A stretch of DNA of 64,000 nucleotides, from contig NZ_NFJZ01000013.1 of the NCBI RefSeq assembly GCF_002160135.1, positions 1-64,000 of the forward strand, read 5' to 3'. The DNA is from Lachnoclostridium sp. An196 (lineage in GTDB: Bacteria > Bacillota > Clostridia > Lachnospirales > Lachnospiraceae). A program made the position numbers and the translations under genes. The notes below the pieces were generated by a model. It saw only the letters and a list, made by a program, of their open reading frames with translations. It was not told the origin of the DNA and did not search any database. Shown piece by piece: positions 1 through 64,000 of this stretch (the stretch's first letter is position 1; every line of letters starts with the position of its first letter).

Positions 1-181
1 TGACCGGAAGGGTTTTCGTGCCCTGGAGAAATTCCAGGAAGCGCTCCCGGCACTCCTGGTTGAGTTTCCAGAACGGGATCCTCAGTTTGGGGTCACTCAC
101 CACCTCTGCTAATACATCCTCTCTGGACACGTGGAAAGGTTTCCAGTTCCCCTGCATATTCATTGTTTCGTTTTGTTTCAA
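1..181 (-). CDS. Partial hypothetical protein, N-terminal part only
   Basis: An open minus-strand frame runs off the left edge of the window, so only about 60 N-terminal residues are visible. The frame reads MNMQGNWKPFHVSRED and continues with many charged residues. Two starts are possible: an ATG at 163 and an in-frame TTG at 181. The TTG lies 4 bases after an AAGGAGG site, while the ATG is about 22 bases from it, so the TTG is slightly favoured. A sigma-A-like promoter lies upstream at 340-368. I do not recognise the family, and no domain can be assigned from this fragment. Confidence 0.55.
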   Translation of the reverse strand, partial: MKQNETMNMQGNWKPFHVSREDVLAEVVSDPKLRIPFWKLNQECRERFLEFLQGTKTLPV

Positions 182-535
182 TTTTCCTCCTTTTCCGCTT
201 CCGTGGACAAAAAGGCGCCGCAGACGGCAGGACATGCTGGTAGGTATCTGTCCACTTTCTGCAATTTTATTTTCTTTTTTAATCCGGGAAATATTGGCGG
301 GAACCCGCCGGAACGTTTCCGAAATTATCTGATGGGCTTAATGTAGCATATCCCCTCACCAGGTGCAAGGCCCTGGATGAAAAAATATGAGATCTATAAA
401 TATGACAGATGATAGAAACGGCAAATATATAAACTCAAAAAATATATAAACACCGGATACAGAAACGCAAAATATGGCCGGGAAAGCCTGGCATCCCGGA
501 GCAGTCCCGATTCTCCACACTTTCCTGACCGTATA
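182..535. other. Intergenic gap between the recombinase gene and the left-edge gene
   Basis: There is no convincing gene here. It contains the promoter at 340-368, an 11-base direct repeat AATATATAAAC present twice around 425-455, and a weak hairpin (CCGGGA/TCCCGG, about 479-500) followed by ATATTTT on the minus strand. The hairpin may terminate the pilus operon after the recombinase gene. Short frames on the plus strand have no ribosome binding site and no recognisable product. Confidence 0.4.
340..368 (-). promoter_or_regulatory. Sigma-A promoter for the partial left-edge gene
   Basis: On the minus strand TTGCAC (363-368) and TACATT (340-345) are separated by 17 bases. This fits a housekeeping promoter about 160 bases upstream of the partial gene. 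Confidence 0.5.
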
Positions 536-1969
536 TCATCCAAACATTTTCTTTACCAGTTCACTTTTATCCGTCACGTTTTTCGGCATATACCTCCGGA
601 TCACCTGCTGGGAGGAAGCGAACCCCATCAGCTCCGCGATCATGTCCGAGCTGGCTCCGGCACGAACTGCCCGGATCGCATAGGTATCCCGGAGCATGCG
701 CGGCGTTACGGAACCCATGCCGCAGGCCTGCGCCCGGCGCATCAGCACAGCCCGCATCCGGTCCATGCGCACGGGCTTTTTCTCAGAGCCGCCCAGCACA
801 AAGCCGTCCGGTTCCCCGCGGTATTCCCGCTTTACCTGTTCCAGCTGCTCCGCAATAAAGTCAGGTACCGGCACTTCCCGCCTTTTCCTTCCGCTTAATG
901 CTTCCAGTTCATAATGACGTTCTTCCGCGCCTCCGGTCCCCAGCTCTCTCTTCACGGCGACGAAATATTCCAGGCGAAGTCTCCTTCTTTCCAGGTCCAC
1001 GTCCCTCCAGCGCAGCGCCGCCGCCTCGCTCAGCGAGATCCCGGTATAAAGCACCAACCGGAACCCGAGCCCGATGGGGTACCCTTCTTCATCCTGGTAA
1101 GCAGACAGCTCCGGTTCCAGTATCCGCACCTGTTCCTCGCTCAGCCATTCCTGCCGTTCCCATACGTTTCTGCCCTGGAGGGTCCAGGACGGCCCGATGC
1201 AGGGATTGCGGTCGATCAGACCGGACTTCTGCGCGTCCTTCATGCACCCGCTTAGTACAGACAGGGTGTTGCGCACGGTTCCTTCCGTCATATGACCGTT
1301 CTGCGTCCCGGCCAGGGGCATGCTCTCCAGCCCCCGGAGCCATCCGGAGACTGCCTCTTCCGTCAGGTCTTCCAGCTTCCGGTCTCCCAGGGCAGGCAGG
1401 ATATGCCGCTCCATAGTCTCCGCGTACATGCGGATCGTGGTCTCCTTCACCACATGGGGCAGTACGCTGCGGAGCCATACATACACCCAGTCTTCCAGCG
1501 TAACGATCCTGGAGGTATCACCCTTCTGGAAAGCTTCCCTCTTCGCTTCCAGCGCTCCGTCATACTGGCGCTCCAGGTAGTCTCCTTTTCCCGGACGGAT
1601 CCGGTCGCAGCCGCAGCTTTTTACCTTGCCGTTTTTCAGGTCTCTGGTGGCAATGCTCTTTTCCCTGCCGCAGTCGCAGCGGCAGATGACTTTCTGGAGT
1701 GTCGTGTGATTATCCAAATCTTCCGCGATGACCGTCAGTTTTCCAAACCGTTTCCCTATCATTTTATCAGCCGTAGAACGAATGCAGCCGCAGCTTTTCC
1801 TGCGGCCGCTTTTCAGCAGATATCCTTCTACCCTGCAGGTATTGCCGCAGTCGCAGCGGCACTCCCAGAGTGCCACCCGCTGTCTGCCGGCCTGGCCGTA
1901 ACCGGCGAATCCGGTCACCACCAGTTTTCCAAATCGTTCCCCGGTAATATCCCTACCGGTCCTCGACAT
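536..1969 (-). CDS. Degenerate tyrosine recombinase with N-terminal CxCG zinc-type repeats
   Basis: This 477-residue protein has two N-terminal repeats (about residues 8-62 and 69-121). Each has an RFGKL motif, a CRCDCG motif and a KSCGC end, as in zinc-binding repeats of phage proteins. A SAM-like core-binding domain (about 155-255) and a tyrosine recombinase catalytic domain (about 270-470) follow. Key residues are altered. The first catalytic Arg is Ser312 (TGISLSE), the His of HxxR is Arg424 (RMLRD), and the GH motif is GF (Phe450). Arg427 and Tyr460 remain. It is the last gene of the pilus operon and overlaps the anchor pilin gene by 17 bases, which suggests translational coupling. Strand exchange is doubtful; a DNA-binding or accessory role in the upstream switch is my inference. 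Confidence 0.85.
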   Translation of the reverse strand: MSRTGRDITGERFGKLVVTGFAGYGQAGRQRVALWECRCDCGNTCRVEGYLLKSGRRKSCGCIRSTADKMIGKRFGKLTVIAEDLDNHTTLQKVICRCDCGREKSIATRDLKNGKVKSCGCDRIRPGKGDYLERQYDGALEAKREAFQKGDTSRIVTLEDWVYVWLRSVLPHVVKETTIRMYAETMERHILPALGDRKLEDLTEEAVSGWLRGLESMPLAGTQNGHMTEGTVRNTLSVLSGCMKDAQKSGLIDRNPCIGPSWTLQGRNVWERQEWLSEEQVRILEPELSAYQDEEGYPIGLGFRLVLYTGISLSEAAALRWRDVDLERRRLRLEYFVAVKRELGTGGAEERHYELEALSGRKRREVPVPDFIAEQLEQVKREYRGEPDGFVLGGSEKKPVRMDRMRAVLMRRAQACGMGSVTPRMLRDTYAIRAVRAGASSDMIAELMGFASSQQVIRRYMPKNVTDKSELVKKMFG

Positions 1970-2639
1970 TCGTATCCTGCTCCTTTCCGCGGTGATATCC
2001 TGCCGCCAGGATCAGCACCACCAGGGAGACCACGGCCAGGAATATCCACAGCGTCAGGTTGGCGCTGTCGCCGGTCTTCGGTGTGGACACTGCGCTGGTC
2101 TGGGATACGGGCGTCGCCGTCCCGGAGCTTTCTCCGTCGGAATCGTCCCCGCCGCCTCCGCTGCTCCCGCTGCCGCGGTAGCTGTTCTCAAAGCGGATCG
2201 TATCCGTCTTCTCCGTGCTGTCTCCTTTCACTGCCCAGAGCTCCGCGCTCAGGCCTCCGTCCTCCGCGTTCGTCACGCGGACTGTCACCTGGTATGCCGC
2301 GGTGTCATAAGTACACCGGGAATGTCCCATATCCTTCTGGGTGATCCGGTATGTATAATCTCCGGGTACCGTATAAGTGATCGGCCCGAACAGCCTCTCG
2401 CTCGCTCCCAGCATGCTCAGTGTCGTCTCCGCGGGCATGGGCGCGCCTTCCGTCACTGCTTCCAGTACCACCTGGTATTCCGCGTCCTTCGGGATCGACC
2501 GTCCGGATACGGCTACCTCCACCGGGATCGATACCGATCCGGTACTCCCCGCTGCCCGCGCCGGAACCAGCAGCACGGCAAACAGAACCGGAAGGAGCAG
2601 CAGCGCGCAGAACTTCTCGATCTTCTGAATCATCTTCAT
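1953..2639 (-). CDS. Minor/anchor pilin with Spy0128 (FctA)-type isopeptide domain and LPXTG-like signal
   Basis: The 228-residue product has a signal peptide (MKMIQKIEKFCALLLLP, cleavage near ARA-AG) and one Spy0128/FctA-type pilin domain (about 35-155, with the typical GPITYTVPGDYTYRI segment and a closing RFENSY strand). A Ser/Gly/Asp linker, a TPKTGD sorting motif, a membrane helix and a charged tail follow. TPKTGD differs from the PTG-type signals of the other two pilins, so it may be handled by the housekeeping sortase and form the pilus base. The chosen ATG lies 8 bases after AGGAGG and starts just after the sortase stop codon. An upstream ATG at 2666 would overlap the sortase gene and has a poorer site. 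Confidence 0.85.
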   Translation of the reverse strand: MKMIQKIEKFCALLLLPVLFAVLLVPARAAGSTGSVSIPVEVAVSGRSIPKDAEYQVVLEAVTEGAPMPAETTLSMLGASERLFGPITYTVPGDYTYRITQKDMGHSRCTYDTAAYQVTVRVTNAEDGGLSAELWAVKGDSTEKTDTIRFENSYRGSGSSGGGGDDSDGESSGTATPVSQTSAVSTPKTGDSANLTLWIFLAVVSLVVLILAAGYHRGKEQDTNVEDR

Positions 2640-2640
2640 C

Positions 2641-3411
2641 TCAGGCACCTCCTTCCTGTATTTCATTCATCGGGTCCAGCCGGCCGAATACGATCACCCG
2701 GCCGTTGGTCTCCGCCTCCGCGCAGGTGGACAGCCCGATGATCCGGTCGTCTTCCGTCATGCCGATGTCCCGGTACTGTGCCGCCTGTTCTTCTATATAA
2801 TCCAGCAGCGCACCCGTCCCTTCCCCGTTTACCGCAGAAATATTATAAATCTGCTGGTCATAGGCGTCCGCCTCCACACAGGCGAACAAAGTGATCGAAT
2901 ACGTGCTGTCCGGCAGGTACAGAGTACCTGCCGTATGTTCCTCAAAATACGTCCGGTCCGTGAATTCCACTACGTCTCCGAACATGGCCCCGTTATCCAT
3001 ATGGTGTCCATATACCAGCGTATACGGATCGGAAAAATCCGGACTGTTCTGGCTGGCCATGAAGATGGCTCCGGACAGGGCAAAATCCCCATACACGTCC
3101 TTATTCACATACTCCATGTCCGTTTCCCCCTGGACCACCGGATAATCGATGTGCGTGCCGTCCACCGTCAGCCAGGCCCGCACGTCCGGGTTGATCTGCT
3201 GCAGCTCGGCAAGCGTGGGATTCCCCGCCTCCGTGCTGTCTCCGGAGGGTTTAAACTGCAGGAGGTCGTTGGAAACGAACGCGCCCCGGTACACTGCCCA
3301 GGTGTCCCAGAGGGAGTACGCCCCGTACACGAACATCAGGGCGATTAAAAGCAGGGCAATGAAGCTGATGAGCCGGTTGCCGGCCCTGGCAAGTCTGGCG
3401 GCTGCTCCCAT
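2641..3411 (-). CDS. Class B sortase (pilus assembly)
   Basis: This 256-residue membrane-anchored transpeptidase has an N-terminal membrane helix (about 14-34). The SrtB-type signature NPDVRAWLTVDGT lies near 74-86. Catalytic His136 is in YGHHM, Cys230 in LSTC and Arg238 in NGRVIVFGR. Sortases cleave a sorting signal and join pilin subunits or attach them to the wall. Class B enzymes serve as pilin polymerases in many Clostridia, which fits its place between the major pilin and the anchor pilin. GGAGG lies 5 bases before the ATG. The substrates are probably the PTG-type signals of the major pilin and tip adhesin, but that is inferred from context. Confidence 0.92.
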   Translation of the reverse strand: MGAAARLARAGNRLISFIALLLIALMFVYGAYSLWDTWAVYRGAFVSNDLLQFKPSGDSTEAGNPTLAELQQINPDVRAWLTVDGTHIDYPVVQGETDMEYVNKDVYGDFALSGAIFMASQNSPDFSDPYTLVYGHHMDNGAMFGDVVEFTDRTYFEEHTAGTLYLPDSTYSITLFACVEADAYDQQIYNISAVNGEGTGALLDYIEEQAAQYRDIGMTEDDRIIGLSTCAEAETNGRVIVFGRLDPMNEIQEGGA

Positions 3412-3441
3412 GGGGTCCTCCTTACACTGTCTGTGGTATGT

Positions 3442-3464
3442 CCGGCCTGCAAGGGGCAGGCCGG
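3442..3464. other. Intercistronic hairpin between major pilin and sortase genes
   Basis: CCGGCCTGC and GCAGGCCGG form a perfect 9-bp stem with a 5-base loop in the 211-base gap between the major pilin and sortase genes. No T-run follows on either strand. Partial attenuation or mRNA processing, giving less sortase than pilin, is possible. A second weak inverted repeat (CGGTTA/TAACCG) lies at 3540-3561. No small gene was seen in this gap. Confidence 0.5.
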
Positions 3465-3622
3465 GGCATGTGGTTGTCAGTTACATCAGTTATCATTCAC
3501 TGTGATTAATTGATTCATTACAAGTAAAATATGTATCTTCGGTTATCGGGTTATGTAACCGTATCCGTATATCCGTCGGCAAATGGAATGCTTAGGAAAA
3601 CGCTGGTTTAATCAGCATGTCC

Positions 3623-4777
3623 TTAGAATTCGCTGTGTCTTCTGCGCAGGAACAGGAACGCAACGCCTGCTGCCGCGACTACCATGATAGCGTAGGGCGC
3701 GATGGTCATGGCGATGCCGGTGGGGGTGGAAGCAGTCTTGTCGTTGGTGTATACAACAGACACATCAGCATTGATGCCATCCTCTTCTTCGACCGTCAGG
3801 CCTCCATTCAAATTATACGTTACTTCATCGACAGTTGCCGTAGTGGTATAACCCTCTTTCGTACCATAGCTTTCTACAATCGTGTATGTATCTTTTGCGC
3901 TCAGGCCATAGATGGTAATCGACTCATTATTGCCAAGGGTAACAACGGTACCCTCGTTATCTCCGATTATTCTATCTTCCTCCCCTTGTTGTCTGAGAAC
4001 AAATTTGTCGTTAACATTATCGGCATTGATCGTAACTGTAAAATCAAATTCATCGTTTAGATTTGCCACGTTTCCGGTGATTTTTTTGGTAAGTGTCAAA
4101 TCGTATACAGTATCTTCTCCACTTTCATCCTTACCATATTTATTTGTGAAACTGTCATCTTTATATGCAGAAGCTTCAGGATTCTCTCCAGCATTTACCA
4201 ACATAACATAGGCAACTTCACGATCAGGTATTTTATCATTATTTTCATCGATATAATTTCCGTCCTGATCAAGTTTATTTTGAATATAAACGTAAAGGTC
4301 TTTTGCTTCAGTGCTGTAGGTGACTCCGTCATACGGATTTGTGCTATCCTCTGCAACGGAATATTTATAAATACCAGGCGCATTATACATACTAAGGTTA
4401 ACTTTAAATGTAGCCTTCTCATCTTCTGTACGATCCACAGTCGGTACCGTCGTACCCGGATCAAAATTAGCGCCTACAGTTTGTTCTATATCTCCCGTTG
4501 TACCTGCCTGGACCGGGATGTCACCAATTGTCTGTTCTCCAACATTTGTAGCTCCAGTAATCGTGAAACCGAACGTTACATCCGGAGTCATGATATAAGC
4601 CGGAATCTTCAGATGCTTGGTGATAGTAAAAGTATCGCCCGTAGAATAAACATACTCCGATTCCGCCGGATCACCCTGTTGTGCAAACGCTGTCATCCCT
4701 ACCATGGATACCATCATTGCTCCTGCCATCACGGCTGCCGCCAGCCGGCGGGAAATGTTTTTGTGTTGATGTTTCAT
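3623..4777 (-). CDS. Major (backbone) pilin with isopeptide-type domains and TPTGI sorting signal
   Basis: This 384-residue surface protein has a signal peptide ending at AFA-QQ (about residue 32). An FctA-like pilin domain (about 40-215) is followed by a DUF5979-like Ig domain (about 222-345, with TLTKKITGNV and VVYTND). The TPTGI motif is at 351-355, followed by a hydrophobic helix and the tail FLRRRHSEF. It is probably the shaft subunit joined by the class B sortase. The middle of the gene is visibly richer in A and T than its neighbours, as is common for variable surface genes. An AT-rich 150-base gap separates it from the chaperone gene upstream; I saw no promoter there. Confidence 0.88.
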   Translation of the reverse strand: MKHQHKNISRRLAAAVMAGAMMVSMVGMTAFAQQGDPAESEYVYSTGDTFTITKHLKIPAYIMTPDVTFGFTITGATNVGEQTIGDIPVQAGTTGDIEQTVGANFDPGTTVPTVDRTEDEKATFKVNLSMYNAPGIYKYSVAEDSTNPYDGVTYSTEAKDLYVYIQNKLDQDGNYIDENNDKIPDREVAYVMLVNAGENPEASAYKDDSFTNKYGKDESGEDTVYDLTLTKKITGNVANLNDEFDFTVTINADNVNDKFVLRQQGEEDRIIGDNEGTVVTLGNNESITIYGLSAKDTYTIVESYGTKEGYTTTATVDEVTYNLNGGLTVEEEDGINADVSVVYTNDKTASTPTGIAMTIAPYAIMVVAAAGVAFLFLRRRHSEF

Positions 4778-4927
4778 AACATTCTTCCTCTCTTTTTCTT
4801 TTTATAGGTTTGCCTTTCGGCTGTGTATCGGCGGTTTCCCGCCTCTATCTCAGGAAAATCTGCGGACAATTCATGCCGACATATCCAGTCTCCGTACCTT
4901 TCCTGTGATATTCTTTAAATGTTCCTC

Positions 4928-5626
4928 TTATAACCCGGACCTCCGGATCACGGTAATCACTTTGCCTTTGATCTCGTCCCGGCTCACCGGGCCAAAGTAC
5001 CGGCTATCCCGGGCTCCTTCCCGGTAATCGCAGAGGATAAAGTATTCTCCCTCCGCCATCGTCACCGGATAGTCAGGTCCATTCTCATACCGGGGCGTGG
5101 AATAATAGATGTCCGTTTCCAGGACAGTGCTTCCGTTTACCACCAACGTTGCTTCTTCCGTCACTTCCACGGTGTCCCCGCCGCGGGCGACCACGCGTCC
5201 CACGTACTGTTCCCCGTCCTTCTGGAATACCATCACGTCGCCGCTGACGTAATCATCGGCGAGCCGGTAGTACAGGAGCAGATCCCCTGCGGAGATGCGC
5301 GGGGACATGTCGTCATCCGCCATGGGCGTGACTCCGAACACGAAGCCGAACAGCAGCGCCAGCAGCACCGCCATGGCGGCCAGCCTGGTAATAAAGGAGA
5401 CGATATCCTCCGCGTCCGCGCACCGTCTGCGTTTCCGGCGGATCACTTCCTCCGGGGTAACAGGCACGCTGCCTGCCCTGCTGCCTCGTTTGCCGTGCCG
5501 CTTTATCTTTTCCCCACGGCTTTGGTTTCTTTTCTTCACCGGTTTCCCGGGACTGTCTCCCCTGCCCGCCGTGGCAGGAGGCTTGTCCCTGACAACCGGA
5601 CATTTATGTTCAGCCATGGGCATCAC
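4928..5626 (-). CDS. SipA-like pilus chaperone: signal peptidase I fold without the catalytic dyad
   Basis: The 232-residue protein has a long basic cytoplasmic N-terminus (about 1-70), one membrane helix (about 75-99) and an S26 signal peptidase domain ending ARDSRYFGPV...GKVITVI. The catalytic Ser before the Met-x-Pro motif is Asp106 (DDDMSPRI). The catalytic Lys is Gly143 (QYVGRVVARGGD). Streptococcus pyogenes SipA, an essential pilus-polymerisation factor, has the same Ser-to-Asp and Lys-to-Gly changes with the same spacing of 37 residues (Asp48, Gly85). The gene is therefore better read as a pilus assembly chaperone than an active peptidase. Its start overlaps the upstream small gene; ATG codons at 5626, 5623 and 5617 are close together, so the exact start is uncertain. 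Confidence 0.85.
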   Translation of the reverse strand: MMPMAEHKCPVVRDKPPATAGRGDSPGKPVKKRNQSRGEKIKRHGKRGSRAGSVPVTPEEVIRRKRRRCADAEDIVSFITRLAAMAVLLALLFGFVFGVTPMADDDMSPRISAGDLLLYYRLADDYVSGDVMVFQKDGEQYVGRVVARGGDTVEVTEEATLVVNGSTVLETDIYYSTPRYENGPDYPVTMAEGEYFILCDYREGARDSRYFGPVSRDEIKGKVITVIRRSGL

Positions 5627-5849
5627 CGCCGCCCTTCCGGTCTTTTACCCTTGCCAGCGCCTGGCCGCGTTCATCGATCAGCGCCTGGTAGTAGGCAGCC
5701 TGCTCGTCATAGACCAGCTGATAGGTACGCTGGAGATTTTCTATCTGCCTCCATACATCTGCCTCATCCACGCCGCCGAATATCTTTCTGCGAAACTTCA
5801 TATTGGAAAGTAAATCTGCAATATTCTGCATAGTACGCATGACAATCAC
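5610..5849 (-). CDS. Small charged coiled-coil protein of the pilus operon
   Basis: This 79-residue protein starts inside the stop region of the adhesin gene (4-base overlap) and overlaps the SipA-like gene by 17 bases, so it is translated as part of the operon. It has no signal peptide or membrane helix. KFRRKIFGGVDEADVW is followed by a long charged helix (about 30-68) likely to form a coiled coil. The GVDEADV segment recalls the N-terminal GYxxxEVD element of DivIVA/GpsB-type proteins, but the match is only suggestive. A cytoplasmic role in placing the assembly machinery is conceivable. The function is unknown. Confidence 0.7.
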   Translation of the reverse strand: MIVMRTMQNIADLLSNMKFRRKIFGGVDEADVWRQIENLQRTYQLVYDEQAAYYQALIDERGQALARVKDRKGGGDAHG

Positions 5850-8800
5850 CTATCGCGTCGACGGCTGATATGATAAATAAAGAAGCCTCCGAGTAATACC
5901 AGTCCCGTAACTGCAGCAATTGCGGTCATCAGAACGAACGGCGTATTGTTTTGGTTTAATCCGGTAGGTACACCTGTATCAAGTGAATTTATGACTGTCA
6001 CATTTGTGTCCTTTGTTATACTACCTGACGCATTTGATTCATTAGACCAGCTTGTATCATCCACAGTGATTCGAGCCGTATAATCACCTCTAGTCTCGTT
6101 AACCATGCAATAATATCCGTGCGGGATCTCAATTGTCATTTTTTGGTTGTCACTCAACGTAAATGCTGCTGTTTCCCCGTTAAAGGACAGATAAAATCCA
6201 TCATCTTCAACATTTCCCGTAAAACGTTTGGCAGTTGCTGCAATTTTTACATACTCATCCTCAGTTATCTCTTCCGAGACAGCTGATGAAGTCTTTTTGA
6301 TTGTCAATGTAAAATTAAATTTCTCAGATGTATTGCCAAGATTCCCTTTAACTTCTTTACCGACAGTCAGCACTTTATCCTGATGCTTGTAAACATTCAC
6401 AATACCGACCAAGCCTCCCGAGGCTGCTACAGTCGTACTTCTAGGTCCATCATTACTAACATACCCATAGTCCCCCACCTCGTCAGGAAAATCGGATTCA
6501 TCTGTTTTTTCTGAAACGTTATAACTACCCAACGGAAGGTCTTCAACGGTTGCACTGCCCACTCCATTCTCATCTGTCTGAATCATTACTTCCTTGACAA
6601 TATCTGTATTTTCAGAATTTTTTCCCTGAATTATAAATGTAAATTCTTTTCCGTTAAACACGCTCAAATCTGCATCTTCATCGCCCTCAATCACAATCTG
6701 TTTGCAAATCTCCAGATCCGCTTCAGCGGGCGTATATATGTTTGTAAATGATAATATATTATCAACCGTTGACGAAAGCGGCGGCGTTGTCTGCGAAGGG
6801 GTATTTGTCGTAACATTATATCCTTCCGGCGCTGAACAGTTTTCTTCCACTACATAAGTTTTTCCCACTGTCAGTCCTGTCACTTCCGCACTGTAAGTGC
6901 CGTCGCTATTCAACTGAAGAACTATGTTATTCTTTACAATCGTATTACCATCCTTGATCGTAAAAGTAATCAAACTAGCCGCAGCCTCTTTCTCTTCCGG
7001 AGTTTCCAAACCCCCGAAGTCCTTTTTAATGATCAAACTGGTAGATGGAACCTGTACAACAGGCATGGGATATTCCACTGAATGGCTGTTAATCGGCGTT
7101 GTATAAGTCAGCATCGCCTCACCGTCAACATTGGAATAGAAACCGTTCTCTCCAGCAAACGTTCCCGTATCTGGTTCGCCGATCATACCCGACGGATAAC
7201 CGGTCGCCGCATATTCTGTAAAAGCCTTTTCTGTTGGCACGATTTCCAAATGTAGCTCATATGTATAACCCGGAAGTAACGAATATGTATCCATGAATTC
7301 GCATTTCAAAGTCTTCGTGGCGGAATCATAACTGATTTCCTTAATAACATTGCCAACATTTTCTGCATCGTATCTGTCGGTAACAATTTCTCCATCCACA
7401 GTATGTTTGACCAACAAATAAGGTTCGGCTCCGACCGGTGCTTCCACATATGAGGTCAATATGTCTTCAATCATGACATCCGTCATCGAAAGTGAAGTAA
7501 TCTGTGCCTGTATTTTTTCAAAGCTTTCTACCAAGTCATCTGAATCAGTTGCTGTGAATCCCCAAAAATTTTCATTGTCTTCAGAGGCACCGGTCGCCTC
7601 GCGAACTGCATTTCTTACAAGATCCAAATAAGTATCCGCACTACTTTCATTGCCCACTCGGATTGTAAAAAATCCATTTACAAAGTCATAATTTCCAGCT
7701 TCTTCTACTGCATTACCAATATCATCCGGCTGTGTGTAATTTCCACCTCCCGTCTGACTGCCATTACCTGTATAATGAAATGTTGGCTGTCCGTCAGAAA
7801 GAAATACCACATATTTCACTGCATCTGGCCGAGATTCAATAATAGCTGCACGCCCTGATAACAGCCCCGCCTCATAGTTTGTTCCACCATAACTATGTTG
7901 ATTTGCTGCATCAAACACTTGTGAAGCATCATTGGTCCAACTCAAACGCATAATACCGTCGTTATAATATTGTGTATCCGCTATAGAATCGCTAAATGTG
8001 ACAACAGAGAAACGGGCATCCAGGTTTGTATTATTTGCCAACGCAGTTGCCAATGTCTGCGCCTGATCAGCTACAATATACTGATACGATTGATAGCTCT
8101 GAGTTTTAGGGTAATACGTCTGATCCGCCATACTACCCGACTGATCCACAATAAAAAGGACATCTACCTTTTGATTCTCTGTTGCGGTACCAACTGATCC
8201 TGAAACCGTCAACGCAAGATCATAAGTTTTCCCATCATCGTTTGTGACTGCCGCTTTAGAGTATGTTGGCTCAGGCTCATATACTTCTGTACTGTTTTCA
8301 TCTGAACGGCGGTAAATCAGCTCCAGGGAATCCCCTTCATCGCCCTCGTTATCTCTTGTATAAACTCCCGTTTCTCCTGGGAAAACACTGTCGTAAAAAC
8401 GAACTTTATCATTTTTTGCCAAACCATCCAACCCATCTTCTATCCACTCAACAGAGCTGACCGGATGTCGTTCTCCATTTTTAATAATCAGAGTCGCATT
8501 ACGAAATACGTACTCCTCTCCATTTATTAAAATAGTCTGGATTCCATTCTCTGTAACAATCTCTTCAAAGGATATTCGCTCGTTATAAGTTAGTTGATAG
8601 GAAAGATTATAGCTGTCAGAAACATTCAGTTCATTCCCATCTGTATCCACAATCGTAAATTTAATTTCTTCTATCACATCCTGACCGATGAGTTTATCTT
8701 GTATCCAAGTGATTGTAAATGTCGAAAACGACTTCACATCAAACTCCGCCACCACTGCTGGATTCTCAATGCCGTTTTCCACTGTGTCTGCCACATCATC

Positions 8801-9988
8801 CAGTTCACTCAGCAGTGCTACGTCTTCGGACACTTCTGCTTTCTCAGCAGCAGCATCGCTCAATGCTACCACACCGTCCACTTCATCAGAAGTTGTGGCG
8901 GTCGCAACTGTTTCAACTGTAACAGATGCATCTCCATCCTCAGCCAGATGATGTACCGTCAGAGTGCTTGCATCGATATTTTCAGGAAGCGCCTCTTCCG
9001 AAAGTTCAAAACGCACGGATACCGGCACTGCAGGCTCAATCTCTTCTTTCGTATCTTCATCCGTGAAATAAACATCCAGGGCGATCATGCCGTCAAAAAC
9101 GGTCTCTGTCTGCTCTTCCACCGCTGCGGCTGCCTTGCCCAGTTCTTCTTCATCCGTAACAGCATCTGCATGCAGCACCGGTGTAATATCCCCATCAAAA
9201 GCATCTTCCGGCACTTCAACAAATACTTTAACCGTCTGTCCGTCATGTGCCGTTTCTGCCATATAAGTAGTTGCCGCAGTGTCTTCAGCGTCTTCTGCTG
9301 CGTCGGTTTTACCCCCGGCATCTTCTGTCTCTCCGTCACCAGTCTCTCCCGTCACCACATCACTCTGCTCTGTCCCATCCGTACCGCTCTCCCCGGTCTC
9401 TGTCTCCGTCCCGGTTCCTTCGCTTCCGTTCCCATCCGTCTCAGTCCCGGGCGCGATTGTAGTTCCATCTGTTCCATCATCAGCAGCTTCCGTGGTTCCG
9501 TCTGTCACATCTCCTTCAGTCTCGCCGCTCTCACCGGTCGTGGTATCACCGGTTCCGGCCGCCCCTTCTGTTCCTTCCGTACCGCTGGCAGGTGTCTCGC
9601 TTCCGGGTACAGTCGTCCCTTCTGCTCCTTCCGTACCGCTGCCGGATGTCTCAGTCCCGGTTCCGGCCGTCTCGGTCCCGTCGGTTCCGGTCGCATCCGC
9701 AGCGCCGCCGGTCTCGGTACCTGTCCCGGTCCCGTCTCCGGGCACAGTCGCCGTATCTTCACCGGAGCCTTCGTCCCCGACGCTTGTAACTGCTGTGTCT
9801 TCTTCCACAGACACATCCGTGTTCTCAGTCTCTTCCCCGGCAGCCGGCTCCGTCTCTCCGCCTGCTCCCGTGTCCTCCTGGACATTCGTGGCGCTTGCGG
9901 ATACGAAAAGCTCTTCACTGTCCACTACAGACAACATCAGAGTCAGCGCAAGCAGCACTGCCAGGAATCTCTTCGCTTTCTTCCACAT
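5846..9988 (-). CDS. Large tip adhesin: VWA domain, pilin Ig domains, VPTGL sorting signal
   Basis: The 1,380-residue product has a signal peptide (MWKKAKRFLAVLLALTLML) and a low-complexity Gly/Thr/Glu/Ser stalk (about 35-230). A beta-rich region (about 245-600) is followed by a von Willebrand A domain (about 605-835) with DQSGSM, a GGT loop and LSDG forming the metal site. Three pilin/collagen-adhesin-type Ig domains (about 985-1085, 1090-1205, 1206-1335), a VPTGL motif near 1340 and a helix with tail SRRRDR complete it. VWA proteins of this shape are tip adhesins of sortase pili. The ATG at 9988 is preferred over 10033 because it follows GGGGAG at good spacing and directly precedes the signal peptide. 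It is the first operon gene, about 50 bases from the invertible segment. Confidence 0.9.
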   Translation of the reverse strand: MWKKAKRFLAVLLALTLMLSVVDSEELFVSASATNVQEDTGAGGETEPAAGEETENTDVSVEEDTAVTSVGDEGSGEDTATVPGDGTGTGTETGGAADATGTDGTETAGTGTETSGSGTEGAEGTTVPGSETPASGTEGTEGAAGTGDTTTGESGETEGDVTDGTTEAADDGTDGTTIAPGTETDGNGSEGTGTETETGESGTDGTEQSDVVTGETGDGETEDAGGKTDAAEDAEDTAATTYMAETAHDGQTVKVFVEVPEDAFDGDITPVLHADAVTDEEELGKAAAAVEEQTETVFDGMIALDVYFTDEDTKEEIEPAVPVSVRFELSEEALPENIDASTLTVHHLAEDGDASVTVETVATATTSDEVDGVVALSDAAAEKAEVSEDVALLSELDDVADTVENGIENPAVVAEFDVKSFSTFTITWIQDKLIGQDVIEEIKFTIVDTDGNELNVSDSYNLSYQLTYNERISFEEIVTENGIQTILINGEEYVFRNATLIIKNGERHPVSSVEWIEDGLDGLAKNDKVRFYDSVFPGETGVYTRDNEGDEGDSLELIYRRSDENSTEVYEPEPTYSKAAVTNDDGKTYDLALTVSGSVGTATENQKVDVLFIVDQSGSMADQTYYPKTQSYQSYQYIVADQAQTLATALANNTNLDARFSVVTFSDSIADTQYYNDGIMRLSWTNDASQVFDAANQHSYGGTNYEAGLLSGRAAIIESRPDAVKYVVFLSDGQPTFHYTGNGSQTGGGNYTQPDDIGNAVEEAGNYDFVNGFFTIRVGNESSADTYLDLVRNAVREATGASEDNENFWGFTATDSDDLVESFEKIQAQITSLSMTDVMIEDILTSYVEAPVGAEPYLLVKHTVDGEIVTDRYDAENVGNVIKEISYDSATKTLKCEFMDTYSLLPGYTYELHLEIVPTEKAFTEYAATGYPSGMIGEPDTGTFAGENGFYSNVDGEAMLTYTTPINSHSVEYPMPVVQVPSTSLIIKKDFGGLETPEEKEAAASLITFTIKDGNTIVKNNIVLQLNSDGTYSAEVTGLTVGKTYVVEENCSAPEGYNVTTNTPSQTTPPLSSTVDNILSFTNIYTPAEADLEICKQIVIEGDEDADLSVFNGKEFTFIIQGKNSENTDIVKEVMIQTDENGVGSATVEDLPLGSYNVSEKTDESDFPDEVGDYGYVSNDGPRSTTVAASGGLVGIVNVYKHQDKVLTVGKEVKGNLGNTSEKFNFTLTIKKTSSAVSEEITEDEYVKIAATAKRFTGNVEDDGFYLSFNGETAAFTLSDNQKMTIEIPHGYYCMVNETRGDYTARITVDDTSWSNESNASGSITKDTNVTVINSLDTGVPTGLNQNNTPFVLMTAIAAVTGLVLLGGFFIYHISRRRDR

Positions 9989-10034
9989 AATGCATTCTCC
10001 CCGTCTGTTAGATTCGGATACTGCTGCCTGCACT

Positions 10035-10053
10035 ACTTAATGTTTATTCTGTG
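10035..10053. repeat. Left inverted repeat of the switch (putative recombination site)
   Basis: ACTTAATGTTTATT, one mismatched base, then TGTG. This is the reverse complement of the right site at 10308-10326 with 18 of 19 positions matching. It lies within the 5' leader of the adhesin gene, 47 bases before the ATG, so it would stay in the mRNA in either orientation. Confidence 0.75.
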
Positions 10054-10061
10054 GTGATTAT

Positions 10062-10130
10062 GGGCAGGGACGTCTGCCGGACCGGGCCTGCCCGGGAAAC
10101 ATTTCCGCAGAAAAGCGCGTATAAACGCGC
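10062..10130 (-). other. Two hairpins within the switch
   Basis: GGGCAGG (10062-10068) pairs with CCTGCCC (10087-10093). GCGCGT (10115-10120) pairs with ACGCGC (10125-10130), followed by TTTT on the minus strand. In the sequenced orientation both lie in the path of any leftward transcript toward the adhesin gene. Together with the stronger terminator next to them they would silence read-through. Confidence 0.5.
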
Positions 10131-10175
10131 AAAAACCAGGCCGATGGGAACGGCGGATGCCCATCGGTCTGGTTT
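10131..10175 (-). terminator. Strong leftward rho-independent terminator inside the switch
   Basis: AAACCAGGCCGATGGG and CCCATCGGTCTGGTTT form a 16-bp stem with one G-T pair and an 11-base loop. On the minus strand it ends in five T residues. It would stop read-through from the recombinase gene before the pilus operon in the sequenced orientation. After inversion it would lie upstream of the promoter. Confidence 0.75.
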
Positions 10176-10231
10176 GCGTGTCTTTCTTCCGGTATTCCTT
10201 CAAAAACAGGGATTTTTTTGCGGGAATATCC

Positions 10232-10260
10232 TTGCACTTATAGAAATACCCTGCTATAAT
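10232..10260 (+). promoter_or_regulatory. Near-consensus promoter of the switch, pointing away from the pilus operon
   Basis: TTGCAC (10232-10237), exactly 17 bases, TATAAT (10255-10260). It is among the best sigma-A promoter matches in the window, yet the only gene ahead of it lies on the opposite strand. This misplaced orientation is a main argument for an invertible promoter. Confidence 0.8.
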
Positions 10261-10266
10261 AATTTC

Positions 10267-10341
10267 AAATGTAGTACATTTTTATGTAAGTACGGATCGC
10301 TGTCATACACATAATAAACATTAAGTTATGTGTATTTTTTT
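10267..10341 (+). ncRNA. Possible short RNA made in the OFF orientation
   Basis: The switch promoter should start RNA near 10267. The palindrome ATACACATAA/TTATGTGTAT (10305-10335) followed by seven T residues would end it near 10341. The result would be about 75 bases with a small TACAT/ATGTA hairpin. If termination leaks, the RNA becomes antisense to the 3' end of the recombinase mRNA. No protein is encoded. Whether the RNA has a job or is only the by-product of an OFF promoter is unknown. Confidence 0.4.
10305..10335. repeat. Right inverted repeat of the switch, a palindromic recombinase-type site
   Basis: ATACACATAA and TTATGTGTAT are perfect 10-bp arms around an 11-base centre. The centre and inner arm bases carry the AATAAACATTAAGT copy shared with the left site. 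Two arms around a short overlap region is the usual form of a tyrosine recombinase core site. It ends 14 bases from the recombinase stop codon. Confidence 0.7.
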
Positions 10342-10348
10342 ATGCCAT

Positions 10349-11188
10349 TCACACGACCAGCCCCAGTGCGGCGATCCGCCTGGACTGCTCTTCCCCGCTT
10401 ACCATGGTATAGATCCTGGTCGTATCGATGCTGGAATGTCCCAGCAGGTCCGCCAGATGGGACAGGTCTTTTTCTTTTTTATAATAAGTGCACGCGAACA
10501 GGTGCCTCAGGTTATGGGGAAATACTTTCTCCCTGCTCACTCCCGCTTTTTCACACAACGCTTTCATCTCGTGCCAGATATTGCTCCGGTCCAGGGGCCG
10601 TCCTCTTCTCGTGACGAACAGGCTCCCCTTTTGGATATTTCTTTCTTTCATATATTTTTTCAGGACGCGGCACAATGGCGCCGGCAGCAGCACAGTCCGG
10701 ACTTTTCCTTTCAGGGTGACCTTCGCCCGGCCTTCCTTTACTGCCTCCGCCGTTATGAAACGCAGTTCGCTCACACGGATGCCCGTGGCGCAGATCGTCT
10801 GCATCAGGTAATACAGTCTCTGGTCCTTTTTCTCTCCCGCGGCGAACAGCAGGCGGAGGTATTCTTCCCTGGACAGCTCTTTCTCCCGGCTCCGGAAAGA
10901 TACTTTCTGTATCTTCAGCAGTTTTACCACACAGTCATACCATCCCTGTTCTTTCAGAAAACGGTTCAGCGCGACCAGCATGGAATTGACGCTGGCAGGA
11001 GCATACTTTTCGATCAGGTACTGCTTGTATTCCATCACCTTCTCCTTGTCCACCGGGGCGTCCTGCACAAAAGAGAAGAACACATCCACATCGTGTATAT
11101 ATTTCCCGATCGTGGCCCTGCTCCTCTCTTCTTCCGCCAGCTGCGCCTGAAAGCGCGGGATCATGCTTCGTTCCAGATTATGTTTCAT
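10349..11188 (-). CDS. Intact tyrosine recombinase (XerC/D-like), likely operates the switch
   Basis: This 279-residue protein has an N-terminal SAM-like domain (about 1-95) and a catalytic domain (about 105-279). All usual residues are present: Arg138 (TGIRVSEL), a Lys at 160 or 162, His225 and Arg228 (HNLRH), His251 (LLGHSS) and the nucleophile Tyr260 (TTRIY). AAGGAG lies 7 bases before the ATG, and a promoter lies at 11260-11288. Short solitary recombinases of this type beside surface gene operons commonly invert a promoter. Its stop codon is 23 bases from the right repeat of the putative switch. It is read as a DNA invertase for that segment; no other substrate is visible. Confidence 0.88.
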   Translation of the reverse strand: MKHNLERSMIPRFQAQLAEEERSRATIGKYIHDVDVFFSFVQDAPVDKEKVMEYKQYLIEKYAPASVNSMLVALNRFLKEQGWYDCVVKLLKIQKVSFRSREKELSREEYLRLLFAAGEKKDQRLYYLMQTICATGIRVSELRFITAEAVKEGRAKVTLKGKVRTVLLPAPLCRVLKKYMKERNIQKGSLFVTRRGRPLDRSNIWHEMKALCEKAGVSREKVFPHNLRHLFACTYYKKEKDLSHLADLLGHSSIDTTRIYTMVSGEEQSRRIAALGLVV

Positions 11189-11259
11189 TTTCGTCTCCTT
11201 CCTGTCTGTCCCGGATACTGTGCCGGGAAAACATTCTCATTATGTCCACATCCGATCTC

Positions 11260-11288
11260 AGTATACCCTCCCTATATTTTTTGCACAA
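11260..11288 (-). promoter_or_regulatory. Promoter of the recombinase gene
   Basis: On the minus strand TTGTGC (11283-11288), 17 bases and TATACT (11260-11265) lie about 70 bases upstream of the recombinase ATG and outside the invertible segment. Recombinase expression should therefore not depend on switch orientation. Confidence 0.55.
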
Positions 11289-11363
11289 ATGCAGTAAACA
11301 CATTTTTATATTTGCATTATTGATTATCTTCTTTTCTTCATTTATATATCCCGCCCCGCGGCA

Positions 11364-11400
11364 CAAAAAAAGCGTCCACCCCTGCGCTGGGAATGGACGC
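11364..11400 (-). terminator. Second terminator behind glgA
   Basis: GCGTCCA and TGGACGC (11372-11378, 11394-11400) form a stem with an inner CCC/GGG. Seven T residues follow on the minus strand. It lies just after the first glgA terminator and isolates glgA from the pilus island. Confidence 0.7.
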
Positions 11401-11430
11401 AAAAACTCCCCGGTCCTGAAACCGGGGAGT
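11401..11430 (-). terminator. Terminator of glgA
   Basis: ACTCCCCGGT and ACCGGGGAGT form a perfect 10-bp stem with a 6-base loop, followed by TTTTT on the minus strand, 27 bases after the glgA stop codon. Confidence 0.85.
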
Positions 11431-11456
11431 CACTCTTCCAGTCTCTGAAGTCTATC

Positions 11457-12908
11457 CTACCAGCCGATCAGCCAGGAATAGATTCCTTCATATTTGTAGC
11501 GGGACGCATCCCAGGAGAAGTCTTTCTGCATTCCTCTTGCGACCATCTCGTCCCACTCTTTGCGGTGCACGAAATAGGTGTATTTCGCGTAATTGATCAC
11601 TTCCATCATGTCCCAGGGATTGTAATTTCCGAAGGAGAAGCCGTCTCCGGTGCCTTCGTACTCGTTGTACGCCTGTACCGTATCCTTCAGGCCCCCGGTC
11701 TCACGGACGATGGGCACCGTGCCGTAACGGAAGGAGATCAGCTGGGTCAGTCCGCAGGGCTCGAACGCGGAAGGCATCAGGAACGCGTCCGCGGCCGCGT
11801 ACAGCTTATGGGACAGTTCATCCGCATAGTAGATGTTCGCGGAAACTTTATCCGGATACTTCCATGCATAGTGGCGGAACATGTTCTCGTACCGCTCGTC
11901 GCCGGTGCCGATCACCACGAACTGGGTATTGTCGTCCACGATCTGTTCCATCACTTCCGCGATCAGATCCAGGCCCTTCTGGTCTGTCAGACGTGAGATC
12001 AGCCCGATCATCATCTTGCCCTCGTCCACCGTCAGTCCCAGTTCTTCCTGGAGCGCTCGCTTATTGGCCGCCTTGCCTTTATGGAAATTCTTGAGCGTAT
12101 AATTCTTGCTGATCTTCTGGTCCGTCTCCGGATTCCAGATATCATAGTCGATGCCGTTCACGATACCTCGCAGGTCCATATGTCTCGCTGACAGCAGTCC
12201 GTCCAGACCCTCGCCGTACTGCGGCGTCTGGATCTCATACGCATAGGTCTCGCTGACCGTCGTGATATAATCCGCGTAGACCAGCCCGCCCTTGAGCATA
12301 TTGGCGTCTCTTTTGTACTCCAGCTTGTCCGGCGTGAAGACATAGTCCGGAAGGCCGGTCAGCCCCTGCATGGTCTCGATATCCCAGATACCCTGGAAAC
12401 GCAGGTTATGGATCGTCATGATCGTCTTGATCCCCCGGTAAAATTCTCCCGCCGCAAATTCCGTCTTCAGATAAACCGGGATCAGACCGGTCTGCCAGTC
12501 ATGGCAGTGGATCAGATCCGGGCGGAAACCGATAACCGGGAGGATCGACAGTACCGCCTTGTCAAAGAACGCGAATTTTTCAATATCTGTACGGAAGTCC
12601 CCATAAGGTTTGGATCCTCCGAAATATACCAGATTGTCGATAAAATAATAAGTAACCCCTTCATACTCATACGTCATGATCCCCACATGCGCGCCGGGAT
12701 TGTAACTTCCTGTCCCCATATAGAAGTGAGTGATATACTTGAAATTATTCCGGAAATGATCCGGGATACAAGTATAATTCGGGATCACCACCCGAACGTC
12801 CCACTCTTCCTTGTTAAACCCCTTCGGCAGCGCCCCGCATACGTCGGCAAGTCCGCCTGTCTTGACAAATGGCACACACTCAGACGCTGCAAACAATATT
12901 TTCTTCAT
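11457..12908 (-). CDS. glgA: Glycogen (starch) synthase, GT5 family
   Basis: The 483-residue enzyme transfers glucose from ADP-glucose to growing glycogen. The N-terminal KTGGLADVCGALP segment (about 17-29) is the ADP-glucose-binding signature of GlgA. The C-terminal half has the GT-B features SRLTDQKGLDL, PSAFEPCGLTQL and the acidic RETGGLKDTV segment. The length is normal for bacterial GlgA. The gene stands alone: glgB, glgC, glgD and glgP are not next to it. It ends in tandem terminators. Confidence 0.96.
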   Translation of the reverse strand: MKKILFAASECVPFVKTGGLADVCGALPKGFNKEEWDVRVVIPNYTCIPDHFRNNFKYITHFYMGTGSYNPGAHVGIMTYEYEGVTYYFIDNLVYFGGSKPYGDFRTDIEKFAFFDKAVLSILPVIGFRPDLIHCHDWQTGLIPVYLKTEFAAGEFYRGIKTIMTIHNLRFQGIWDIETMQGLTGLPDYVFTPDKLEYKRDANMLKGGLVYADYITTVSETYAYEIQTPQYGEGLDGLLSARHMDLRGIVNGIDYDIWNPETDQKISKNYTLKNFHKGKAANKRALQEELGLTVDEGKMMIGLISRLTDQKGLDLIAEVMEQIVDDNTQFVVIGTGDERYENMFRHYAWKYPDKVSANIYYADELSHKLYAAADAFLMPSAFEPCGLTQLISFRYGTVPIVRETGGLKDTVQAYNEYEGTGDGFSFGNYNPWDMMEVINYAKYTYFVHRKEWDEMVARGMQKDFSWDASRYKYEGIYSWLIGW

Positions 12909-12998
12909 AATATGAGTTTCCTCCCATAAGAAATATTTTGATAATCTAATGATATCATATTATAAGAGATTTCAAAAGCCTATTTTCTCGATTTTTTC

Positions 12999-13026
12999 TT
13001 GAAAAACGTGCATATTTATGTATAAT
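12999..13026 (+). promoter_or_regulatory. Promoter of the ABC-F gene
   Basis: TTGAAA (12999-13004), 16 bases and TATAAT (13021-13026) lie about 50 bases before the ATG. Confidence 0.6.
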
Positions 13027-13074
13027 GGTAAAAGTGGCTTTTTAATATGAATCAATTTAATATGAGGAAATTCT

Positions 13075-14715
13075 ATGATAAGTGCAAACAACATAACTCT
13101 GCGTCTGGGCAAGAAAGCCCTGTTTGAAGATGTCAATATCAAATTTACAGAAGGAAACTGCTACGGCCTGATCGGCGCCAACGGCGCGGGCAAGTCCACG
13201 TTCCTGAAGATTCTGTCCGGCGAACTGGAATCCACCAGCGGCGAAATCGTCATCACTCCGGGACAGCGTCTTTCCTTCCTGAAACAGGATCATTTCCAGT
13301 ACGACGAATATCCGGTTCTGGATACCGTCATCATGGGAAATGAACGCCTGTATCAGATCATGAAAGAAAAAGAGGCGATCTACGCCAAAGAAGATTTCAC
13401 CGACGAAGACGGCATCCGCGCCAGCGAACTGGAAGCGGAATTCGCCGATATGAACGGCTGGGAAGCCGAGTCCGACGCGGCGACGCTGCTTAACGGACTG
13501 GGTATCGAGACAGATTACCATTATTCCATGATGAAAGACCTGACCGGCGCGCAGAAGGTGAAAGTCCTGCTGGCGCAGGCACTGTTCGGCAACCCGGACA
13601 TCCTGCTCCTCGACGAGCCTACCAACCACCTGGATCTGGACGCCATCGCGTGGCTGGAAGAGTTCCTGATCAATTTTGAGAATACCGTGATCGTGGTCTC
13701 CCACGACCGTTATTTCCTGAATAAAGTCTGTACGCATATCGCGGACATCGACTACGGCAAGATCCAGCTCTATGCCGGAAACTATGACTTCTGGTATGAG
13801 TCCAGCCAGCTTCTGATCCGTCAGATGAAGGAAGCGAATAAGAAGAAGGAAGAAAAGATCAAAGAGCTGCAGGAATTCATCTCCCGCTTCTCCGCCAACG
13901 CTTCCAAATCCAGGCAGGCGACATCCAGAAAGAAGGCTCTGGAGAAGATCCAGCTGGAAGAGATCCGTCCTTCCAGCCGTAAATATCCGTATATTGACTT
14001 CCGTCCCAACCGGGAGATCGGCAACGAAGTGCTGACCGTAGAGGGTATCTCCAAGACCATCGACGGCGTCAAGGTGCTGGACAACGTCTCCTTCATCATG
14101 GGACATGACGACAAGATCGCCTTCGTGGGCAGCAATGAGTTCGCGAAGACTACGTTGTTCCGCATCCTTGCGGGAGAGATCGAACCGGATGAGGGGACCT
14201 ACAAATGGGGCGTCACCACCTCCCAGGCGTACTTCCCGAAGGACAATACCAGGGAATTTGACAACGACGATACCATCGTAGACTGGCTGACCCAGTATTC
14301 CGAAATCAAGGACGCCACTTACGTGCGCGGTTTCCTGGGCCGGATGCTCTTCGCGGGCGAAGACGGCATGAAGAAAGTGCGCGTGCTCTCCGGAGGAGAG
14401 AAGGTACGGTGCATGCTCAGCAAGCTGATGATCTCCGGAGCCAACGTGCTGATCCTTGACGAGCCTACGGACCACCTGGACATGGAGTCCATCACTGCCC
14501 TGAACAACGGATTGATCAAATTTCCGGGAGTGCTTCTGTTCTCCTCCCGCGACCATCAGATTGTCCAGACCACCGCGAACCGGATCATCGAGATTATGCC
14601 GAACGGCTCAATCATCGACAAGATCACTACCTACGACGAATATCTGGCAAGCGATGAAATGGCGAGAAAACGTACCGTCTATAATACCAATAAAGAGGAA
14701 GAAGAAGATAATTGA
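13075..14715 (+). CDS. ABC-F family ATPase (YkpA/YbiT type), soluble ribosome-associated
   Basis: The 546-residue protein has two ABC domains and no membrane helices, with a charged linker (about 240-300). Domain 1 has Walker A GANGAGKS and LLLDEPTNHLDLD, with an unusual signature LTGAQ. Domain 2 has signature LSGGE and LILDEPTDHLDME. Its Walker A is unusual: GSNEFAKTT has Ala where the last Gly normally sits. ABC-F proteins act on ribosomes as translation factors or antibiotic-protection proteins. The close likeness to the YkpA/YbiT group suggests a housekeeping role rather than resistance. The altered second P-loop may be a trait of that group. A hairpin terminator follows. Confidence 0.88.
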   Translation: MISANNITLRLGKKALFEDVNIKFTEGNCYGLIGANGAGKSTFLKILSGELESTSGEIVITPGQRLSFLKQDHFQYDEYPVLDTVIMGNERLYQIMKEKEAIYAKEDFTDEDGIRASELEAEFADMNGWEAESDAATLLNGLGIETDYHYSMMKDLTGAQKVKVLLAQALFGNPDILLLDEPTNHLDLDAIAWLEEFLINFENTVIVVSHDRYFLNKVCTHIADIDYGKIQLYAGNYDFWYESSQLLIRQMKEANKKKEEKIKELQEFISRFSANASKSRQATSRKKALEKIQLEEIRPSSRKYPYIDFRPNREIGNEVLTVEGISKTIDGVKVLDNVSFIMGHDDKIAFVGSNEFAKTTLFRILAGEIEPDEGTYKWGVTTSQAYFPKDNTREFDNDDTIVDWLTQYSEIKDATYVRGFLGRMLFAGEDGMKKVRVLSGGEKVRCMLSKLMISGANVLILDEPTDHLDMESITALNNGLIKFPGVLLFSSRDHQIVQTTANRIIEIMPNGSIIDKITTYDEYLASDEMARKRTVYNTNKEEEEDN

Positions 14716-14722
14716 CAGACAG

Positions 14723-14775
14723 CCTGCTTCCGGTACAACGCTGTACCACGGGGGCAGGTTTCTGTTGTTTTTAGA
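14723..14775 (+). terminator. Terminator after the ABC-F gene
   Basis: CCTGC...GGTACA pairs with TGTACC...GCAGG around a 4-base loop. A T-rich stretch (TTTCTGTTGTTTTT) follows. It lies just before the symporter gene, which has its own AGGAGG site. Confidence 0.65.
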
Positions 14776-14790
14776 GAAGGAGGAAAAGTT

Positions 14791-16170
14791 ATGAATCAAA
14801 TTGTGGAAATCATCAATTTCATTGACAACGCCATCTGGGGCTGGCCCATGATCATTCTGCTTTTGGGCACACATCTCTTCATGACCGTCCGCACCGGATT
14901 CATCCAGCGCAAAATCGGCACCGCCATTCGTCTTTCCGTAACCAAAGACACAGATGCGGAAGGAGAAGTCAGTCAGTTCGGCGCCCTGACCACCGCGCTC
15001 GCGTCCACCATCGGTACCGGAAACATCATCGGCGTGGGTACGGCGATCGCCCTGGGAGGCCCCGGCGCTGTATTCTGGTGCTGGCTGACCGGTGTGTTCG
15101 GCATCGCCACCAAATATGCCGAATCCCTGATCGCCGTCAAATACCGGGTCAAGACGCCGGACGGACGTATGCAGGGAGGCGCCATGTACGCCCTGGAGCG
15201 CGGCCTGAATATGAAATGGCTGGGCATCCTGTTCGCTTTCTTCGGAGCATTCGCTTCCTTTGGTATCGGCTGCGCCACCCAGGTAAATGCCATCGCTACC
15301 GTATGCCAGGAAAATCTGCATATTCCCATGTGGGCAGCGGGCGTCGTTGTGGCGGTATTTACTTCGCTGGTTATCTTTGGCGGGATTAAATCCATCGCCA
15401 ACGTATGCGAAAAACTGGTTCCTTTCATGGCCATCTTCTATGTGCTGGGATGTCTCATTATCCTGGGCATCAACTACGACTTTATTATTCCGGCGCTGCA
15501 GACTATCATTACGCTGGCGTTCAAACCCGGAGCCGCCGCCGGAGGTCTGGTCGGAGGAGGCATTATGCTTGCTCTTCACTACGGAGTCGCCCGCGGTCTG
15601 TTTTCCAATGAATCCGGCATGGGTTCCGCTCCTATCGCCGCCGCCGCTGCGCAGACCCGCAACCCGGTACGTCAGGCGCTGGTCTCATCCACCGGTACTT
15701 TCTGGGATACTGTGGTCGTATGCGCCATGACCGGTATGGTGCTTGTTACCAGTATCATGAAAAATCCCGGCATCGACGTCTCCAACATCGACAACGGCGG
15801 CGTACTGACCACGCTGGCTTTTGACCAGATTCCGTACATCGGACCGGTGATCCTTGTTCTGGGCCTGGTTCTCTTCGCGTTCTCCACCGTCCTTGGCTGG
15901 GCCTACTACGGAGAACGCTGTGTTGAATACTGCATGGGCAAAAAAGCGCTGATCCCCTACCGGGTACTCTACATACTGGTGGCGGCCATCGCTCCGGTCG
16001 TAGCTCTGGATCTTGTATGGACCATCGCGGATATTCTGAACGCCCTGATGGCCGTGCCGAACCTGATCGCAGTCCTTCTGCTGTCTCCGGTCATTGTCAA
16101 AGAAACAAAGAAATATCTGAACGATCTGGATGCCAAACACCACGAAGAAGTACCCACGATCGAACGCTGA
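14791..16170 (+). CDS. Sodium/alanine symporter, AGCS family
   Basis: This 459-residue membrane protein has about ten or eleven hydrophobic helices. The family motifs include FGALTTALASTIGTGNI (near 68-84) and a conserved GGPGAVFWCW segment. Further on come NESGMGSAPIAAAAA and GWAYYGERC. AGCS proteins import alanine, glycine or other small amino acids with sodium. The length fits the family. It appears to be transcribed alone, between a terminator upstream and a strong bidirectional terminator downstream. The amino acid carried cannot be told from the sequence. Confidence 0.93.
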   Translation: MNQIVEIINFIDNAIWGWPMIILLLGTHLFMTVRTGFIQRKIGTAIRLSVTKDTDAEGEVSQFGALTTALASTIGTGNIIGVGTAIALGGPGAVFWCWLTGVFGIATKYAESLIAVKYRVKTPDGRMQGGAMYALERGLNMKWLGILFAFFGAFASFGIGCATQVNAIATVCQENLHIPMWAAGVVVAVFTSLVIFGGIKSIANVCEKLVPFMAIFYVLGCLIILGINYDFIIPALQTIITLAFKPGAAAGGLVGGGIMLALHYGVARGLFSNESGMGSAPIAAAAAQTRNPVRQALVSSTGTFWDTVVVCAMTGMVLVTSIMKNPGIDVSNIDNGGVLTTLAFDQIPYIGPVILVLGLVLFAFSTVLGWAYYGERCVEYCMGKKALIPYRVLYILVAAIAPVVALDLVWTIADILNALMAVPNLIAVLLLSPVIVKETKKYLNDLDAKHHEEVPTIER

Positions 16171-16174
16171 TGAC

Positions 16175-16219
16175 AAAGACGCCTGCGCAGTTCCTTATGG
16201 AAACTGTACAGGCGTCTTT
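16175..16219. terminator. Bidirectional terminator between the symporter and PTS IIB genes
   Basis: AAAGACGCCTG and CAGGCGTCTTT form a perfect 11-bp outer stem, with an inner CAGTTCC/GGAAACTG pairing. A-runs and T-runs on both sides serve the two convergent genes. Confidence 0.85.
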
Positions 16220-16221
16220 CA

Positions 16222-16545
16222 TCATAACCCTCTTTGTTCTCTGAAGCGCCGGATCTCTTCCAGGGCCTCCTGCATGATCCGGTCCCCTTTCGCCATCCCG
16301 TAATCACGGGTGTCCACCGCAAGAACCGGTATCTGCTCCGGCACACGCTCCCGGATATTCGACAGGGCGCAGCGGACCTGCGGACCCACCAGGACAATAT
16401 CCGCATCTTCCTGATCTTCGTCAAGCCCTGCCAGAGACGCGATGATAACATCCGCATCTATCAGATTGGCACGGCACCATGCCAGCATACGGTCTTTCAG
16501 AATGCTGGCGGAACTTCCGGAATAGCATACCAGTATTATCTTCAT
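16222..16545 (-). CDS. Orphan PTS IIB component, lactose/cellobiose type
   Basis: The 107-residue protein has the IIB fold. The likely phosphocysteine is Cys8 (LVCYSGSSASIL), and the conserved LVGPQVR segment follows later. IIB proteins pass phosphate from IIA to the sugar during uptake by IIC. No IIA or lactose-type IIC gene is nearby. It lies 33 bases behind galE on the same strand and may be cotranscribed. It could supply a distant transporter or act as a phosphorylation-dependent regulator. Confidence 0.85.
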   Translation of the reverse strand: MKIILVCYSGSSASILKDRMLAWCRANLIDADVIIASLAGLDEDQEDADIVLVGPQVRCALSNIRERVPEQIPVLAVDTRDYGMAKGDRIMQEALEEIRRFREQRGL

Positions 16546-16578
16546 TCTGACTCTTCCCTCTTTCGCAGCGCTGTCTGT

Positions 16579-17604
16579 TTATTCCTGCGTATTATATCCG
16601 TCCGGATTCTGCGACTGCCATCTCCAGGAATCCGCGCACATCTCTTCGATGCCGTACTGAGCGGTCCATCCCAGCTCATTCTTTGCTTTCGTAGGATCAC
16701 AGTAACAGGTGGCGATATCCCCTGCCCGGCGGGGCTTGATCTCATACGGAAGTTCTTTGCCGCAGGCTTTTCCAAACGCCGCGATCACCTGAAGCACGCT
16801 GTAGCCATGGCCTGTGCCCAGATTGTAGATCAGCACGTCTTTCTGATCTTCCTTGAACTTCTCCAGCGCCTTCACATGGCCCTTTGCCAGATCCACCACA
16901 TGGATATAGTCGCGCACTCCTGTGCCGTCCGGCGTATTATAGTCATTTCCAAACACGCCCACACATTTCAGCTTGCCGATCGCCACCTGCGCCACATAAG
17001 GAAGCAGATTGTTGGGAATGCCTTTCGGATCTTCGCCGATCAGCCCTGACGGATGTGCTCCGATGGGGTTGAAATAACGAAGCAGGATTACCTTCCATTC
17101 AGGATCTGCCCGGTGGATATCCATCAGCACCTGTTCCAGCATGGTCTTGGTCTGTCCGTATGGATTGGTAGGATTCTGTTTTGGGCAATTCTCCGTGATG
17201 GGGATCTCTACAGGATCACCGTACACGGTGGCGGAAGAACTGAAGATAATATTTTTCACGCCATATTTTCTCATCGTATCGCAGAGGAGAAGTGTTCCGG
17301 TCATATTGTTATGATAATATTCAATCGGCTTCGCCACAGACTCTCCAACTGCTTTGTATCCCGCGAAATGAATCACCGCGTCCGGCTTCTCCGCCTCAAA
17401 TATGCGGTCGACCGCCGGCTGATCCAGAAGATCCGCTTCATAGAACTTCAGATCTTTTCCCGTGATCTGGCGGACACGATCCAGTGCTTTCGGACTGGCG
17501 TTATACAGGTTGTCCACAACAACGACTTCATATCCCTCATTTAATAATTCCACACAAGTATGGCTGCCGATATACCCGGCGCCACCGGTTACCAGTATCT
17601 TCAT
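16579..17604 (-). CDS. galE: UDP-glucose 4-epimerase
   Basis: The 341-residue enzyme interconverts UDP-glucose and UDP-galactose for the Leloir pathway and surface glycan synthesis. It has the NAD-binding motif GGAGYIGSH at residues 7-15. The catalytic SSSATVYG segment and YGQTK (Tyr-x3-Lys) follow, then YFNPIGAHPSG. The length is typical. There are no galK or galT genes beside it; the PTS IIB gene follows downstream. Confidence 0.96.
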   Translation of the reverse strand: MKILVTGGAGYIGSHTCVELLNEGYEVVVVDNLYNASPKALDRVRQITGKDLKFYEADLLDQPAVDRIFEAEKPDAVIHFAGYKAVGESVAKPIEYYHNNMTGTLLLCDTMRKYGVKNIIFSSSATVYGDPVEIPITENCPKQNPTNPYGQTKTMLEQVLMDIHRADPEWKVILLRYFNPIGAHPSGLIGEDPKGIPNNLLPYVAQVAIGKLKCVGVFGNDYNTPDGTGVRDYIHVVDLAKGHVKALEKFKEDQKDVLIYNLGTGHGYSVLQVIAAFGKACGKELPYEIKPRRAGDIATCYCDPTKAKNELGWTAQYGIEEMCADSWRWQSQNPDGYNTQE

Positions 17605-17676
17605 CTTCCTTTACCCTTTCTGAAAAAAGTTTTATGTATTCAGTGTAGCACACTTTATCTGCAATGGCAAATCTTC

Positions 17677-17705
17677 TTGACGCTTTCTCAAAATTCTCGT
17701 ATTCT
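17677..17705 (+). promoter_or_regulatory. Promoter of the 173-residue hypothetical gene
   Basis: TTGACG (17677-17682), 17 bases and TATTCT (17700-17705) lie about 40 bases before the ATG, which follows AGGAGG. Confidence 0.6.
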
Positions 17706-17747
17706 GATACCAGAATATAAACTATATTGCGCAGGAGGAAATAAAAC

Positions 17748-18269
17748 GTGAAAAATCAATTATTTGAAGAAGCAAAACGTTCCGATACCCTGAGCCGCAG
17801 GCTCATTGACAATCTGCTGGAATCCATGCAGTACAGCAGTATTTCTTTTATCAACTGGACCATTGATGTTCTGAGAATTCTGCGTACCAGAATCGAACGG
17901 GGCGACAAGATCCATGACGAGGTGTCCGGTGTCCTGTATACGAAAAAGTCCTTTCAGGAATTTGTAAAAAAGAATTTTTCTTCCTATATCTACAGCCAGG
18001 TCTTTTCCGACCCGAAAAAAGCAGAAAAAGTCTATTTCACACTGGAAGCATGTGAAGGGGGCTACAATCTGGTCATCGCGCCTTCCTCCAAAGAAAAAAC
18101 CTATCGCTGGATCTCCAGTCTCAGCGAGCGCTTTTCCCTGGTAGAGATGATCGCCACCGGCATCGTCTATATCAAGGACATCCGGAACAATTCCTATATG
18201 CCCTTCCTCTCCCAGAACGGAAAATACTGCCGTTACGATGAACAGGCCGGGAAGATACTGGAAATATAA
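17748..18269 (+). CDS. Conserved-looking hypothetical protein, 173 residues
   Basis: A real gene is supported by a promoter, an AGGAGG site and a clean frame that ends directly at the stop codon of the convergent radical SAM gene. The product is soluble, with no signal peptide or membrane helix. The N-terminal half is helical and charged (LFEEAKRSDTLSRRL). The second half looks alpha/beta, with a hydrophobic VYFTLEACEGGYNLVIAP strand region cut by a Gly-Gly turn. I do not recognise the family. The neighbours give no hint of function. Confidence 0.75.
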   Translation: MKNQLFEEAKRSDTLSRRLIDNLLESMQYSSISFINWTIDVLRILRTRIERGDKIHDEVSGVLYTKKSFQEFVKKNFSSYIYSQVFSDPKKAEKVYFTLEACEGGYNLVIAPSSKEKTYRWISSLSERFSLVEMIATGIVYIKDIRNNSYMPFLSQNGKYCRYDEQAGKILEI

Positions 18270-19178
18270 TCAGAGAATTCCGCTGCCGTCAAAAGCCGGG
18301 ATAAAGCTCTCGCCCACACAGCCGCCTTCCTGGATATACGCCTGCGTCATACCCAGGAATCTGGCATAGTCCACGACTTCATGATATTCTTCTTCAGTCA
18401 CGGTACGGTTCAGTTCCGGATATGCCGCTACTTGGGAGAGCGGTGTATACTGGCTCAGGATACTCACATAGATCTTATTTCCATAAGTATCCCACAGATA
18501 TTCCAGCACGTCTTTGCTGTCAGAAACGCAGCCGGGAAGCACCAGATGGCGCACGATCACGCCCCGGATCATCATGCCGCGCGGGTCGAATACCGGATCT
18601 TTGGCCTGCCTCACCATCTCCCGAAGAGCGAGATCTGCCCATACAGGATAATCTTCCGCGTTAGAATACCTCCGGGCCAGATCCGCGCTCCGGTATTTCA
18701 TGTCCGGAAGCCAGATATCTACAAGTCCCTCCAGACGCTTCAGGGTATCCGGTTTCTCATATCCGCCCGTATTGTATACAACCGGGATTTTTAAGCCCTG
18801 TTCTTTTGCCAGTACCAGCGCCGGGATCACTTCTTCCAGAAAGTGCCCCGCCGTCACCAGATTGATATTATTGGCGCCCTGGCTCTGAAGCTTCAGGCAG
18901 ATACCTGCCAGCTGCTCCCTGCTTACCGCTTTGCCTGCCTTTCCCCGGGAAATTTCATGATTTTGACAAAATACACAGCGAAGCGCGCAGCCGGAGAAAA
19001 ATACCGCCCCGGATCCCTCTGTTCCGGACAGGCAGGGCTCCTCCCAGTAATGCAGTGCGGCACGCGCCGCGCGGATCTCTGGTCCCATGCCGCAGTATCC
19101 CGTCTGTCCGGACGCACGGTCTGCTCCGCATTCTCTCGGGCACAACGTACATGCCCTGTTTTTCTTATATTTCTCCAT
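18270..19178 (-). CDS. PflX-type radical SAM protein (COG1313)
   Basis: The 302-residue protein has an N-terminal Cys cluster (CTLCPRECGADR...GYCG) typical of PflX. The radical SAM motif CALRCVFC (Cys-x3-Cys-x2-Cys) lies near 63-70 and is followed by QNHEIS. The C-terminal half (YTPLSQVAAYPELNR) also matches the family. PflX proteins resemble the activating enzyme of pyruvate formate-lyase, but their substrate is not established. No glycyl radical enzyme is encoded nearby. The gene is convergent with the hypothetical gene at 17748, with no gap. Confidence 0.88.
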   Translation of the reverse strand: MEKYKKNRACTLCPRECGADRASGQTGYCGMGPEIRAARAALHYWEEPCLSGTEGSGAVFFSGCALRCVFCQNHEISRGKAGKAVSREQLAGICLKLQSQGANNINLVTAGHFLEEVIPALVLAKEQGLKIPVVYNTGGYEKPDTLKRLEGLVDIWLPDMKYRSADLARRYSNAEDYPVWADLALREMVRQAKDPVFDPRGMMIRGVIVRHLVLPGCVSDSKDVLEYLWDTYGNKIYVSILSQYTPLSQVAAYPELNRTVTEEEYHEVVDYARFLGMTQAYIQEGGCVGESFIPAFDGSGIL

Positions 19179-19224
19179 TCTGCATCCTTTCTTTTCCGTA
19201 CCCCGGATTACTCTTTTTGTCCTC

Positions 19225-19253
19225 TTGAAGAATTTCTCTGTCGGACGTATACT
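19225..19253 (+). promoter_or_regulatory. Promoter of the AI-2E family transporter gene
   Basis: TTGAAG (19225-19230), 17 bases and TATACT (19248-19253) lie about 40 bases before the ATG. Confidence 0.65.
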
Positions 19254-19291
19254 ACAGACAGAAACTAAATGTATAAGATAAAGGAGATATT

Positions 19292-20419
19292 ATGAAAGAG
19301 AAAAAAGATCTGATCCGATACGCAATCCTCTGCATTGTCGTTCTGTTTCTGGTGATCCACTACTGGGATCTGGCCATGGCCTGGATCGGTACCTTTCTGA
19401 GAGCTACACAGCCGCTGCTGGCCGGCTGCATCATCGCTTATATTTTAAATCTGATCATGAGTTTTTACGAGCGCAACCTGCTGAAGAGCCCGAAGATGCG
19501 CTTCACGCTGAAACGCAGCGCTTCGATCTGTCTCTCTATTGTAACCCTGGTGCTGATCCTGTCCCTGATCGTCAATATGGTTCTGCCGGAGCTGCGCTCC
19601 TGTATTGACGTGCTGCTGTCCAGTATTCCTGCCGCTTATAATCTGGTTGTGGATTTTCTGGATCAGTATCCGGAACTGACGGAACAGTTCCCGGAATTAT
19701 TCAGCACGCAGATAAACATACAGAACGTACGCAATATTCTGGAACAGTTTTTCTCCTGGCTCAGTTCCGGAGTAGGCGCCAGTGTATTTGGATACATCAG
19801 TTCCTTTTTCTCAGTGATCATCAATTCCTTCGTGTCCTTGATCTTCGCTATCTATTTTCTGGCCTGCAAAGAATGGCTGGGGCGGCAGTTTAACCGTCTG
19901 CTGGATACCTACATTCAGATGCCGGTAATCAAAAAAAGGTTCTTTTACGTGATGGACACACTAAACAACAGCTTTCACCGCTTCATTGTAGGGCAGTGTA
20001 CAGAAGCGGTGATCCTCGGGACTCTGTGTATCATCGGCATGATGATCTTCCGTTTTCCCTATGCGGTCATGATCGGGGTACTCATCGGCGCTACCGCGCT
20101 GATCCCCATCTTCGGGGCATATATAGGAGGGGCGGTAGGTTTCATCATGATCGTCACCGTATCGCCGATCAAAGCTCTTTTCTTCGTGCTTTTTCTGGTG
20201 GTTCTCCAGCAGCTGGAAGGGCAGCTCATCTATCCCCGTGTGGTCGGTTCTTCCATCGGACTGCCCGGCATCCTGGTCTTCTCGGCAGTTACGGTTGGAG
20301 CTTCCCTGTTCGGGATCGCAGGCGTGCTGTTGGGGATTCCTCTGATGGCAGCCGCCTACCAGATCCTGAAGGATGATCTGCGCGCAAGAGAAAAGCCGGT
20401 GAAAAAAGAAGAGGCTTAG
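19292..20419 (+). CDS. AI-2E family transporter (PF01594)
   Basis: The 375-residue membrane protein has seven to eight predicted helices. The large periplasmic-type loop typical of the family sits after the second or third helix (about 105-155). The conserved C-terminal part includes GATALIPIFGAYIGG and QQLEGQLIYPRVVG. Members export the quorum signal AI-2 or act as sodium/proton antiporters. Sequence alone does not decide between them. The last 4 bases overlap the end of the convergent truA gene. Confidence 0.9.
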   Translation: MKEKKDLIRYAILCIVVLFLVIHYWDLAMAWIGTFLRATQPLLAGCIIAYILNLIMSFYERNLLKSPKMRFTLKRSASICLSIVTLVLILSLIVNMVLPELRSCIDVLLSSIPAAYNLVVDFLDQYPELTEQFPELFSTQINIQNVRNILEQFFSWLSSGVGASVFGYISSFFSVIINSFVSLIFAIYFLACKEWLGRQFNRLLDTYIQMPVIKKRFFYVMDTLNNSFHRFIVGQCTEAVILGTLCIIGMMIFRFPYAVMIGVLIGATALIPIFGAYIGGAVGFIMIVTVSPIKALFFVLFLVVLQQLEGQLIYPRVVGSSIGLPGILVFSAVTVGASLFGIAGVLLGIPLMAAAYQILKDDLRAREKPVKKEEA

Positions 20420-21159
20420 GAATATTCCACGCTCAGAAGCGTCAGCCCCTCCGGCGGCATCAGACGGCCTGCGTCTGCCCGGCTGCCCGATTTCAGAAGC
20501 AGATCCATCTCTTCCGGGCTCCGCAGACCCAGTCCTACTTCTACCAGTGTCCCGGTCAGGATACGTACCATATGATAGAGGAAGCCGTCTCCGGTAAAAC
20601 AGATCCGGATCGCGGCTTCTTTTTGTTCAATGCGGATCTCATCCAGACGCCGGACTGTAGATTTCTTAAACCGTCGGGGATTCAGTGAAGAAAATGCCAG
20701 AAAGTCATGTTCCCCGCACAGATGCCCTGCCGCTTTCCGCATCCGCTCCACATCCAGCGGTTCCTCGATCCGGGTCATGAAGCGGCGTCCGAATACATTG
20801 GGGATCTCGGAATTCCAGATCGTATAGACATAGGTTTTGCGCACCGCGTTCAGCCGGGCGTGGAAACGGGGCGCCGCTTCCTCCACAGACAGCACGGCGA
20901 TGTCTTCCGGCAGATACCGGTTCATATAGCCGCGGATCTCCTGCGGACTCATGCTGACCTTGCAGCGAAAACTGATCACCTGCCCGGCGGCATGCACTCC
21001 TCCGTCCGTTCTGCCGGAGCCGTGGACTTCCACCGGTTCTCCGGCCATCCGGCCAAGCAGAGTCTCTAATTTCCCCTGGATCGTCTGATCTGTATTGCCC
21101 TGTACCTGCCAGCCCCGGTAACGGGTCCCTTCATATTGTATAACAGCTTTATAATTCAT
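20416..21159 (-). CDS. truA: tRNA pseudouridine(38-40) synthase
   Basis: The 247-residue enzyme modifies uridines 38-40 in the tRNA anticodon arm. The catalytic Asp lies in GSGRTDGGVHAAGQV (near residue 52). The later FLYHMVRILTGTLVEVG segment is also typical. It starts 8 bases after the cobO stop codon, so it is the last gene of the cobalamin operon. A housekeeping tRNA gene under a B12-controlled transcript would need another promoter or leaky termination. Confidence 0.95.
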   Translation of the reverse strand: MNYKAVIQYEGTRYRGWQVQGNTDQTIQGKLETLLGRMAGEPVEVHGSGRTDGGVHAAGQVISFRCKVSMSPQEIRGYMNRYLPEDIAVLSVEEAAPRFHARLNAVRKTYVYTIWNSEIPNVFGRRFMTRIEEPLDVERMRKAAGHLCGEHDFLAFSSLNPRRFKKSTVRRLDEIRIEQKEAAIRICFTGDGFLYHMVRILTGTLVEVGLGLRSPEEMDLLLKSGSRADAGRLMPPEGLTLLSVEYS

Positions 21160-21167
21160 GAATTCTC

Positions 21168-21698
21168 CTACATCTCAATCCCTTTGCGCGCCGGTATTCC
21201 CTGGTCAAAGGGATGCTTGATCTTCTTCATCTCCGTCACGTAATCCGCCAGTTCCAGCAGTTCTTCTCCCGGATCCCGTCCGGTTAATACGATCTCCAGA
21301 TGGTCCGGACGGTGGAACAGAAAATCCAGCGCTTTTTTCTGATCGATCAGTCCGTGATTATAAGCGCTCATAAACTCATCCACGATCAGAAGATCATATT
21401 TTTCTTTCACCGCCCGCGCCGCCGCATCCAGAAAAAGCTTCGTATAGGCCGCTTTCGCCTCTTCTTTCTGTTCCTCCGTCATGTTCCAGAAAAAGCCGAA
21501 ACGTTCCGGGCAGAAGCAGCAGGTGACGCCGATGGACTGCAGCATATGAACTTCGCTGGACCTGCCGTCTTTCATACACTGGCAGAACATGACTTTCATA
21601 TTGTAGCCTGCCGCGCGAACAGCCAGCCCCACTGCCGCCGTGGTCTTCCCTTTCCCGTCTCCGCAGTAAATATGCATACATCTTTTTACACGATCCAT
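21168..21698 (-). CDS. cobO: Cob(I)yrinic acid a,c-diamide adenosyltransferase
   Basis: The 176-residue protein is of the BtuR/CobO type and attaches the adenosyl group of ATP to cobalt in corrinoids. The P-loop GDGKGKTTAA is at about 13-22. The conserved LLIVDEFMSAYNHG and LTGRDPGEELLELADYVTEM segments follow. It overlaps cbiB by 13 bases and has an AAAGGAG site. It lies late in the cobalamin operon with the other upper-axial and nucleotide-loop genes. Confidence 0.94.
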   Translation of the reverse strand: MDRVKRCMHIYCGDGKGKTTAAVGLAVRAAGYNMKVMFCQCMKDGRSSEVHMLQSIGVTCCFCPERFGFFWNMTEEQKEEAKAAYTKLFLDAAARAVKEKYDLLIVDEFMSAYNHGLIDQKKALDFLFHRPDHLEIVLTGRDPGEELLELADYVTEMKKIKHPFDQGIPARKGIEM

Positions 21699-22654
21699 AA
21701 AACCACTCCTTTCACCACCATAAACACGATCAGTGTCAGAACAGCCGTCGCGTACAGCAGCCGGTTCACCCGGCGAATATCCTCATATTCCACCGGGCGG
21801 TCCGGATCGCCGATGGTAGGCTTCTCATACAGCTTGCCAAAATAATATGCGTTCCCGGCCAGCTGAATATGCAGCGCTCCCGCTGCTGCCGCCTCTGTAT
21901 GGGCAGAATTGGGACTGCTGTGATTGCGCCTGTCTCTTAAAAATATCTTCCAGGCATTACCGGCGTCCAGTCCGCAGAACGAGGCAGCCGCCGACATCAG
22001 CGCTCCCGACAGCCTCGCGGGGATATAATTCAGCACATCGTCGAATCTGGCCGCCGCTCTTCCGAAATACAGATACTTATCGTTTTTATATCCCACCATA
22101 GAATCCATGGTATTGACCGCCTTGTAGAAGAATCCCAGCGGCGCGCCTCCTATGGCGAGGAACAGCAGGGGCGCAATGACGCCGTCCGACGCGTTCTCCG
22201 CCACCGTCTCTACGGCTGCCTTTGTGACTCCGGTCTCATCCAGCACTTCCGTATCCCGGCCGACCACCATGGATACGGCATATCTGGCCTGCTTCAGATC
22301 TCCCCGCGATAAAGCGGTATAGACTTTCATGGTCTCATCCTTCAAAGCCTTTGTGGCAAGAAGCTGGTAACACATGACCGTCTCCAGGACAAACCGCACC
22401 CAGGGATGGATCCGGCCTGCCAGATACAGAAGTCCCCATGCACATCCTGTGGTGATCCCGGCAGTCAGCGCCAGAAGAAATACCCCGGCAGTCAGTTCTC
22501 CATTTTTGTTTTTCGGAAACACTCCTCGAAGCAGCTTTTCCAGAGCGCTGATCAGCGCTCCCACCAGCCGGATCGGGTGATAGAGCCAGTGCGGGTCTCC
22601 GATCAGCAGATCCAGCACAAACCCCAGCACTACGGCAAGTATCGATAGTTCCAT
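21686..22654 (-). CDS. cbiB: Adenosylcobinamide-phosphate synthase
   Basis: The 322-residue membrane protein joins the aminopropanol arm to adenosylcobyric acid. Typical segments are DLLIGDPHWLYHPIRLVG at the N-terminus, ETVAENASDGVIAPL, and NTMDSMVGYKN in the middle. Several hydrophobic helices are present. The ATG at 22654 was chosen because it follows AAGGGA and starts the usual family N-terminus (MELSILAV). An upstream ATG at 22693 would add 13 atypical residues. It overlaps cobC by 25 bases. Confidence 0.94.
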   Translation of the reverse strand: MELSILAVVLGFVLDLLIGDPHWLYHPIRLVGALISALEKLLRGVFPKNKNGELTAGVFLLALTAGITTGCAWGLLYLAGRIHPWVRFVLETVMCYQLLATKALKDETMKVYTALSRGDLKQARYAVSMVVGRDTEVLDETGVTKAAVETVAENASDGVIAPLLFLAIGGAPLGFFYKAVNTMDSMVGYKNDKYLYFGRAAARFDDVLNYIPARLSGALMSAAASFCGLDAGNAWKIFLRDRRNHSSPNSAHTEAAAAGALHIQLAGNAYYFGKLYEKPTIGDPDRPVEYEDIRRVNRLLYATAVLTLIVFMVVKGVVLWIV

Positions 22655-23235
22655 AATTCCGTCCCTTCTACAGGCGTCAGAAGATATCCGCACCCGTTCT
22701 TTACCTGAAAGTCAAAATAATCTTTCTTAGGAAATCCGAAAGTTTCCAAAATCGCCATGATTGTGCCGCCATGGGCGACGATGGCCGTCCGGTCTCCGGC
22801 ATCTTCCCGGACTGTTCCGTGACCGGACAGCGTCTTAAGTTCCTGCGCGATCCGGGCAAAAGCCTCCCTGCACCGTTTCCGGAAGGCGGCCTGGTCTTCC
22901 CCTTCCGGAAACGGCAGCGTGCCGCCGCTGTCAATCCATGCCTGATACCGCGGATCCCCGTTCAATTCCCGGTAATTCCGGTTCTCGAACGCGCCAAAAT
23001 CACACTCCCGCAGATCCGCCACCAGTATGGGCTCACATCCGGGCCATAGAATCCCGGCCGTCTCGAAGCACCGTCTCATAGGACTCGCATAGATTCTGGA
23101 TGCCGGAGGGTATTCTTTCTCCTTAAGGCCCAGGATTCCTTCTTCGCAGAGGGATTCATCTGTCCGGCTGCCGATGTACCGGCCTTCCAGATTGCCTGCC
23201 GTCTTGCCATGGCGGATCAGCAGAATCTCACCCAT
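22630..23235 (-). CDS. cobC: Histidine phosphatase, probable alpha-ribazole phosphatase
   Basis: The 201-residue protein has the phosphohistidine motif LIRHGKT (His near residue 8) and a second His in VAHGGTIMA. CobC removes phosphate from alpha-ribazole 5-phosphate or adenosylcobalamin 5-phosphate in the last steps of cobalamin synthesis. Its place between cbiB and the cobU-like and cobS genes supports this role over other members of the superfamily. Confidence 0.88.
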   Translation of the reverse strand: MGEILLIRHGKTAGNLEGRYIGSRTDESLCEEGILGLKEKEYPPASRIYASPMRRCFETAGILWPGCEPILVADLRECDFGAFENRNYRELNGDPRYQAWIDSGGTLPFPEGEDQAAFRKRCREAFARIAQELKTLSGHGTVREDAGDRTAIVAHGGTIMAILETFGFPKKDYFDFQVKNGCGYLLTPVEGTELWNYRYLP

Positions 23236-23608
23236 GTTTGATCACCGTCCCCAGACCGCAGACTACCCGGTGCACTTCCTGCGCCGCCTGCGCCACTTTG
23301 CAGCAGACGCGCCCTGTCTTCTCCCGATATGCCCGGTCGAACTGATCCACCGGCACCACGCCGTATCCCAGTTCATTGGTCACCAGCACGATCTGCGGAT
23401 TTCTTTCCAGCAGCTCCTCCAGGGAAAACTCCCGTCCCTCCTGCATAAGCCTGCGGATATATTCATGAAAATGATAGAGCATCCCGGCCTCATAGATGGC
23501 TTCCAGCGGGCACTGCGCGCCGTCCGCGGCCTCCTCCGGACGGATCCTGAACTGCCGGAACGCGTATGCTTTTTTCCCCTGGAAACATCCTCCCGTCACC
23601 AGTATCAT
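23228..23608 (-). CDS. Short CobU-like protein with degraded P-loop
   Basis: This 126-residue protein resembles CobU. The C-terminal part keeps the canonical NELGYGVVP segment and the following DxFxRAYREKTGRV stretch, and it ends with the usual CGLGTVIK. The P-loop is GGCFQGKK, with Lys in place of the Ser/Thr that contacts nucleotide, and the guanylylated-His region is missing. It is shorter than CobU (about 180 residues) and sits beside cobS, 0.8 kb from a second, longer cobU. It may be a partner subunit, a specialised guanylyltransferase, or a relic. Confidence 0.75.
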   Translation of the reverse strand: MILVTGGCFQGKKAYAFRQFRIRPEEAADGAQCPLEAIYEAGMLYHFHEYIRRLMQEGREFSLEELLERNPQIVLVTNELGYGVVPVDQFDRAYREKTGRVCCKVAQAAQEVHRVVCGLGTVIKHG

Positions 23609-24378
23609 AAAAATTTACCTCCCAGCATCACGGCCAGGGCTATGGCAAGTTCACAGCATTCCAGGAAAAATCCCGCGATATCTCCGGTGGTCCCGCCAAA
23701 TTCCTTCATCGCCATGTGATAATAATAAATATATACGGCTCCCGCCGCCAGGAACATCAGAAGCGTCAGCTTCCAGTCCGTCATGCATCCCAGCACCGCC
23801 GCCAGCACAAGCCATCCCGCCAGCACCACATAGACGACCCTCTTCGCCGCCGCGTCCGCGAACATACTAAGCGAACCCTTTTTATTGGCACAGGGAAAGG
23901 CCGCCAGAGCGATGCCGCTGAGCGCTCTGGAAACAATGCATCCCAGCGCTGCCACCGGCAGAGACGCCGCGCCGATCTCGCTCCACACTCCCAGCGCCAA
24001 TACAAACCATACACAGCCCATAATCACCGCGAAGGCGCCGGCGTTGGAATCTTTCAGAATCTCCAGCTTCCTCTCCCGGGGCTGATAGGAGCTGAGCGCG
24101 TCCATGGTATCCAGATATCCGTCCAGATGGATGCCTCCCGACACCAGTACCGGGATCAGTACCAGTCCCGCCGCGCGCATCAGGGAACCAAAGCCTGCCG
24201 CCTCGCAGATCCGGCCATATATCCAGACCAGAAGCCCTGCCACGGCTCCTACGCCCGGAAAAAAACATACCATATACTTCATGTTCTCCTTCGTCCAGTC
24301 CGCCCTGGGCACCGGAATCTTGGAAAACATGGCAAATGCCGTCAAAAAACTGTTCCAGACCACTTTCATCCTGTCCAC
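23605..24378 (-). CDS. cobS: Adenosylcobinamide-GDP ribazoletransferase (cobalamin synthase)
   Basis: The 257-residue membrane protein joins alpha-ribazole to adenosylcobinamide-GDP, the final assembly step. Typical segments are FSKIPVP near the N-terminus, GGIHLDGYLDTMDALSS (near 77-93) with its Asp residues, and MGCVWFVLALGVW. Six or more helices are predicted. It overlaps cobU by 13 bases and the short cobU-like gene by 4 bases. Confidence 0.95.
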   Translation of the reverse strand: MDRMKVVWNSFLTAFAMFSKIPVPRADWTKENMKYMVCFFPGVGAVAGLLVWIYGRICEAAGFGSLMRAAGLVLIPVLVSGGIHLDGYLDTMDALSSYQPRERKLEILKDSNAGAFAVIMGCVWFVLALGVWSEIGAASLPVAALGCIVSRALSGIALAAFPCANKKGSLSMFADAAAKRVVYVVLAGWLVLAAVLGCMTDWKLTLLMFLAAGAVYIYYYHMAMKEFGGTTGDIAGFFLECCELAIALAVMLGGKFL

Positions 24379-24908
24379 TTCACTTTCTCCAGATTTCCCT
24401 TATGAACCACCGGGATAGAATAGACCACTTCCACCACCAGATCCGCTTTCTCCGCGATCTTCTGATTGATCTTCCCAAGATACCTCTGATACCTCCGCGT
24501 CTCCGGATCGTACCGGATACCATCGGAAAAGATCTCGTTGGACACCACCACCAGATGGCCGCACTGCTCCTGCACCGCGCGGATGCCCTCCATGATCTCT
24601 TCCACGCAGCGGTCTTTCGCTCCGCCTTCCTGGTACATCTCGTTGGCCGTCAGATTGGACATGCACTCCAGAAGCGCCGTCCCATAACCTTCCGCATGAA
24701 TATTTTTCAATCCCGTATAGCACTCCAGCGTATCGAACTCCTTCTCCCTGCGCATGGCCCGGTGACGGGCGATCCGCCGATGGCATTCCTCGTCGAAGGG
24801 ATACATGGTCGCGATATACAGGTATGGTTTTGTGCGCAGCTGCAGCACCAGCCCTTCCGCAAACTCGGATTTGCCGCTGCCGCTGCCTCCTGTCACCAGT
24901 ATCAGCAT
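24366..24908 (-). CDS. cobU: Adenosylcobinamide kinase/guanylyltransferase
   Basis: The 180-residue enzyme phosphorylates adenosylcobinamide and then transfers GMP. It has the P-loop GGSGSGKS at about 6-13 and the guanylylated-His region IARHRAMRR (near 48). VVSNE is present, but the usual GxGIVP after it is replaced by an IFSDGIRYDPE stretch. That missing piece is found in the short paralogue at 23228. The ATG at 24908 matches the family N-terminus (MLILVTGG); an upstream ATG at 24926 would lie inside cbiA. Confidence 0.9.
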   Translation of the reverse strand: MLILVTGGSGSGKSEFAEGLVLQLRTKPYLYIATMYPFDEECHRRIARHRAMRREKEFDTLECYTGLKNIHAEGYGTALLECMSNLTANEMYQEGGAKDRCVEEIMEGIRAVQEQCGHLVVVSNEIFSDGIRYDPETRRYQRYLGKINQKIAEKADLVVEVVYSIPVVHKGNLEKVKWTG

Positions 24909-26272
24909 CTGTGATATTCCCCGCATTTCTTTAAAAATTCAAAAGCCGCCCCGGGATTGGAATAGTAGAACAGATGGGGAAATCCCGCGTACAGGGTCTC
25001 TCCGGCGCACACACAATTCCACTCCCTGCGTCCCGCCGGTTTTCTGGCGTGAAAACTCTCCCCGCACTGTTCGCTGTCCCAGTAATGAAACTCATGTCCC
25101 CGGATAGTCGTTCCCTCCGGGCCCAGCAGCTGATCCTCCCTGGCTTCCAGCGTAATATAGCCGAAACGTCCCAGCCGGTCAGTTTTATACGCTTTCGCGT
25201 CAATCACACCCGCCATAGGGTAAAAGGCGCCGTCCGTTCCTTCCAGTTCCCGGTGCAGGTACAGGAATCCCCCGCATTCCGCGATACAGGGCATACCTCC
25301 TTCCACTGCCCGGCGGACCGCCTCCCTCATGGTTTCATTGGCGCTCAGTCTGGCGGCGTGAAGTTCCGGGTAGCCGCCGCTTAAGATCATGCCGCTTATC
25401 CCTTCCGGAAGCTTCTGGTCTTCCAGTGGGGAGAAAGGCACCAGCTCCGCGCCCATCTCCTTCAGCAGTTCCAGATTATCCAGATAGGTAAAGCAAAAAG
25501 CCTCGTCTTCCGCCACCGCGATCCTGGGTTTCCCAAGATCCGGCGCAAGGTTCGGCACAGGCGGACGCTGCGCCTGTAACTCCGAAGCCTCTCCCGCAAG
25601 CTTAAGGAACGCGTCCAGATCCAGCGTTTCCTCCAGCACTCCGGCAAGGCGGTTCAGCTTCTCTTTCAGTTTTTCGATCTCTCCCGGCAGCTGAAGCCCC
25701 AGATGCCGGCTTTCCAGCACCAGCTCCGGAACCTTCGGCACATAACCCAGGACCCGGATCCCCAGTTCTTCTTCGATCTGTTTCTTCAGCGCCTGATAGA
25801 TCATGGGAGAGACCTGGTTCAGAATCACAGCGCGTATATGGCTGTCACCGCGGTATTCCAGGAAGCCTTTGACCAGAGCCAGCAGGGACAGGCTGGCTCC
25901 TCTGCCGTTTACGATCAGCACCGCCGGCATATCCAGCGTGCAGGCTACTTCATAGGTGCTTCCTTCTGTCTTCACGCCGCCCAGACCGTCGTAATAGCCC
26001 ATGACTCCCTCTGCCACGGCCACATCGCATCCTGACGTGTTTCTGGCGAAAAGATAACGGGTCGTTCCGGCGTCCGTGAAAAACGTGTCCAGATTCCGGG
26101 ATTTGGTGCCGATCACTTTTCCATGGAACATGGGATCGATATAATCCGGTCCGCATTTGAAGGACGCCACCTTAAGCCCCCGGTTGATCAGGGCCTGCAG
26201 GATCCCGCAGGTGATCAGCGTCTTTCCGCTGCCGCTGGCAGGCGCCGTGAGCAGGATTCTCGGTATCTTCAT
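24902..26272 (-). CDS. cbiA: Cobyrinic acid a,c-diamide synthase
   Basis: The 456-residue enzyme amidates side chains a and c of the corrin ring with glutamine and ATP. The N-terminal domain has the P-loop APASGSGKT and the segment KCGPDYIDPMFH. The C-terminal glutamine amidotransferase domain has the nucleophile Cys in IAECGGFLYL and a closing GHEFHYWD. The ATG at 26272 follows GGGAGG at 9 bases. A long in-frame extension to 26605 lies wholly inside the cbiJET gene and has no family likeness. Confidence 0.96.
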   Translation of the reverse strand: MKIPRILLTAPASGSGKTLITCGILQALINRGLKVASFKCGPDYIDPMFHGKVIGTKSRNLDTFFTDAGTTRYLFARNTSGCDVAVAEGVMGYYDGLGGVKTEGSTYEVACTLDMPAVLIVNGRGASLSLLALVKGFLEYRGDSHIRAVILNQVSPMIYQALKKQIEEELGIRVLGYVPKVPELVLESRHLGLQLPGEIEKLKEKLNRLAGVLEETLDLDAFLKLAGEASELQAQRPPVPNLAPDLGKPRIAVAEDEAFCFTYLDNLELLKEMGAELVPFSPLEDQKLPEGISGMILSGGYPELHAARLSANETMREAVRRAVEGGMPCIAECGGFLYLHRELEGTDGAFYPMAGVIDAKAYKTDRLGRFGYITLEAREDQLLGPEGTTIRGHEFHYWDSEQCGESFHARKPAGRREWNCVCAGETLYAGFPHLFYYSNPGAAFEFLKKCGEYHRC

Positions 26273-28302
26273 GCTTCTTCGCCTCCCCTGCAGGTGATGA
26301 TATAGATGGGATTCTGCCCGGTCATCAGATGATAGGCGCCCAGTTTCCTGGATCTGGCCGTATTCACGGACAGGATCTCCTCCTCGATCAGCGGCAGTTC
26401 TTTCAGGCACTGCATCACTTCTCCCACAGTCTCCAGGGTCACTGTGTTGATCACCAGACGGATCCCTGGATTTTTTCCCAGCAGACATTCCAGGATCTCT
26501 TTTAAATTCCCCGCCGATCCTCCGATAAACGCGTGGGTCGGAGCGGGCAGGTCTTCCATGGCTTCCGGAGCCAGTCCTTTCACCACCCGGATGTTGGGTG
26601 TACAAAATTTTCTCTTATTCTGCTCGATCAGGCCGCAGGCTTCCGCATTTCTCTCGATGGCGTACACCATGCCGTCCGGGGCCTGGAGCGCCATCTCTAC
26701 GGTCACGGAACCGGTTCCCGCGCCCACATCATAGACCACCGCGTCAGAAGGCAGATGGAGCTTCGCCGCAGACAGGCAGCGGACCTCGCTCTTGGTCATG
26801 GGCGCTTTGCCGCGCAGAAACTCCTCGTCGCCGATGCAGGAACGGGATGCGTCGGTGGCCTCCGGATTCTCAATCAACGCCACGCAGAGGCCGTCGTATG
26901 TCCCGTCCGCCAGATCCGCCGGCGTTCCCGACGAGATCTTCTCCTCCGGATATCCCAGCCGTTCTCCCACATGAATCCGCACATGGGAAAGCCCGTATTC
27001 CTCCAGTTCCCGGCACAGTCTGCCCACGCTGTCCCCCCTGCTAAGGAGAGTAAACGTCTTCCGGTGAGTGCGCACGGCACCCGGAAGATTCGCGTTTCGC
27101 CCATGGGCGCTCTTCAGGCACACATCCTCCCAGCTTGTACGAAGCCTGGAGCAGAAATACACCACGGAAGAAATCCCGCAGACAGTCCGGATCTCATACC
27201 CTTTTCCATCCAGCGCGTCGTAGAGCCGCTTCGCCCCGCTGTAGAATCCGATATCTCCCGACAACAGCACGGCCACATGAACGTATTCCGGATGAAGCTC
27301 CATATAATCGACGATCTTCTGAGGATCATACGCATTATAGGAGGGCTTGTCTTTGTGAACCGAGGACTCCAGCATCCTTCCGGCGCCGATCAGCAGATCT
27401 GCCTCTTCAATGGCCTGCTCCGCCTCCAGCGTCATGCCGGACGGGGTTCCCATGCCGATACCTACAAGAGACACCGTCCTTGCAGGAGGTTCATCCCGGA
27501 CCTCTTCCGCCGGCTGTTCCGGCTCTGTCTCCTTCGCAAGCCCCAGCCGTTCTTCCAGTATATGCACAGTCTCCGCGTAAGAATATCCCGGCAGTTCCTC
27601 CGGACGGCCGATCAGCACCACCTGCGCCCCGGCCCTCCCGGCGGCCCGGATCTTCTCTTCAAACCCTCCTGCTTTCCCGGTCTCTTTGGTGACCAGGTAT
27701 CTGCAGTCGAACTGTCTTAACATGGCAGCGTTCAAATCCTCACTGAAAGGTCCCTGCATGCAGATCAGATTCTTTCCCCGGAATCCCAGCTTCTCGCAGG
27801 ACGCGGCCACCTCCGCCGTGGACAGGACTCTGGCGTAGACCCGGTTCTCATAATCCGGAATCGCCGTATATTTATACAGTTCCTTGCTTCCCGTGGTGGC
27901 CAGGATATTCCCCTCGGTACCTTTCAGATATTCCACCGCTTCATCCACGGATTCCGTAATGACAGCCTTTCCGGACAATTCTCCCAGATCCGACGCTTCC
28001 CGGACCAGCCGGATGTACTCTGTGCCGGTATTCCCGCATGCCTGCGCCAGGTTCTTTGACACCACGGATGCGTAAGGGTGTGTGGCGTCTACCACCAGGA
28101 CAGGATCCTGCGCCCGGATCCACTGTTCCATCTGGCCTTCATCCAGCCGTCCCGCATGAACCCGGAGGCAGGGGCGCTCCGCGATCAGCGTCTCTCCGTA
28201 TTCTGTCGCCACGCAGGCGATGACAGAGACTCCCCGCCCTGCCAGGTATTCCGACAAAGTCCTTCCTTCTATGGTTCCTGCAAATATAATTACTGGTTTC
28301 AT
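26269..28302 (-). CDS. CbiJ-CbiE-CbiT triple fusion: precorrin-6A reductase and precorrin-7/6B methyltransferase-decarboxylase
   Basis: A single 677-residue protein carries three pathway enzymes in reaction order. Residues about 1-255 are CbiJ/CobK (IIFAGTIEGRTL, VDATHPYA, TTGSKELYKY). Residues about 275-490 are CbiE, a tetrapyrrole methylase (LVGIGMGTP, LLSGDIGFYS). Residues about 495-677 are CbiT, with the SAM-binding loop VYDVGAGTGSVTVEM. A linker rich in Glu and Pro (about 256-273) follows the reductase. CbiE-CbiT fusions (CobL) are common, and the added CbiJ makes channeling plausible. No frameshift or internal stop is seen. Confidence 0.93.
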   Translation of the reverse strand: MKPVIIFAGTIEGRTLSEYLAGRGVSVIACVATEYGETLIAERPCLRVHAGRLDEGQMEQWIRAQDPVLVVDATHPYASVVSKNLAQACGNTGTEYIRLVREASDLGELSGKAVITESVDEAVEYLKGTEGNILATTGSKELYKYTAIPDYENRVYARVLSTAEVAASCEKLGFRGKNLICMQGPFSEDLNAAMLRQFDCRYLVTKETGKAGGFEEKIRAAGRAGAQVVLIGRPEELPGYSYAETVHILEERLGLAKETEPEQPAEEVRDEPPARTVSLVGIGMGTPSGMTLEAEQAIEEADLLIGAGRMLESSVHKDKPSYNAYDPQKIVDYMELHPEYVHVAVLLSGDIGFYSGAKRLYDALDGKGYEIRTVCGISSVVYFCSRLRTSWEDVCLKSAHGRNANLPGAVRTHRKTFTLLSRGDSVGRLCRELEEYGLSHVRIHVGERLGYPEEKISSGTPADLADGTYDGLCVALIENPEATDASRSCIGDEEFLRGKAPMTKSEVRCLSAAKLHLPSDAVVYDVGAGTGSVTVEMALQAPDGMVYAIERNAEACGLIEQNKRKFCTPNIRVVKGLAPEAMEDLPAPTHAFIGGSAGNLKEILECLLGKNPGIRLVINTVTLETVGEVMQCLKELPLIEEEILSVNTARSRKLGAYHLMTGQNPIYIITCRGGEEA

Positions 28303-28303
28303 C

Positions 28304-29365
28304 TCATTCCTCCATACAGAGTGTATAGTCCGTCAATGCAGCGGCCAGCGTCATGCCGTTTCCGGCGGTTTTCCGGATCAGGAGACGGCGCGTCCCCGCC
28401 AGCCGGAGCGCCGAGCGCTCGCAGACATTGCCTACGCCGGTCACGTTCTTTACAAAACCGGATTCCGTAAATCCGTCTTCTGATTCCGCCTGCTCCAGCT
28501 CTTCCGCCGTGTAAACATGAAAAGGGACTCCCAGGTCTTCTGCCAGAGCATGGAGTCCCGCCTCGTCTTTTTTCAGCTCTATGGACGCGACTGCGCAGAT
28601 ACTTTCCGGAAAAATCTCCCGGCGTTCCAGCTCTTCCCGCACAAATCCTTTCAGAGCTTCCCCATCCGTTCCTTTCTTACACCCGACCCCCAGCGCCACT
28701 GCCCGGGGAACCAGGTGAAGCGTCCTTTCAAACGGGCGGCTGCGCCGGATATCCACGGCAAATCCCAGATCTTCCTTTCCATTCAGATCCAGCTCTTCCG
28801 GGATCCCGCCCAGCACCGGAAAGGCGCTGTACATTCCTACTCTCCGGCCCTCTACCAGTGCCGCCGCTATCTCTTTCGCCATGGGCATGGAATCCAGATA
28901 CATATCTCTCCCGGCCGCGAACGCATCCACCGCAAACTTGCCGTGCAGGTCGGTGGCCGTGGTGATCACCGGCTCCGCGCCCAGGATCCCGGCAGCCAGA
29001 AGCGTCAGAGCGTTCGCGCCTCCGATATGTCCGGACAGAAGCGAAATCGCATGTCTGCCCTGCTCGTCGACGACGATCACCGCCGGATCCGTCTTCTTGC
29101 TCCGCACATACGGGGCGATCGAGCGGACACAGATCCCCGTGGCACCCACAAAGATCAGGGCGTCTTTTTCCTGAAACTGGCGCCCGGTCCAGGAGGTCAG
29201 GGAATCATTTAACAGGCAGATTCCTTCCGCTTCCGCCTCCTCCCTGGAGACGCCTTTCCTCTTCAGCCACACTTCACAGCTGATCCCCTGCTCCCCGAAT
29301 CCCTTCCGGAGCTTCTGCATGATTGTCCCGCTGTTCTTCGTAAAACCGATCAACGCTGTCTTCAT
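28304..29365 (-). CDS. cbiG: Cobalt-precorrin-5A hydrolase
   Basis: The 353-residue enzyme opens the delta-lactone of cobalt-precorrin-5A in the anaerobic pathway. The N-terminal domain shows IFVGATGICVRSIAP and ISLLSGHIGGAN (family motifs). The C-terminal domain includes ALGVGCKKGT and SIELKKDEAGL. The start at 29365 shares ATGA with the cbiD stop, a common coupled arrangement. A longer frame extending to 29791 lies inside cbiD and is rejected. Confidence 0.95.
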   Translation of the reverse strand: MKTALIGFTKNSGTIMQKLRKGFGEQGISCEVWLKRKGVSREEAEAEGICLLNDSLTSWTGRQFQEKDALIFVGATGICVRSIAPYVRSKKTDPAVIVVDEQGRHAISLLSGHIGGANALTLLAAGILGAEPVITTATDLHGKFAVDAFAAGRDMYLDSMPMAKEIAAALVEGRRVGMYSAFPVLGGIPEELDLNGKEDLGFAVDIRRSRPFERTLHLVPRAVALGVGCKKGTDGEALKGFVREELERREIFPESICAVASIELKKDEAGLHALAEDLGVPFHVYTAEELEQAESEDGFTESGFVKNVTGVGNVCERSALRLAGTRRLLIRKTAGNGMTLAAALTDYTLCMEE

Positions 29366-30501
29366 GATCTCTGCTCTCCGATCTTTTCTACCAGACTGTC
29401 TACATGGACGGTCTGCCCCAGGACGCCGTACACCTTTGAAAAGGTGATCACGCCCGTTTCCAGGCTTCCCTGCGCCCTCTGATTCACATAGAATTCCATC
29501 TTGTCCATCAGCCTGCCCATGACCTTTTCCAGATATCCCGCTTCCTTCAGATACTTCAGCGCGTCGTCCGTGGTCACACACTCCATCATCCGCTGCAGAA
29601 GCGGCAGCGGAGCCCCCGACAGGGCCGCATGGACGGTAAGCAGTTCCATCCTGGCGTCCGCATTGTGAGAGTGGGTATTCATGATGCCTCCCGCCAGCTT
29701 CACAAATTTTCCGATATGCCCCACCAGCAGCACGCCCTTCGCCCCGAACTCCACGGCCGCGTCCAGCGCCTCGCCCACAAAATTGCTGCACTTGACCGCA
29801 TCATCCAGATTCAGCCCATGGCCGTACTCTTCCAGAAAATCCATGCCGTAATTACCCGGAACGATCAGCAGATACTTCATGCCGTTCGCCAGCTTCTGGC
29901 GGATCTCTACCCGGATCGTATCGATCAGCGCCTGCTCGCTCATGGGTTCCACGATGCCGGTAGTCCCCAGGATCGAGATGCCTCCCACGATCCCCAGTCT
30001 GGGATTAAATGTCCTGGAAGCCAGCGCTTCTCCTTCCGGTACGGAGATCACCGCCTGAAGTCCGCCTTCATAGCCCAGTTCGCGGCAGATCTGCTCCAGA
30101 TTTTCCCGGATCATCTGCCTGGGCACCCGGTTGATGGCCGCTTCCCCTACGGGCTGCTCCAGCCCCGGCTTCGTCACCCTTCCGACGCCCTCTCCTCCGT
30201 CCAGGAAGATGCCCGGCTCTTCCGTCCTGCGGACAACAGCCCGGATCAGGATTCCATTCGTCACATCCGGGTCATCGCCGCCGTCCTTGCGGATCGCGCA
30301 GCCGGCCTCCTGTGATGTGCGCACCGGTTCCAGTACTTCCAGATGGAGTCTGACCCCGCCCGGCGTGGTCAGATCCACAGCCGGAATCTCTTTCCCGGAA
30401 AGCAGCATATATGCGGCGGCCTTGGCGGCGGCTGCCGCGCAGGACCCGGTAGTATAGCCGTATCTTAATTTTCTATGGTTTTTATATACATACTGTTCCA
30501 T
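29362..30501 (-). CDS. cbiD: Cobalt-precorrin-5B C1-methyltransferase
   Basis: The 379-residue enzyme methylates C1 of the corrin ring in the oxygen-independent pathway. Family features are LRYGYTTGSCAAAAAKAA at the N-terminus, GGDDPDVTNG, and ISILGTTGIVEPMSE. The ATG at 30501 lies 8 bases after AAGGAG. CbiD, CbiG and CbiH together mark the pathway as the early-cobalt, anaerobic route. Confidence 0.96.
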   Translation of the reverse strand: MEQYVYKNHRKLRYGYTTGSCAAAAAKAAAYMLLSGKEIPAVDLTTPGGVRLHLEVLEPVRTSQEAGCAIRKDGGDDPDVTNGILIRAVVRRTEEPGIFLDGGEGVGRVTKPGLEQPVGEAAINRVPRQMIRENLEQICRELGYEGGLQAVISVPEGEALASRTFNPRLGIVGGISILGTTGIVEPMSEQALIDTIRVEIRQKLANGMKYLLIVPGNYGMDFLEEYGHGLNLDDAVKCSNFVGEALDAAVEFGAKGVLLVGHIGKFVKLAGGIMNTHSHNADARMELLTVHAALSGAPLPLLQRMMECVTTDDALKYLKEAGYLEKVMGRLMDKMEFYVNQRAQGSLETGVITFSKVYGVLGQTVHVDSLVEKIGEQRS

Positions 30502-30515
30502 GAAGGAGTCTCCTT

Positions 30516-31577
30516 CTATACCTGGTGTTCGTATGCCTCCACATGAGCTCCGTCCCAGGTAGCGATATGATAATAAGCGTTCAGACCCTGGTCGATCAGA
30601 GAAAGTCCCATGATCGCTCCCGTTCCTTCGCCCAGGTGCATCCCCGCATGCAGAGGCGCCTCCATACCCAGACGTTCCAGCACCAGATGCGCCGCCGGCT
30701 CCGTCGAGCAATGTGTCGCCAGCATATATTCTTTCGCCGCCGGGCAGAGCATGCCTGCCAGATATGCAGATACCGCGGAGATAAATCCATCGATCAGGAT
30801 CGGCATATGTTCATGGGCCGCTCCCAGATAACACCCCACCATCCCGGCGATATCCAGGCCTCCCACCTTGGAGATCACATCCACGGCGTCTTTCGGATCC
30901 GGATTATTTACCTGAATCGCTTTCTTGATGGCACGGATCTTCCGGTCCAGTCCCTCGCTGGACAATCCTGCTCCGCGGCCGGTCACATATTCCACATCCT
31001 GGTCAAAGAGCACCGCGGCGCAGGCGGAGCTGGTCGTCGTATTGCCGATCCCCATCTCTCCGGTCACAACCAGATCATATCCTGCTTCTTTCATTTCCTT
31101 TACCAGATTGGCTCCGGTAAGGATGGCGCGGATACATTCTTCTTTCGTCATAGCCGGACCTTTGACAATATTTCCGGTACCGTGGCGCACTGCCATATTC
31201 CGGATCCTGGGGTGTTTCCCGTCTGTCAGGCATCCGATATTCACCGGAATCAGCTCACAGTTCGCCAGATTGGACATGACGCAGGCAGTGGAAAGACGGT
31301 CTCCCATGTTCTCCAGCACCTGAATCGTCACGGAGCTGTCGGTCTGGGTCACCCCTTCTTCCACAACTCCGTTGTCCGCTCCCATAATAAGCACCACTCT
31401 TTTATCCGGATGCGGGCAGGACGTCCGGCAGATCCCGGCAATCTTCACCACCGCCTCTTCCAGCCATCCCAGGCCCCTGAGAGGTTTGCACAGGGAATCC
31501 CAGTTCTTCCATGCTTCTTCCATAACCTCCCGGTCCACCGGCTCTATTCCTTCGATCAGTTCTTCCAGTGTATTCAT
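30516..31577 (-). CDS. cobT: Nicotinate-nucleotide:dimethylbenzimidazole phosphoribosyltransferase
   Basis: The 353-residue enzyme activates the lower ligand base to alpha-ribazole phosphate. It contains MGADNGVVEEGV, TGEMGIGNTTTSSA and the C-terminal HLGEGTGA segment with the catalytic Glu region. CobT enzymes accept various benzimidazoles and purines, so the actual lower ligand is not decided by its presence. No bza genes for anaerobic dimethylbenzimidazole synthesis are in the window. Confidence 0.96.
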   Translation of the reverse strand: MNTLEELIEGIEPVDREVMEEAWKNWDSLCKPLRGLGWLEEAVVKIAGICRTSCPHPDKRVVLIMGADNGVVEEGVTQTDSSVTIQVLENMGDRLSTACVMSNLANCELIPVNIGCLTDGKHPRIRNMAVRHGTGNIVKGPAMTKEECIRAILTGANLVKEMKEAGYDLVVTGEMGIGNTTTSSACAAVLFDQDVEYVTGRGAGLSSEGLDRKIRAIKKAIQVNNPDPKDAVDVISKVGGLDIAGMVGCYLGAAHEHMPILIDGFISAVSAYLAGMLCPAAKEYMLATHCSTEPAAHLVLERLGMEAPLHAGMHLGEGTGAIMGLSLIDQGLNAYYHIATWDGAHVEAYEHQV

Positions 31578-31867
31578 GATTCTTTTCCCCCTTCTTTCAC
31601 GACCATAGCCTCATATTCCGGGTGCTTTGCGAACCAGCTCTGGGCATACGTGCATCCCAGGATCACTTTCTTTCCCTGCTCCGACAGGTACTTTGCCGCC
31701 GCTTCCATCAGTTTTCCGGCGATTCCCTGCCCTCGCAGAGAGTTATCCACATAGGTGTGGTCGATATTCACCGTGTCTTCGTTCACTGCCGGAAAACTCA
31801 CCAGGGCCATTACCTTCTTTTCCGCGTCCCACAGCTCGATCCGGTCCTCCCGATAATGAAATTCCAT
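31574..31867 (-). CDS. Small GNAT acetyltransferase (YjdJ-type) inside the cobalamin operon
   Basis: The 97-residue protein matches the short GNAT group PF14542. It has the strand VNIDHTYVDNSLRGQGIAGKLM, with the acetyl-CoA loop RGQGIAG, and a closing AQSWFAKHPEY. It shares 4 bases with cobT and lies 15 bases after cbiC, so it is part of the operon. It has no known role in cobalamin synthesis. Protein or small-molecule acetylation is likely, with unknown substrate. Confidence 0.85.
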   Translation of the reverse strand: MEFHYREDRIELWDAEKKVMALVSFPAVNEDTVNIDHTYVDNSLRGQGIAGKLMEAAAKYLSEQGKKVILGCTYAQSWFAKHPEYEAMVVKEGGKES

Positions 31868-31882
31868 ACGTGCTGCCCCCTG

Positions 31883-32512
31883 TTATTCTTTACTGTAAAG
31901 CATGGCGTTGCAGATGGTCGCCGCAATATTGCTGCCTCCTTTGCGTCCTCTCGGCACAATATAAGGCGCCCCTGCCGTCATAATCAGTTCTTTGGCTTCC
32001 ACCACGTTGACAAAGCCTACCGGAGCCCCGATGATCAGCGCCGGTTTTACTTTTCCTTCCCGGATAAGTTCATACAGGCGGATCAGCGCCGTCGGAGCAT
32101 TGCCTACGGCGAAGATCACTTCTCCCGGAAGCGAAGCGCCCCGTTCCATACAGATAGCCGCGCGGGTACAGCCCCTCTCTGCCGCCTCCTTTGCCACGTC
32201 TTCATCAGACATGAAGCAGTATGCTTCCCCGCCGTATTCTTTCAGTTTCTTTTTGTTGATGCCGGACCAGGCCATACGGGTATCAGTCACCACCGACGCC
32301 CCCCGGCGCAGCGCTTCTATGCCCAGCTTCGCGGCATTTTCCGAGAAGCAGAGATTGTCTGCATAATCAAAATCCGCGGATGTGTGAATGCATCTTTTTA
32401 CAATGGAAAATTCCGGCTCCGGCCAGGTTCTTCCGTTCAGCTCTTCCGTGATGATCTCCATGCTGCGTTTCTCGATGTCCGCAGGCTTTACGATTTCTAT
32501 TTTATCCAGCAT
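31883..32512 (-). CDS. cbiC: Cobalt-precorrin-8 methylmutase
   Basis: The 209-residue enzyme moves a methyl group from C11 to C12 to form cobyrinate. Conserved parts are RCIHTSADFDYA with the catalytic His near residue 42, VVTDTRMAWSGI, and GAPVGFVNVVEAKE. It overlaps the cbiP stop codon by one base. Confidence 0.96.
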   Translation of the reverse strand: MLDKIEIVKPADIEKRSMEIITEELNGRTWPEPEFSIVKRCIHTSADFDYADNLCFSENAAKLGIEALRRGASVVTDTRMAWSGINKKKLKEYGGEAYCFMSDEDVAKEAAERGCTRAAICMERGASLPGEVIFAVGNAPTALIRLYELIREGKVKPALIIGAPVGFVNVVEAKELIMTAGAPYIVPRGRKGGSNIAATICNAMLYSKE

Positions 32513-34008
32513 CAGATTCCCGCCTCCAGTATCTCATAGATTTTTTTCATATCCAGTGATCTTCTGACCAGATCGGCCAGCTTGTCATATTCCTGCTCTT
32601 TATGCGCCTGAAGATCGAAATCTTCTCCCGTGTATTCGAGTCCTTTTCGTTCCATCAGGCGGCGCACCGTCTCCTCCGCGAACCCTTCCGTATCGAAAAT
32701 GCCGTGGAGATAACTTCCCAGAACGCTTCCATCCTGATTGGCAAGGGCGTCAATCCTGCCGTCTGCCAGGCGTACCAGCTCCCGGCAGTTTCCCAGATTT
32801 TCCGTGACTCCCATATGGATCTCATAGCCGGTGACCTTACGGCCTTCCCAGCCGCTCCACAGACCCGCGCCGCGCTCCATGACACCTTCCGTCTGTGTCC
32901 GTGTCTTTGCCTCGCTGAATACGGTCCTGGTGTCCAGAAGTCCCATACCCCTCATGGTTCCTCCATGCTCCACGCAGTCCGGATCTTCCAGCTCTTTGCC
33001 CAGGATCTGGAACCCTCCGCAGATCCCGATCACCGGCGTCTTTTTTTCGGCCTGGCGCAGGATCAGAGCTTCCATGCCGGACTCCCGGAGCCACTGCATG
33101 TCGTCCATCGTATTTTTGGTCCCCGGGATCAGGATCAGATCCGGGTCGCCCAAAAGTCCCGGCTTCTGCACATACCTGAGCGATACCCCGGGCATACGCT
33201 CAAACGCGGCAAAATCCGTGAAATTGGAAATATGCGGCAGATGGATCACCGCGATATCCAGTCCTTCGCCCCGGTCTGTACGGAGCAGCCGGTCGGAAAG
33301 ACTGTCTTCGTCGTCAATATCCAGCCGTTCCATGGGCACCACTCCCACCACCGGAATCCCGGTCTTGTCCTCGATCATCCGAAGCCCCGGTTCCAGTATC
33401 TTCACATCTCCCCGGAATTTGTTGATGACCAGACCTTTGATCATGGACTGTTCATCCTCCTCCAGCAGCTTCACCGTGCCGTACAGGGCAGCGAAGACGC
33501 CTCCTCTGTCTATATCTCCCACTAGGAGCACCGGAGCGCCGGCCATCTTCGCCATCCCCATATTTACGATATCATTCTCATGGAGATTGATCTCCGCGGG
33601 ACTTCCCGCTCCCTCGATGACGATAATATCATAGGCCTCGCTAAGCCTCTGGTATGCCTCCATCACGTCGGGAATCAGCTGCGTTTTATTCCGATAGTAG
33701 TCCATGGCGTCCATATTTCCCCGGACTTCGCCGTTTACGATGACCTGGCTTCCCACGTTGCTGGTTGGCTTTAACAGGATCGGATTCATATCCACCGTGG
33801 GCTCGATCCCCGCCGCTTCCGCCTGCATGGCCTGGGCGCGTCCGATCTCCAGTCCGTCCTTTGTAATATAAGAATTCAGAGCCATGTTCTGGGACTTAAA
33901 CGGCGCCGTCCTGTACCCGTCCTGTTTAAAAACTCTGCAGAGACCGGCGGTCAAAAAACTCTTTCCAGAATTAGACATGGTTCCCTGTATCATGATTGCT
34001 TTTGCCAT
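32512..34008 (-). CDS. cbiP: Cobyric acid synthase
   Basis: The 498-residue enzyme amidates side chains b, d, e and g. The N-terminal domain starts [13 protein letters not shown] with the P-loop and has [11 protein letters not shown]. The C-terminal glutaminase domain has its Cys in [11 protein letters not shown] and ends with GSYLHGIFD. Length and order are typical. It starts 7 bases after the cobD stop codon. Confidence 0.97.
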
Positions 34009-34015
34009 CTCGTCA

Positions 34016-35110
34016 TCATCCTTTCACACCGGCTGCCCCGTCTGAAGCGACCTTTTTCAGAGCCTGTTCCATGGCTATGGACAGCTGTATATTTTCTGTC
34101 CGGGTCTTCACCGCCACCCGGTAATATTCTCCATCCAGTCCCCGGTAGTTGCCGCAGCGCCGGATCAGGATGCCCTCCGGAAGCAGGCGTTCATAGAGAT
34201 CCGTAATCCCGGGCGCCCGGAAAAACAGATAATCCGCCTGGCCGTCCCAGACCTGCAGGCCCAGACGTTCCAGATCCTCCTTCATCCGCTTCCGTTCTTT
34301 CCTCACCAGCGCAACGGCTTTCTCTTTATATTCCTGTTCTCTAAGAGCGGCGACTCCTGCTTCTGACGCCAGCACGCTGACTCCCCAGCACTGTCCCGCC
34401 CGCTCCATGCCTTCCAGCAGATCCTTGCACCCGCTGATCCCGTACCCCAGGCGGATCCCGGGCATGGCATACATCTTGGTAAAGGATTTCAGAATAAACA
34501 AGTGCGCATACTTCTTTGTCTCCTCAATCAGGGAACGCTCCTCCTGACCGGTAAAATCCAGGAAACATTCATCCAGCACCAGAAAAATTCCCAGATGTTC
34601 TGCTTTTTTAAGAATCTGAATCAATAATTCCTGATCCGTCAGAATTCCTGTAGGATTATTCGGATTGCAGAGAAACATCACATCGGGACGCTGTTCCATC
34701 TGTTCCAGGATATCCTTCCGGACCTCCAGATCCGCTTCCATGCGGTAAAACAAAAGCTCCGTACCTGTCTGTTTCAGCGCTTCCTCATATTCGGAAAAGG
34801 TGGGCGCCGTCAGTAACGCTCGTTTCGGACGAAGCGCATAGGCCAGCCGGTAGATCAGATCCGCGCCTCCGTTTCCGCAGATCAGGAAATCCTCCGGAAC
34901 TTTGTGGTATTCACTCAGAGCGCCTTTCAGTCTCCGGCACAAAGGATCCGGATAATGAACCGCCTGGTCCAGCGCCTCCGTCACAGCCCGTCGGACGCCT
35001 TCCGGCATCCCCAAAGGGTTGATATTGGCGGAAAAATCCAGAAGAGTCCCTTCCCTGCGGAAACGTTCCAGACTGCCGTCATATATATTTCCTCCGTGCT
35101 GAAGCTCCAT
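34016..35110 (-). CDS. cobD: L-threonine-O-3-phosphate decarboxylase (aminotransferase fold)
   Basis: This 364-residue PLP enzyme supplies aminopropanol phosphate for the nucleotide loop. It has HGGNIYDGS near the start, [16 protein letters not shown] and the PLP-binding lysine in [17 protein letters not shown]. It resembles histidinol-phosphate aminotransferase (HisC). The operon context and the N-terminal HGG motif point to CobD. Confidence 0.93.
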
Positions 35111-37504
35111 CTAACCGTCCCTCCGGTCATACAGCAGTACGTCGCGGATGCCTTCCGCCGTATAGACCACCGCGGACTGATATACCGGTATGCCGGCTTT
35201 TTCCGCCGCCCGTTCTGTCACCGGTCCGATGCAGACCACTTTCGCCGCGAAATCCTGTCCTTCCGTCATGGATGCGAACGCGCGTACGGCGGATCCGCTG
35301 CAGAACGTCACATAATCCACTTCTTTAAGGATTCTTCCCAGTTCTTCTGCCTTGCGCATATCCACTGCCGTGTGATACAGGGCAATATCTGTATAAGGGA
35401 TGCCTGCATTCTCCAGAGCTTCCGGCAGTTCGCGGGACGCTTCCCGCGCCCGCATCAGGAACACATGATCGTCCTTTCCCAGCATGGGGACCCATTCTTT
35501 GGAAAGATCCCTGCTGCTGAAAGCAGACGGTACGAAATCCGCCAGGATTCCATGCTTCTCCAGTTCCCTTCTGGTGCCGTCTCCGATCACGGCAAACTTC
35601 ACCGGCGCCAGACCGCGGATATCTTTTCCGCATTCTCTGAGCCGCCGGAAGAACAGCTCCACGCCATTGCTGCTGGTAAATACGATCCAGGTACAGGCGT
35701 CCAGCGCTTCCATGGCACGCGCGACATTTTCATTATCCTCCGGCTCTGTACGGATCAGGCTGAACCTTATGGCCTCGGCCCCCTCTTCTTCCAGGACGCC
35801 GCACAGGTTCTCCGCCATCTTCTCCGTGGCCGTCACCAGCACCCTCGTGCCGGACAAAGGCTTCCTGCCAAACCAGTCCACCGCCTCACGGACGGACACG
35901 ACTTCCCCGATCACCGAAATGGCCGGGCTCTCGATCCCTGCACGTTCCGTCTCTTCGGCAATATTTTCCAGAGTCCCTGTCACCACTCTCTGGAGCGCCG
36001 TCGTCCCCGCCTGTACCACGGCTGCAGGAGTCTTCGGGTCTTTGCCGTACTCTATCAGCTGCGCCGTAATATTGGGCAGATTTTTAAGTCCCATCAGGAA
36101 AATCAGCGTACCTTCTTCTTCCGCCAGAGTACGGTAATCCAGAGACAAATTCTGTTTGTGCTGCCCCTCATGTCCGGTGATCACGTGAAAAGAAGAAGCA
36201 TAATCCCGGTGCGTCACCGGAATTCCCGCATAAGCCGGAGCGCCGTAGCAGGAAGATACACCCGGCACAATCTCAAATTCGATCCCGGCCTCCTTAAGCT
36301 CCTGGGCTTCTTCTCCTCCTCTTCCGAAGATAAAAGGATCCCCGCCCTTTAAGCGGACTACTTCTTTTCCTTCCTTCGCCTTGCGGATCAGCAGCTGGTT
36401 GGTTTCCTCCTGTTTCAGATGATGATGGGAGGAACGTTTGCCCGCATAGATCAGCTCCGCGTCCGGTCTCGCCTCATTCAGGAGAGAATCCGTCGCCAGA
36501 CTGTCATAGACGATAACATCGGCCTCCCGGATACAGGAAAGGCATCTCTTTGTCACCAGGTTCAGATCCCCCGGGCCGGCTCCCACCAGCCGTACTTTAC
36601 CCTGCCGGATCCGGTCAGCCATTTCCCGTCCCAGCGCAACTCCCTGCTCCGGATCAGTACCGGTCTGCCTGCTGCCGGAAACTCTCTTCGCGTGAACACA
36701 ATCCGGCGCATACAGCGCTTCCATATAAAGGGTTCCATCCTCCATCCGGGAAAGCGCCGCGGCAGGAGCGTTGCAGCTTCCTCCGATAGCGGACAGGTAT
36801 GCCCGTTCCGCGCTCAGGCAGACATACGCCTCCGGATCATTGATCCGTTCCAGGATCTCTTTCAGGTTCAGATCGCCGTCACGGCTCTCCACAGCCAGGA
36901 TCGCCTGTCCTGCGGCGGGCAGGCAGACCGATGGATCCAGATGTTCAAAGAAATACTCTCCGCCGGACGCCATCTCCAGACGCTCAAGGCCTGCGGCGGC
37001 CAGGATGATCGCGTCATACCGGCCTTCCGACAGCTTTCTCAGTCGGGTCTGTACATTCCCCCGGATCATCTTTACCTGAATCAGAGGATTTACCTTGCGG
37101 ATCTGCAGCTCCCTGCGAAGGCTTCCGGTACCCACCACGCTTCCCGGTTTCAGGTCTTTGAGGCGTGTCCCGTCCAGAGTCACGACTACATCTTCCACCG
37201 GTCCGCGCGTCAGCGCCGCGCCGATCCCGAGACCTTCGGCAAATTCCATCGGCATGTCTTTGGCGCTGTGCACTGCCAGGTCAATCTCCCCCCGCAGCAG
37301 GGCGTCTTCCAGTTCCTGGGTAAAGACGCCTTTTCCTCCGAAAGATGTGAGCGACCGGTCCAGCTGCTCGTCACCCTGCGTAGACAGCTCGGCAATCTCC
37401 ACTTCCAGGTCCGGAAATGCTTCCAGGATCTTTTCTTTCACTATATTGGTCTGGACCAGGGCGAGCATGCTCTTCCTGGTCCCTATACGTATCTTCTTCT
37501 GCAT
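35111..37504 (-). CDS. HemC-CobA-HemD triple fusion: hydroxymethylbilane synthase, uroporphyrinogen-III methyltransferase and synthase
   Basis: A single 797-residue chain carries three consecutive activities. Residues about 1-300 are HemC (RIGTRKSMLALVQT, AVHSAKDMP, and the dipyrromethane Cys in IGGSCNAP). Residues about 303-545 are CobA/SUMT (VGAGPGDLNLVT, RLKGGDPFIFGRGGEE, GVSSCYGAPAYAGIPVTHR). Residues about 550-797 are HemD. The chain runs through without stop or frameshift. It would take porphobilinogen to precorrin-2, through HemC, then HemD, then CobA. CobA-HemD fusions are common in Clostridia; the added HemC is less usual. It starts after GGAGG at 5 bases. Confidence 0.94.
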   Translation of the reverse strand: MQKKIRIGTRKSMLALVQTNIVKEKILEAFPDLEVEIAELSTQGDEQLDRSLTSFGGKGVFTQELEDALLRGEIDLAVHSAKDMPMEFAEGLGIGAALTRGPVEDVVVTLDGTRLKDLKPGSVVGTGSLRRELQIRKVNPLIQVKMIRGNVQTRLRKLSEGRYDAIILAAAGLERLEMASGGEYFFEHLDPSVCLPAAGQAILAVESRDGDLNLKEILERINDPEAYVCLSAERAYLSAIGGSCNAPAAALSRMEDGTLYMEALYAPDCVHAKRVSGSRQTGTDPEQGVALGREMADRIRQGKVRLVGAGPGDLNLVTKRCLSCIREADVIVYDSLATDSLLNEARPDAELIYAGKRSSHHHLKQEETNQLLIRKAKEGKEVVRLKGGDPFIFGRGGEEAQELKEAGIEFEIVPGVSSCYGAPAYAGIPVTHRDYASSFHVITGHEGQHKQNLSLDYRTLAEEEGTLIFLMGLKNLPNITAQLIEYGKDPKTPAAVVQAGTTALQRVVTGTLENIAEETERAGIESPAISVIGEVVSVREAVDWFGRKPLSGTRVLVTATEKMAENLCGVLEEEGAEAIRFSLIRTEPEDNENVARAMEALDACTWIVFTSSNGVELFFRRLRECGKDIRGLAPVKFAVIGDGTRRELEKHGILADFVPSAFSSRDLSKEWVPMLGKDDHVFLMRAREASRELPEALENAGIPYTDIALYHTAVDMRKAEELGRILKEVDYVTFCSGSAVRAFASMTEGQDFAAKVVCIGPVTERAAEKAGIPVYQSAVVYTAEGIRDVLLYDRRDG

Positions 37505-37513
37505 GACGCCTCC

Positions 37514-38245
37514 TTACAGACGGTATCCGCGCGGAGTGATCATCCTGCCGTCTTTTACATAAGTCTGGGAGTTGCCGATGATGACGACGCTGAACATGTC
37601 GATCTCGGCGTCCTTTAAATGCCCCAGCGTCGTAATGCAGGAGGACTCCCCTTTTCTTCCCGCATGGCGCACAATGCCTACGGGCGTTTCTTTATCCCGG
37701 TATTTCATCAGAATATCCGCCGCCTGCTCCACATATCCGGTTCTTTTCTTACTCTTGGGATTGTACAGACAGACGATCATGTCCCCCTGTCCGGCGCAGT
37801 CCACCCGCTTCATGATCAGATCCAGCGGCGTCATCAGGTCGCTCAGGCTGATCACGGCAAAGTCGTGCATCAGCGGCGCTCCCAGTACCGAGGCAGCCGC
37901 GCTGGCGGCCGTCACGCCCGGGACAGTCTCGATCTCGATATCCGCGTGTTTCTCCGCGGCCACCTGGTAGATGATCCCGGCCATTCCGTAGATCCCGCTG
38001 TCTCCGCTGGACACCATCGCCACAGTCTGGTCTTTCTGCGCTTCTTCCACTGCCATCTCACAGCGCTTTACTTCCTGCATCATAGGCGTCGCGATATAAT
38101 GTTTGTCCGGGAAAAATTCCTTCAGCATCTCCACATACGTGGTATATCCCGTCACCACGTCCGCTTTCTTGATCACTTCCACGGCTTTCACCGTCATATG
38201 TTCATATCCGCCCGGGCCAAACCCGACCACATATAATTTACCCAT
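37514..38245 (-). CDS. cbiH: Cobalt-factor III / precorrin-3B C17-methyltransferase
   Basis: This 243-residue tetrapyrrole methylase has VVGFGPGGYEHMTVKA at the N-terminus, VSSGDSGIYGMAG in the SAM site, ETVPGVTAASAAAS, and FTVYNPKSK-like text LYNPKSKKR. CbiH methylates C17 with ring contraction. It lies between hemA and the hemC fusion. Confidence 0.94.
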   Translation of the reverse strand: MGKLYVVGFGPGGYEHMTVKAVEVIKKADVVTGYTTYVEMLKEFFPDKHYIATPMMQEVKRCEMAVEEAQKDQTVAMVSSGDSGIYGMAGIIYQVAAEKHADIEIETVPGVTAASAAASVLGAPLMHDFAVISLSDLMTPLDLIMKRVDCAGQGDMIVCLYNPKSKKRTGYVEQAADILMKYRDKETPVGIVRHAGRKGESSCITTLGHLKDAEIDMFSVVIIGNSQTYVKDGRMITPRGYRL

Positions 38246-38248
38246 TTC

Positions 38249-39427
38249 CTAGTTCTCCTTCATATGCTCAAAAAATGCTCTCAGCTCCTTAGGATCGGAA
38301 TTGTCACGAATCCTGTAGAACATCTTATCAATGGCATGTTCAAATCCTTTCTTTTCCGCCTCCTGAAGCATCCATTCTTTCAATGCGCGGACCTCCGGCA
38401 ATGCCTGCTGGAAGATCATCCATCTTTCAAAATCCACTCTGGATTCTTCCAGAATATGATCCGCTTCCACGGCCTCGTGCATTTTTTTCTCATTATTGGT
38501 CTTTGCCAGCTCCCGGAAGTCGTCAATGTCGTATCTCCGAATGCCGGGCAGCCACTCTGTCTTTTCTTCGATATCGATCGGTACGGCCAGATCCACCAGC
38601 ACGCGGGGCTTGGAAATCCGCAGACTTCTTGCCAGCTTTTCATAAGTCAGCGTATAGTGCGGACTGCTGGTGGCGCTGATGATAACGTCCATATCGTCCA
38701 CCAGATCATAGCGGTTTTCATATTCCATCACCTGGTAGGCAATTTTGTGATGATGGTCTTCATGCGCCTGCGCCAGATTGCGGGAAGTCAGATAGACACG
38801 TACTCCTTCAATACACTGCAGGTTTTTCAGCACCGTGCTTCCGATCTTCCCGGAAGCGCCGATAAGCATGACATTTTTTCCGTGAAGCGTGCCCAACCCC
38901 TGCTCCGCAGCTTTGATCGCCATCGTGGCTGTAGAAACTGTAGTCCTGGAAAGCTCCGTCTCCGTTTTCACTTTTTTCGCCGCTGTCACCGCGAAGCGAA
39001 ACAGCGTATTCAGATAGACGCCGCAGGTACCCGTCTTCCTCGCCTGGTCGTGCGCCCGTTTCACCTGGCCCAGGATCTGATCCTCTCCCATTACCATGGA
39101 ATCCAGTCCCGCGGCCACCCGGAACAGATGCGCCACCGCGCCGGTGTCGCTGTAAAGCCGGATATAGTCGCCGATATTCTCCACATCCGCCGCGTCCGCG
39201 AACTCCAGAAGCAGCTCCTGCACACGGGTAAAATTACTCTCTTCCCGGTCTGAATAAGTATAAATCTCCGTCCGGTTGCAGGTGCTGATCAGGATACATT
39301 CCGTGGCAATCCCGCGCTCCACCGCCTGACGCATCAGTTCGCGCTGCTGCTCCTCCGGGAAAGCAAACAACTCCCGGATAGCGAGAGGTGCCACCCGATG
39401 ACTGATGCTGATCAGTGAAATTCCCAT
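38249..39427 (-). CDS. hemA: Glutamyl-tRNA reductase
   Basis: The 392-residue enzyme makes glutamate-1-semialdehyde from glutamyl-tRNA, the first step of the C5 tetrapyrrole route. The catalytic Cys lies in LISTCNRTEIY (near 50), followed by a Rossmann domain (MLIGASGKIGSTV). ATG at 39427 overlaps the cbiF stop codon as TGATG; a GTG at 39430 is nearly as good. Its presence inside a B12-regulated operon links precursor supply to cobalamin demand. hemL and hemB are not in the window. Confidence 0.94.
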   Translation of the reverse strand: MGISLISISHRVAPLAIRELFAFPEEQQRELMRQAVERGIATECILISTCNRTEIYTYSDREESNFTRVQELLLEFADAADVENIGDYIRLYSDTGAVAHLFRVAAGLDSMVMGEDQILGQVKRAHDQARKTGTCGVYLNTLFRFAVTAAKKVKTETELSRTTVSTATMAIKAAEQGLGTLHGKNVMLIGASGKIGSTVLKNLQCIEGVRVYLTSRNLAQAHEDHHHKIAYQVMEYENRYDLVDDMDVIISATSSPHYTLTYEKLARSLRISKPRVLVDLAVPIDIEEKTEWLPGIRRYDIDDFRELAKTNNEKKMHEAVEADHILEESRVDFERWMIFQQALPEVRALKEWMLQEAEKKGFEHAIDKMFYRIRDNSDPKELRAFFEHMKEN

Positions 39428-40182
39428 CACTCGCTCACTCCTTTTCGGAACTCCGTCGTAAAGGTCTTATCATACAGTTTGGACAATTCATATTCATCGC
39501 CGAGGAAATCTCCCACCACAGTCAACGCCGTCTTGGTGATTCCTGCGGCTTTTACCTTCTCCGCAATATTCGTCAGATCTCCGATGACGATCTTCTGGTC
39601 CTCCCAGGTGGCTTTATATACCACAGCCACAGGAGTGTCCGGGCGGTATGCCTGACGCAGGATCTCGCTCATCTCGTCCAGCATGCCCACGCTCAGGAAG
39701 ATGATCATCGTCGCGTTGTGCTGTGCCAGGTCCAGAAGCTTTTCCTTGGGCGGCATGGGAGTACGTCCTTCCATACGGGTCAGGATCACAGTCTGGCTCA
39801 CACCGGGCAGAGTGTATTCTTTCTTCAGCACGGCCGCCGTGGCCAGGAAGGAGCTGACGCCCGGGATCACCTCATATTCGATACCCAGCTCATCCAGCCG
39901 GTCCATCTGCTCCCTGTGGGCTCCATAGATCGCCGGATCTCCGGTATGGACCCTGGCCACCTTCAGGCCCTTCTCCTCCGCGTCCTTCATGACTTCGATC
40001 ACTTCATCCAGATGCATCGTGGCACTGTTGTAAATCACCGCGCCCTCTTTCGCGTCCGCCAGCACCTGCGGGTTCACCAGAGACCCCGCGTAGATGATCA
40101 CGTCCGCGCTGTCAATAATTTTCTTTCCCTTGATCGTCAAAAGCTCCGGATCCCCGGGACCCGCTCCGATAAATGATACCAT
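39427..40182 (-). CDS. cbiF: Cobalt-precorrin-4 C11-methyltransferase
   Basis: The 251-residue methylase starts VSFIGAGPGDPELLTIKGKK. It has the typical YAGSLVNPQVL, VRVHTGDP-like VARVHTGDPAIYGA, and LTRMEGRTPMPP segments of CbiF/CobM. It lies 3 bases after cbiL and overlaps hemA. Confidence 0.96.
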   Translation of the reverse strand: MVSFIGAGPGDPELLTIKGKKIIDSADVIIYAGSLVNPQVLADAKEGAVIYNSATMHLDEVIEVMKDAEEKGLKVARVHTGDPAIYGAHREQMDRLDELGIEYEVIPGVSSFLATAAVLKKEYTLPGVSQTVILTRMEGRTPMPPKEKLLDLAQHNATMIIFLSVGMLDEMSEILRQAYRPDTPVAVVYKATWEDQKIVIGDLTNIAEKVKAAGITKTALTVVGDFLGDEYELSKLYDKTFTTEFRKGVSE

Positions 40183-40185
40183 TCT

Positions 40186-40884
40186 CTATTTTCCCTCTTT
40201 CTTTATAATAACTGTCGTAAAGTAGCTGTATTCTCTGTCTGCATCCAACGGTCCGACATATTCGTCTTCCATCCCCACTCTGGACAGAACGGTGGCGTGG
40301 GACAGGGGAATGTTTCTCTCCTCCATCATCTGACGCAGTTTGCCGATGCTGTTCCCGGCTTTCATCACCACAATATTCTCAAAGGAATCAAACGCGGTCT
40401 TAAGCGCGGCGTTCTCTCTGGCTGACGGGACGATAGCCAATGCTTCGTTGCCCTCCATCAGGGCCACCTGGGCACGGGCTGCGCCGCTGCAGAAGGAAGG
40501 AATCCCGGGGATAATCTCCGTCTCGAAACCCTCTGCCGCCAGGTAATCGTTCACATACATATAGGTGCTGTACACCGACACATCTCCCAGCGTGATCATG
40601 GCAATATCTTTTCCCTTGCGAAGTTCGTCCGCCAGCAGTTCGCAGGCCGCCTGACGGCATTTCTTTCTCTCTTCCTCGTCAGGATGCATACGGAAGACCA
40701 CTTCCATGATCTCTTTCCGGTCCAGATCCACCACCGGTCGGATGATCTCCAGAGCCGTGCTGTATTCTCCTTCTTCCTTTACCGGTACCGCGATGATATC
40801 CGCGCTGTCCAGGATTTTTTTCGCCTTCAGCGTCAGAAGTTCCGGATCCCCGGGGCCCACGCCGATTCCATAAATCTTACCCAT
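40186..40884 (-). CDS. cbiL: Cobalt-factor II / precorrin-2 C20-methyltransferase
   Basis: The 232-residue methylase is the first gene of the cobalamin operon. It has IGVGPGDPELLTLKAKK, LGDVSVYSTYMY and IPGIPSFCSGAA, all typical of CbiL/CobI. The ATG at 40884 follows AAGGAG at 7 bases. An extension to 41079 would run back through the riboswitch terminator and is rejected. Confidence 0.96.
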   Translation of the reverse strand: MGKIYGIGVGPGDPELLTLKAKKILDSADIIAVPVKEEGEYSTALEIIRPVVDLDRKEIMEVVFRMHPDEEERKKCRQAACELLADELRKGKDIAMITLGDVSVYSTYMYVNDYLAAEGFETEIIPGIPSFCSGAARAQVALMEGNEALAIVPSARENAALKTAFDSFENIVVMKAGNSIGKLRQMMEERNIPLSHATVLSRVGMEDEYVGPLDADREYSYFTTVIIKKEGK

Positions 40885-40909
40885 CTCTGTTCTCCTTATT
40901 GTCCATTGC

Positions 40910-40941
40910 AAAAAAATAGCCCGCATACCGAAGTATGCAGG
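40910..40941 (-). terminator. Riboswitch-linked terminator before cbiL
   Basis: On the minus strand GCATAC and GTATGC form a tight stem with a 4-base loop, flanked by further G-C pairs and followed by seven T residues. It lies between the B12 aptamer and the cbiL ribosome binding site. This suggests control by transcription termination when cobalamin is plentiful. Confidence 0.75.
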
Positions 40942-41024
40942 TCTCATCGCGCATCGTATATACCGCGAACACAGGTGTCCGTCATGGCTGCGGTCAGGAT
41001 CTGCTTTCTTCGGAAGCTCTCCCT

Positions 41025-41205
41025 GTCTCAGAAAGCAGGTTTCCTGACTTACGTTCGCAGCTCTATCTCTCCTTCTCACCGGCGCCGCGTCTTCCTGCGG
41101 CGTCTTCCTGGCAATGGCTTTATAAGATATCGCTCCCGCTTACAGTGACCGGATCGTTCAGGACTTCCACCTGATTCCCTTTTCCGCCCGCCTTTGGGCG
41201 CACTT
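41025..41205 (-). ncRNA. Cobalamin (B12) riboswitch
   Basis: The minus-strand leader contains the consensus blocks of the class: GGGAATCAGGTGGAAGTCC, CCGGTCACTGTAAGCGGG, GCCATTGCCAGGAAGAC and the B12 box AAGTCAGGAAACCTGC (41035-41050). The aptamer lies about 140 bases upstream of cbiL and is followed by an intrinsic terminator. It most likely turns the whole downstream operon off when adenosylcobalamin or a relative is bound. Outer boundaries are approximate. Confidence 0.93.
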
Positions 41206-41289
41206 TCTGATCATTTTTGTCCACGGACATCATATCACATCCGTGAGCATTCGTCAACGAAGCGGCTCCTCCCGCGTATTCAAATATTT

Positions 41290-41904
41290 TCAGCAAGCTG
41301 TGCTTTCCCTCACCTTCCAGATATGACGCCAATACCTCAACGCAAGGAATATCGCACAGACTGCAGTCACAATATCCGCCAGAAAATATCTCAGTCCGGC
41401 CTGTCCAAGAGGGAGCAAACCCGGAAGTAAGAATATGGAAAAAATCATAAGCCCGCCGGCAAAGATCTGCGGTCTTTCCAGTTTATGCCTTTTTCCCATA
41501 TCCGCCGACGTGATAAAAAGCAGTATCATGCCGGCTATCAAAGATATCATCCAATACCACGATGCCTCTGTACTGTACAATCCGGAAGAATAACCGTCCC
41601 AGCCGCCGTTCATCAGGATAACCGCTCCCCAGCGTCCGAAAAACATCCTGGAATCTCTTTGCCGGCGTTTTTTCTTTTCTTCCCGAAACCGCTGCTCTTC
41701 TGCGGGTTCCCGCGGACCTACAAGTTCAGAAACATTCATCTCAAACAGAGCGGCAAGTTCTGCCAGATTGGCCGCTGTAGGTTTAGTTTTTCCCGCCTCC
41801 CATTTGGCGACAGCCTGTCGGCTGATTCCCAGTTGATCAGCTACATATTCCTGGGACATCTGGAGCTGCGTACGTCTCGTCTTAATATTTTCGCCCAATG
41901 CCAT
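41290..41904 (-). CDS. XRE-family regulator with C-terminal membrane helices
   Basis: The 204-residue protein has an N-terminal Cro/C1-type helix-turn-helix (MSQEYVADQLGISRQAVAKWE, about 16-36). A basic stretch rich in Lys and Arg (about 82-96) follows, then about four hydrophobic segments, ending in a short basic tail. Membrane-tethered XRE regulators are common in Firmicutes, with unknown signals. ATG at 41904 is preferred, 8 bases after GGGGG; ATG 41910 is possible. It is divergent from the blaI operon. Control of bla by this protein is not shown. Confidence 0.82.
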   Translation of the reverse strand: MALGENIKTRRTQLQMSQEYVADQLGISRQAVAKWEAGKTKPTAANLAELAALFEMNVSELVGPREPAEEQRFREEKKKRRQRDSRMFFGRWGAVILMNGGWDGYSSGLYSTEASWYWMISLIAGMILLFITSADMGKRHKLERPQIFAGGLMIFSIFLLPGLLPLGQAGLRYFLADIVTAVCAIFLALRYWRHIWKVRESTAC

Positions 41905-42022
41905 ATCCATATCCCCCTTCCGGCCCTGATGGTATAATTCGTATTTCATGCTTATTTTACCATGGAACACAGGTTGCGCACCAGCAACTATCACGCAACC
42001 GGCGGCTTCTCCCGCATTAAAA

Positions 42023-42051
42023 TTGACATATTTTCACACAATGATTATAAT
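42023..42051 (+). promoter_or_regulatory. Consensus promoter of blaI-blaR1
   Basis: TTGACA (42023-42028), 17 bases, TATAAT (42046-42051): both hexamers are perfect consensus. A BlaI-type operator follows just downstream at 42059-42070. Confidence 0.88.
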
Positions 42052-42058
42052 ATCTTTA

Positions 42059-42070
42059 TTACGTGTGTAA
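42059..42070 (+). promoter_or_regulatory. BlaI-type operator in front of blaI
   Basis: TTACGTGTGTAA has the TTAC-N4-GTAA dyad of BlaI/MecI operators. It covers the expected transcription start of the blaI-blaR1 promoter. The two copies before the beta-lactamase gene share the same dyad. Confidence 0.7.
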
Positions 42071-42089
42071 GATTTAAGGAGGAGTTCCT

Positions 42090-42485
42090 ATGTCAGATCT
42101 GCCCCAGATTTCGGAAGCTGAATTCAAAGTCATGAAAGTCATATGGAAATACGCGCCTATCAGCACCAATGAGATTACAGACCGTCTGACCAAGTCCACT
42201 TCGTGGAGTCCGAAAACCATCCAGACCCTGATCAAACGTCTGGTAACCAAAAAAGTTCTTTCCTATGAAAAGCAGGGACGGGTATTCGTATATACGCCTC
42301 TGGTAAATGAAAAAGATTACGTGAGCCAGGAAAGCAGATCTTTTCTGCAGCGTTTCTATGACGGCAATATTGCCACCATGCTTTCAGCTTATATTGAAAA
42401 TGAACGGTTGTCAAAATCGGAGATTGATTCTCTCCGTTCCCTTTTGTCCGGTAAAGATACACAGGAGGAAAGAAAAGATTTTTAA
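42090..42485 (+). CDS. blaI: BlaI/MecI-family repressor
   Basis: The 131-residue protein has the winged helix domain of the family (ISEAEFKVMKVIWK, STSWSPKTIQTLIKRLVTKKVL, about 6-60) and a C-terminal dimerisation region (FLQRFYDGNIATMLSAY). It should repress blaI-blaR1 and the class D beta-lactamase gene until cleaved after beta-lactam sensing. It is preceded by a perfect promoter and by an operator, and it is followed by blaR1 12 bases later. Confidence 0.93.
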   Translation: MSDLPQISEAEFKVMKVIWKYAPISTNEITDRLTKSTSWSPKTIQTLIKRLVTKKVLSYEKQGRVFVYTPLVNEKDYVSQESRSFLQRFYDGNIATMLSAYIENERLSKSEIDSLRSLLSGKDTQEERKDF

Positions 42486-42497
42486 AGGAGAAACCGC

Positions 42498-44300
42498 ATG
42501 GCGCATTTTATCATCCGTTTTTTATTTTGTAATCTTCTGATCTGCCTGGCTGTGGGCGTCCTTCTGGGCGCGAAACAGCTGTTCCGCCGCTGTCTCACTA
42601 GCCATATGCAGTATCATCTGTGGTTTCTGCTGCTGGGAATCCTGGCAGTCCCCTTCCTGCCGATTCGTCTCTCCGGATTCCTGCCGTTTTTCTCCTGGTT
42701 TGAAAAAATGCCTGCCGCATCCGCTTCCCCCGCCGGATCTGCCGCAGCGCAGGCCGGCACCATCAATCAGGCTGTTTCCGGGAACTGGATGAATGATTTT
42801 ACCCTATCTGTCGCCCGGGATGCTTCTATCGCAGGAACTCTCCTGAGTGTTCTGTGGGTCCTCGGTATCCTGGCGATGCTCCTGATGATCGGCAGATCCC
42901 GGATTCAGTTTCATGCAGTCAGAAAATCGGCGCTCCCTCTGGAGAACAGAAAAATTTATCAGATATATCAGGACTGTCTGTCCGAGATGAAGATCCGAAA
43001 AGCCATTCCCATTTACAGCGCGGCATTTCTGACTTCACCCGTTATGGACGGTCTTTTTCTCCCGCGCGTTTATGTGCCGCTTCCGCTCATCTCCGATTGT
43101 CGGGAAAACGAACTGCGGTACATCCTGCTCCATGAGCTGCAGCATTATCGGCGCCGGGATGCTCTGGTCAATTATCTCATGGCAGCCGCCGGCGTTCTGT
43201 ACTGGTTCAACCCTGTCGTATGGTTCGCTTTTAAGCAGATCCGCACAGACAGAGAGATCGCCTGCGACACTTCTGTTCTGGAAATAATCGGAGAGGACTC
43301 CCGCATTGACTATGGCAATACCCTGATCAATTTTGCCGAGAAAATATCTTTTTCACCGTTTCAGTTTTCTCTGGGAATCAACGGAAACGCGGCTCAGATC
43401 CGGAAAAGGATCCTGAATATCGCCGGCTACCGCCCTGTCACTGTCAGGAGAAAACTGTACGGACTTCTCTCCTGCGTTCTGACCGCCATTCTTCTGTCTG
43501 GATTTCTTCCCGCCCTGTCTTCAAGGGCTGCAGACACGGACCGGTATCACGGCCGGGAAAACGTCCGGAATATCTCCGACCTGGATCTGAGCACATATTT
43601 TGGCGCCTATGACGGGAGCTTCGTGTTATATGACGCCGCTTCTGATTCCTGGCAGATCTATGAGAAAGAAAATGCATCGACCCGGATACCTCCCGCTTCG
43701 ACTTATAAGATCTACAGCGCCCTGTTCAGCCTTCAGTCAGGCGTCATCTCCCGGGAGGATTCGCGGATACCCTGGGACGGGCAGGATTATGCCTTCGATT
43801 CCTGGAACGCGGATCAGACTCTGGAATCTGCCATGTCTGATTCTGTTACATGGTATTTTCAGGAGATCGACCGCAGGCTCGGTATTTCCGCTATCGATAA
43901 TTTTATACAGGAAATCGGCTACGGCAACGAAACTGTCAGCAGCAGCGCCTTGACCTACTGGTATGATTCCTCTCTGAAGATCTCTCCCATAGAGCAGGTA
44001 GAGATGCTGGAAAAGTTTTATAATAATGATTTTGGATTTTCGTCTGAAAATATTGAGACGGTCAAAGATTCGATCCGGCTCTTCTCCGGCGGAAACGGCG
44101 TACTCTATGGAAAAACCGGCACGCTGGCGTCTGAAGGCCAAAACGTATGCGGATGGTTCATAGGATTTATCGAAAGAGAAGACGCCCCTCTGTATTTCGC
44201 CGTCAATATACAGGATGAAGACAGCGCGGCGGGTGCCGCTGCGGCAGAGCTTGCCTTTTCGGTTTTGTCCGACATGGGGATCTGGGATCAGGACAGATAG
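42498..44300 (+). CDS. blaR1: BlaR1/MecR1-type beta-lactam sensor-transducer
   Basis: The 600-residue protein has four membrane helices in its N-terminal part. An M56 metallopeptidase site His212-Glu-x-x-His216 (HELQH) and the downstream zinc ligand region DREIACD follow. A last helix (about 322-342) leads to an extracellular penicillin-binding domain (about 360-600). The active-site serine is Ser401 in STYK404; a YGKTGT motif lies near the end. Acylation by beta-lactams should start BlaI cleavage. The sensor domain resembles the class D enzyme encoded just downstream on the other strand, as is usual in BlaR1. Confidence 0.93.
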   Translation: MAHFIIRFLFCNLLICLAVGVLLGAKQLFRRCLTSHMQYHLWFLLLGILAVPFLPIRLSGFLPFFSWFEKMPAASASPAGSAAAQAGTINQAVSGNWMNDFTLSVARDASIAGTLLSVLWVLGILAMLLMIGRSRIQFHAVRKSALPLENRKIYQIYQDCLSEMKIRKAIPIYSAAFLTSPVMDGLFLPRVYVPLPLISDCRENELRYILLHELQHYRRRDALVNYLMAAAGVLYWFNPVVWFAFKQIRTDREIACDTSVLEIIGEDSRIDYGNTLINFAEKISFSPFQFSLGINGNAAQIRKRILNIAGYRPVTVRRKLYGLLSCVLTAILLSGFLPALSSRAADTDRYHGRENVRNISDLDLSTYFGAYDGSFVLYDAASDSWQIYEKENASTRIPPASTYKIYSALFSLQSGVISREDSRIPWDGQDYAFDSWNADQTLESAMSDSVTWYFQEIDRRLGISAIDNFIQEIGYGNETVSSSALTYWYDSSLKISPIEQVEMLEKFYNNDFGFSSENIETVKDSIRLFSGGNGVLYGKTGTLASEGQNVCGWFIGFIEREDAPLYFAVNIQDEDSAAGAAAAELAFSVLSDMGIWDQDR

Positions 44301-44318
44301 GGGGAGTGCCGCCTCCCC

Positions 44319-45302
44319 TTATCTACTGTTTTCGCAATAATCAGATATAATCTGAACGGCAATATCCCTGGCCGCGGCGCTGGTGGCATCCCTTTCTTCT
44401 GACTGCCCCAAATATACGCAAAAATATACGGGTTCTTCCGATGTTTCCGCAAATCCTGTAAACCACGCATCCACAGTTATACCGTCCGTCTTTCCCATTC
44501 CTGTTTTTCCGTACACAGGAATGTCCGTCCCATACTCCTCCGGCAGACGCATAACTTCTTTTAATATCTCTATTGTTTCTTCTGAATACGTACTGTTTTC
44601 TCCAAAGATCCGTTCCATGACCTCTGTCTGTTCTTTCGGAGAGATCTTAAGCGAAGACTCGATCCAGAATCCGGTCAGCGCGCGGTTGCTGTTATTTGTA
44701 TTCTGTTCTCCCTTCCAGTCAGAGATGTCGCAGTTCCCGTAAGCAAGCTTTTCCAGTTCCTTCTGCATTGTCTCCCGGCCGATCTCGTCTATGACCTCCC
44801 GGAAATACCAGACACAGGAAGTACGGAACGCGTCCTCAAATCCAATATCCCGGTTCCAGTCCTCGTTCCAGAACATCTCTCCGCTCCATGTCCGCACAGA
44901 ATCGTCCGGCAGGATGATCCCCTGCTCCAGACCGATCAGGGAAGATATGATCTTGAAGGTAGAGCACGGTGATCTGCGTGTCCCGGCCAGTTCGCCATTG
45001 TATACGGCATAGCGGTTTTCCGCGCGGTCGTAGATCACCGCCGCTCCGGTCAGCCCGCCAAAATACGAAGACCAGTCTTCGTCCATGGTCTGAGGTTCTG
45101 CTTCCTCTTCCGGCTCCTCTTCCGCATCTTCTTCCTGCGGAATATTCTGCGGCCTATCCTCAGTAATATCCTGCGGCTCTTCGGAAATATTCACAGGTTC
45201 TGCAGGCGGTTCTTCCGGTTTTGCATTCCTCCATGATGATACGGTCAAAATCAGAATGATAACGCATATTGCCGCCCCCAGTCCGAGACAAACTTTTTTC
45301 AT
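44319..45302 (-). CDS. Class D (OXA-type) beta-lactamase, membrane-tethered with acidic linker
   Basis: The 327-residue protein starts with a membrane helix (about 5-23) that lacks an obvious cleavage site or lipobox. An acidic Pro/Glu linker (about 28-75) and a class D domain follow. Motifs are Ser114-Thr-Phe-Lys117, Ser162-Cys-Val164, Tyr188-Gly-Asn190, Lys266-Thr-Gly and the class D WFTGF (280-284). All needed catalytic residues are present. It resembles class D enzymes of Clostridia such as the CDD group of C. difficile. It converges on blaR1 with an 18-base gap. Its promoter carries two BlaI-type operators, so induction by beta-lactams is expected. Confidence 0.88.
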   Translation of the reverse strand: MKKVCLGLGAAICVIILILTVSSWRNAKPEEPPAEPVNISEEPQDITEDRPQNIPQEEDAEEEPEEEAEPQTMDEDWSSYFGGLTGAAVIYDRAENRYAVYNGELAGTRRSPCSTFKIISSLIGLEQGIILPDDSVRTWSGEMFWNEDWNRDIGFEDAFRTSCVWYFREVIDEIGRETMQKELEKLAYGNCDISDWKGEQNTNNSNRALTGFWIESSLKISPKEQTEVMERIFGENSTYSEETIEILKEVMRLPEEYGTDIPVYGKTGMGKTDGITVDAWFTGFAETSEEPVYFCVYLGQSEERDATSAAARDIAVQIISDYCENSR

Positions 45303-45327
45303 CGGTGTTCCTCCTGCTTTTCATTTA

Positions 45328-45339
45328 TTACATTCGTAA
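45328..45339 (-). promoter_or_regulatory. BlaI-type operator 1 before the class D gene
   Basis: TTACATTCGTAA, a TTAC-N4-GTAA dyad, lies 26 bases upstream of the ATG and downstream of the -10 box. Its start is 28 bases from the second copy. Confidence 0.75.
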
Positions 45340-45352
45340 GATTTGTATTCAA

Positions 45353-45381
45353 ATATTACATCCGTAATAGTAAAAAGTCAA
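45353..45381 (-). promoter_or_regulatory. Class D gene promoter overlapped by BlaI-type operator 2
   Basis: On the minus strand TTGACT (45376-45381), 17 bases and TAATAT (45353-45358) form the promoter. The operator copy TTACATCCGTAA (45356-45367) covers the end of the spacer and the start of the -10 box, an ideal site for repression. Confidence 0.78.
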
Positions 45382-45390
45382 GTCTTCTTG

Positions 45391-45420
45391 AAAAATACGC
45401 CAGACCTTTTAAGTCTGACG
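45391..45420 (-). terminator. Terminator of ftsH
   Basis: CGTCAGAC and GTCTGGCG form an 8-bp stem with one G-T pair and a short loop. TATTTTT follows on the minus strand, 18 bases after the ftsH stop codon. Confidence 0.8.
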
Positions 45421-45437
45421 CATTTTCAGGTTTTATT

Positions 45438-47303
45438 TTAATTTTCTTCCGTATTCCCGGCGATTTTCTCCGGCTCCGTCCCCAGGATTTCCATAAATTC
45501 GTCTCCTGTGATCGTCTCTTTCTCATAAAGATATTTCGCCAGTTCATGCAGCTTCATCGCGTGTGTTTTCAGAAGATCCACAGCTTTTTCATACTGCTTT
45601 TTCAAAAGCTGGTTCACCTTCTCGTCCACCACTGCCGCAGTCTCCGCCGCGCACGCCAGGGAAGCGTCGCCGCCCAGATACTGATTGCCCACCGTCTCCA
45701 GCGCCATCATGCCGAACTCATCGCTCATGCCATACCGGGTGATCATGGCTCTCGCCAGTTTCGTCATCTGCTCGATATCATTGGAAGCTCCCGTGGTAAT
45801 GGAACCGAAGATCAGCTGCTCCGCAGCCCGGCCTCCTGCATATGTAGCAATCTTATTTTCCAGTTCTTCCTTGCTTAAAAGGTGCTGTTCCTGCGCTTCC
45901 ACCTGCATGGTATAACCCAGTGCGCCGGAAGTACGGGGGATAATCGTGATCTTCGTAACCGGAGCAGAATGAGTCTGCAGCGCCGCCACCAGCGCATGAC
46001 CGGTTTCATGATAAGCCACGATCATTTTCTCTTTATCAGACAGCACCGCATTCTTTTTCTGATATCCGGCAATTACCACTTCAATACTTTCTTCCAAATC
46101 TGCCTGGGTCACATACGCCCTTCCGCTTCGCACAGCCCGGAGAGCAGCTTCATTGACCATATTGGCCAGCTCGGCTCCTGACGCTCCGGCTGCCGCTCTT
46201 GCGATAGCATTAAAATCGATATCGTCTCCAAGTTTCACTTTCTTGGCATGAACCCTGAGAATAGCCTCTCTGCCGTTGAGATCCGGCAATTCCACCGGTA
46301 TCCTCCTGTCAAAGCGGCCCGGACGGAGCAGGGCCGGATCCAGGGTCTCCGGGCGGTTGGTCGCCGCCAGAATCACGACGCCTTTGGAGCTGTCAAATCC
46401 ATCCATCTCTGTCAAAAGCTGGTTCAGTGTCTGCTCTCTCTCATCATTCCCTCCGATGCCGTTTCCGTCGCGCTTCTTCCCGATCGTGTCAATCTCGTCA
46501 ATAAATACAATGCAGGGCGCTTTTTCATTGGCCTGTTTAAACAGATCTCTCACTTTCGCGGCTCCCATGCCCACGAACATCTCCACAAACTCGGAACCGG
46601 AGATGGAAAAAAACGGGACTTCCGCTTCGCCCGCCACCGCTTTTGCAAGGAGAGTTTTACCCGTTCCGGGAGGCCCTACCAGCAGAGCGCCTTTAGGCAT
46701 CTTTGCCCCGATTTCCTGGTATTTATCCGGATTATGCAGGAAATCCACAATCTCCTGCAAAGCATCTTTGGCCTCTTCTTCACCTGCCACGTCGCTGAAT
46801 TTAATGCCGGTCTCGCTGGCCACATAGACTTTGGCATTGCTTTTTCCAAAAGACATGGCGTTTTCAAAACCGCCTCCCATTTTCTTCATCAGACTTCTGG
46901 ACAGAAGCTGTCCGATGGCGATAAAGATTACCAGCGGAATCACAATTGAAAGAATCCCGCTCAGAAGAGGCGACATTTCTTCCTCGTGCACCTCTCCGAA
47001 TTTACACCCGGACGCATACAGACGGTCAACCAGAGAAGTATCCGAATTGAAAGTAGTTGTCCGATAATAGGTCGGCTCTTCTTCCTTGTCTGTGAAATAA
47101 ATATAATCCTGCTCCACCTGTACGACAGCCACTTCTTTTTCATCCAGCATGTTCAGAAATGTCCCATAATCCACTTCCTCAATCTGCTGCTTAAGAATGC
47201 TCGGAAAAAGAAATGTGTTCAGCAGAATCATGATCACAAGCACGATACAGTAATAAAATATCAGGGGCTTTTTAGGGGGTTTTACCTGTTGCATCAACTT
47301 CAC
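45438..47303 (-). CDS. ftsH: ATP-dependent zinc metalloprotease FtsH
   Basis: The 621-residue membrane protease degrades misassembled membrane proteins and short-lived regulators. Two N-terminal helices (about 13-34 and 108-130) flank an extracellular loop. The AAA domain has Walker A GPPGTGKT, Walker B IVFIDEID, the second region of homology NRPETLDPALLRPGRFDRR, and the zinc site HETGH (near 420). The C-terminal helical tail is acidic. Firmicutes often have ftsH near hpt/tilS; here it stands alone. Confidence 0.96.
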   Translation of the reverse strand: MKLMQQVKPPKKPLIFYYCIVLVIMILLNTFLFPSILKQQIEEVDYGTFLNMLDEKEVAVVQVEQDYIYFTDKEEEPTYYRTTTFNSDTSLVDRLYASGCKFGEVHEEEMSPLLSGILSIVIPLVIFIAIGQLLSRSLMKKMGGGFENAMSFGKSNAKVYVASETGIKFSDVAGEEEAKDALQEIVDFLHNPDKYQEIGAKMPKGALLVGPPGTGKTLLAKAVAGEAEVPFFSISGSEFVEMFVGMGAAKVRDLFKQANEKAPCIVFIDEIDTIGKKRDGNGIGGNDEREQTLNQLLTEMDGFDSSKGVVILAATNRPETLDPALLRPGRFDRRIPVELPDLNGREAILRVHAKKVKLGDDIDFNAIARAAAGASGAELANMVNEAALRAVRSGRAYVTQADLEESIEVVIAGYQKKNAVLSDKEKMIVAYHETGHALVAALQTHSAPVTKITIIPRTSGALGYTMQVEAQEQHLLSKEELENKIATYAGGRAAEQLIFGSITTGASNDIEQMTKLARAMITRYGMSDEFGMMALETVGNQYLGGDASLACAAETAAVVDEKVNQLLKKQYEKAVDLLKTHAMKLHELAKYLYEKETITGDEFMEILGTEPEKIAGNTEEN

Positions 47304-47483
47304 TCCTTATTATCCTATAATAAACGGCACTGGCCGCCGCCAAACATACAATATCATATATTTTCTCTTCACTCAATAAACTAAATATAAACTGATGAAT
47401 ATAAACTAAGTTCCATTTTTCTCTTTTCTTTTCCGATAATATTCGGTACAATAAAGGCATCAAACAATCGGAGGCGTTTATCT

Positions 47484-48449
47484 ATGAAGACATATGATGT
47501 GATCGCTTTGGGCGAACTTTTAATCGACTTTACGCAGAATGGATTGAGCGAACAGGGAAACGGTCTTTTTGAAGCCAATCCCGGCGGCGCTCCCTGCAAT
47601 GTGCTTTCCATGCTGAACAATCTGGGTAAAAAAACATCCTTTATCGGAAAAGTAGGCAACGACCAGTTTGGTCTCACATTAAAACATTCTCTGGAAGACC
47701 TGGGGATCGGCACAGAAAATCTGTTGATGGACGATCAGGTACATACAACTCTGGCTCTGGTTCATACTTTTGAAAACGGAGACCGGGATTTTTCCTTCTA
47801 CCGCAATCCGGGTGCGGACATGATGCTTCGCGCAGATGAACTGAATGAAGAACTGCTGCAGGATACCCGCCTCTTCCATTTCGGGACTCTCTCCATGACC
47901 CACGAAGGCGTACGGGAAGCAACAAAAAAGGCCGTTCGAATCGCAAAAGAATCCGGCGCACTGGTAAGCTTTGATCCCAACTTAAGAGAGCCTCTGTGGG
48001 ATACTCTCGACAATGCAAAAGAACAGGTTCGCTGGGGTCTGGGACAATGCGATGTGCTGAAGATCTCTGATAATGAGATCCAGTGGCTGACCGGAGAAAA
48101 GGATTTCACCAGGGGCGTTGCGAAGATTCGTGAAGAATTTCCGATTCCGCTGATTCTGGTATCCATGGGAGGCGACGGAAGCCGGGCATACTATAACGGC
48201 GGGTATGTGGAAGCAGCCCCATTCCTTCAGAAGAATACCATCGAGACCACCGGAGCCGGAGATACCTTCTGTGCCTGCGTCATCAATTATGTACTGGATC
48301 ACGGACTGAAAGGACTGACAGACGATCAATTAAAAGAGATGCTTACCTTCGCCAATGCCGCCGCATCCATCATCACCACACGCAAAGGCGCTCTGCGTGT
48401 CATGCCGCAAAAGCAGGAAGTGCTGGATTTTCTCGCTGCACACTCATAA
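47484..48449 (+). CDS. scrK: Fructokinase, PfkB family
   Basis: The 321-residue kinase phosphorylates fructose to fructose 6-phosphate. It starts DVIALGELLIDF, with the substrate-binding GGAPCNV, the family motif TTGAGDTF with catalytic Asp (near 260), and FANAAASIITTRKGA. ScrK-type fructokinases match it well. There are no sucrose or PTS genes next to it. A -10-like TACAAT is visible about 35 bases upstream, without a clear -35 box. Confidence 0.9.
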   Translation: MKTYDVIALGELLIDFTQNGLSEQGNGLFEANPGGAPCNVLSMLNNLGKKTSFIGKVGNDQFGLTLKHSLEDLGIGTENLLMDDQVHTTLALVHTFENGDRDFSFYRNPGADMMLRADELNEELLQDTRLFHFGTLSMTHEGVREATKKAVRIAKESGALVSFDPNLREPLWDTLDNAKEQVRWGLGQCDVLKISDNEIQWLTGEKDFTRGVAKIREEFPIPLILVSMGGDGSRAYYNGGYVEAAPFLQKNTIETTGAGDTFCACVINYVLDHGLKGLTDDQLKEMLTFANAAASIITTRKGALRVMPQKQEVLDFLAAHS

Positions 48450-48515
48450 AACAGCCGATTATTCCGGAAGGCATGAAATTACTGCCCGTCATTTTATTTT
48501 TAAGGAGGGATCTAT

Positions 48516-48821
48516 ATGGATTTCTTAGACAAAATCAATGAATTTGCCAGAACAGCCGCTGACAAAACCGGCGAAGCCATCGACACCGCCCGGCTGAAAG
48601 CCCAGATCATGAACGATACCAAATCCATCAAGGAGCTGGAGGCAAAGATCGGCGAACATTATTACAAAAAATTTGCCGCCGGAGAACCCGTAGATGAAGA
48701 AGTCATGGAATACTGCACCGCCATCTCCGTCCATAAACAGAGCATAAAAGAAAAAGAAGCGGCTCTGAGCACGGAACGGACAGTGTCCGGCAACTTTGCG
48801 GATGAGGATCCATTCGCATAA
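48516..48821 (+). CDS. Small coiled-coil hypothetical protein, 101 residues
   Basis: It starts after TAAGGAGG and has a clean frame. The product is mostly helical and charged (ARLKAQIMNDTKSIKELEAKIGEHYYKKF), which suggests a coiled coil at about 20-80. There is no signal peptide or membrane helix. It looks like the N-terminal half of longer Firmicute proteins that carry a C-terminal zinc ribbon, but no Cys is present here. The function is unknown. Confidence 0.75.
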   Translation: MDFLDKINEFARTAADKTGEAIDTARLKAQIMNDTKSIKELEAKIGEHYYKKFAAGEPVDEEVMEYCTAISVHKQSIKEKEAALSTERTVSGNFADEDPFA

Positions 48822-48835
48822 TCTTAAACACATTT

Positions 48836-48860
48836 GGGACTGTGCATTTTGCACAGTCCC
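48836..48860. terminator. Hairpin between two convergent genes
   Basis: GGGACTGTGC and GCACAGTCCC form a perfect 10-bp stem with a 5-base loop between the small coiled-coil gene and the ybaK gene. There is no T-run on either side, so it may be a weak bidirectional terminator or an mRNA-stabilising end. Confidence 0.5.
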
Positions 48861-48868
48861 AGGCACTG

Positions 48869-49354
48869 TCACTCCGCAACCACATCCGCATATTCCGCTC
48901 CCGCGGCTTTTCTCAGATCTTCCGGCTTAAGTTCCAGCTGTGTTCCGATTCTTCCTCCGCTGACCACAATCTTTTCCAGCTTTTCAGCGCTCGCGTCAAT
49001 CCTGGTCACATACTGTTTCTTCATGCCGACTGCCGTGCAGCCGCCCCGGATATAACCGGTCACCTGCTGGATTTCTTTTACATGGATCATGGATAGGGAT
49101 TTCTCCCCCACTACCTTTGCCGCTTTCTTCAGATCCAGTTCTTTGTCTATGGGAATCACAAACACAAAATAATTCTTGCTGTTTCCCACCGTCACCAGCG
49201 TCTTATATACCTTTTCATATGGCAGATGCAGCATATCCGCAATCTGGAGCGCATCTACGAACTCTTCGCATTCATACGTATGCGCTTCATAAAGGATCTT
49301 CATCCGATCCAGGATACGCATAGCATTTGTCTTGATCTCTTTTGATTTCGCCAT
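48869..49354 (-). CDS. ybaK: Cys-tRNA(Pro)/Cys-tRNA(Cys) deacylase, YbaK family
   Basis: The 161-residue editing enzyme removes cysteine wrongly loaded on tRNA-Pro. Family features are KTLVTVGNSKNYFVFVIP, the GGCTAVGMKK segment and a closing SGGRIGTQLELKPEDL. ATG 49354 lies 5 bases after GGAGG and is preferred over 49369. Confidence 0.92.
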   Translation of the reverse strand: MAKSKEIKTNAMRILDRMKILYEAHTYECEEFVDALQIADMLHLPYEKVYKTLVTVGNSKNYFVFVIPIDKELDLKKAAKVVGEKSLSMIHVKEIQQVTGYIRGGCTAVGMKKQYVTRIDASAEKLEKIVVSGGRIGTQLELKPEDLRKAAGAEYADVVAE

Positions 49355-49486
49355 GATTTTCCTCCGCACAAGATGTTCTCTACAGGCTATACTTTATCAC
49401 ATCTGCGAAGAATTTCCATACTTTATATTATAATTCGACCGAAGGCGCGCCCGCAAGCGTCATCCGGTTCCGAAGGAGGCCTGCTC

Positions 49487-50251
49487 ATGGACACTCTGAT
49501 GAATGTCAGTCACGTCAGTTATGCGTACCATACCCTGAGCGGGGAGACCATGGCTCTGTCAGATATCACCTTTTCCGTGGGAGAGGGGGAATTTCTGGCC
49601 ATCGTAGGGCCCAGCGGCTGCGGCAAATCCACGCTGCTCTCCCTCCTCTCCGGTCTGATGGAACCGGAACAGGGCACCATCGAGATCCGTCAAGATACCG
49701 AAGAAGGCAAGACCCAGATCGGATATATGCTCCAGAAAGACCATCTTTTTGAATGGAGGACCGTCTACCGCAATGTCATCCTGGGACTGGAGATTCAGAA
49801 CCGGATGACACCGGAAAATCTTTCCCATGTGGATCAGCTTCTGGAAGAATACGGCCTGTCCAGATTCAAAAATGCCCGTCCTTCCGAGCTGTCCGGCGGT
49901 ATGCGCCAGCGCGCGGCGCTGATCCGGACGCTGGCCCTGGATCCTCAGCTTCTGTTGTTGGATGAACCGTTTTCCGCCCTGGACTATCAAACCCGTCTGA
50001 ATGTCTGCGACGATGTATATCAGATCATACAAAAAGAAAAAAAGACCGCGGTGCTGGTCACCCACGATCTTTCTGAAGCTATCAGTATGGCGGACCGGGT
50101 CCTGATCCTGTCCAGCCGCCCCGCCGCCGTCCGCAAGACCGTCGAGATCCGATTCACCGCAGACGGGCTGACTCCCATGGAGCGGCGGCAGGCTCCGGAA
50201 TTCAAAGACTATTTCAATGAAATCTGGAAGGAGTTGAATCACTATGCCTGA
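49487..50251 (+). CDS. ABC transporter ATP-binding protein, SsuB/TauB type
   Basis: The 254-residue protein has Walker A GPSGCGKS, a Q-loop in YMLQKDHLFEWRTV, signature LSGGMRQR, Walker B LLLLDEPFSALD and the H-loop VTHDLSEA. The LFEWRTV text after the Q-loop is typical of nitrate/sulfonate/pyrimidine-precursor importers. It overlaps the permease gene by 8 bases. The ATG follows AAGGAGG. The substrate is open because no binding protein gene is adjacent. Confidence 0.9.
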   Translation: MDTLMNVSHVSYAYHTLSGETMALSDITFSVGEGEFLAIVGPSGCGKSTLLSLLSGLMEPEQGTIEIRQDTEEGKTQIGYMLQKDHLFEWRTVYRNVILGLEIQNRMTPENLSHVDQLLEEYGLSRFKNARPSELSGGMRQRAALIRTLALDPQLLLLDEPFSALDYQTRLNVCDDVYQIIQKEKKTAVLVTHDLSEAISMADRVLILSSRPAAVRKTVEIRFTADGLTPMERRQAPEFKDYFNEIWKELNHYA

Positions 50252-51047
50252 TGTTTCTCTCCGCCAGGCGGAATATATCCGCCGCCACCGCCGCCACCAT
50301 CATCTGGTCGCTCTCTGCCGTTTCCTGGCTTTTGCCGGCTTCCTGGTCCTCTGGGAGATCAGTGTCAATCTGGAATGGATCGATGCCTTTATCTTCAGCA
50401 GTCCCAGCCGGGTACTGCAGACAATTCTGGAAATGGGCGGTGACCACACCCTGTTCCGCCATACCGGCATCACTCTTTATGAGACTCTGCTGAGTTTTGC
50501 CCTGGTCATTCTGGTCAGTTTTCTGGCAGCGACTCTTCTATGGTTCTCCAGTTCTCTCTCCGAGATCCTGGAGCCCTGGCTGGTCATACTGAACAGTCTG
50601 CCCAAATCAGCTCTGGCCCCGCTCCTGATTGTATGGCTGGGCGCCAACATGAAGACGATCATCATCGCCGGTATGTCCGTGGCAGTATTTGGCAGTATCA
50701 TCAGCATGTATACAGCGTTTCGCACTACAGATGAAGAAGAGATCAAACTGATCTACACGCTCGGCGGCTCCCGCATGCAGGTGCTTCGCTGCGTAGTATT
50801 TCCATCCAGCGTACCCGCCATCATCAGCATCCTGAAGGTCAACATCGGCCTTTGTCTGGTCGGCGTCATCATCGGCGAATTCCTGGCCGCCCGGGAAGGG
50901 CTGGGATATCTCATCATATACTCCAGCCAGGTATTCAAGCTGAACTATCTGATCGCCGCCCTGATCATCCTTTGCCTCATCGCCTTCTGCCTGTATCAGG
51001 CGATCCAGAAGCTGGAGCACCATATCCGGAAAAACAGAAAACTCTAG
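50244..51047 (+). CDS. ABC transporter permease, SsuC/TauC type
   Basis: This 267-residue protein has six predicted helices. The EAA-type loop (IYTLGGSRMQVLRCVVFPSSVPAI, about 170-194) contacts the ATPase. It ends in a basic tail. It is translationally coupled to the ATP-binding gene. The expected third member, a substrate-binding lipoprotein, is absent on both sides. Confidence 0.9.
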   Translation: MPDVSLRQAEYIRRHRRHHHLVALCRFLAFAGFLVLWEISVNLEWIDAFIFSSPSRVLQTILEMGGDHTLFRHTGITLYETLLSFALVILVSFLAATLLWFSSSLSEILEPWLVILNSLPKSALAPLLIVWLGANMKTIIIAGMSVAVFGSIISMYTAFRTTDEEEIKLIYTLGGSRMQVLRCVVFPSSVPAIISILKVNIGLCLVGVIIGEFLAAREGLGYLIIYSSQVFKLNYLIAALIILCLIAFCLYQAIQKLEHHIRKNRKL

Positions 51048-51994
51048 ATTTCCTCCTGCGCAGTACGCACTGCCTTCAGGATCGCCTGTTCCATTACCTC
51101 CGCAGCCAGCGTTCCTGCCATATTGATATCTGCTTCCACCTCTCCGCAGGACGCGGCATAGATCGTGTCTCCGTCCGCCATCGTCCCTACCGGATAGATA
51201 CAGCGGGCGTAGGCACATCTGGTCATAGAAGCGATCTTCCCCATCTCTGCTTTGGAAAACCTTCCGTTAGTCACTACAGCGCCAATCGTGGTATTTCCGG
51301 CAAACAGATCTGTCTTTCGGCTGATTTTATACATCTCCCGGCAGCTGTCTGCAAAACCGGTTCCATCTTCGGTCCGCAGCCCGGCGATCCTCTGTCCGCA
51401 CGAGGGATCTACAATATCTCCCAGGGCATTGACTGCCACCACCGCCGCCATCTTAAGCTCCCCTGCCTGCACCGCACAAATACCCAGTCCGGACTTCATG
51501 GCCCGCTCCATTCCATAGAGCTTGCCCACCGAAGCGCCGGTTCCTGCGCCTCTGCTTCCGCAGAAAGGACTGTTATGCTCTGCGTCCAGACACGCGTCAT
51601 ATCCCATACGGGCGTCCGGCCGCACATCGGCTCTTCCCAGGCCCAGATCATAGATACAGGACTGGCAGACCAGAGGCACCTTCGCAAACCCGGTGTCAAA
51701 ACCGACTCCCCGTTCTTCCAGATAACGCATGACGCCGTCTCCGGCCGCCAGGCCGTAGGCAGATCCTCCGGAAAGCACGATGGCATGGACCGGATTGTCC
51801 GCAGTAAGCGGATCGGCCAGAAGAGTCTCACGGGACGCAGGCCCTCCGCCGCTCACATCTATTCCTACCCTGGCTCCCTGATCAAACAAAAGTACCGTGA
51901 CTCCTGTCTTAGCCTCCTCATCCTGAGCGTTCCCTATCCTCAGGCCTTCGATCCGGCCTGCCGGAATCTCCTGCAGTACATCGCTATGCAGCAT
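51044..51994 (-). CDS. P1-family peptidase (DmpA-like Ntn hydrolase)
   Basis: The 316-residue protein matches S58/DmpA-type self-cleaving hydrolases. It has TGVTVLLFDQGARVGIDV at the start, the GGSAYGLAAGDGVMRYLEE segment, RGAGTGASVGK, and a GNTTIGAVVTNG segment. In this family a Ser or Thr in that last region becomes the N-terminal nucleophile after self-cleavage. Known members cleave beta-peptides or aminopeptidase substrates. It lies 21 bases downstream of an ECF S-component, so a product related to the transported vitamin is possible but unproven. Confidence 0.87.
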   Translation of the reverse strand: MLHSDVLQEIPAGRIEGLRIGNAQDEEAKTGVTVLLFDQGARVGIDVSGGGPASRETLLADPLTADNPVHAIVLSGGSAYGLAAGDGVMRYLEERGVGFDTGFAKVPLVCQSCIYDLGLGRADVRPDARMGYDACLDAEHNSPFCGSRGAGTGASVGKLYGMERAMKSGLGICAVQAGELKMAAVVAVNALGDIVDPSCGQRIAGLRTEDGTGFADSCREMYKISRKTDLFAGNTTIGAVVTNGRFSKAEMGKIASMTRCAYARCIYPVGTMADGDTIYAASCGEVEADINMAGTLAAEVMEQAILKAVRTAQEEI

Positions 51995-52015
51995 TCTTCT
52001 TATCTCCTCCTCTTC

Positions 52016-52621
52016 TTATACCTGTTTCAGCGCCACCGCCAGCGTCCGCGACACAGCGCCTGCGATCACGCAGCATACAGCCGCCTCAATCAATCCCTGG
52101 ACACCCACAAACGCCACCACGAACAGGAAAGGGTTGGTCGTTCCAAAGGTCTGTGCAAATCCCTGGATATAATCCGTCTGATAGAAAAATACAACCAGGG
52201 AAGTCATGTAAAGCACTGTATTCAAAACCGGGCATGCCAGACTTGCCGTCAAATATGCTCCATTCTTCATCACCTTTCTGGCGGCACGGAAGATCAGTCC
52301 GCACAGCCACCCTTCCAGAACTCTCGGCACAATACATGTAAACGCCGTCGCCGCAGGATTTATGCTGAACAGCATAGTTCCGAAAAAGCCAATGCCGAAA
52401 CATTGCATCAGACTGGTAATTCCAAAAGCCAGGCCGCATACGGCACCCCCTTTCGGCCCCAGCAGGATAGCTCCGACCGCCACCGGCACGGTCAGGAAAG
52501 TGATAGACAGACCCAGGGTCTGAAAATACCCCAGCGGCGTAAAGGCCATGATAAAGATGATCGCCACCATCAATGCCAGTTCCACCATGTACAAAGTGCC
52601 CGTTGTGTTGTTATTCCTCAT
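52016..52621 (-). CDS. ECF transporter S-component, possibly pantothenate (PanT-like)
   Basis: The 201-residue membrane protein has five to six helices. FTPLGYFQTLGLSITFLTVPVAVGAILLGPKGG near the N-terminus, given here only as FTPLGYF and AILLGPKGG, is typical of vitamin-binding S-components and close to the PanT group. The ATG at 52621 lies 6 bases after AAGGAG. An unusual 5' leader with several helices precedes it, and a P1-family peptidase gene follows in the same operon. The energising EcfA/EcfT genes are elsewhere. The vitamin assignment is tentative. Confidence 0.85.
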   Translation of the reverse strand: MRNNNTTGTLYMVELALMVAIIFIMAFTPLGYFQTLGLSITFLTVPVAVGAILLGPKGGAVCGLAFGITSLMQCFGIGFFGTMLFSINPAATAFTCIVPRVLEGWLCGLIFRAARKVMKNGAYLTASLACPVLNTVLYMTSLVVFFYQTDYIQGFAQTFGTTNPFLFVVAFVGVQGLIEAAVCCVIAGAVSRTLAVALKQV

Positions 52622-52706
52622 TTTTTTCTCCTTCCGGCTGATAAAACGGCGCATACGCGTCCCCTGTCTTTCAGCTCTTTAAATTTTGGGGATTCTAGAA
52701 ATTGGT

Positions 52707-52836
52707 GAAAACGCAGTCAGCCTGCATACAGAACAGACATACGGCCTTATATGAGTTGCCGCCTTGGTCGGCACTTTTTAAACCGGATGTCCATATGAAT
52801 CAAGATATCAGAAACAGTATATGGCGATGCGTTTTC
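52707..52836 (-). ncRNA. Structured 5' leader of unknown class (candidate riboswitch)
   Basis: The leader of the ECF gene can fold into a closed multi-helix junction. The closing stem is GAAAACGCA with TGCGTTTTC (52828-52836, 52707-52715). Inside are CCATAT/ATATGG (52819-52824, 52791-52796), GACAT-C-CGG/CCG-T-ATGTC (52783-52791, 52736-52744) with an inner GCCG/CGGC hairpin (52758-52772), and a small CTG/CAG hairpin (52722-52731). It does not match the consensus of B12, TPP, FMN, preQ1, THF or T-box elements that I know. A vitamin-sensing role is inferred from position only. Confidence 0.5.
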
Positions 52837-52859
52837 TCGCAAGAATAACGTTCCCTTAT

Positions 52860-52887
52860 AATATAACACACCAGTTCAAAATAACAA
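52860..52887 (-). promoter_or_regulatory. Promoter of the ECF S-component operon
   Basis: On the minus strand TTGTTA (52882-52887), 16 bases and TATATT (52860-52865). RNA would start near 52853 and carry the structured leader. It is back to back with the sdpR promoter. Confidence 0.5.
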
Positions 52888-52900
52888 CCATATATTTCTG

Positions 52901-52929
52901 TTGACGAAAAAGAGATTCTGTGATATCTT
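52901..52929 (+). promoter_or_regulatory. Promoter of sdpR-sdpI
   Basis: TTGACG (52901-52906), 17 bases and TATCTT (52924-52929). A TTAG-N8-CTAA dyad lies just downstream, between the promoter and the gene, and could be the SdpR operator, but this is a weak guess. Confidence 0.6.
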
Positions 52930-52991
52930 TTATTTAGACATTTAGAAAATCATCTAATTATTATGAAAAAATGGAAAAAGGAGGCATGTTT

Positions 52992-53273
52992 ATGGGATTT
53001 CAGGATAGTTTCAAAGCGCTGTCCGACCCTACGAGGCGGGAAATTCTTTCTCTTCTTCGCGCCGGTCCCATGACGGTAGGCGAGATTCTGGAACACTTTG
53101 ATATGACCGGAGCCTCGCTCTCCCACCATCTCTCGGTCCTCCGGCAGGCCGGTCTGATCGATGATGAGAAAAAGGGCAAATATATCTTCTATACTTTAAA
53201 TACCACCGTACTGGACGACATCCTGAAATGGATGATGTCGCTGAAAGGAGTGTCTGACCATGAGGAACACTAA
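52992..53273 (+). CDS. ArsR-family regulator, SdpR type
   Basis: The 93-residue winged-helix protein has FKALSDPTRREILSLLRAGPM, given here as FKALSDPTRREIL, the SHHLSVLRQAGLI recognition helix (about 43-55) and the wing KKGKYIFYTLN. No metal-binding Cys pairs are present, as in SdpR autorepressors. The ATG at 52992 lies 7 bases after AGGAGG. It overlaps the sdpI gene by 14 bases, so they form an operon. Confidence 0.9.
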   Translation: MGFQDSFKALSDPTRREILSLLRAGPMTVGEILEHFDMTGASLSHHLSVLRQAGLIDDEKKGKYIFYTLNTTVLDDILKWMMSLKGVSDHEEH

Positions 53274-53916
53274 ACTTCGTATCGTGAATTATGTCATTGC
53301 CGTCTGCAATCTTCTGCTGGCCGGCGTCTTTTATCCGCTTCTTCCGGACCGGATCCCCATGAACTGGAGCTTTGACGGTACCGCTGCCTACAGTGCCAAG
53401 TATGAAATATTTCTCATGTGCGGCATGGGTATCCTGATCGCTTTTCTCCTGGATGTACTGCCCAAGATTGATCCCAGACGACAGAACTACCAGAAGTTCA
53501 GCTCATATTATGACAGTTTCTGCATAGTTATACAGTTATTCCTCCTGGCCATGACCGGAATCATCCTGACAGAAAGCTTCCGTCCCGGAACAGTCTCCGT
53601 CCAGTATGTCGTCATGCTCGCCGTGGGACTGCTGTTTATGTATATCGGCAACATCATGCCTAAATTCAAAAGCAATTTTTTCTGCGGCGTCAAGACGCCG
53701 TGGGCCCTGTCCAGCGAAGAAATCTGGCGCAAAAGCCAGCGCCTGGGCGGAAAATGTTTTTTCATCGCCGGGATACTGGTCATCTTCTCCCTGCTGCTCC
53801 CAAGCCCTGAGACGGCGTACGCGGTCGTTTTAGCTGCTGTCTTTGCGGCCGCTCTGATACCCTGCGTAATGTCCTATGTGTGGTGGCGTCAGGAGCAAAA
53901 CAGTGAAAAGCACTGA
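53260..53916 (+). CDS. SdpI-family membrane protein
   Basis: The 218-residue protein has six helices. The DUF1648 part (LPDRIPMNWSFDG, about 28-40) and the SdpI part (YIGNIMPKFKSNFFCGVKTPWALSSEEIW) are both present. In Bacillus, SdpI gives immunity to the toxin SdpC and controls SdpR. No SdpC-like toxin gene is visible here, so it may act as a sensor or immunity protein for foreign toxins. Confidence 0.9.
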   Translation: MRNTKLRIVNYVIAVCNLLLAGVFYPLLPDRIPMNWSFDGTAAYSAKYEIFLMCGMGILIAFLLDVLPKIDPRRQNYQKFSSYYDSFCIVIQLFLLAMTGIILTESFRPGTVSVQYVVMLAVGLLFMYIGNIMPKFKSNFFCGVKTPWALSSEEIWRKSQRLGGKCFFIAGILVIFSLLLPSPETAYAVVLAAVFAAALIPCVMSYVWWRQEQNSEKH

Positions 53917-53933
53917 GACTTATTTCGACAATA

Positions 53934-53972
53934 GACGGCGTCCTGCTCCTTTGTGGAGGACAGGGCGCCGTC
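53934..53972. terminator. Hairpin between convergent sdpI and ABC permease genes
   Basis: GACGGCG...CCTGCTCC pairs with GGAG..CAGG..CGCCGTC to give a long interrupted stem. T-runs are poor on both sides, but its location between two convergent genes supports termination. Confidence 0.6.
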
Positions 53973-53990
53973 TGCGCAGAAAAAACTTTT

Positions 53991-55040
53991 CTATTTCGCC
54001 CGAATCTCCTGCCGCATAAAGCACACGTAGGATCCGGCAAATGTAATCAGCATCAATGCGATCAACCCCGCCAGGTGAGGCCATACCAGCAGAAGGCTCT
54101 GTCCCAGGCTCAGATATCCGCTGATCGCTCCGGACAGGGACTCTACCGTGATCACATTCACGGAACGCACACTGGGATTCATAATCGTCGTTACGGCCTC
54201 GCTGTACAGATAATACGGCGAAAGCCTGTTGATATCCAGCTCCAGTGTATAATTTCCATAAGAATTGTAAAGCGCCTGCATCTCATTATTCACGGGATAC
54301 ACCAGATTGGCGATCATGCTGGCCACCAGTCCCATGAACAGCGCGCAGAACAGCCACACTCCGATTGCCGCCATGGCGGAGGCCGCCGCATTCTGACAGA
54401 TCACCGAAAACCAGAGCGATAATCCCAGCCAGAAACTGATATAGACTGCCGTAAAGAGCAGAAACACAAAAATTCTGGCGATCTCTTCCAGGCTGGGCGG
54501 CACCCCCAGGCACAGAAGCCCCAGAGCTCCGATGGAGACGCCCATGGCAAATACCATCGTGAAAATCAACGTGGTCCCTGCAAGAAATTTCCCGTTTATA
54601 ATAGAATCCCGGTAGATAGGCTGAGCGGCGATGCGGTACAGCGTCCGCTCGGATTTCTCTCCGCTGATTCCGTCAAATCCCAGGATCACGCCTACAAACG
54701 GTCCCAGGAGAGCGATAAAGGACATAAAAGAGGGTATAGAACTCCCGCTCGTAGTGTACAGGGCCAGAAACAGATAATCCGATCCTTCCGAAGAAGTGAT
54801 ACCGGTAAGCGCCCCATAAAGGCTGGCATAGCTGGTCACACAGACCAGGACCAGGATCATCAGAAACTTTTTGCTTCGGATATGATCCATCATTTCCTTC
54901 TGATAAAGCGCGTGAAGTCCCCGGATATTATCTTCATTCCTTGCGAAAACCGCGTCCAAGCTTCGGAAAACGCGTTCCCAAAGCTGTCCGGGACTGCTGT
55001 TCTTTTTCGGCTTTTTCAAAATACCGGCTGTAAATTTCAT
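53991..55040 (-). CDS. ABC-2 type transporter permease
   Basis: The roughly 349-residue protein has a charged N-terminus ending ALYQKEMMDHIRSKKF. A first helix, a large outer loop, and five C-terminal helices follow. GFDGISGEKSERTLY is the usual cytoplasmic motif of ABC-2 permeases. ATG 55040 follows AGGAGG at 8 bases but overlaps the ATPase gene by 107 bases. An ATG at 54893, after the ATPase stop, would give a shorter protein starting MMDHIRSKK. The start is therefore uncertain. Confidence 0.85.
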   Translation of the reverse strand: MKFTAGILKKPKKNSSPGQLWERVFRSLDAVFARNEDNIRGLHALYQKEMMDHIRSKKFLMILVLVCVTSYASLYGALTGITSSEGSDYLFLALYTTSGSSIPSFMSFIALLGPFVGVILGFDGISGEKSERTLYRIAAQPIYRDSIINGKFLAGTTLIFTMVFAMGVSIGALGLLCLGVPPSLEEIARIFVFLLFTAVYISFWLGLSLWFSVICQNAAASAMAAIGVWLFCALFMGLVASMIANLVYPVNNEMQALYNSYGNYTLELDINRLSPYYLYSEAVTTIMNPSVRSVNVITVESLSGAISGYLSLGQSLLLVWPHLAGLIALMLITFAGSYVCFMRQEIRAK

Positions 55041-55941
55041 CCAGATCTCCTCCTTTCTGACGAAGCTGCAGCAATGTATAACCGTTTGCCGCCAGCGCAA
55101 GCGTCGCTTTCCTTCTCAAATCCTCTCTGGACCGGACGATCAGCAGCTCGCCCTCCCTTTCTACAGAATCAACGCCTTCCATTCTGCTCATAAGCTGAAC
55201 CAGCGCGTCATTATCCGGCTCGGCGGCAAGCTCCAGCGTATATCTGCCTTCACTCTCCATCTGCCGGCCCAACTCTTCGATTGTCCCGCAGGCAATCAGA
55301 CGCCCGTCCACAAAGATACCTACCCGGTCGCAGATCTGCTGGATCTGATATAGCTGATGGGAGGAGATCAGGATTGTTCTGCCGTCTTTTTCTGAGAGTT
55401 CCCGGATCAGTCTCAAAAGATCCCGCATACCCTGAGGATCGATGCCCAGCGTCGGTTCATCCATGATAATGACCTCCGGATCCTTAATCAATACATCCGC
55501 GATACCCAGCCTCTGTTTCATACCTCTGGAATATGTTCCCGTCTTTTTATCCGCCGCATCTGTCATACCGACCCGCTCCAGAAGGTTTTCCGTCCGTTCC
55601 CGGATCACATCTTCCGGCAGACCGTTCAGGCGTCCGGTAAAATACAGATTCTCACGTCCGGTCATATCACTGTAAAATCCCACATTGTCCGGCAGATATC
55701 CTACAATCCTTTTCACATTAATCGGATCCCTGGTACAGTCTTTTCCGTCTATCCATGCCTGTCCGTCGCCGGGTTCCGTCAGTCCCAGAAGCATCAGGGT
55801 AGTTGTGGTCTTTCCTGCGCCGTTTGGCCCCAGGAGGCCAAATACTTCGCCTTTCTGAATCGTCAGATTCAGATGGTCCACCGCTACTTTCTCTCCGTAA
55901 CGTTTTGTCAGACCTATGGTTTGAATAATCGTCTCCTTCAT
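54934..55941 (-). CDS. ABC transporter ATP-binding protein (exporter type)
   Basis: The 335-residue ATPase has Walker A GPNGAGKT, signature YSRGMKQRLG, Walker B VIIMDEPTLGID and the H-loop SSHQL. The extra C-terminal domain (about 220-335) is typical of CcmA/NatA-like exporters. It lies between the NEW3-domain protein and the permease, so the three probably form one complex. Confidence 0.92.
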   Translation of the reverse strand: MKETIIQTIGLTKRYGEKVAVDHLNLTIQKGEVFGLLGPNGAGKTTTTLMLLGLTEPGDGQAWIDGKDCTRDPINVKRIVGYLPDNVGFYSDMTGRENLYFTGRLNGLPEDVIRERTENLLERVGMTDAADKKTGTYSRGMKQRLGIADVLIKDPEVIIMDEPTLGIDPQGMRDLLRLIRELSEKDGRTILISSHQLYQIQQICDRVGIFVDGRLIACGTIEELGRQMESEGRYTLELAAEPDNDALVQLMSRMEGVDSVEREGELLIVRSREDLRRKATLALAANGYTLLQLRQKGGDLDEIYSRYFEKAEKEQQSRTALGTRFPKLGRGFRKE

Positions 55942-55954
55942 GGCTGTTCACCGC

Positions 55955-57127
55955 CTAACGTCTGCCATATTTTTTGAACACAGCACCGACTCCTGCTACC
56001 AGGGCAAGGATAATGACGATAGCCACAATCCCCCATATCGTATCCGTTTTCACAGACACACGGAATTCTGCCGTATCAGATGTCTCCGAACAGCTTGCCG
56101 TAATCGTCGTAACGTAATCTCCGGTCATAGCCGAGTCGCCCGGCGTCACGTGAGCGGTAATTTCCTGAGTAGCACCCGCCTCCAGGACTTCGATTGAAGA
56201 TTCGTCGAACGTCACCGTCCAGTCTGTGGGCGCAGAAGAAGTCAAAGTAATATTCTGTAAATCCACATTACTGTTATTGGTAATACTCAGTGTCACATCC
56301 GATTCCCTGTTGGCATGAGCGTCAAAACTCAAAAGACCGCTGGGCGTGGAAAGTTCCAGCGCGTAAGTTCCGGTAATCGTCACGGTCAGCTCTGTTTCCA
56401 GCGTATCACTGGCAGATGTGGCACTGATAGGGATCGTATAGTCTCCGGCCTCCACATTCTCCGGCGGCGTTACGGACACAGTAAGTCCCTCGCTGGAAGC
56501 AGCCGCCACTTCAATGCTTGCCACCTGTGTGGATTCGCCGCTGGGCTGGAAAGATACCTGCCATCCTGCCGGAGCCTGCGCTGACAGGCTGTAGGACTGA
56601 TCCGCCGCGCTGTTGTTCACAAGAGTTGTACTGAAGCTGAACGCCGTCCCGGAAGCGCCCTCCTGCTCCGGATACTCTGCCTCAAAGCTTCCCTGTCCGT
56701 ACTGTACTTCCTGGATGCTCAGAACCAGATCCGTCACATCCGTAAGCTCTGTGTCGGAAGTCGCCTGCAGCTGGACTGTGTAGTCGCCTTCCGCCGCGTC
56801 TTCCGGAATCTCCAGATTAAAAGTAACTGTAGATTCCGCCCCGTTCTCCACATGGACTCTGCTGATCTGGCTTCCGCTTCCGCTGAAATAACCCTCCCAG
56901 CCGTCCGGGATCGATACGATGCTCAGATCCGCGTCCAGGCCGCTGCCGCTGGTATTGGACACATACATGCTGATCGTCTGACTGTCTCCGGCCTTTACCG
57001 AGATCCCCGGATAATCCGTGTAAAACTCCAGACCGCCCGCCGCGAAAGCCGGGAATGATGAAAACACAGTGAGAAACAACAGCAGAAATGCTGCAGAAAT
57101 TGAGTAGATTTTTTGTCTCATAACCAT
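55955..57127 (-). CDS. NEW3-domain surface protein with C-terminal membrane anchor
   Basis: The 390-residue protein has a signal peptide (ending FPAFAAGG) and three NPCBM-associated NEW3 Ig-like domains (about 30-135, 140-245, 250-360). Each has a GDYT-type turn. A C-terminal helix (about 365-385) and the basic tail KKYGRR follow. It is the first gene of an operon with an ABC exporter. Such sets are found in many Firmicutes, with unknown substrate. A perfect palindrome overlaps its ribosome binding site. Confidence 0.88.
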   Translation of the reverse strand: MVMRQKIYSISAAFLLLFLTVFSSFPAFAAGGLEFYTDYPGISVKAGDSQTISMYVSNTSGSGLDADLSIVSIPDGWEGYFSGSGSQISRVHVENGAESTVTFNLEIPEDAAEGDYTVQLQATSDTELTDVTDLVLSIQEVQYGQGSFEAEYPEQEGASGTAFSFSTTLVNNSAADQSYSLSAQAPAGWQVSFQPSGESTQVASIEVAAASSEGLTVSVTPPENVEAGDYTIPISATSASDTLETELTVTITGTYALELSTPSGLLSFDAHANRESDVTLSITNNSNVDLQNITLTSSAPTDWTVTFDESSIEVLEAGATQEITAHVTPGDSAMTGDYVTTITASCSETSDTAEFRVSVKTDTIWGIVAIVIILALVAGVGAVFKKYGRR

Positions 57128-57135
57128 CTTATCCT

Positions 57136-57161
57136 CCTAAAATAGATATAGCTATTTTAGG
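57136..57161 (-). promoter_or_regulatory. Palindrome overlapping the NEW3 gene ribosome binding site
   Basis: CCTAAAATAG and CTATTTTAGG are perfect 10-bp arms around 6 bases. On the minus strand the right arm ends in the AGG that starts the AGGAGG site. It could be an operator dyad or an RNA hairpin that hides part of the Shine-Dalgarno sequence. Confidence 0.6.
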
Positions 57162-57244
57162 AAATGTTTATGTTCATTTTGAGGAAATATTTTGAAAATT
57201 CTGTGTCCTGGTTCCGGCTTTTTCTTCTGTTTATCCGCGGAACA

Positions 57245-57288
57245 ACAGGGCAGGGATACCATTGATGAAAACGGTATCCCTGCCCTGT
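57245..57288 (-). terminator. Terminator-like hairpin after the SseB/cupin genes
   Basis: ACAGGGCAGGGATACC and GGTATCCCTGCCCTGT form a perfect 16-bp stem, 11 bases after the SseB-family stop codon. The following T content is low (TGTTGTT). Confidence 0.7.
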
Positions 57289-57298
57289 AAACTTCTTC

Positions 57299-58168
57299 TT
57301 ACGACGGATTCTTACTGACTCCGAATTTCTGTAAAAGCCTTGGCACCATCTCTTTGGAAAGCGGAAGGGACATGCCCATGGGATTCAGCATATATGCCTT
57401 CGCGTCGTTGACCCAGAATTTCGTAATATCCGCGAACGGGATCTGGATCGGGCGGAGCGTTTTATTTCCTTTGGCATATTTCTGATATTCCCAGATATCT
57501 GAAAACAGTGGAAAGAAAATGTCTCCATTCTGATGCTTCAGATAAGGAATCCTGCATTCTTTCAGATTTACTTTCTGTTCCTTCTCCTGTCCTTCCGGCG
57601 GCAGGACTGCCATAAAGAGACGGGATTTCGCCAGATTGGATCCGAACTCTTCATCCAGCTCCTGCAGATGCTTCATATCCACCCATTCTTTTTTGCGGCG
57701 GGCTTCCTGCATCAGATACAGTCCGGTCAGCTGCAGATTAGGCTGATAAAGAGCATTTTTCCCCACCTTTTCCTCAAAGCCTTCCGGAAGAATCCCGGAA
57801 AGCTCCACAGTCAAAAGCTCACTGCCTTTCGGGCAATACCCCACCGCATTGACTCCGATAAACGGCAGAATCCCTATATGCTGGCGCACATGGTTCAGAT
57901 ACATCTTTTTCTTCGGACCCTTGGGTTCCCTGGCATTTACCGGGACATAGATCTCCTGTACCTTCAATTCTCTGACCTGGATCCGGATGCCGTCGTCTTC
58001 CAGCTCTTCCGCCGCTTTTTTGGCATCCTCCTCATCCTCATAAAGACGCACCCTGTCATAAAAGTTCTCTTCCTCGCATTCCACATAGGGCATGTTGGTG
58101 AGCGGAGAAAACATCGCATAAGCTTTATTTAAGTCTTTGATCTTTTTCGCAATAATATCTGTCGGCAT
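57299..58168 (-). CDS. SseB-family protein
   Basis: The 289-residue soluble protein has a charged N-terminal half (YEDEEDAKKAAEELEDDGIR). The C-terminal SseB domain shows DIFFPLFSDIWEYQKY, FADITKFWVNDAKAYMLNPMG and a closing helix. SseB domains often occur in small soluble proteins of unclear role in Firmicutes. It lies 16 bases behind the cupin gene on the same strand. Confidence 0.8.
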   Translation of the reverse strand: MPTDIIAKKIKDLNKAYAMFSPLTNMPYVECEEENFYDRVRLYEDEEDAKKAAEELEDDGIRIQVRELKVQEIYVPVNAREPKGPKKKMYLNHVRQHIGILPFIGVNAVGYCPKGSELLTVELSGILPEGFEEKVGKNALYQPNLQLTGLYLMQEARRKKEWVDMKHLQELDEEFGSNLAKSRLFMAVLPPEGQEKEQKVNLKECRIPYLKHQNGDIFFPLFSDIWEYQKYAKGNKTLRPIQIPFADITKFWVNDAKAYMLNPMGMSLPLSKEMVPRLLQKFGVSKNPS

Positions 58169-58184
58169 TCTGTATCCTCCGGTC

Positions 58185-58526
58185 TTATTCGTTATATACC
58201 AGAGCCATCATCACCAGTTCTTCATCCGAATCATTCTCAAATCCATGGCTCTGCCCGCACTCGATCAGGCACACATCATCCGGGCCCACCGGGATGCGGC
58301 TTCCATCGTTGTCAATAAATATGCCGTGACCGGATATCACATAATATGGCTCTGTCTCTCCGATATGTTCATGAAAACCGATGCTGCTGTGCGGCTCCAT
58401 CTTTACCAGCGCATACATCCGTCCATGTCCGTTAAGCTCCTCCGGCTTCAGGATGTGGTGCATCTCCAGACGGCCTTTGCCGCCGCGAAGTCCTTCCACG
58501 GTCTTGATCTCTGCTTTGCGTACCAT
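58185..58526 (-). CDS. Single-domain cupin protein
   Basis: The 113-residue protein has both cupin motifs. The first is GFHEHIGETEPYYVISG, with the two His, Glu and following residues that bind metal; the second is GQSHGFENDSDE. It is likely a metal-dependent small enzyme or sugar isomerase-like protein; the substrate is unknown. It appears to be transcribed with the SseB gene. Confidence 0.88.
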   Translation of the reverse strand: MVRKAEIKTVEGLRGGKGRLEMHHILKPEELNGHGRMYALVKMEPHSSIGFHEHIGETEPYYVISGHGIFIDNDGSRIPVGPDDVCLIECGQSHGFENDSDEELVMMALVYNE

Positions 58527-58713
58527 ATCAGTTTCCTCTTTTCCTGAATTTCTATTATACTAATGTATTATAGCATGCACACGCCGACTTTACCAGTGCG
58601 AAAACATCAGTAAGATGCTGGACGCATCCCCGGACTTATAGTACACTGTATACATATTCACTGGCCGGAACAGTTCTTTCTGCTCCGGCATGGGAAATGC
58701 ACAGGAGGCTTTC

Positions 58714-59229
58714 ATGGACGGAAAAGAACGCAGAGAACGGATCATAGAAGAACTGGGAAAGGCAGATAAACCCTTGTCCGGCAGCGCGCTGGCAAAGCAG
58801 ATGGGCGTCAGCCGCCAGGTAATCGTACAGGATATCGCGCTGCTGCGCACCCGGTATCCTATCCTTGCCACAGCCCAGGGATACCTGCTCTACGAACCTG
58901 CCGGGAAAAAATACGTCCGCGCTTTTCTGGTGCGCCATACGAAGGACCAGATCCGCGATGAACTTATGACGATCGTCTCCCTGGGCGGGCTGGTGCTGGA
59001 CGTGGCAGTGGAGCATGACGTATACGGGCAGCTTCGGGCAGATCTGAATCTGGCTTCCCCAAAAGACGTGGAACTTTTCTGCGAACGTCTGGCACACAGC
59101 CGCAGCGGTCCGCTCTTCCCCATCTCCGACGGCATCCATCTGCACACTGTAGAGGCTTCTTCGGAGCATGCCCTGGATCAGATCGAGAATATTCTGCTGA
59201 AAAAAGGGTATTTACTCAGAGAATCATAA
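58714..59229 (+). CDS. niaR: NiaR-type repressor of niacin/NAD genes
   Basis: The 171-residue protein has an N-terminal HTH_11 domain (SGSALAKQMGVSRQVIVQDI, about 25-44) and a C-terminal 3H domain. The 3H domain is named for conserved His, seen here in FLVRHTKDQI, EHDVYG and DGIHLHTV. NiaR binds niacin and represses NAD salvage and niacin uptake genes. ATG 58714 lies 5 bases after AGGAGG. The next gene carries a matching operator. Confidence 0.93.
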   Translation: MDGKERRERIIEELGKADKPLSGSALAKQMGVSRQVIVQDIALLRTRYPILATAQGYLLYEPAGKKYVRAFLVRHTKDQIRDELMTIVSLGGLVLDVAVEHDVYGQLRADLNLASPKDVELFCERLAHSRSGPLFPISDGIHLHTVEASSEHALDQIENILLKKGYLLRES

Positions 59230-59258
59230 TTGACTTTTCCCAACAGCTGTGATATCTT
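59230..59258 (+). promoter_or_regulatory. Promoter of the PfoR-like gene, with a half operator in the spacer
   Basis: TTGACT (59230-59235), 17 bases and TATCTT (59253-59258). The spacer contains AACAGCTGTG, which resembles part of the palindrome downstream. Confidence 0.65.
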
Positions 59259-59267
59259 ATTCAGGAT

Positions 59268-59293
59268 ATTACAGCTGTCTTGTCACCTGTAAT
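59268..59293 (+). promoter_or_regulatory. NiaR-type operator
   Basis: ATTACAGCTG and CACCTGTAAT are inverted arms (9 of 10 positions) around TCTTGT. ACAGGTG/CACCTGT half sites are typical of NiaR operators. It sits over the expected transcription start and directly behind niaR. Confidence 0.68.
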
Positions 59294-59312
59294 GGTGCAA
59301 AGGAGGAAAGTT

Positions 59313-60386
59313 ATGAGTGAAAAACAGATGTCTGCCGTCCGGCAGTTTATGAAGCGGAAAAATATCGTGTTTTCCGCCAGACGTTACGGAATCGACGCCC
59401 TCGGCGCCATGGCCCAGGGCTTGTTCGCCTCTCTGTTGATCGGTACGATCATCTCCACATTGGGCGAGCAGGCCGGGATCCCTTTCCTGGTCACCGCAGG
59501 CGGCTACGCAAAAGCCGTATCCGGCCCTGCCATGGCGATCTCTATCGGATATGCCCTGCAGGCTCCCCAGCTGGTGCTCTTTTCCCTGCTGGCTGTGGGC
59601 GAGGCCGCCAATGAACTGGGCGGCGCCGGCGGTCCGCTGGCCGTACTGGTAGTCACGATCTTCGCCGCGGAATTCGGCAAAGCCGTATCCAAGGAGACGA
59701 AGATCGATATTCTGGTGACTCCTCTTGTCACGATCCTGATCGGCACCGCCCTGTCCGCATGGTGGGCTCCCGGCATCGGAAGCGCGGCGAACGCGGTAGG
59801 CCAGCTGATCATGTGGGCCACAGAACTGCAGCCTTTCTTTATGGGCATCTTTGTATCTGTCATCGTGGGGATCGCCCTTACGCTGCCGATCAGCAGCGCG
59901 GCCATCTGCGCCGCCCTGAACCTGACCGGGCTTGCCGGAGGAGCCGCCGTAGCAGGCTGCTGCGCCCAGATGGTAGGATTCGCCGTGATGAGTTTCCGGG
60001 AAAACCGCTGGGGCGGACTGGTGGCCCAGGGACTGGGTACCAGCATGCTGCAGATGGGCAATATTGTAAAAAATCCGCGGATCTGGATCCCGCCCACACT
60101 GGCATCCGCCATCACAGGCCCCATCGCCACCTGCATCTTCGCCATGCAGATGAATGGCCCGGCAGTCTCGTCCGGCATGGGTACCTGCGGGCTGGTAGGT
60201 CAGATCGGCGTCTACACGGGATGGCTCGCAGACATTGCATCCGGCGCCAAAGCTGCCATCACACCCATGGACTGGATCGGCCTTCTCCTGATCTGCTTCA
60301 TCCTGCCTGCCGTGCTGAGTACATTTTTCTGTGAAATTCTCCGCCGTATGGGCTGGATCAAAAAAGGAGACCTGACGCTGGAATAA
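59313..60386 (+). CDS. PfoR-like PTS_EIIC_2 membrane protein, candidate NiaR-regulated transporter
   Basis: The 357-residue protein has eight to ten helices. It matches PF13303, seen in PfoR and stand-alone IIC-like proteins, with FASLLIGTIISTLGEQAG, given as FASLLIGTII, and MNGPAVSSGMGTCGLVGQIG near the end. There is no IIB or IIA partner here. Its promoter carries a NiaR-type palindrome, and the gene lies behind niaR. A role in uptake of niacin or a related compound is therefore more likely than sugar transport, but not shown. Confidence 0.85.
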   Translation: MSEKQMSAVRQFMKRKNIVFSARRYGIDALGAMAQGLFASLLIGTIISTLGEQAGIPFLVTAGGYAKAVSGPAMAISIGYALQAPQLVLFSLLAVGEAANELGGAGGPLAVLVVTIFAAEFGKAVSKETKIDILVTPLVTILIGTALSAWWAPGIGSAANAVGQLIMWATELQPFFMGIFVSVIVGIALTLPISSAAICAALNLTGLAGGAAVAGCCAQMVGFAVMSFRENRWGGLVAQGLGTSMLQMGNIVKNPRIWIPPTLASAITGPIATCIFAMQMNGPAVSSGMGTCGLVGQIGVYTGWLADIASGAKAAITPMDWIGLLLICFILPAVLSTFFCEILRRMGWIKKGDLTLE

Positions 60387-60409
60387 TCCGGCGCAGGTCT
60401 CTTTTTCTG

Positions 60410-61774
60410 TCAGCTGTACTGAGGTACGGATGTCCTGGAAGGCTGTTTTTCCAGTTTCTTTCTTATCCTGATCCAGAGGATTACAGACAGGATAACCGCG
60501 ATATAGTCCGTCACAGACTGTCCCAGGATCACACCGTCCAGTCCGAACATGGCGCGCAGCAGATACAGAAGCGGGATCAGCAGAATACCCTGCCGGAGCA
60601 CAGAGAGCACCGTCGCAGGAAACGCATGTCCCACAGACTGCATGCAGTTCATATTCACAAACAGGAAGCCGATCACCGGTCCGGACAGCATATAGGCCAC
60701 CAGCATTTCTACCCCATAGGCTATGACCTCCTCATCGCTGATGAAAATCCGGATGATCGGTTCCCGGAGCAGAAAATAAAGTACCGTGGCGGCAGCCCCC
60801 GCTATAAGGCAGCACTTCTTGGTATACCGTTCCACACCCCGGAACCGCTCCATATCTCCCATTCCGTAGCTGTATCCCAGAAGCGGCTGCACGCCGTTTG
60901 CCAGTCCCATCTGCAGGAAGGTGATAAACATGTTGGCTTTAAAAACGATTCCGATGGCCGCCACCGGGGAATTTCCATAAGCTACCAGAAGCTGGTTCAG
61001 AACGATCGTGGACACGCTCATCAAGGCGGAAAATATCGCCGTCGGAAGCCCGGAAGAACAGGTCTGGGTCAGTATGCCGGCCCCGGCTTTGAAATATTTC
61101 CAATGGATGGAAAGGACATGGCTTTTCTTCAGGAAATACCACAGATAATAAGCGCTCGCCATCACATTCCCGATGGTCGTGGCGATGGCGGCTCCCGCAG
61201 TGCCCTGTCCCAGGACAGATATAAAGATCGGATCCAGCACGATATTGGCGATGGTACCGATCATGCTTCCAACCATCGCCTCTTTGCTGGCACCTTCCGC
61301 CCGGACAATAAAACTGGCCGCCGCAGACCAGATAATGAACGGCGCGCCGTAAGAGATATGGAAGGTATAGCCTCTGGCAAATTCATAAGTCTGTTCGTCT
61401 GCTCCGAAAAGAGCCAGGATCGGATCCATGAAAATGATCAGGACCGCCGCGAACAGAATACCGATGATCAGGGAAGCGTAAGTCACAAAAGAAGAGGTAT
61501 TCTTCGCCCGCTCCTCCTTCTTCTCTCCCAGCGCCCGGGACAGCACGGCGCTGCCTCCCATGCCCAGCATATTGGCAAAAGCCATCATCAGGATAAATAT
61601 AGGATTCGTCAGGCTGACCGCCGCCACCTGCAGCGGATCTCCGGTCTGCCCCACGAAAAAAGTATCTGCCATATTATAGAGCACAGTCACCAGACTGCTG
61701 ATCACGCTGGGCACCGCCATCTTCATCACAGCCTTCGGAATCGGCGCCTTTCCCATCAATTCATGTTCGTCCAT
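60410..61774 (-). CDS. MATE-family efflux transporter
   Basis: The 454-residue protein has twelve predicted helices in two related halves (MAVPSVISSLVTVLYNMADTFF at the start and GNSPVAAIGIVFKANMF in the second half). MATE proteins expel cationic drugs or metabolites using sodium or protons. It starts 4 bases after the MarR-type gene stop codon, and its GGGAGG site lies inside that upstream end. Confidence 0.93.
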   Translation of the reverse strand: MDEHELMGKAPIPKAVMKMAVPSVISSLVTVLYNMADTFFVGQTGDPLQVAAVSLTNPIFILMMAFANMLGMGGSAVLSRALGEKKEERAKNTSSFVTYASLIIGILFAAVLIIFMDPILALFGADEQTYEFARGYTFHISYGAPFIIWSAAASFIVRAEGASKEAMVGSMIGTIANIVLDPIFISVLGQGTAGAAIATTIGNVMASAYYLWYFLKKSHVLSIHWKYFKAGAGILTQTCSSGLPTAIFSALMSVSTIVLNQLLVAYGNSPVAAIGIVFKANMFITFLQMGLANGVQPLLGYSYGMGDMERFRGVERYTKKCCLIAGAAATVLYFLLREPIIRIFISDEEVIAYGVEMLVAYMLSGPVIGFLFVNMNCMQSVGHAFPATVLSVLRQGILLIPLLYLLRAMFGLDGVILGQSVTDYIAVILSVILWIRIRKKLEKQPSRTSVPQYS

Positions 61775-61778
61775 ATGT

Positions 61779-62204
61779 TCATTCCTCCCGTTCCAGATTT
61801 TCCAGCATCTTAGCCGTAATCTTCATAAATATCTCCTGCTCCTCCGGTGAAATCCCTTCCAGCAGGATCTCTTCGGATCTTACGATCTCCCGGCGCAGGG
61901 CATTCTGGATCTCTTCCGCCTTTTCTGTAAACACGATCTTCTTATACCGTCCGTCATCCTCATCCGGGATGCGCACAATAAGCCCCTCTTCTTCCAGGTG
62001 TTTCAGCACTTCCGTGGCTGTGGACGGACGCAGGCCAAACTCTTTTTCGATCTCTTTCTGATAGACATTGTGTTTCTCGCTCTCCACCAGAATATAATCC
62101 AGGATATTTCCCCTGGCTCCGGAGATGCCCACTGTTTCCTGCACTTTTCTGGAGCGTCTTCTCAGCCGGTTGGAGATCCGGTTGATCATCTTTCCTGTTT
62201 CCAT
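61779..62204 (-). CDS. MarR-family regulator
   Basis: The roughly 141-residue protein has a winged helix domain with LRPSTATEVLKHLEEEGLI as recognition region and DEDDGRYKKIVFTEKA as wing. It likely represses itself and the MATE pump and is released by a pump substrate. ATG 62204 has better spacing from GGGAGG (8 bases) than ATG 62210 (2 bases). Confidence 0.9.
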   Translation of the reverse strand: METGKMINRISNRLRRRSRKVQETVGISGARGNILDYILVESEKHNVYQKEIEKEFGLRPSTATEVLKHLEEEGLIVRIPDEDDGRYKKIVFTEKAEEIQNALRREIVRSEEILLEGISPEEQEIFMKITAKMLENLEREE

Positions 62205-62300
62205 TTCCATGGCCTCCCGTCTTTTTAATTACTTCGGTTCCTAACTATATTAGTGCAAATATTTTATAATGTCAATAAAAAGAACTCTCTTTTCCAAACG

Positions 62301-62337
62301 GGGCGCCAGGACGTATTCCATACGTCTCCCGGCGCCC
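62301..62337 (-). terminator. Hairpin after the right-edge ABC exporter gene
   Basis: GGGCGCC and GGCGCCC form an outer stem, with inner ACGTA/TACGT. It lies 20 bases after the exporter stop codon and separates it from marR. T content after it is modest. Confidence 0.6.
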
Positions 62338-62356
62338 TGTCGTCTCTAAAGCAGCG

Positions 62357-64000
62357 TCACAGATTCCACTGCGCGCTCTCTGTCTGCAGTTTCACCATCC
62401 GGGTATAGATCCCGTTCTTCTGATACAGTTCTTCCGGAGTTCCCTGTTCCGCCGCCGTTCCGTCCGCAAGCACCACGATCCGGTCCGCGCTGCTCACCGT
62501 GCGCATACGGTGGGCGATGATCAGCACCGTCTTGTCTTTCACCAGTCTGGAGATGGCCTCCTGCACCGCCGTCTCGTTCTCCACATCCAGGGATGCAGTT
62601 GCCTCGTCAAGCAGGATGATCGGCGCGTTTTTCAGAAGCGCCCGCGCGATGGAAATCCGCTGGCGCTCCCCGCCGGAGAGCGTGGAGCCGTTCTCGCCCA
62701 CCATGGTCTGATAGCCGTCCGGCAGTTCCCGGATAAATTCATCGCAGCGGGCTGCCCGGGCAGCGGCGTATACTTCCTCGTCAGTGGCTCCTCTCCGCCC
62801 CAGACGGATATTTTCCAGAATCGTATCCCGGAACAGCACCACATCCTGGAACACGAATGAATAATGCTTCAGGAGCGTTTCCGGATCAATTTTGGAGATA
62901 TCCAGGCCGCCCAGCGTGATCTTTCCTCCCTGGATATCCCAGAAGCGGGCCGCCAGCTTGCACGCCGTGGACTTTCCGCCGCCGGAAGGTCCCACCAGCG
63001 CCGTGACCTGCCCCTGTTTCGCGGTAAACGACACATCCTCCAGCACGCCTTCATCTTCCCGGTAGGCAAATTTCACATGATCGAATACAATATCAAAATT
63101 GTCCGGATCGCACTCGCTGCTTCCGGTCTGTACCGGCTGCTCCAGGATTGCGCGCATCCGGTTGATGTTCAGCTTCGCGCTGAATGTGGCGGCGATATTC
63201 TGCAGCACCAGCCCCAGCGGATCATACAGCCTGGCGGCCGCGAACAGAAATCCCAGGAAATACAGGAAACTAAGCTCTCCCTTCGCCATCAGCCCCACGC
63301 CGGTAAGCACGGTAGTGGCCAGCCCGATCCGCAGGAACGCCTGTGCCGAGCACACAAATACGCCTGTCATCAGCTCCGAGTGGATCGCGCAGCGTTCCGC
63401 CTCTTCCAGCCTTTCATCCAGCCCTTTCAGATAGGCCTCCTGACGGCTGCATGCCTTAATATCCCGGATATTTTCCAGGCATTCCTGTATATTATCCGCT
63501 ACGGCACGTTTCGCCAGAATATTTTTCGTCCCGAAGGTATCCTGCAGCTTTTTGGATCCCGCCGTCAGAAGCACCGCCACCGGCAGTACCCAGAGCGCGG
63601 CCGCCGCCATCCTCCAGTTAAAGCAGAACATACAGATGCCGATAAACAGCGTGGAGAAGATCGACGCGAAAAGCTGCGGAATATAATGGGAAAACATCTG
63701 ATCCAGACTGGAGCAGTCCGCGATCATCGTAGCCGTCAGGTCGCTCAGATCCCGGTTCCCGAAGAAACTCAGCGGCAGTTTGCGAAGAGTTTCTGCAAGA
63801 CTGACCCTCCGGCTGGCGCTTTCCTGATAAGTAGCCAGATACAGCGCCGCATACTGGAAATAGTGCAGTATGAACAGCACCGCAAGCACCAGAATCGCCA
63901 TCCCCGTATATACCCACCATCTGTCCATGGTATTTTCACCGTTCTCCAGGACGTTCAAAAGATATTGAATCGTCGCCATAATGACTCCCACCGGGAGCAT
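62357..64000 (-). CDS. ABC exporter, fused membrane and ATPase domains (N-terminus cut by window edge)
   Basis: The visible 547 residues hold a six-helix exporter membrane domain (about 1-300) and an ATPase domain (about 310-547). The ATPase has Walker A GPSGGGKS, Q-loop FVFQDVVLF, signature LSGGERQR, Walker B PIILLDEATASLD and H-loop IAHRM. The full family length is about 570-600, so the true start probably lies beyond the edge, although an ATG occurs at the last base. Such exporters often work as pairs, and a partner gene may lie outside the window. Confidence 0.88.
   Translation of the reverse strand: MLPVGVIMATIQYLLNVLENGENTMDRWWVYTGMAILVLAVLFILHYFQYAALYLATYQESASRRVSLAETLRKLPLSFFGNRDLSDLTATMIADCSSLDQMFSHYIPQLFASIFSTLFIGICMFCFNWRMAAAALWVLPVAVLLTAGSKKLQDTFGTKNILAKRAVADNIQECLENIRDIKACSRQEAYLKGLDERLEEAERCAIHSELMTGVFVCSAQAFLRIGLATTVLTGVGLMAKGELSFLYFLGFLFAAARLYDPLGLVLQNIAATFSAKLNINRMRAILEQPVQTGSSECDPDNFDIVFDHVKFAYREDEGVLEDVSFTAKQGQVTALVGPSGGGKSTACKLAARFWDIQGGKITLGGLDISKIDPETLLKHYSFVFQDVVLFRDTILENIRLGRRGATDEEVYAAARAARCDEFIRELPDGYQTMVGENGSTLSGGERQRISIARALLKNAPIILLDEATASLDVENETAVQEAISRLVKDKTVLIIAHRMRTVSSADRIVVLADGTAAEQGTPEELYQKNGIYTRMVKLQTESAQWNL

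Follow-up and report, generated by a model that had tools for sequence, protein, structure and literature searches.

A probable invertible promoter, paired with a tyrosine recombinase, in front of a sortase-pilus operon of Lachnoclostridium sp. An196

The window analysed here, a stretch of 64,000 nucleotides from Lachnoclostridium sp. An196 (contig NZ_NFJZ01000013.1, positions 1 to 64,000), carries a minus-strand operon of six genes that spans positions 9988 to 536. The first gene (5846..9988) encodes a pilus tip protein or adhesin of 1380 aa with von Willebrand A, DUF7604 and DUF7601 domains, and is followed by genes for a signal peptidase I-like (SipA-like) protein (4928..5626), a major pilin with a DUF7601 domain and a QVPTGV-class sorting signal (3623..4777), a class B sortase (2641..3411; TIGR03064 above its cut-off) and an FctA-like minor pilin with an isopeptide domain and a sortase B sorting domain (1953..2666). 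With a pilus sortase, pilin bearing a sorting signal and an isopeptide domain, an adhesin and a SipA-like peptidase, this is a sortase-assembled pilus operon of the FCT type, and its gene order is kept in five relatives. The last gene (536..1969), which overlaps fctA by 17 nt, encodes a tyrosine-recombinase-like protein that is catalytically degenerate and carries two Cys-rich, zinc-ribbon-like repeats at its N-terminus. Past this gene, 536 bp remain to the first base of the window, which is also the first base of its contig (G000:C5).

Upstream of the adhesin gene, two inverted repeat arms, both putative recombination sites, lie at 10035..10053 (target side) and 10308..10326 (recombinase side). 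They agree at 18 of 19 positions, the inner 14 bp are perfect, and 254 nt (10054..10307) separate the 19-nt arms. Re-measurement confirmed the earlier description of a 14-bp perfect repeat, extended to 18 of 19 positions, around about 264 bp, which is the distance between the 14-bp arms; the other numbers of the earlier note were likewise right within 1-2 bases. The score of the repeat pair (15) was higher than in 60 of 60 dinucleotide shuffles (maximum 11), in 18 of 18 regions 3' of other tyrosine recombinases (maximum 10) and in 105 of 105 random 800-bp windows of the same genome (maximum 13); a chance origin is excluded. No second copy of the exact site pair was found elsewhere in the genome. 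The target-side arm, with the spacer TGTTTA/TAAACA and the inner arm CACAGAA, agrees with the family consensus ACCACATAAT-N4-ATTATGTGGT discussed below, and the inner arm on the recombinase side reads CACATAA. Both outer half-sites (10035-10038 and 10323-10326) have TTAAG where the family and the closest relative, G014, have TTATG, an identical change that looks as if the two copies had been homogenised by exchange. Such diverged outer half-sites could reduce the activity of a switch; those of G014 are intact.

The segment contains a predicted sigma-A type promoter, TTGCAC-N17-TATAAT (10232..10260, plus strand), which points toward the recombinase gene and away from the pilus operon. Its -10 box (10255-10260) is perfect and extended by a TGC at the end of the 17-nt spacer, but its -35 box (10232-10237) matches the consensus at only three of six positions, which is why the standard promoter scanner missed it and why the earlier label "near-consensus" was too generous. 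Position and spacing are kept in G014, in Eisenbergiella and in other pilus-type cassettes, which share TATAAT and the 17-nt spacer (16 nt in one). At the predicted start site lies a 15-bp palindrome, AAATGTAGTACATTT (10267..10281), nearly kept in G014 and absent in the others, a possible operator that might add a second layer of control. The hairpins noted earlier as leftward were found at 10133..10175, where the fold predicts a strong stem followed by a U-tract on the minus strand and G014 has a comparable hairpin, and at 10115..10130, where a second terminator-like hairpin lies on the same strand; the folding z-score of the segment RNA is -3.65. That terminators reverse their function on inversion did not hold as a general rule, given that the ON-oriented segment of the relative G305 also has a forward terminator.

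On the other side of the segment lies an intact gene (10349..11188, minus strand) for a tyrosine recombinase of 279 aa, which ends 22 bp from the right repeat and not 23 as had been counted. It matches Pfam Phage_integrase with 102 bits, its nearest solved structures in the PDB are XerA/XerD, and the complete catalytic set (R138, K162, H225, R228, H251 and Y260) is present and invariant in an alignment of nine relatives. It is neither an XerC/XerD equivalog (125.9 of 329.6 bits for XerD and 116.7 of 335.2 for XerC, relative to the NCBIfam cut-offs) nor a FimB/FimE-type invertase (30.5 and 32.3 of 221-222 bits for PRK09870/PRK09871), and its dN/dS of 0.20 indicates purifying selection. A predicted promoter of its own, TTGTGC-N17-TATACT (11260..11288, minus strand), is kept in G014. 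Autoregulation of the recombinase through ACATAAT half-sites in its leader was considered and rejected, as such half-sites are kept only in the window and G014 and show no enrichment across the family, with 6 of 92 loci against 7.9 expected.

The short segment with flanking repeats well above chance, and a promoter that by consensus and comparison would face the target in one orientation only, are the marks of an inverton, and we consider it very probable that 10035-10326 is a site-specific invertible promoter with the adjacent tyrosine recombinase as its invertase. Between the target-side repeat and the adhesin ATG lie only 46 bp, which leaves no room for a promoter of the operon outside segment and repeat; transcription of the operon must therefore start within these or arrive by read-through from the recombinase gene, and in the present orientation the hairpin at 10133..10175 would be expected to halt such read-through. 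In this OFF state transcription from the promoter would run rightward and enter the recombinase gene in antisense from its 3' end, with the leftward terminators shielding the pilus operon from recombinase transcripts. When the segment is inverted in silico, the -10 box moves to 10101-10106 and the predicted start to about 10094, with all hairpins behind the promoter; recomputation gave a leader of about 106 nt to the ATG at 9988 and so reproduced the geometry and the leader of about 105 proposed earlier. Inversion at both sites would thus switch on the adhesin, signal peptidase, pilin, sortase B, FctA and terminal degenerate recombinase genes. We infer from this layout and its conservation that inversion occurs in this strain, that the neighbouring enzyme carries it out and that transcription follows the orientation.

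The arrangement is not confined to this locus. We found more than 100 cassettes in gut Clostridia in which a recombinase is followed directly 3' by a repeat pair and then usually by a surface-related target; once duplicates were removed, 125 cassettes were compared. Congeneric relatives of the recombinase share 48-70% identity, and in the full-length ones a comparable inverted repeat immediately follows the gene on its 3' side. Such a repeat occurs in about 68 of 80 loci of the genome collection, mostly from gut Clostridia, as well as in most of the wider family, and of ten loci without it six are on contigs that stop 27-107 bp past the gene. Sites of the family form a 24-bp dyad whose arms are conserved around a variable 4-nt centre, as is expected for the core site of a tyrosine recombinase; the regular expression used for them fixed CATAA/TTATG and left the remaining conserved columns free. 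The targets are diverse and include signal peptidases, Listeria-Bacteroides repeat and collagen-like proteins, leucine-rich repeat proteins, CpsB/CapC and some regulators. A mobile origin of the cassette was rejected, with identity no higher than about 46% in phage relatives and about 53% in plasmid relatives, of which the best lie on large gut-Clostridia records; a search of viral contigs yielded no relative, and hence no inverted copy from the same species. At one locus (L073 8736-9197, Fournierella massiliensis An912) an inverted repeat of about 100 nt takes in the recombinase 3' end, which reflects either an artefact of assembly or the duplication of an inverton edge.

Both orientations occur among sister cassettes. 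L011 and L015, from two congeneric species, share a segment that lies in opposite orientation over its full 322 bp between collinear flanks, and further inverted pairs are L049/L050, L050/L083, L014/L015 and L012/L026. Among the pilus-type cassettes, the promoter faces away from the operon in the window, G014, Ca. Eisenbergiella merdipullorum, Ca. E. stercoravium and G335, and toward it in G305, which has the same gene order. The expectation that related genomes would show the flipped segment was consequently borne out by sister cassettes and by the ON-oriented G305, but not by G014, which has the same orientation as the window; no inverted copy of the window's own segment was seen, and no inverted segment-to-segment alignment was found within the pilus subgroup, where the segments are too diverged. 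The captured orientation, facing away from the pilus genes as in most relatives, was soundly interpreted as OFF by the earlier note.

This orientation prevails throughout the family: with both strands of each segment scored, the promoter faces away from the target in 85 of 100 callable cassettes under lenient and in 51 of 59 under strict calling (p about 5e-13 and 9e-9), the strict ratio of 51:8 being approximate, with species partly dependent and some calls misjudged (e.g. L014). A clear one-sided promoter is present in 59 of 125 segments compared to 13 of 375 shuffled ones, and in the strict set the -10 box lies at a median of 63 bp inside the repeat toward which it fires when facing away and of 66 bp when facing the target, i.e. 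the two states are mirrored. The excess points to a family-wide bias toward OFF, robust in its direction. Antisense transcription into the recombinase gene may contribute to it, and the OFF state may stabilise itself because the promoter then fires against that gene. Contigs end within 150 bp of the recombinase more often on its 3' side, where the inverton lies (6 of 80), than on its 5' side (1 of 80), which is weak evidence for coexisting orientations.

The same antisense geometry can be read in another way, namely that the orientation mainly regulates the recombinase by transcription from the segment promoter, with any effect on the pilus genes secondary. In most cassettes the promoter does point toward the recombinase 3' end, and the convergent layout is conserved; nevertheless, it is on the target side only that genes need a promoter, ON-oriented relatives exist, and in the window leftward terminators part recombinase and pilus genes. 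We regard this reading as unlikely, although antisense regulation of the recombinase may operate alongside inversion. Alternatively, a once-active switch might have become locked in the OFF state in this lineage through decay of the outer half-sites, and both the TTAAG of the two outer arms and the orientation shared by the window and G014 would agree with that. The same change in both copies is more easily explained by exchange than by two independent mutations, however, and purifying selection on a recombinase with complete catalytic residues, together with open reading frames of adhesin, pilin and sortase, makes a locked switch quite improbable.

The invertase could also be a different recombinase acting in trans, as RecV does on several sites of C. 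difficile, with the neighbouring enzyme acting elsewhere. Trans-acting invertases are known (PMC5903667) and the genome has 18 integrase-family matches in all, but this recombinase subfamily and this type of site occur together at more than 100 loci, 18 other tyrosine recombinases lack such an adjacent site, and the site pair is unique in the genome, so that we consider this very improbable. A last reading, in which the repeats arose by chance or terminate a small mobile element, has a negligible probability: short elements with inverted ends do exist, yet there is a single pair in the genome, its place and geometry are conserved between species, and chance is excluded by the control scores. 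An inverton served by its own recombinase remains our preferred reading.

The degenerate recombinase at the end of the operon was an unexpected finding. Its fold is that of the tyrosine-recombinase superfamily, like the Tn1549 integrase, but the catalytic residue set is incomplete: in 12 of 12 aligned members Arg I is replaced by S or T, His II by R and His III by F or Y, with Arg II and Tyr invariant, and recombinase activity is unlikely. The protein is nonetheless 81-82% identical in G014, where it occupies the same place, compared to 35% for the adhesin and 37% for the pilin, and its dN/dS is 0.15. We found 13 copies of the gene in 5 of 17 congeneric genomes, mostly beside genes for adhesins or other surface proteins and several directly behind sortase-type adhesin genes, with two paralogues in the same genome (G000:C1:442883-444307 and G000:C28:149775-151193). 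G305 and G335 showed no copy in their pilus regions, and the switch therefore does not need it. That selection preserves a dead recombinase within phase-variable adhesin operons is suggestive of a DNA-binding regulator. Tentatively, it might be made only in the ON state, bind the recombination sites or the segment, and control the switch or adhesin promoters, as a domesticated "dead integrase" regulator of phase-variable adhesin operons in the genus. If this were true, an active invertase silenced by antisense transcription in the OFF state and a dead integrase would together form a two-recombinase feedback switch.

One of these copies adjoins a 1265-aa sortase-type adhesin that lies behind a second inverton of the same genome (G000:C1:437917-438999; L217 7918-9000, also L236), which is about 1.08 kb long, has GAATACCTAAT-type flanking repeats and contains its own tyrosine recombinase. 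This segment is inverted in the congener G013 between collinear flanks (84% identity inside, 91% and 94% outside). In G013 (G013:C2; L237 11918-12547), a serine-recombinase-like gene whose product starts with IYGYIRVSTKE lies upstream of another adhesin gene, which is followed by a degenerate recombinase.

If this interpretation is right, a clonal on/off switch controls the sortase pili of little-studied gut Clostridia, and genomes and cultures in which OFF cells predominate may therefore conceal pilus expression. For a whole family of self-contained switches in Lachnospiraceae and Oscillospiraceae, the recombinase and the recognisable 24-bp site offer a search handle, while the family-wide OFF bias and the conservation of the dead recombinase open switch bias and feedback to direct testing.

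Tyrosine recombinases that invert promoters before surface genes, to which the earlier note pointed for gut bacteria and C. difficile, are known from the literature on E. coli, C. difficile and streptococci. In fimS of E. coli, the tyrosine recombinases FimB and FimE invert a promoter segment of about 300 bp before a pilus operon, much as proposed here, but that system serves chaperone-usher fimbriae and not sortase pili, it employs two active recombinases, and the window's enzyme matches the FimB/FimE models only far below the cut-off. C. difficile, likewise a member of the Clostridia, inverts segments upstream of surface genes through a tyrosine recombinase, RecV, which acts in trans on several sites (PMC5386303, PMC2784873, PMC5903667), in contrast to one recombinase and one site per cassette in the present family. 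A PhaseFinder-type survey of gut invertons describes intergenic promoter invertons near surface genes and two groups in which Firmicutes_A predominate and the repeat motifs are new; its main text names neither sortase pili nor Lachnospiraceae (PMC11892184). Sortase-dependent pili are phase-variable in another gut commensal, Bifidobacterium breve, by replication slippage instead of inversion (PMC9187656).

In the open-access literature we found no description of a sortase pilus operon of Lachnospiraceae under an inverted promoter, and to that extent the suggestion that the combination may be undescribed holds for the pairing with a pilus, but not for the geometry. In Streptococcus zooepidemicus, short inverted repeats surround an invertible promoter before the LPXTG surface protein SZO08560, the recombinase SZO08550 is adjacent, inverted reads were seen, and after inversion the promoter drives transcription of the opposite strand of the recombinase gene, a geometry that was used to measure the inverted state (PMC2654543). 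Its target is a single surface protein and not a pilus operon, its 10-bp repeats (GTAGACTTTA) are unlike the window's site, and no degenerate recombinase is noted there. The class of switch is thus known, while the conserved version described here, with a disabled recombinase ending the pilus gene set, looks undescribed.
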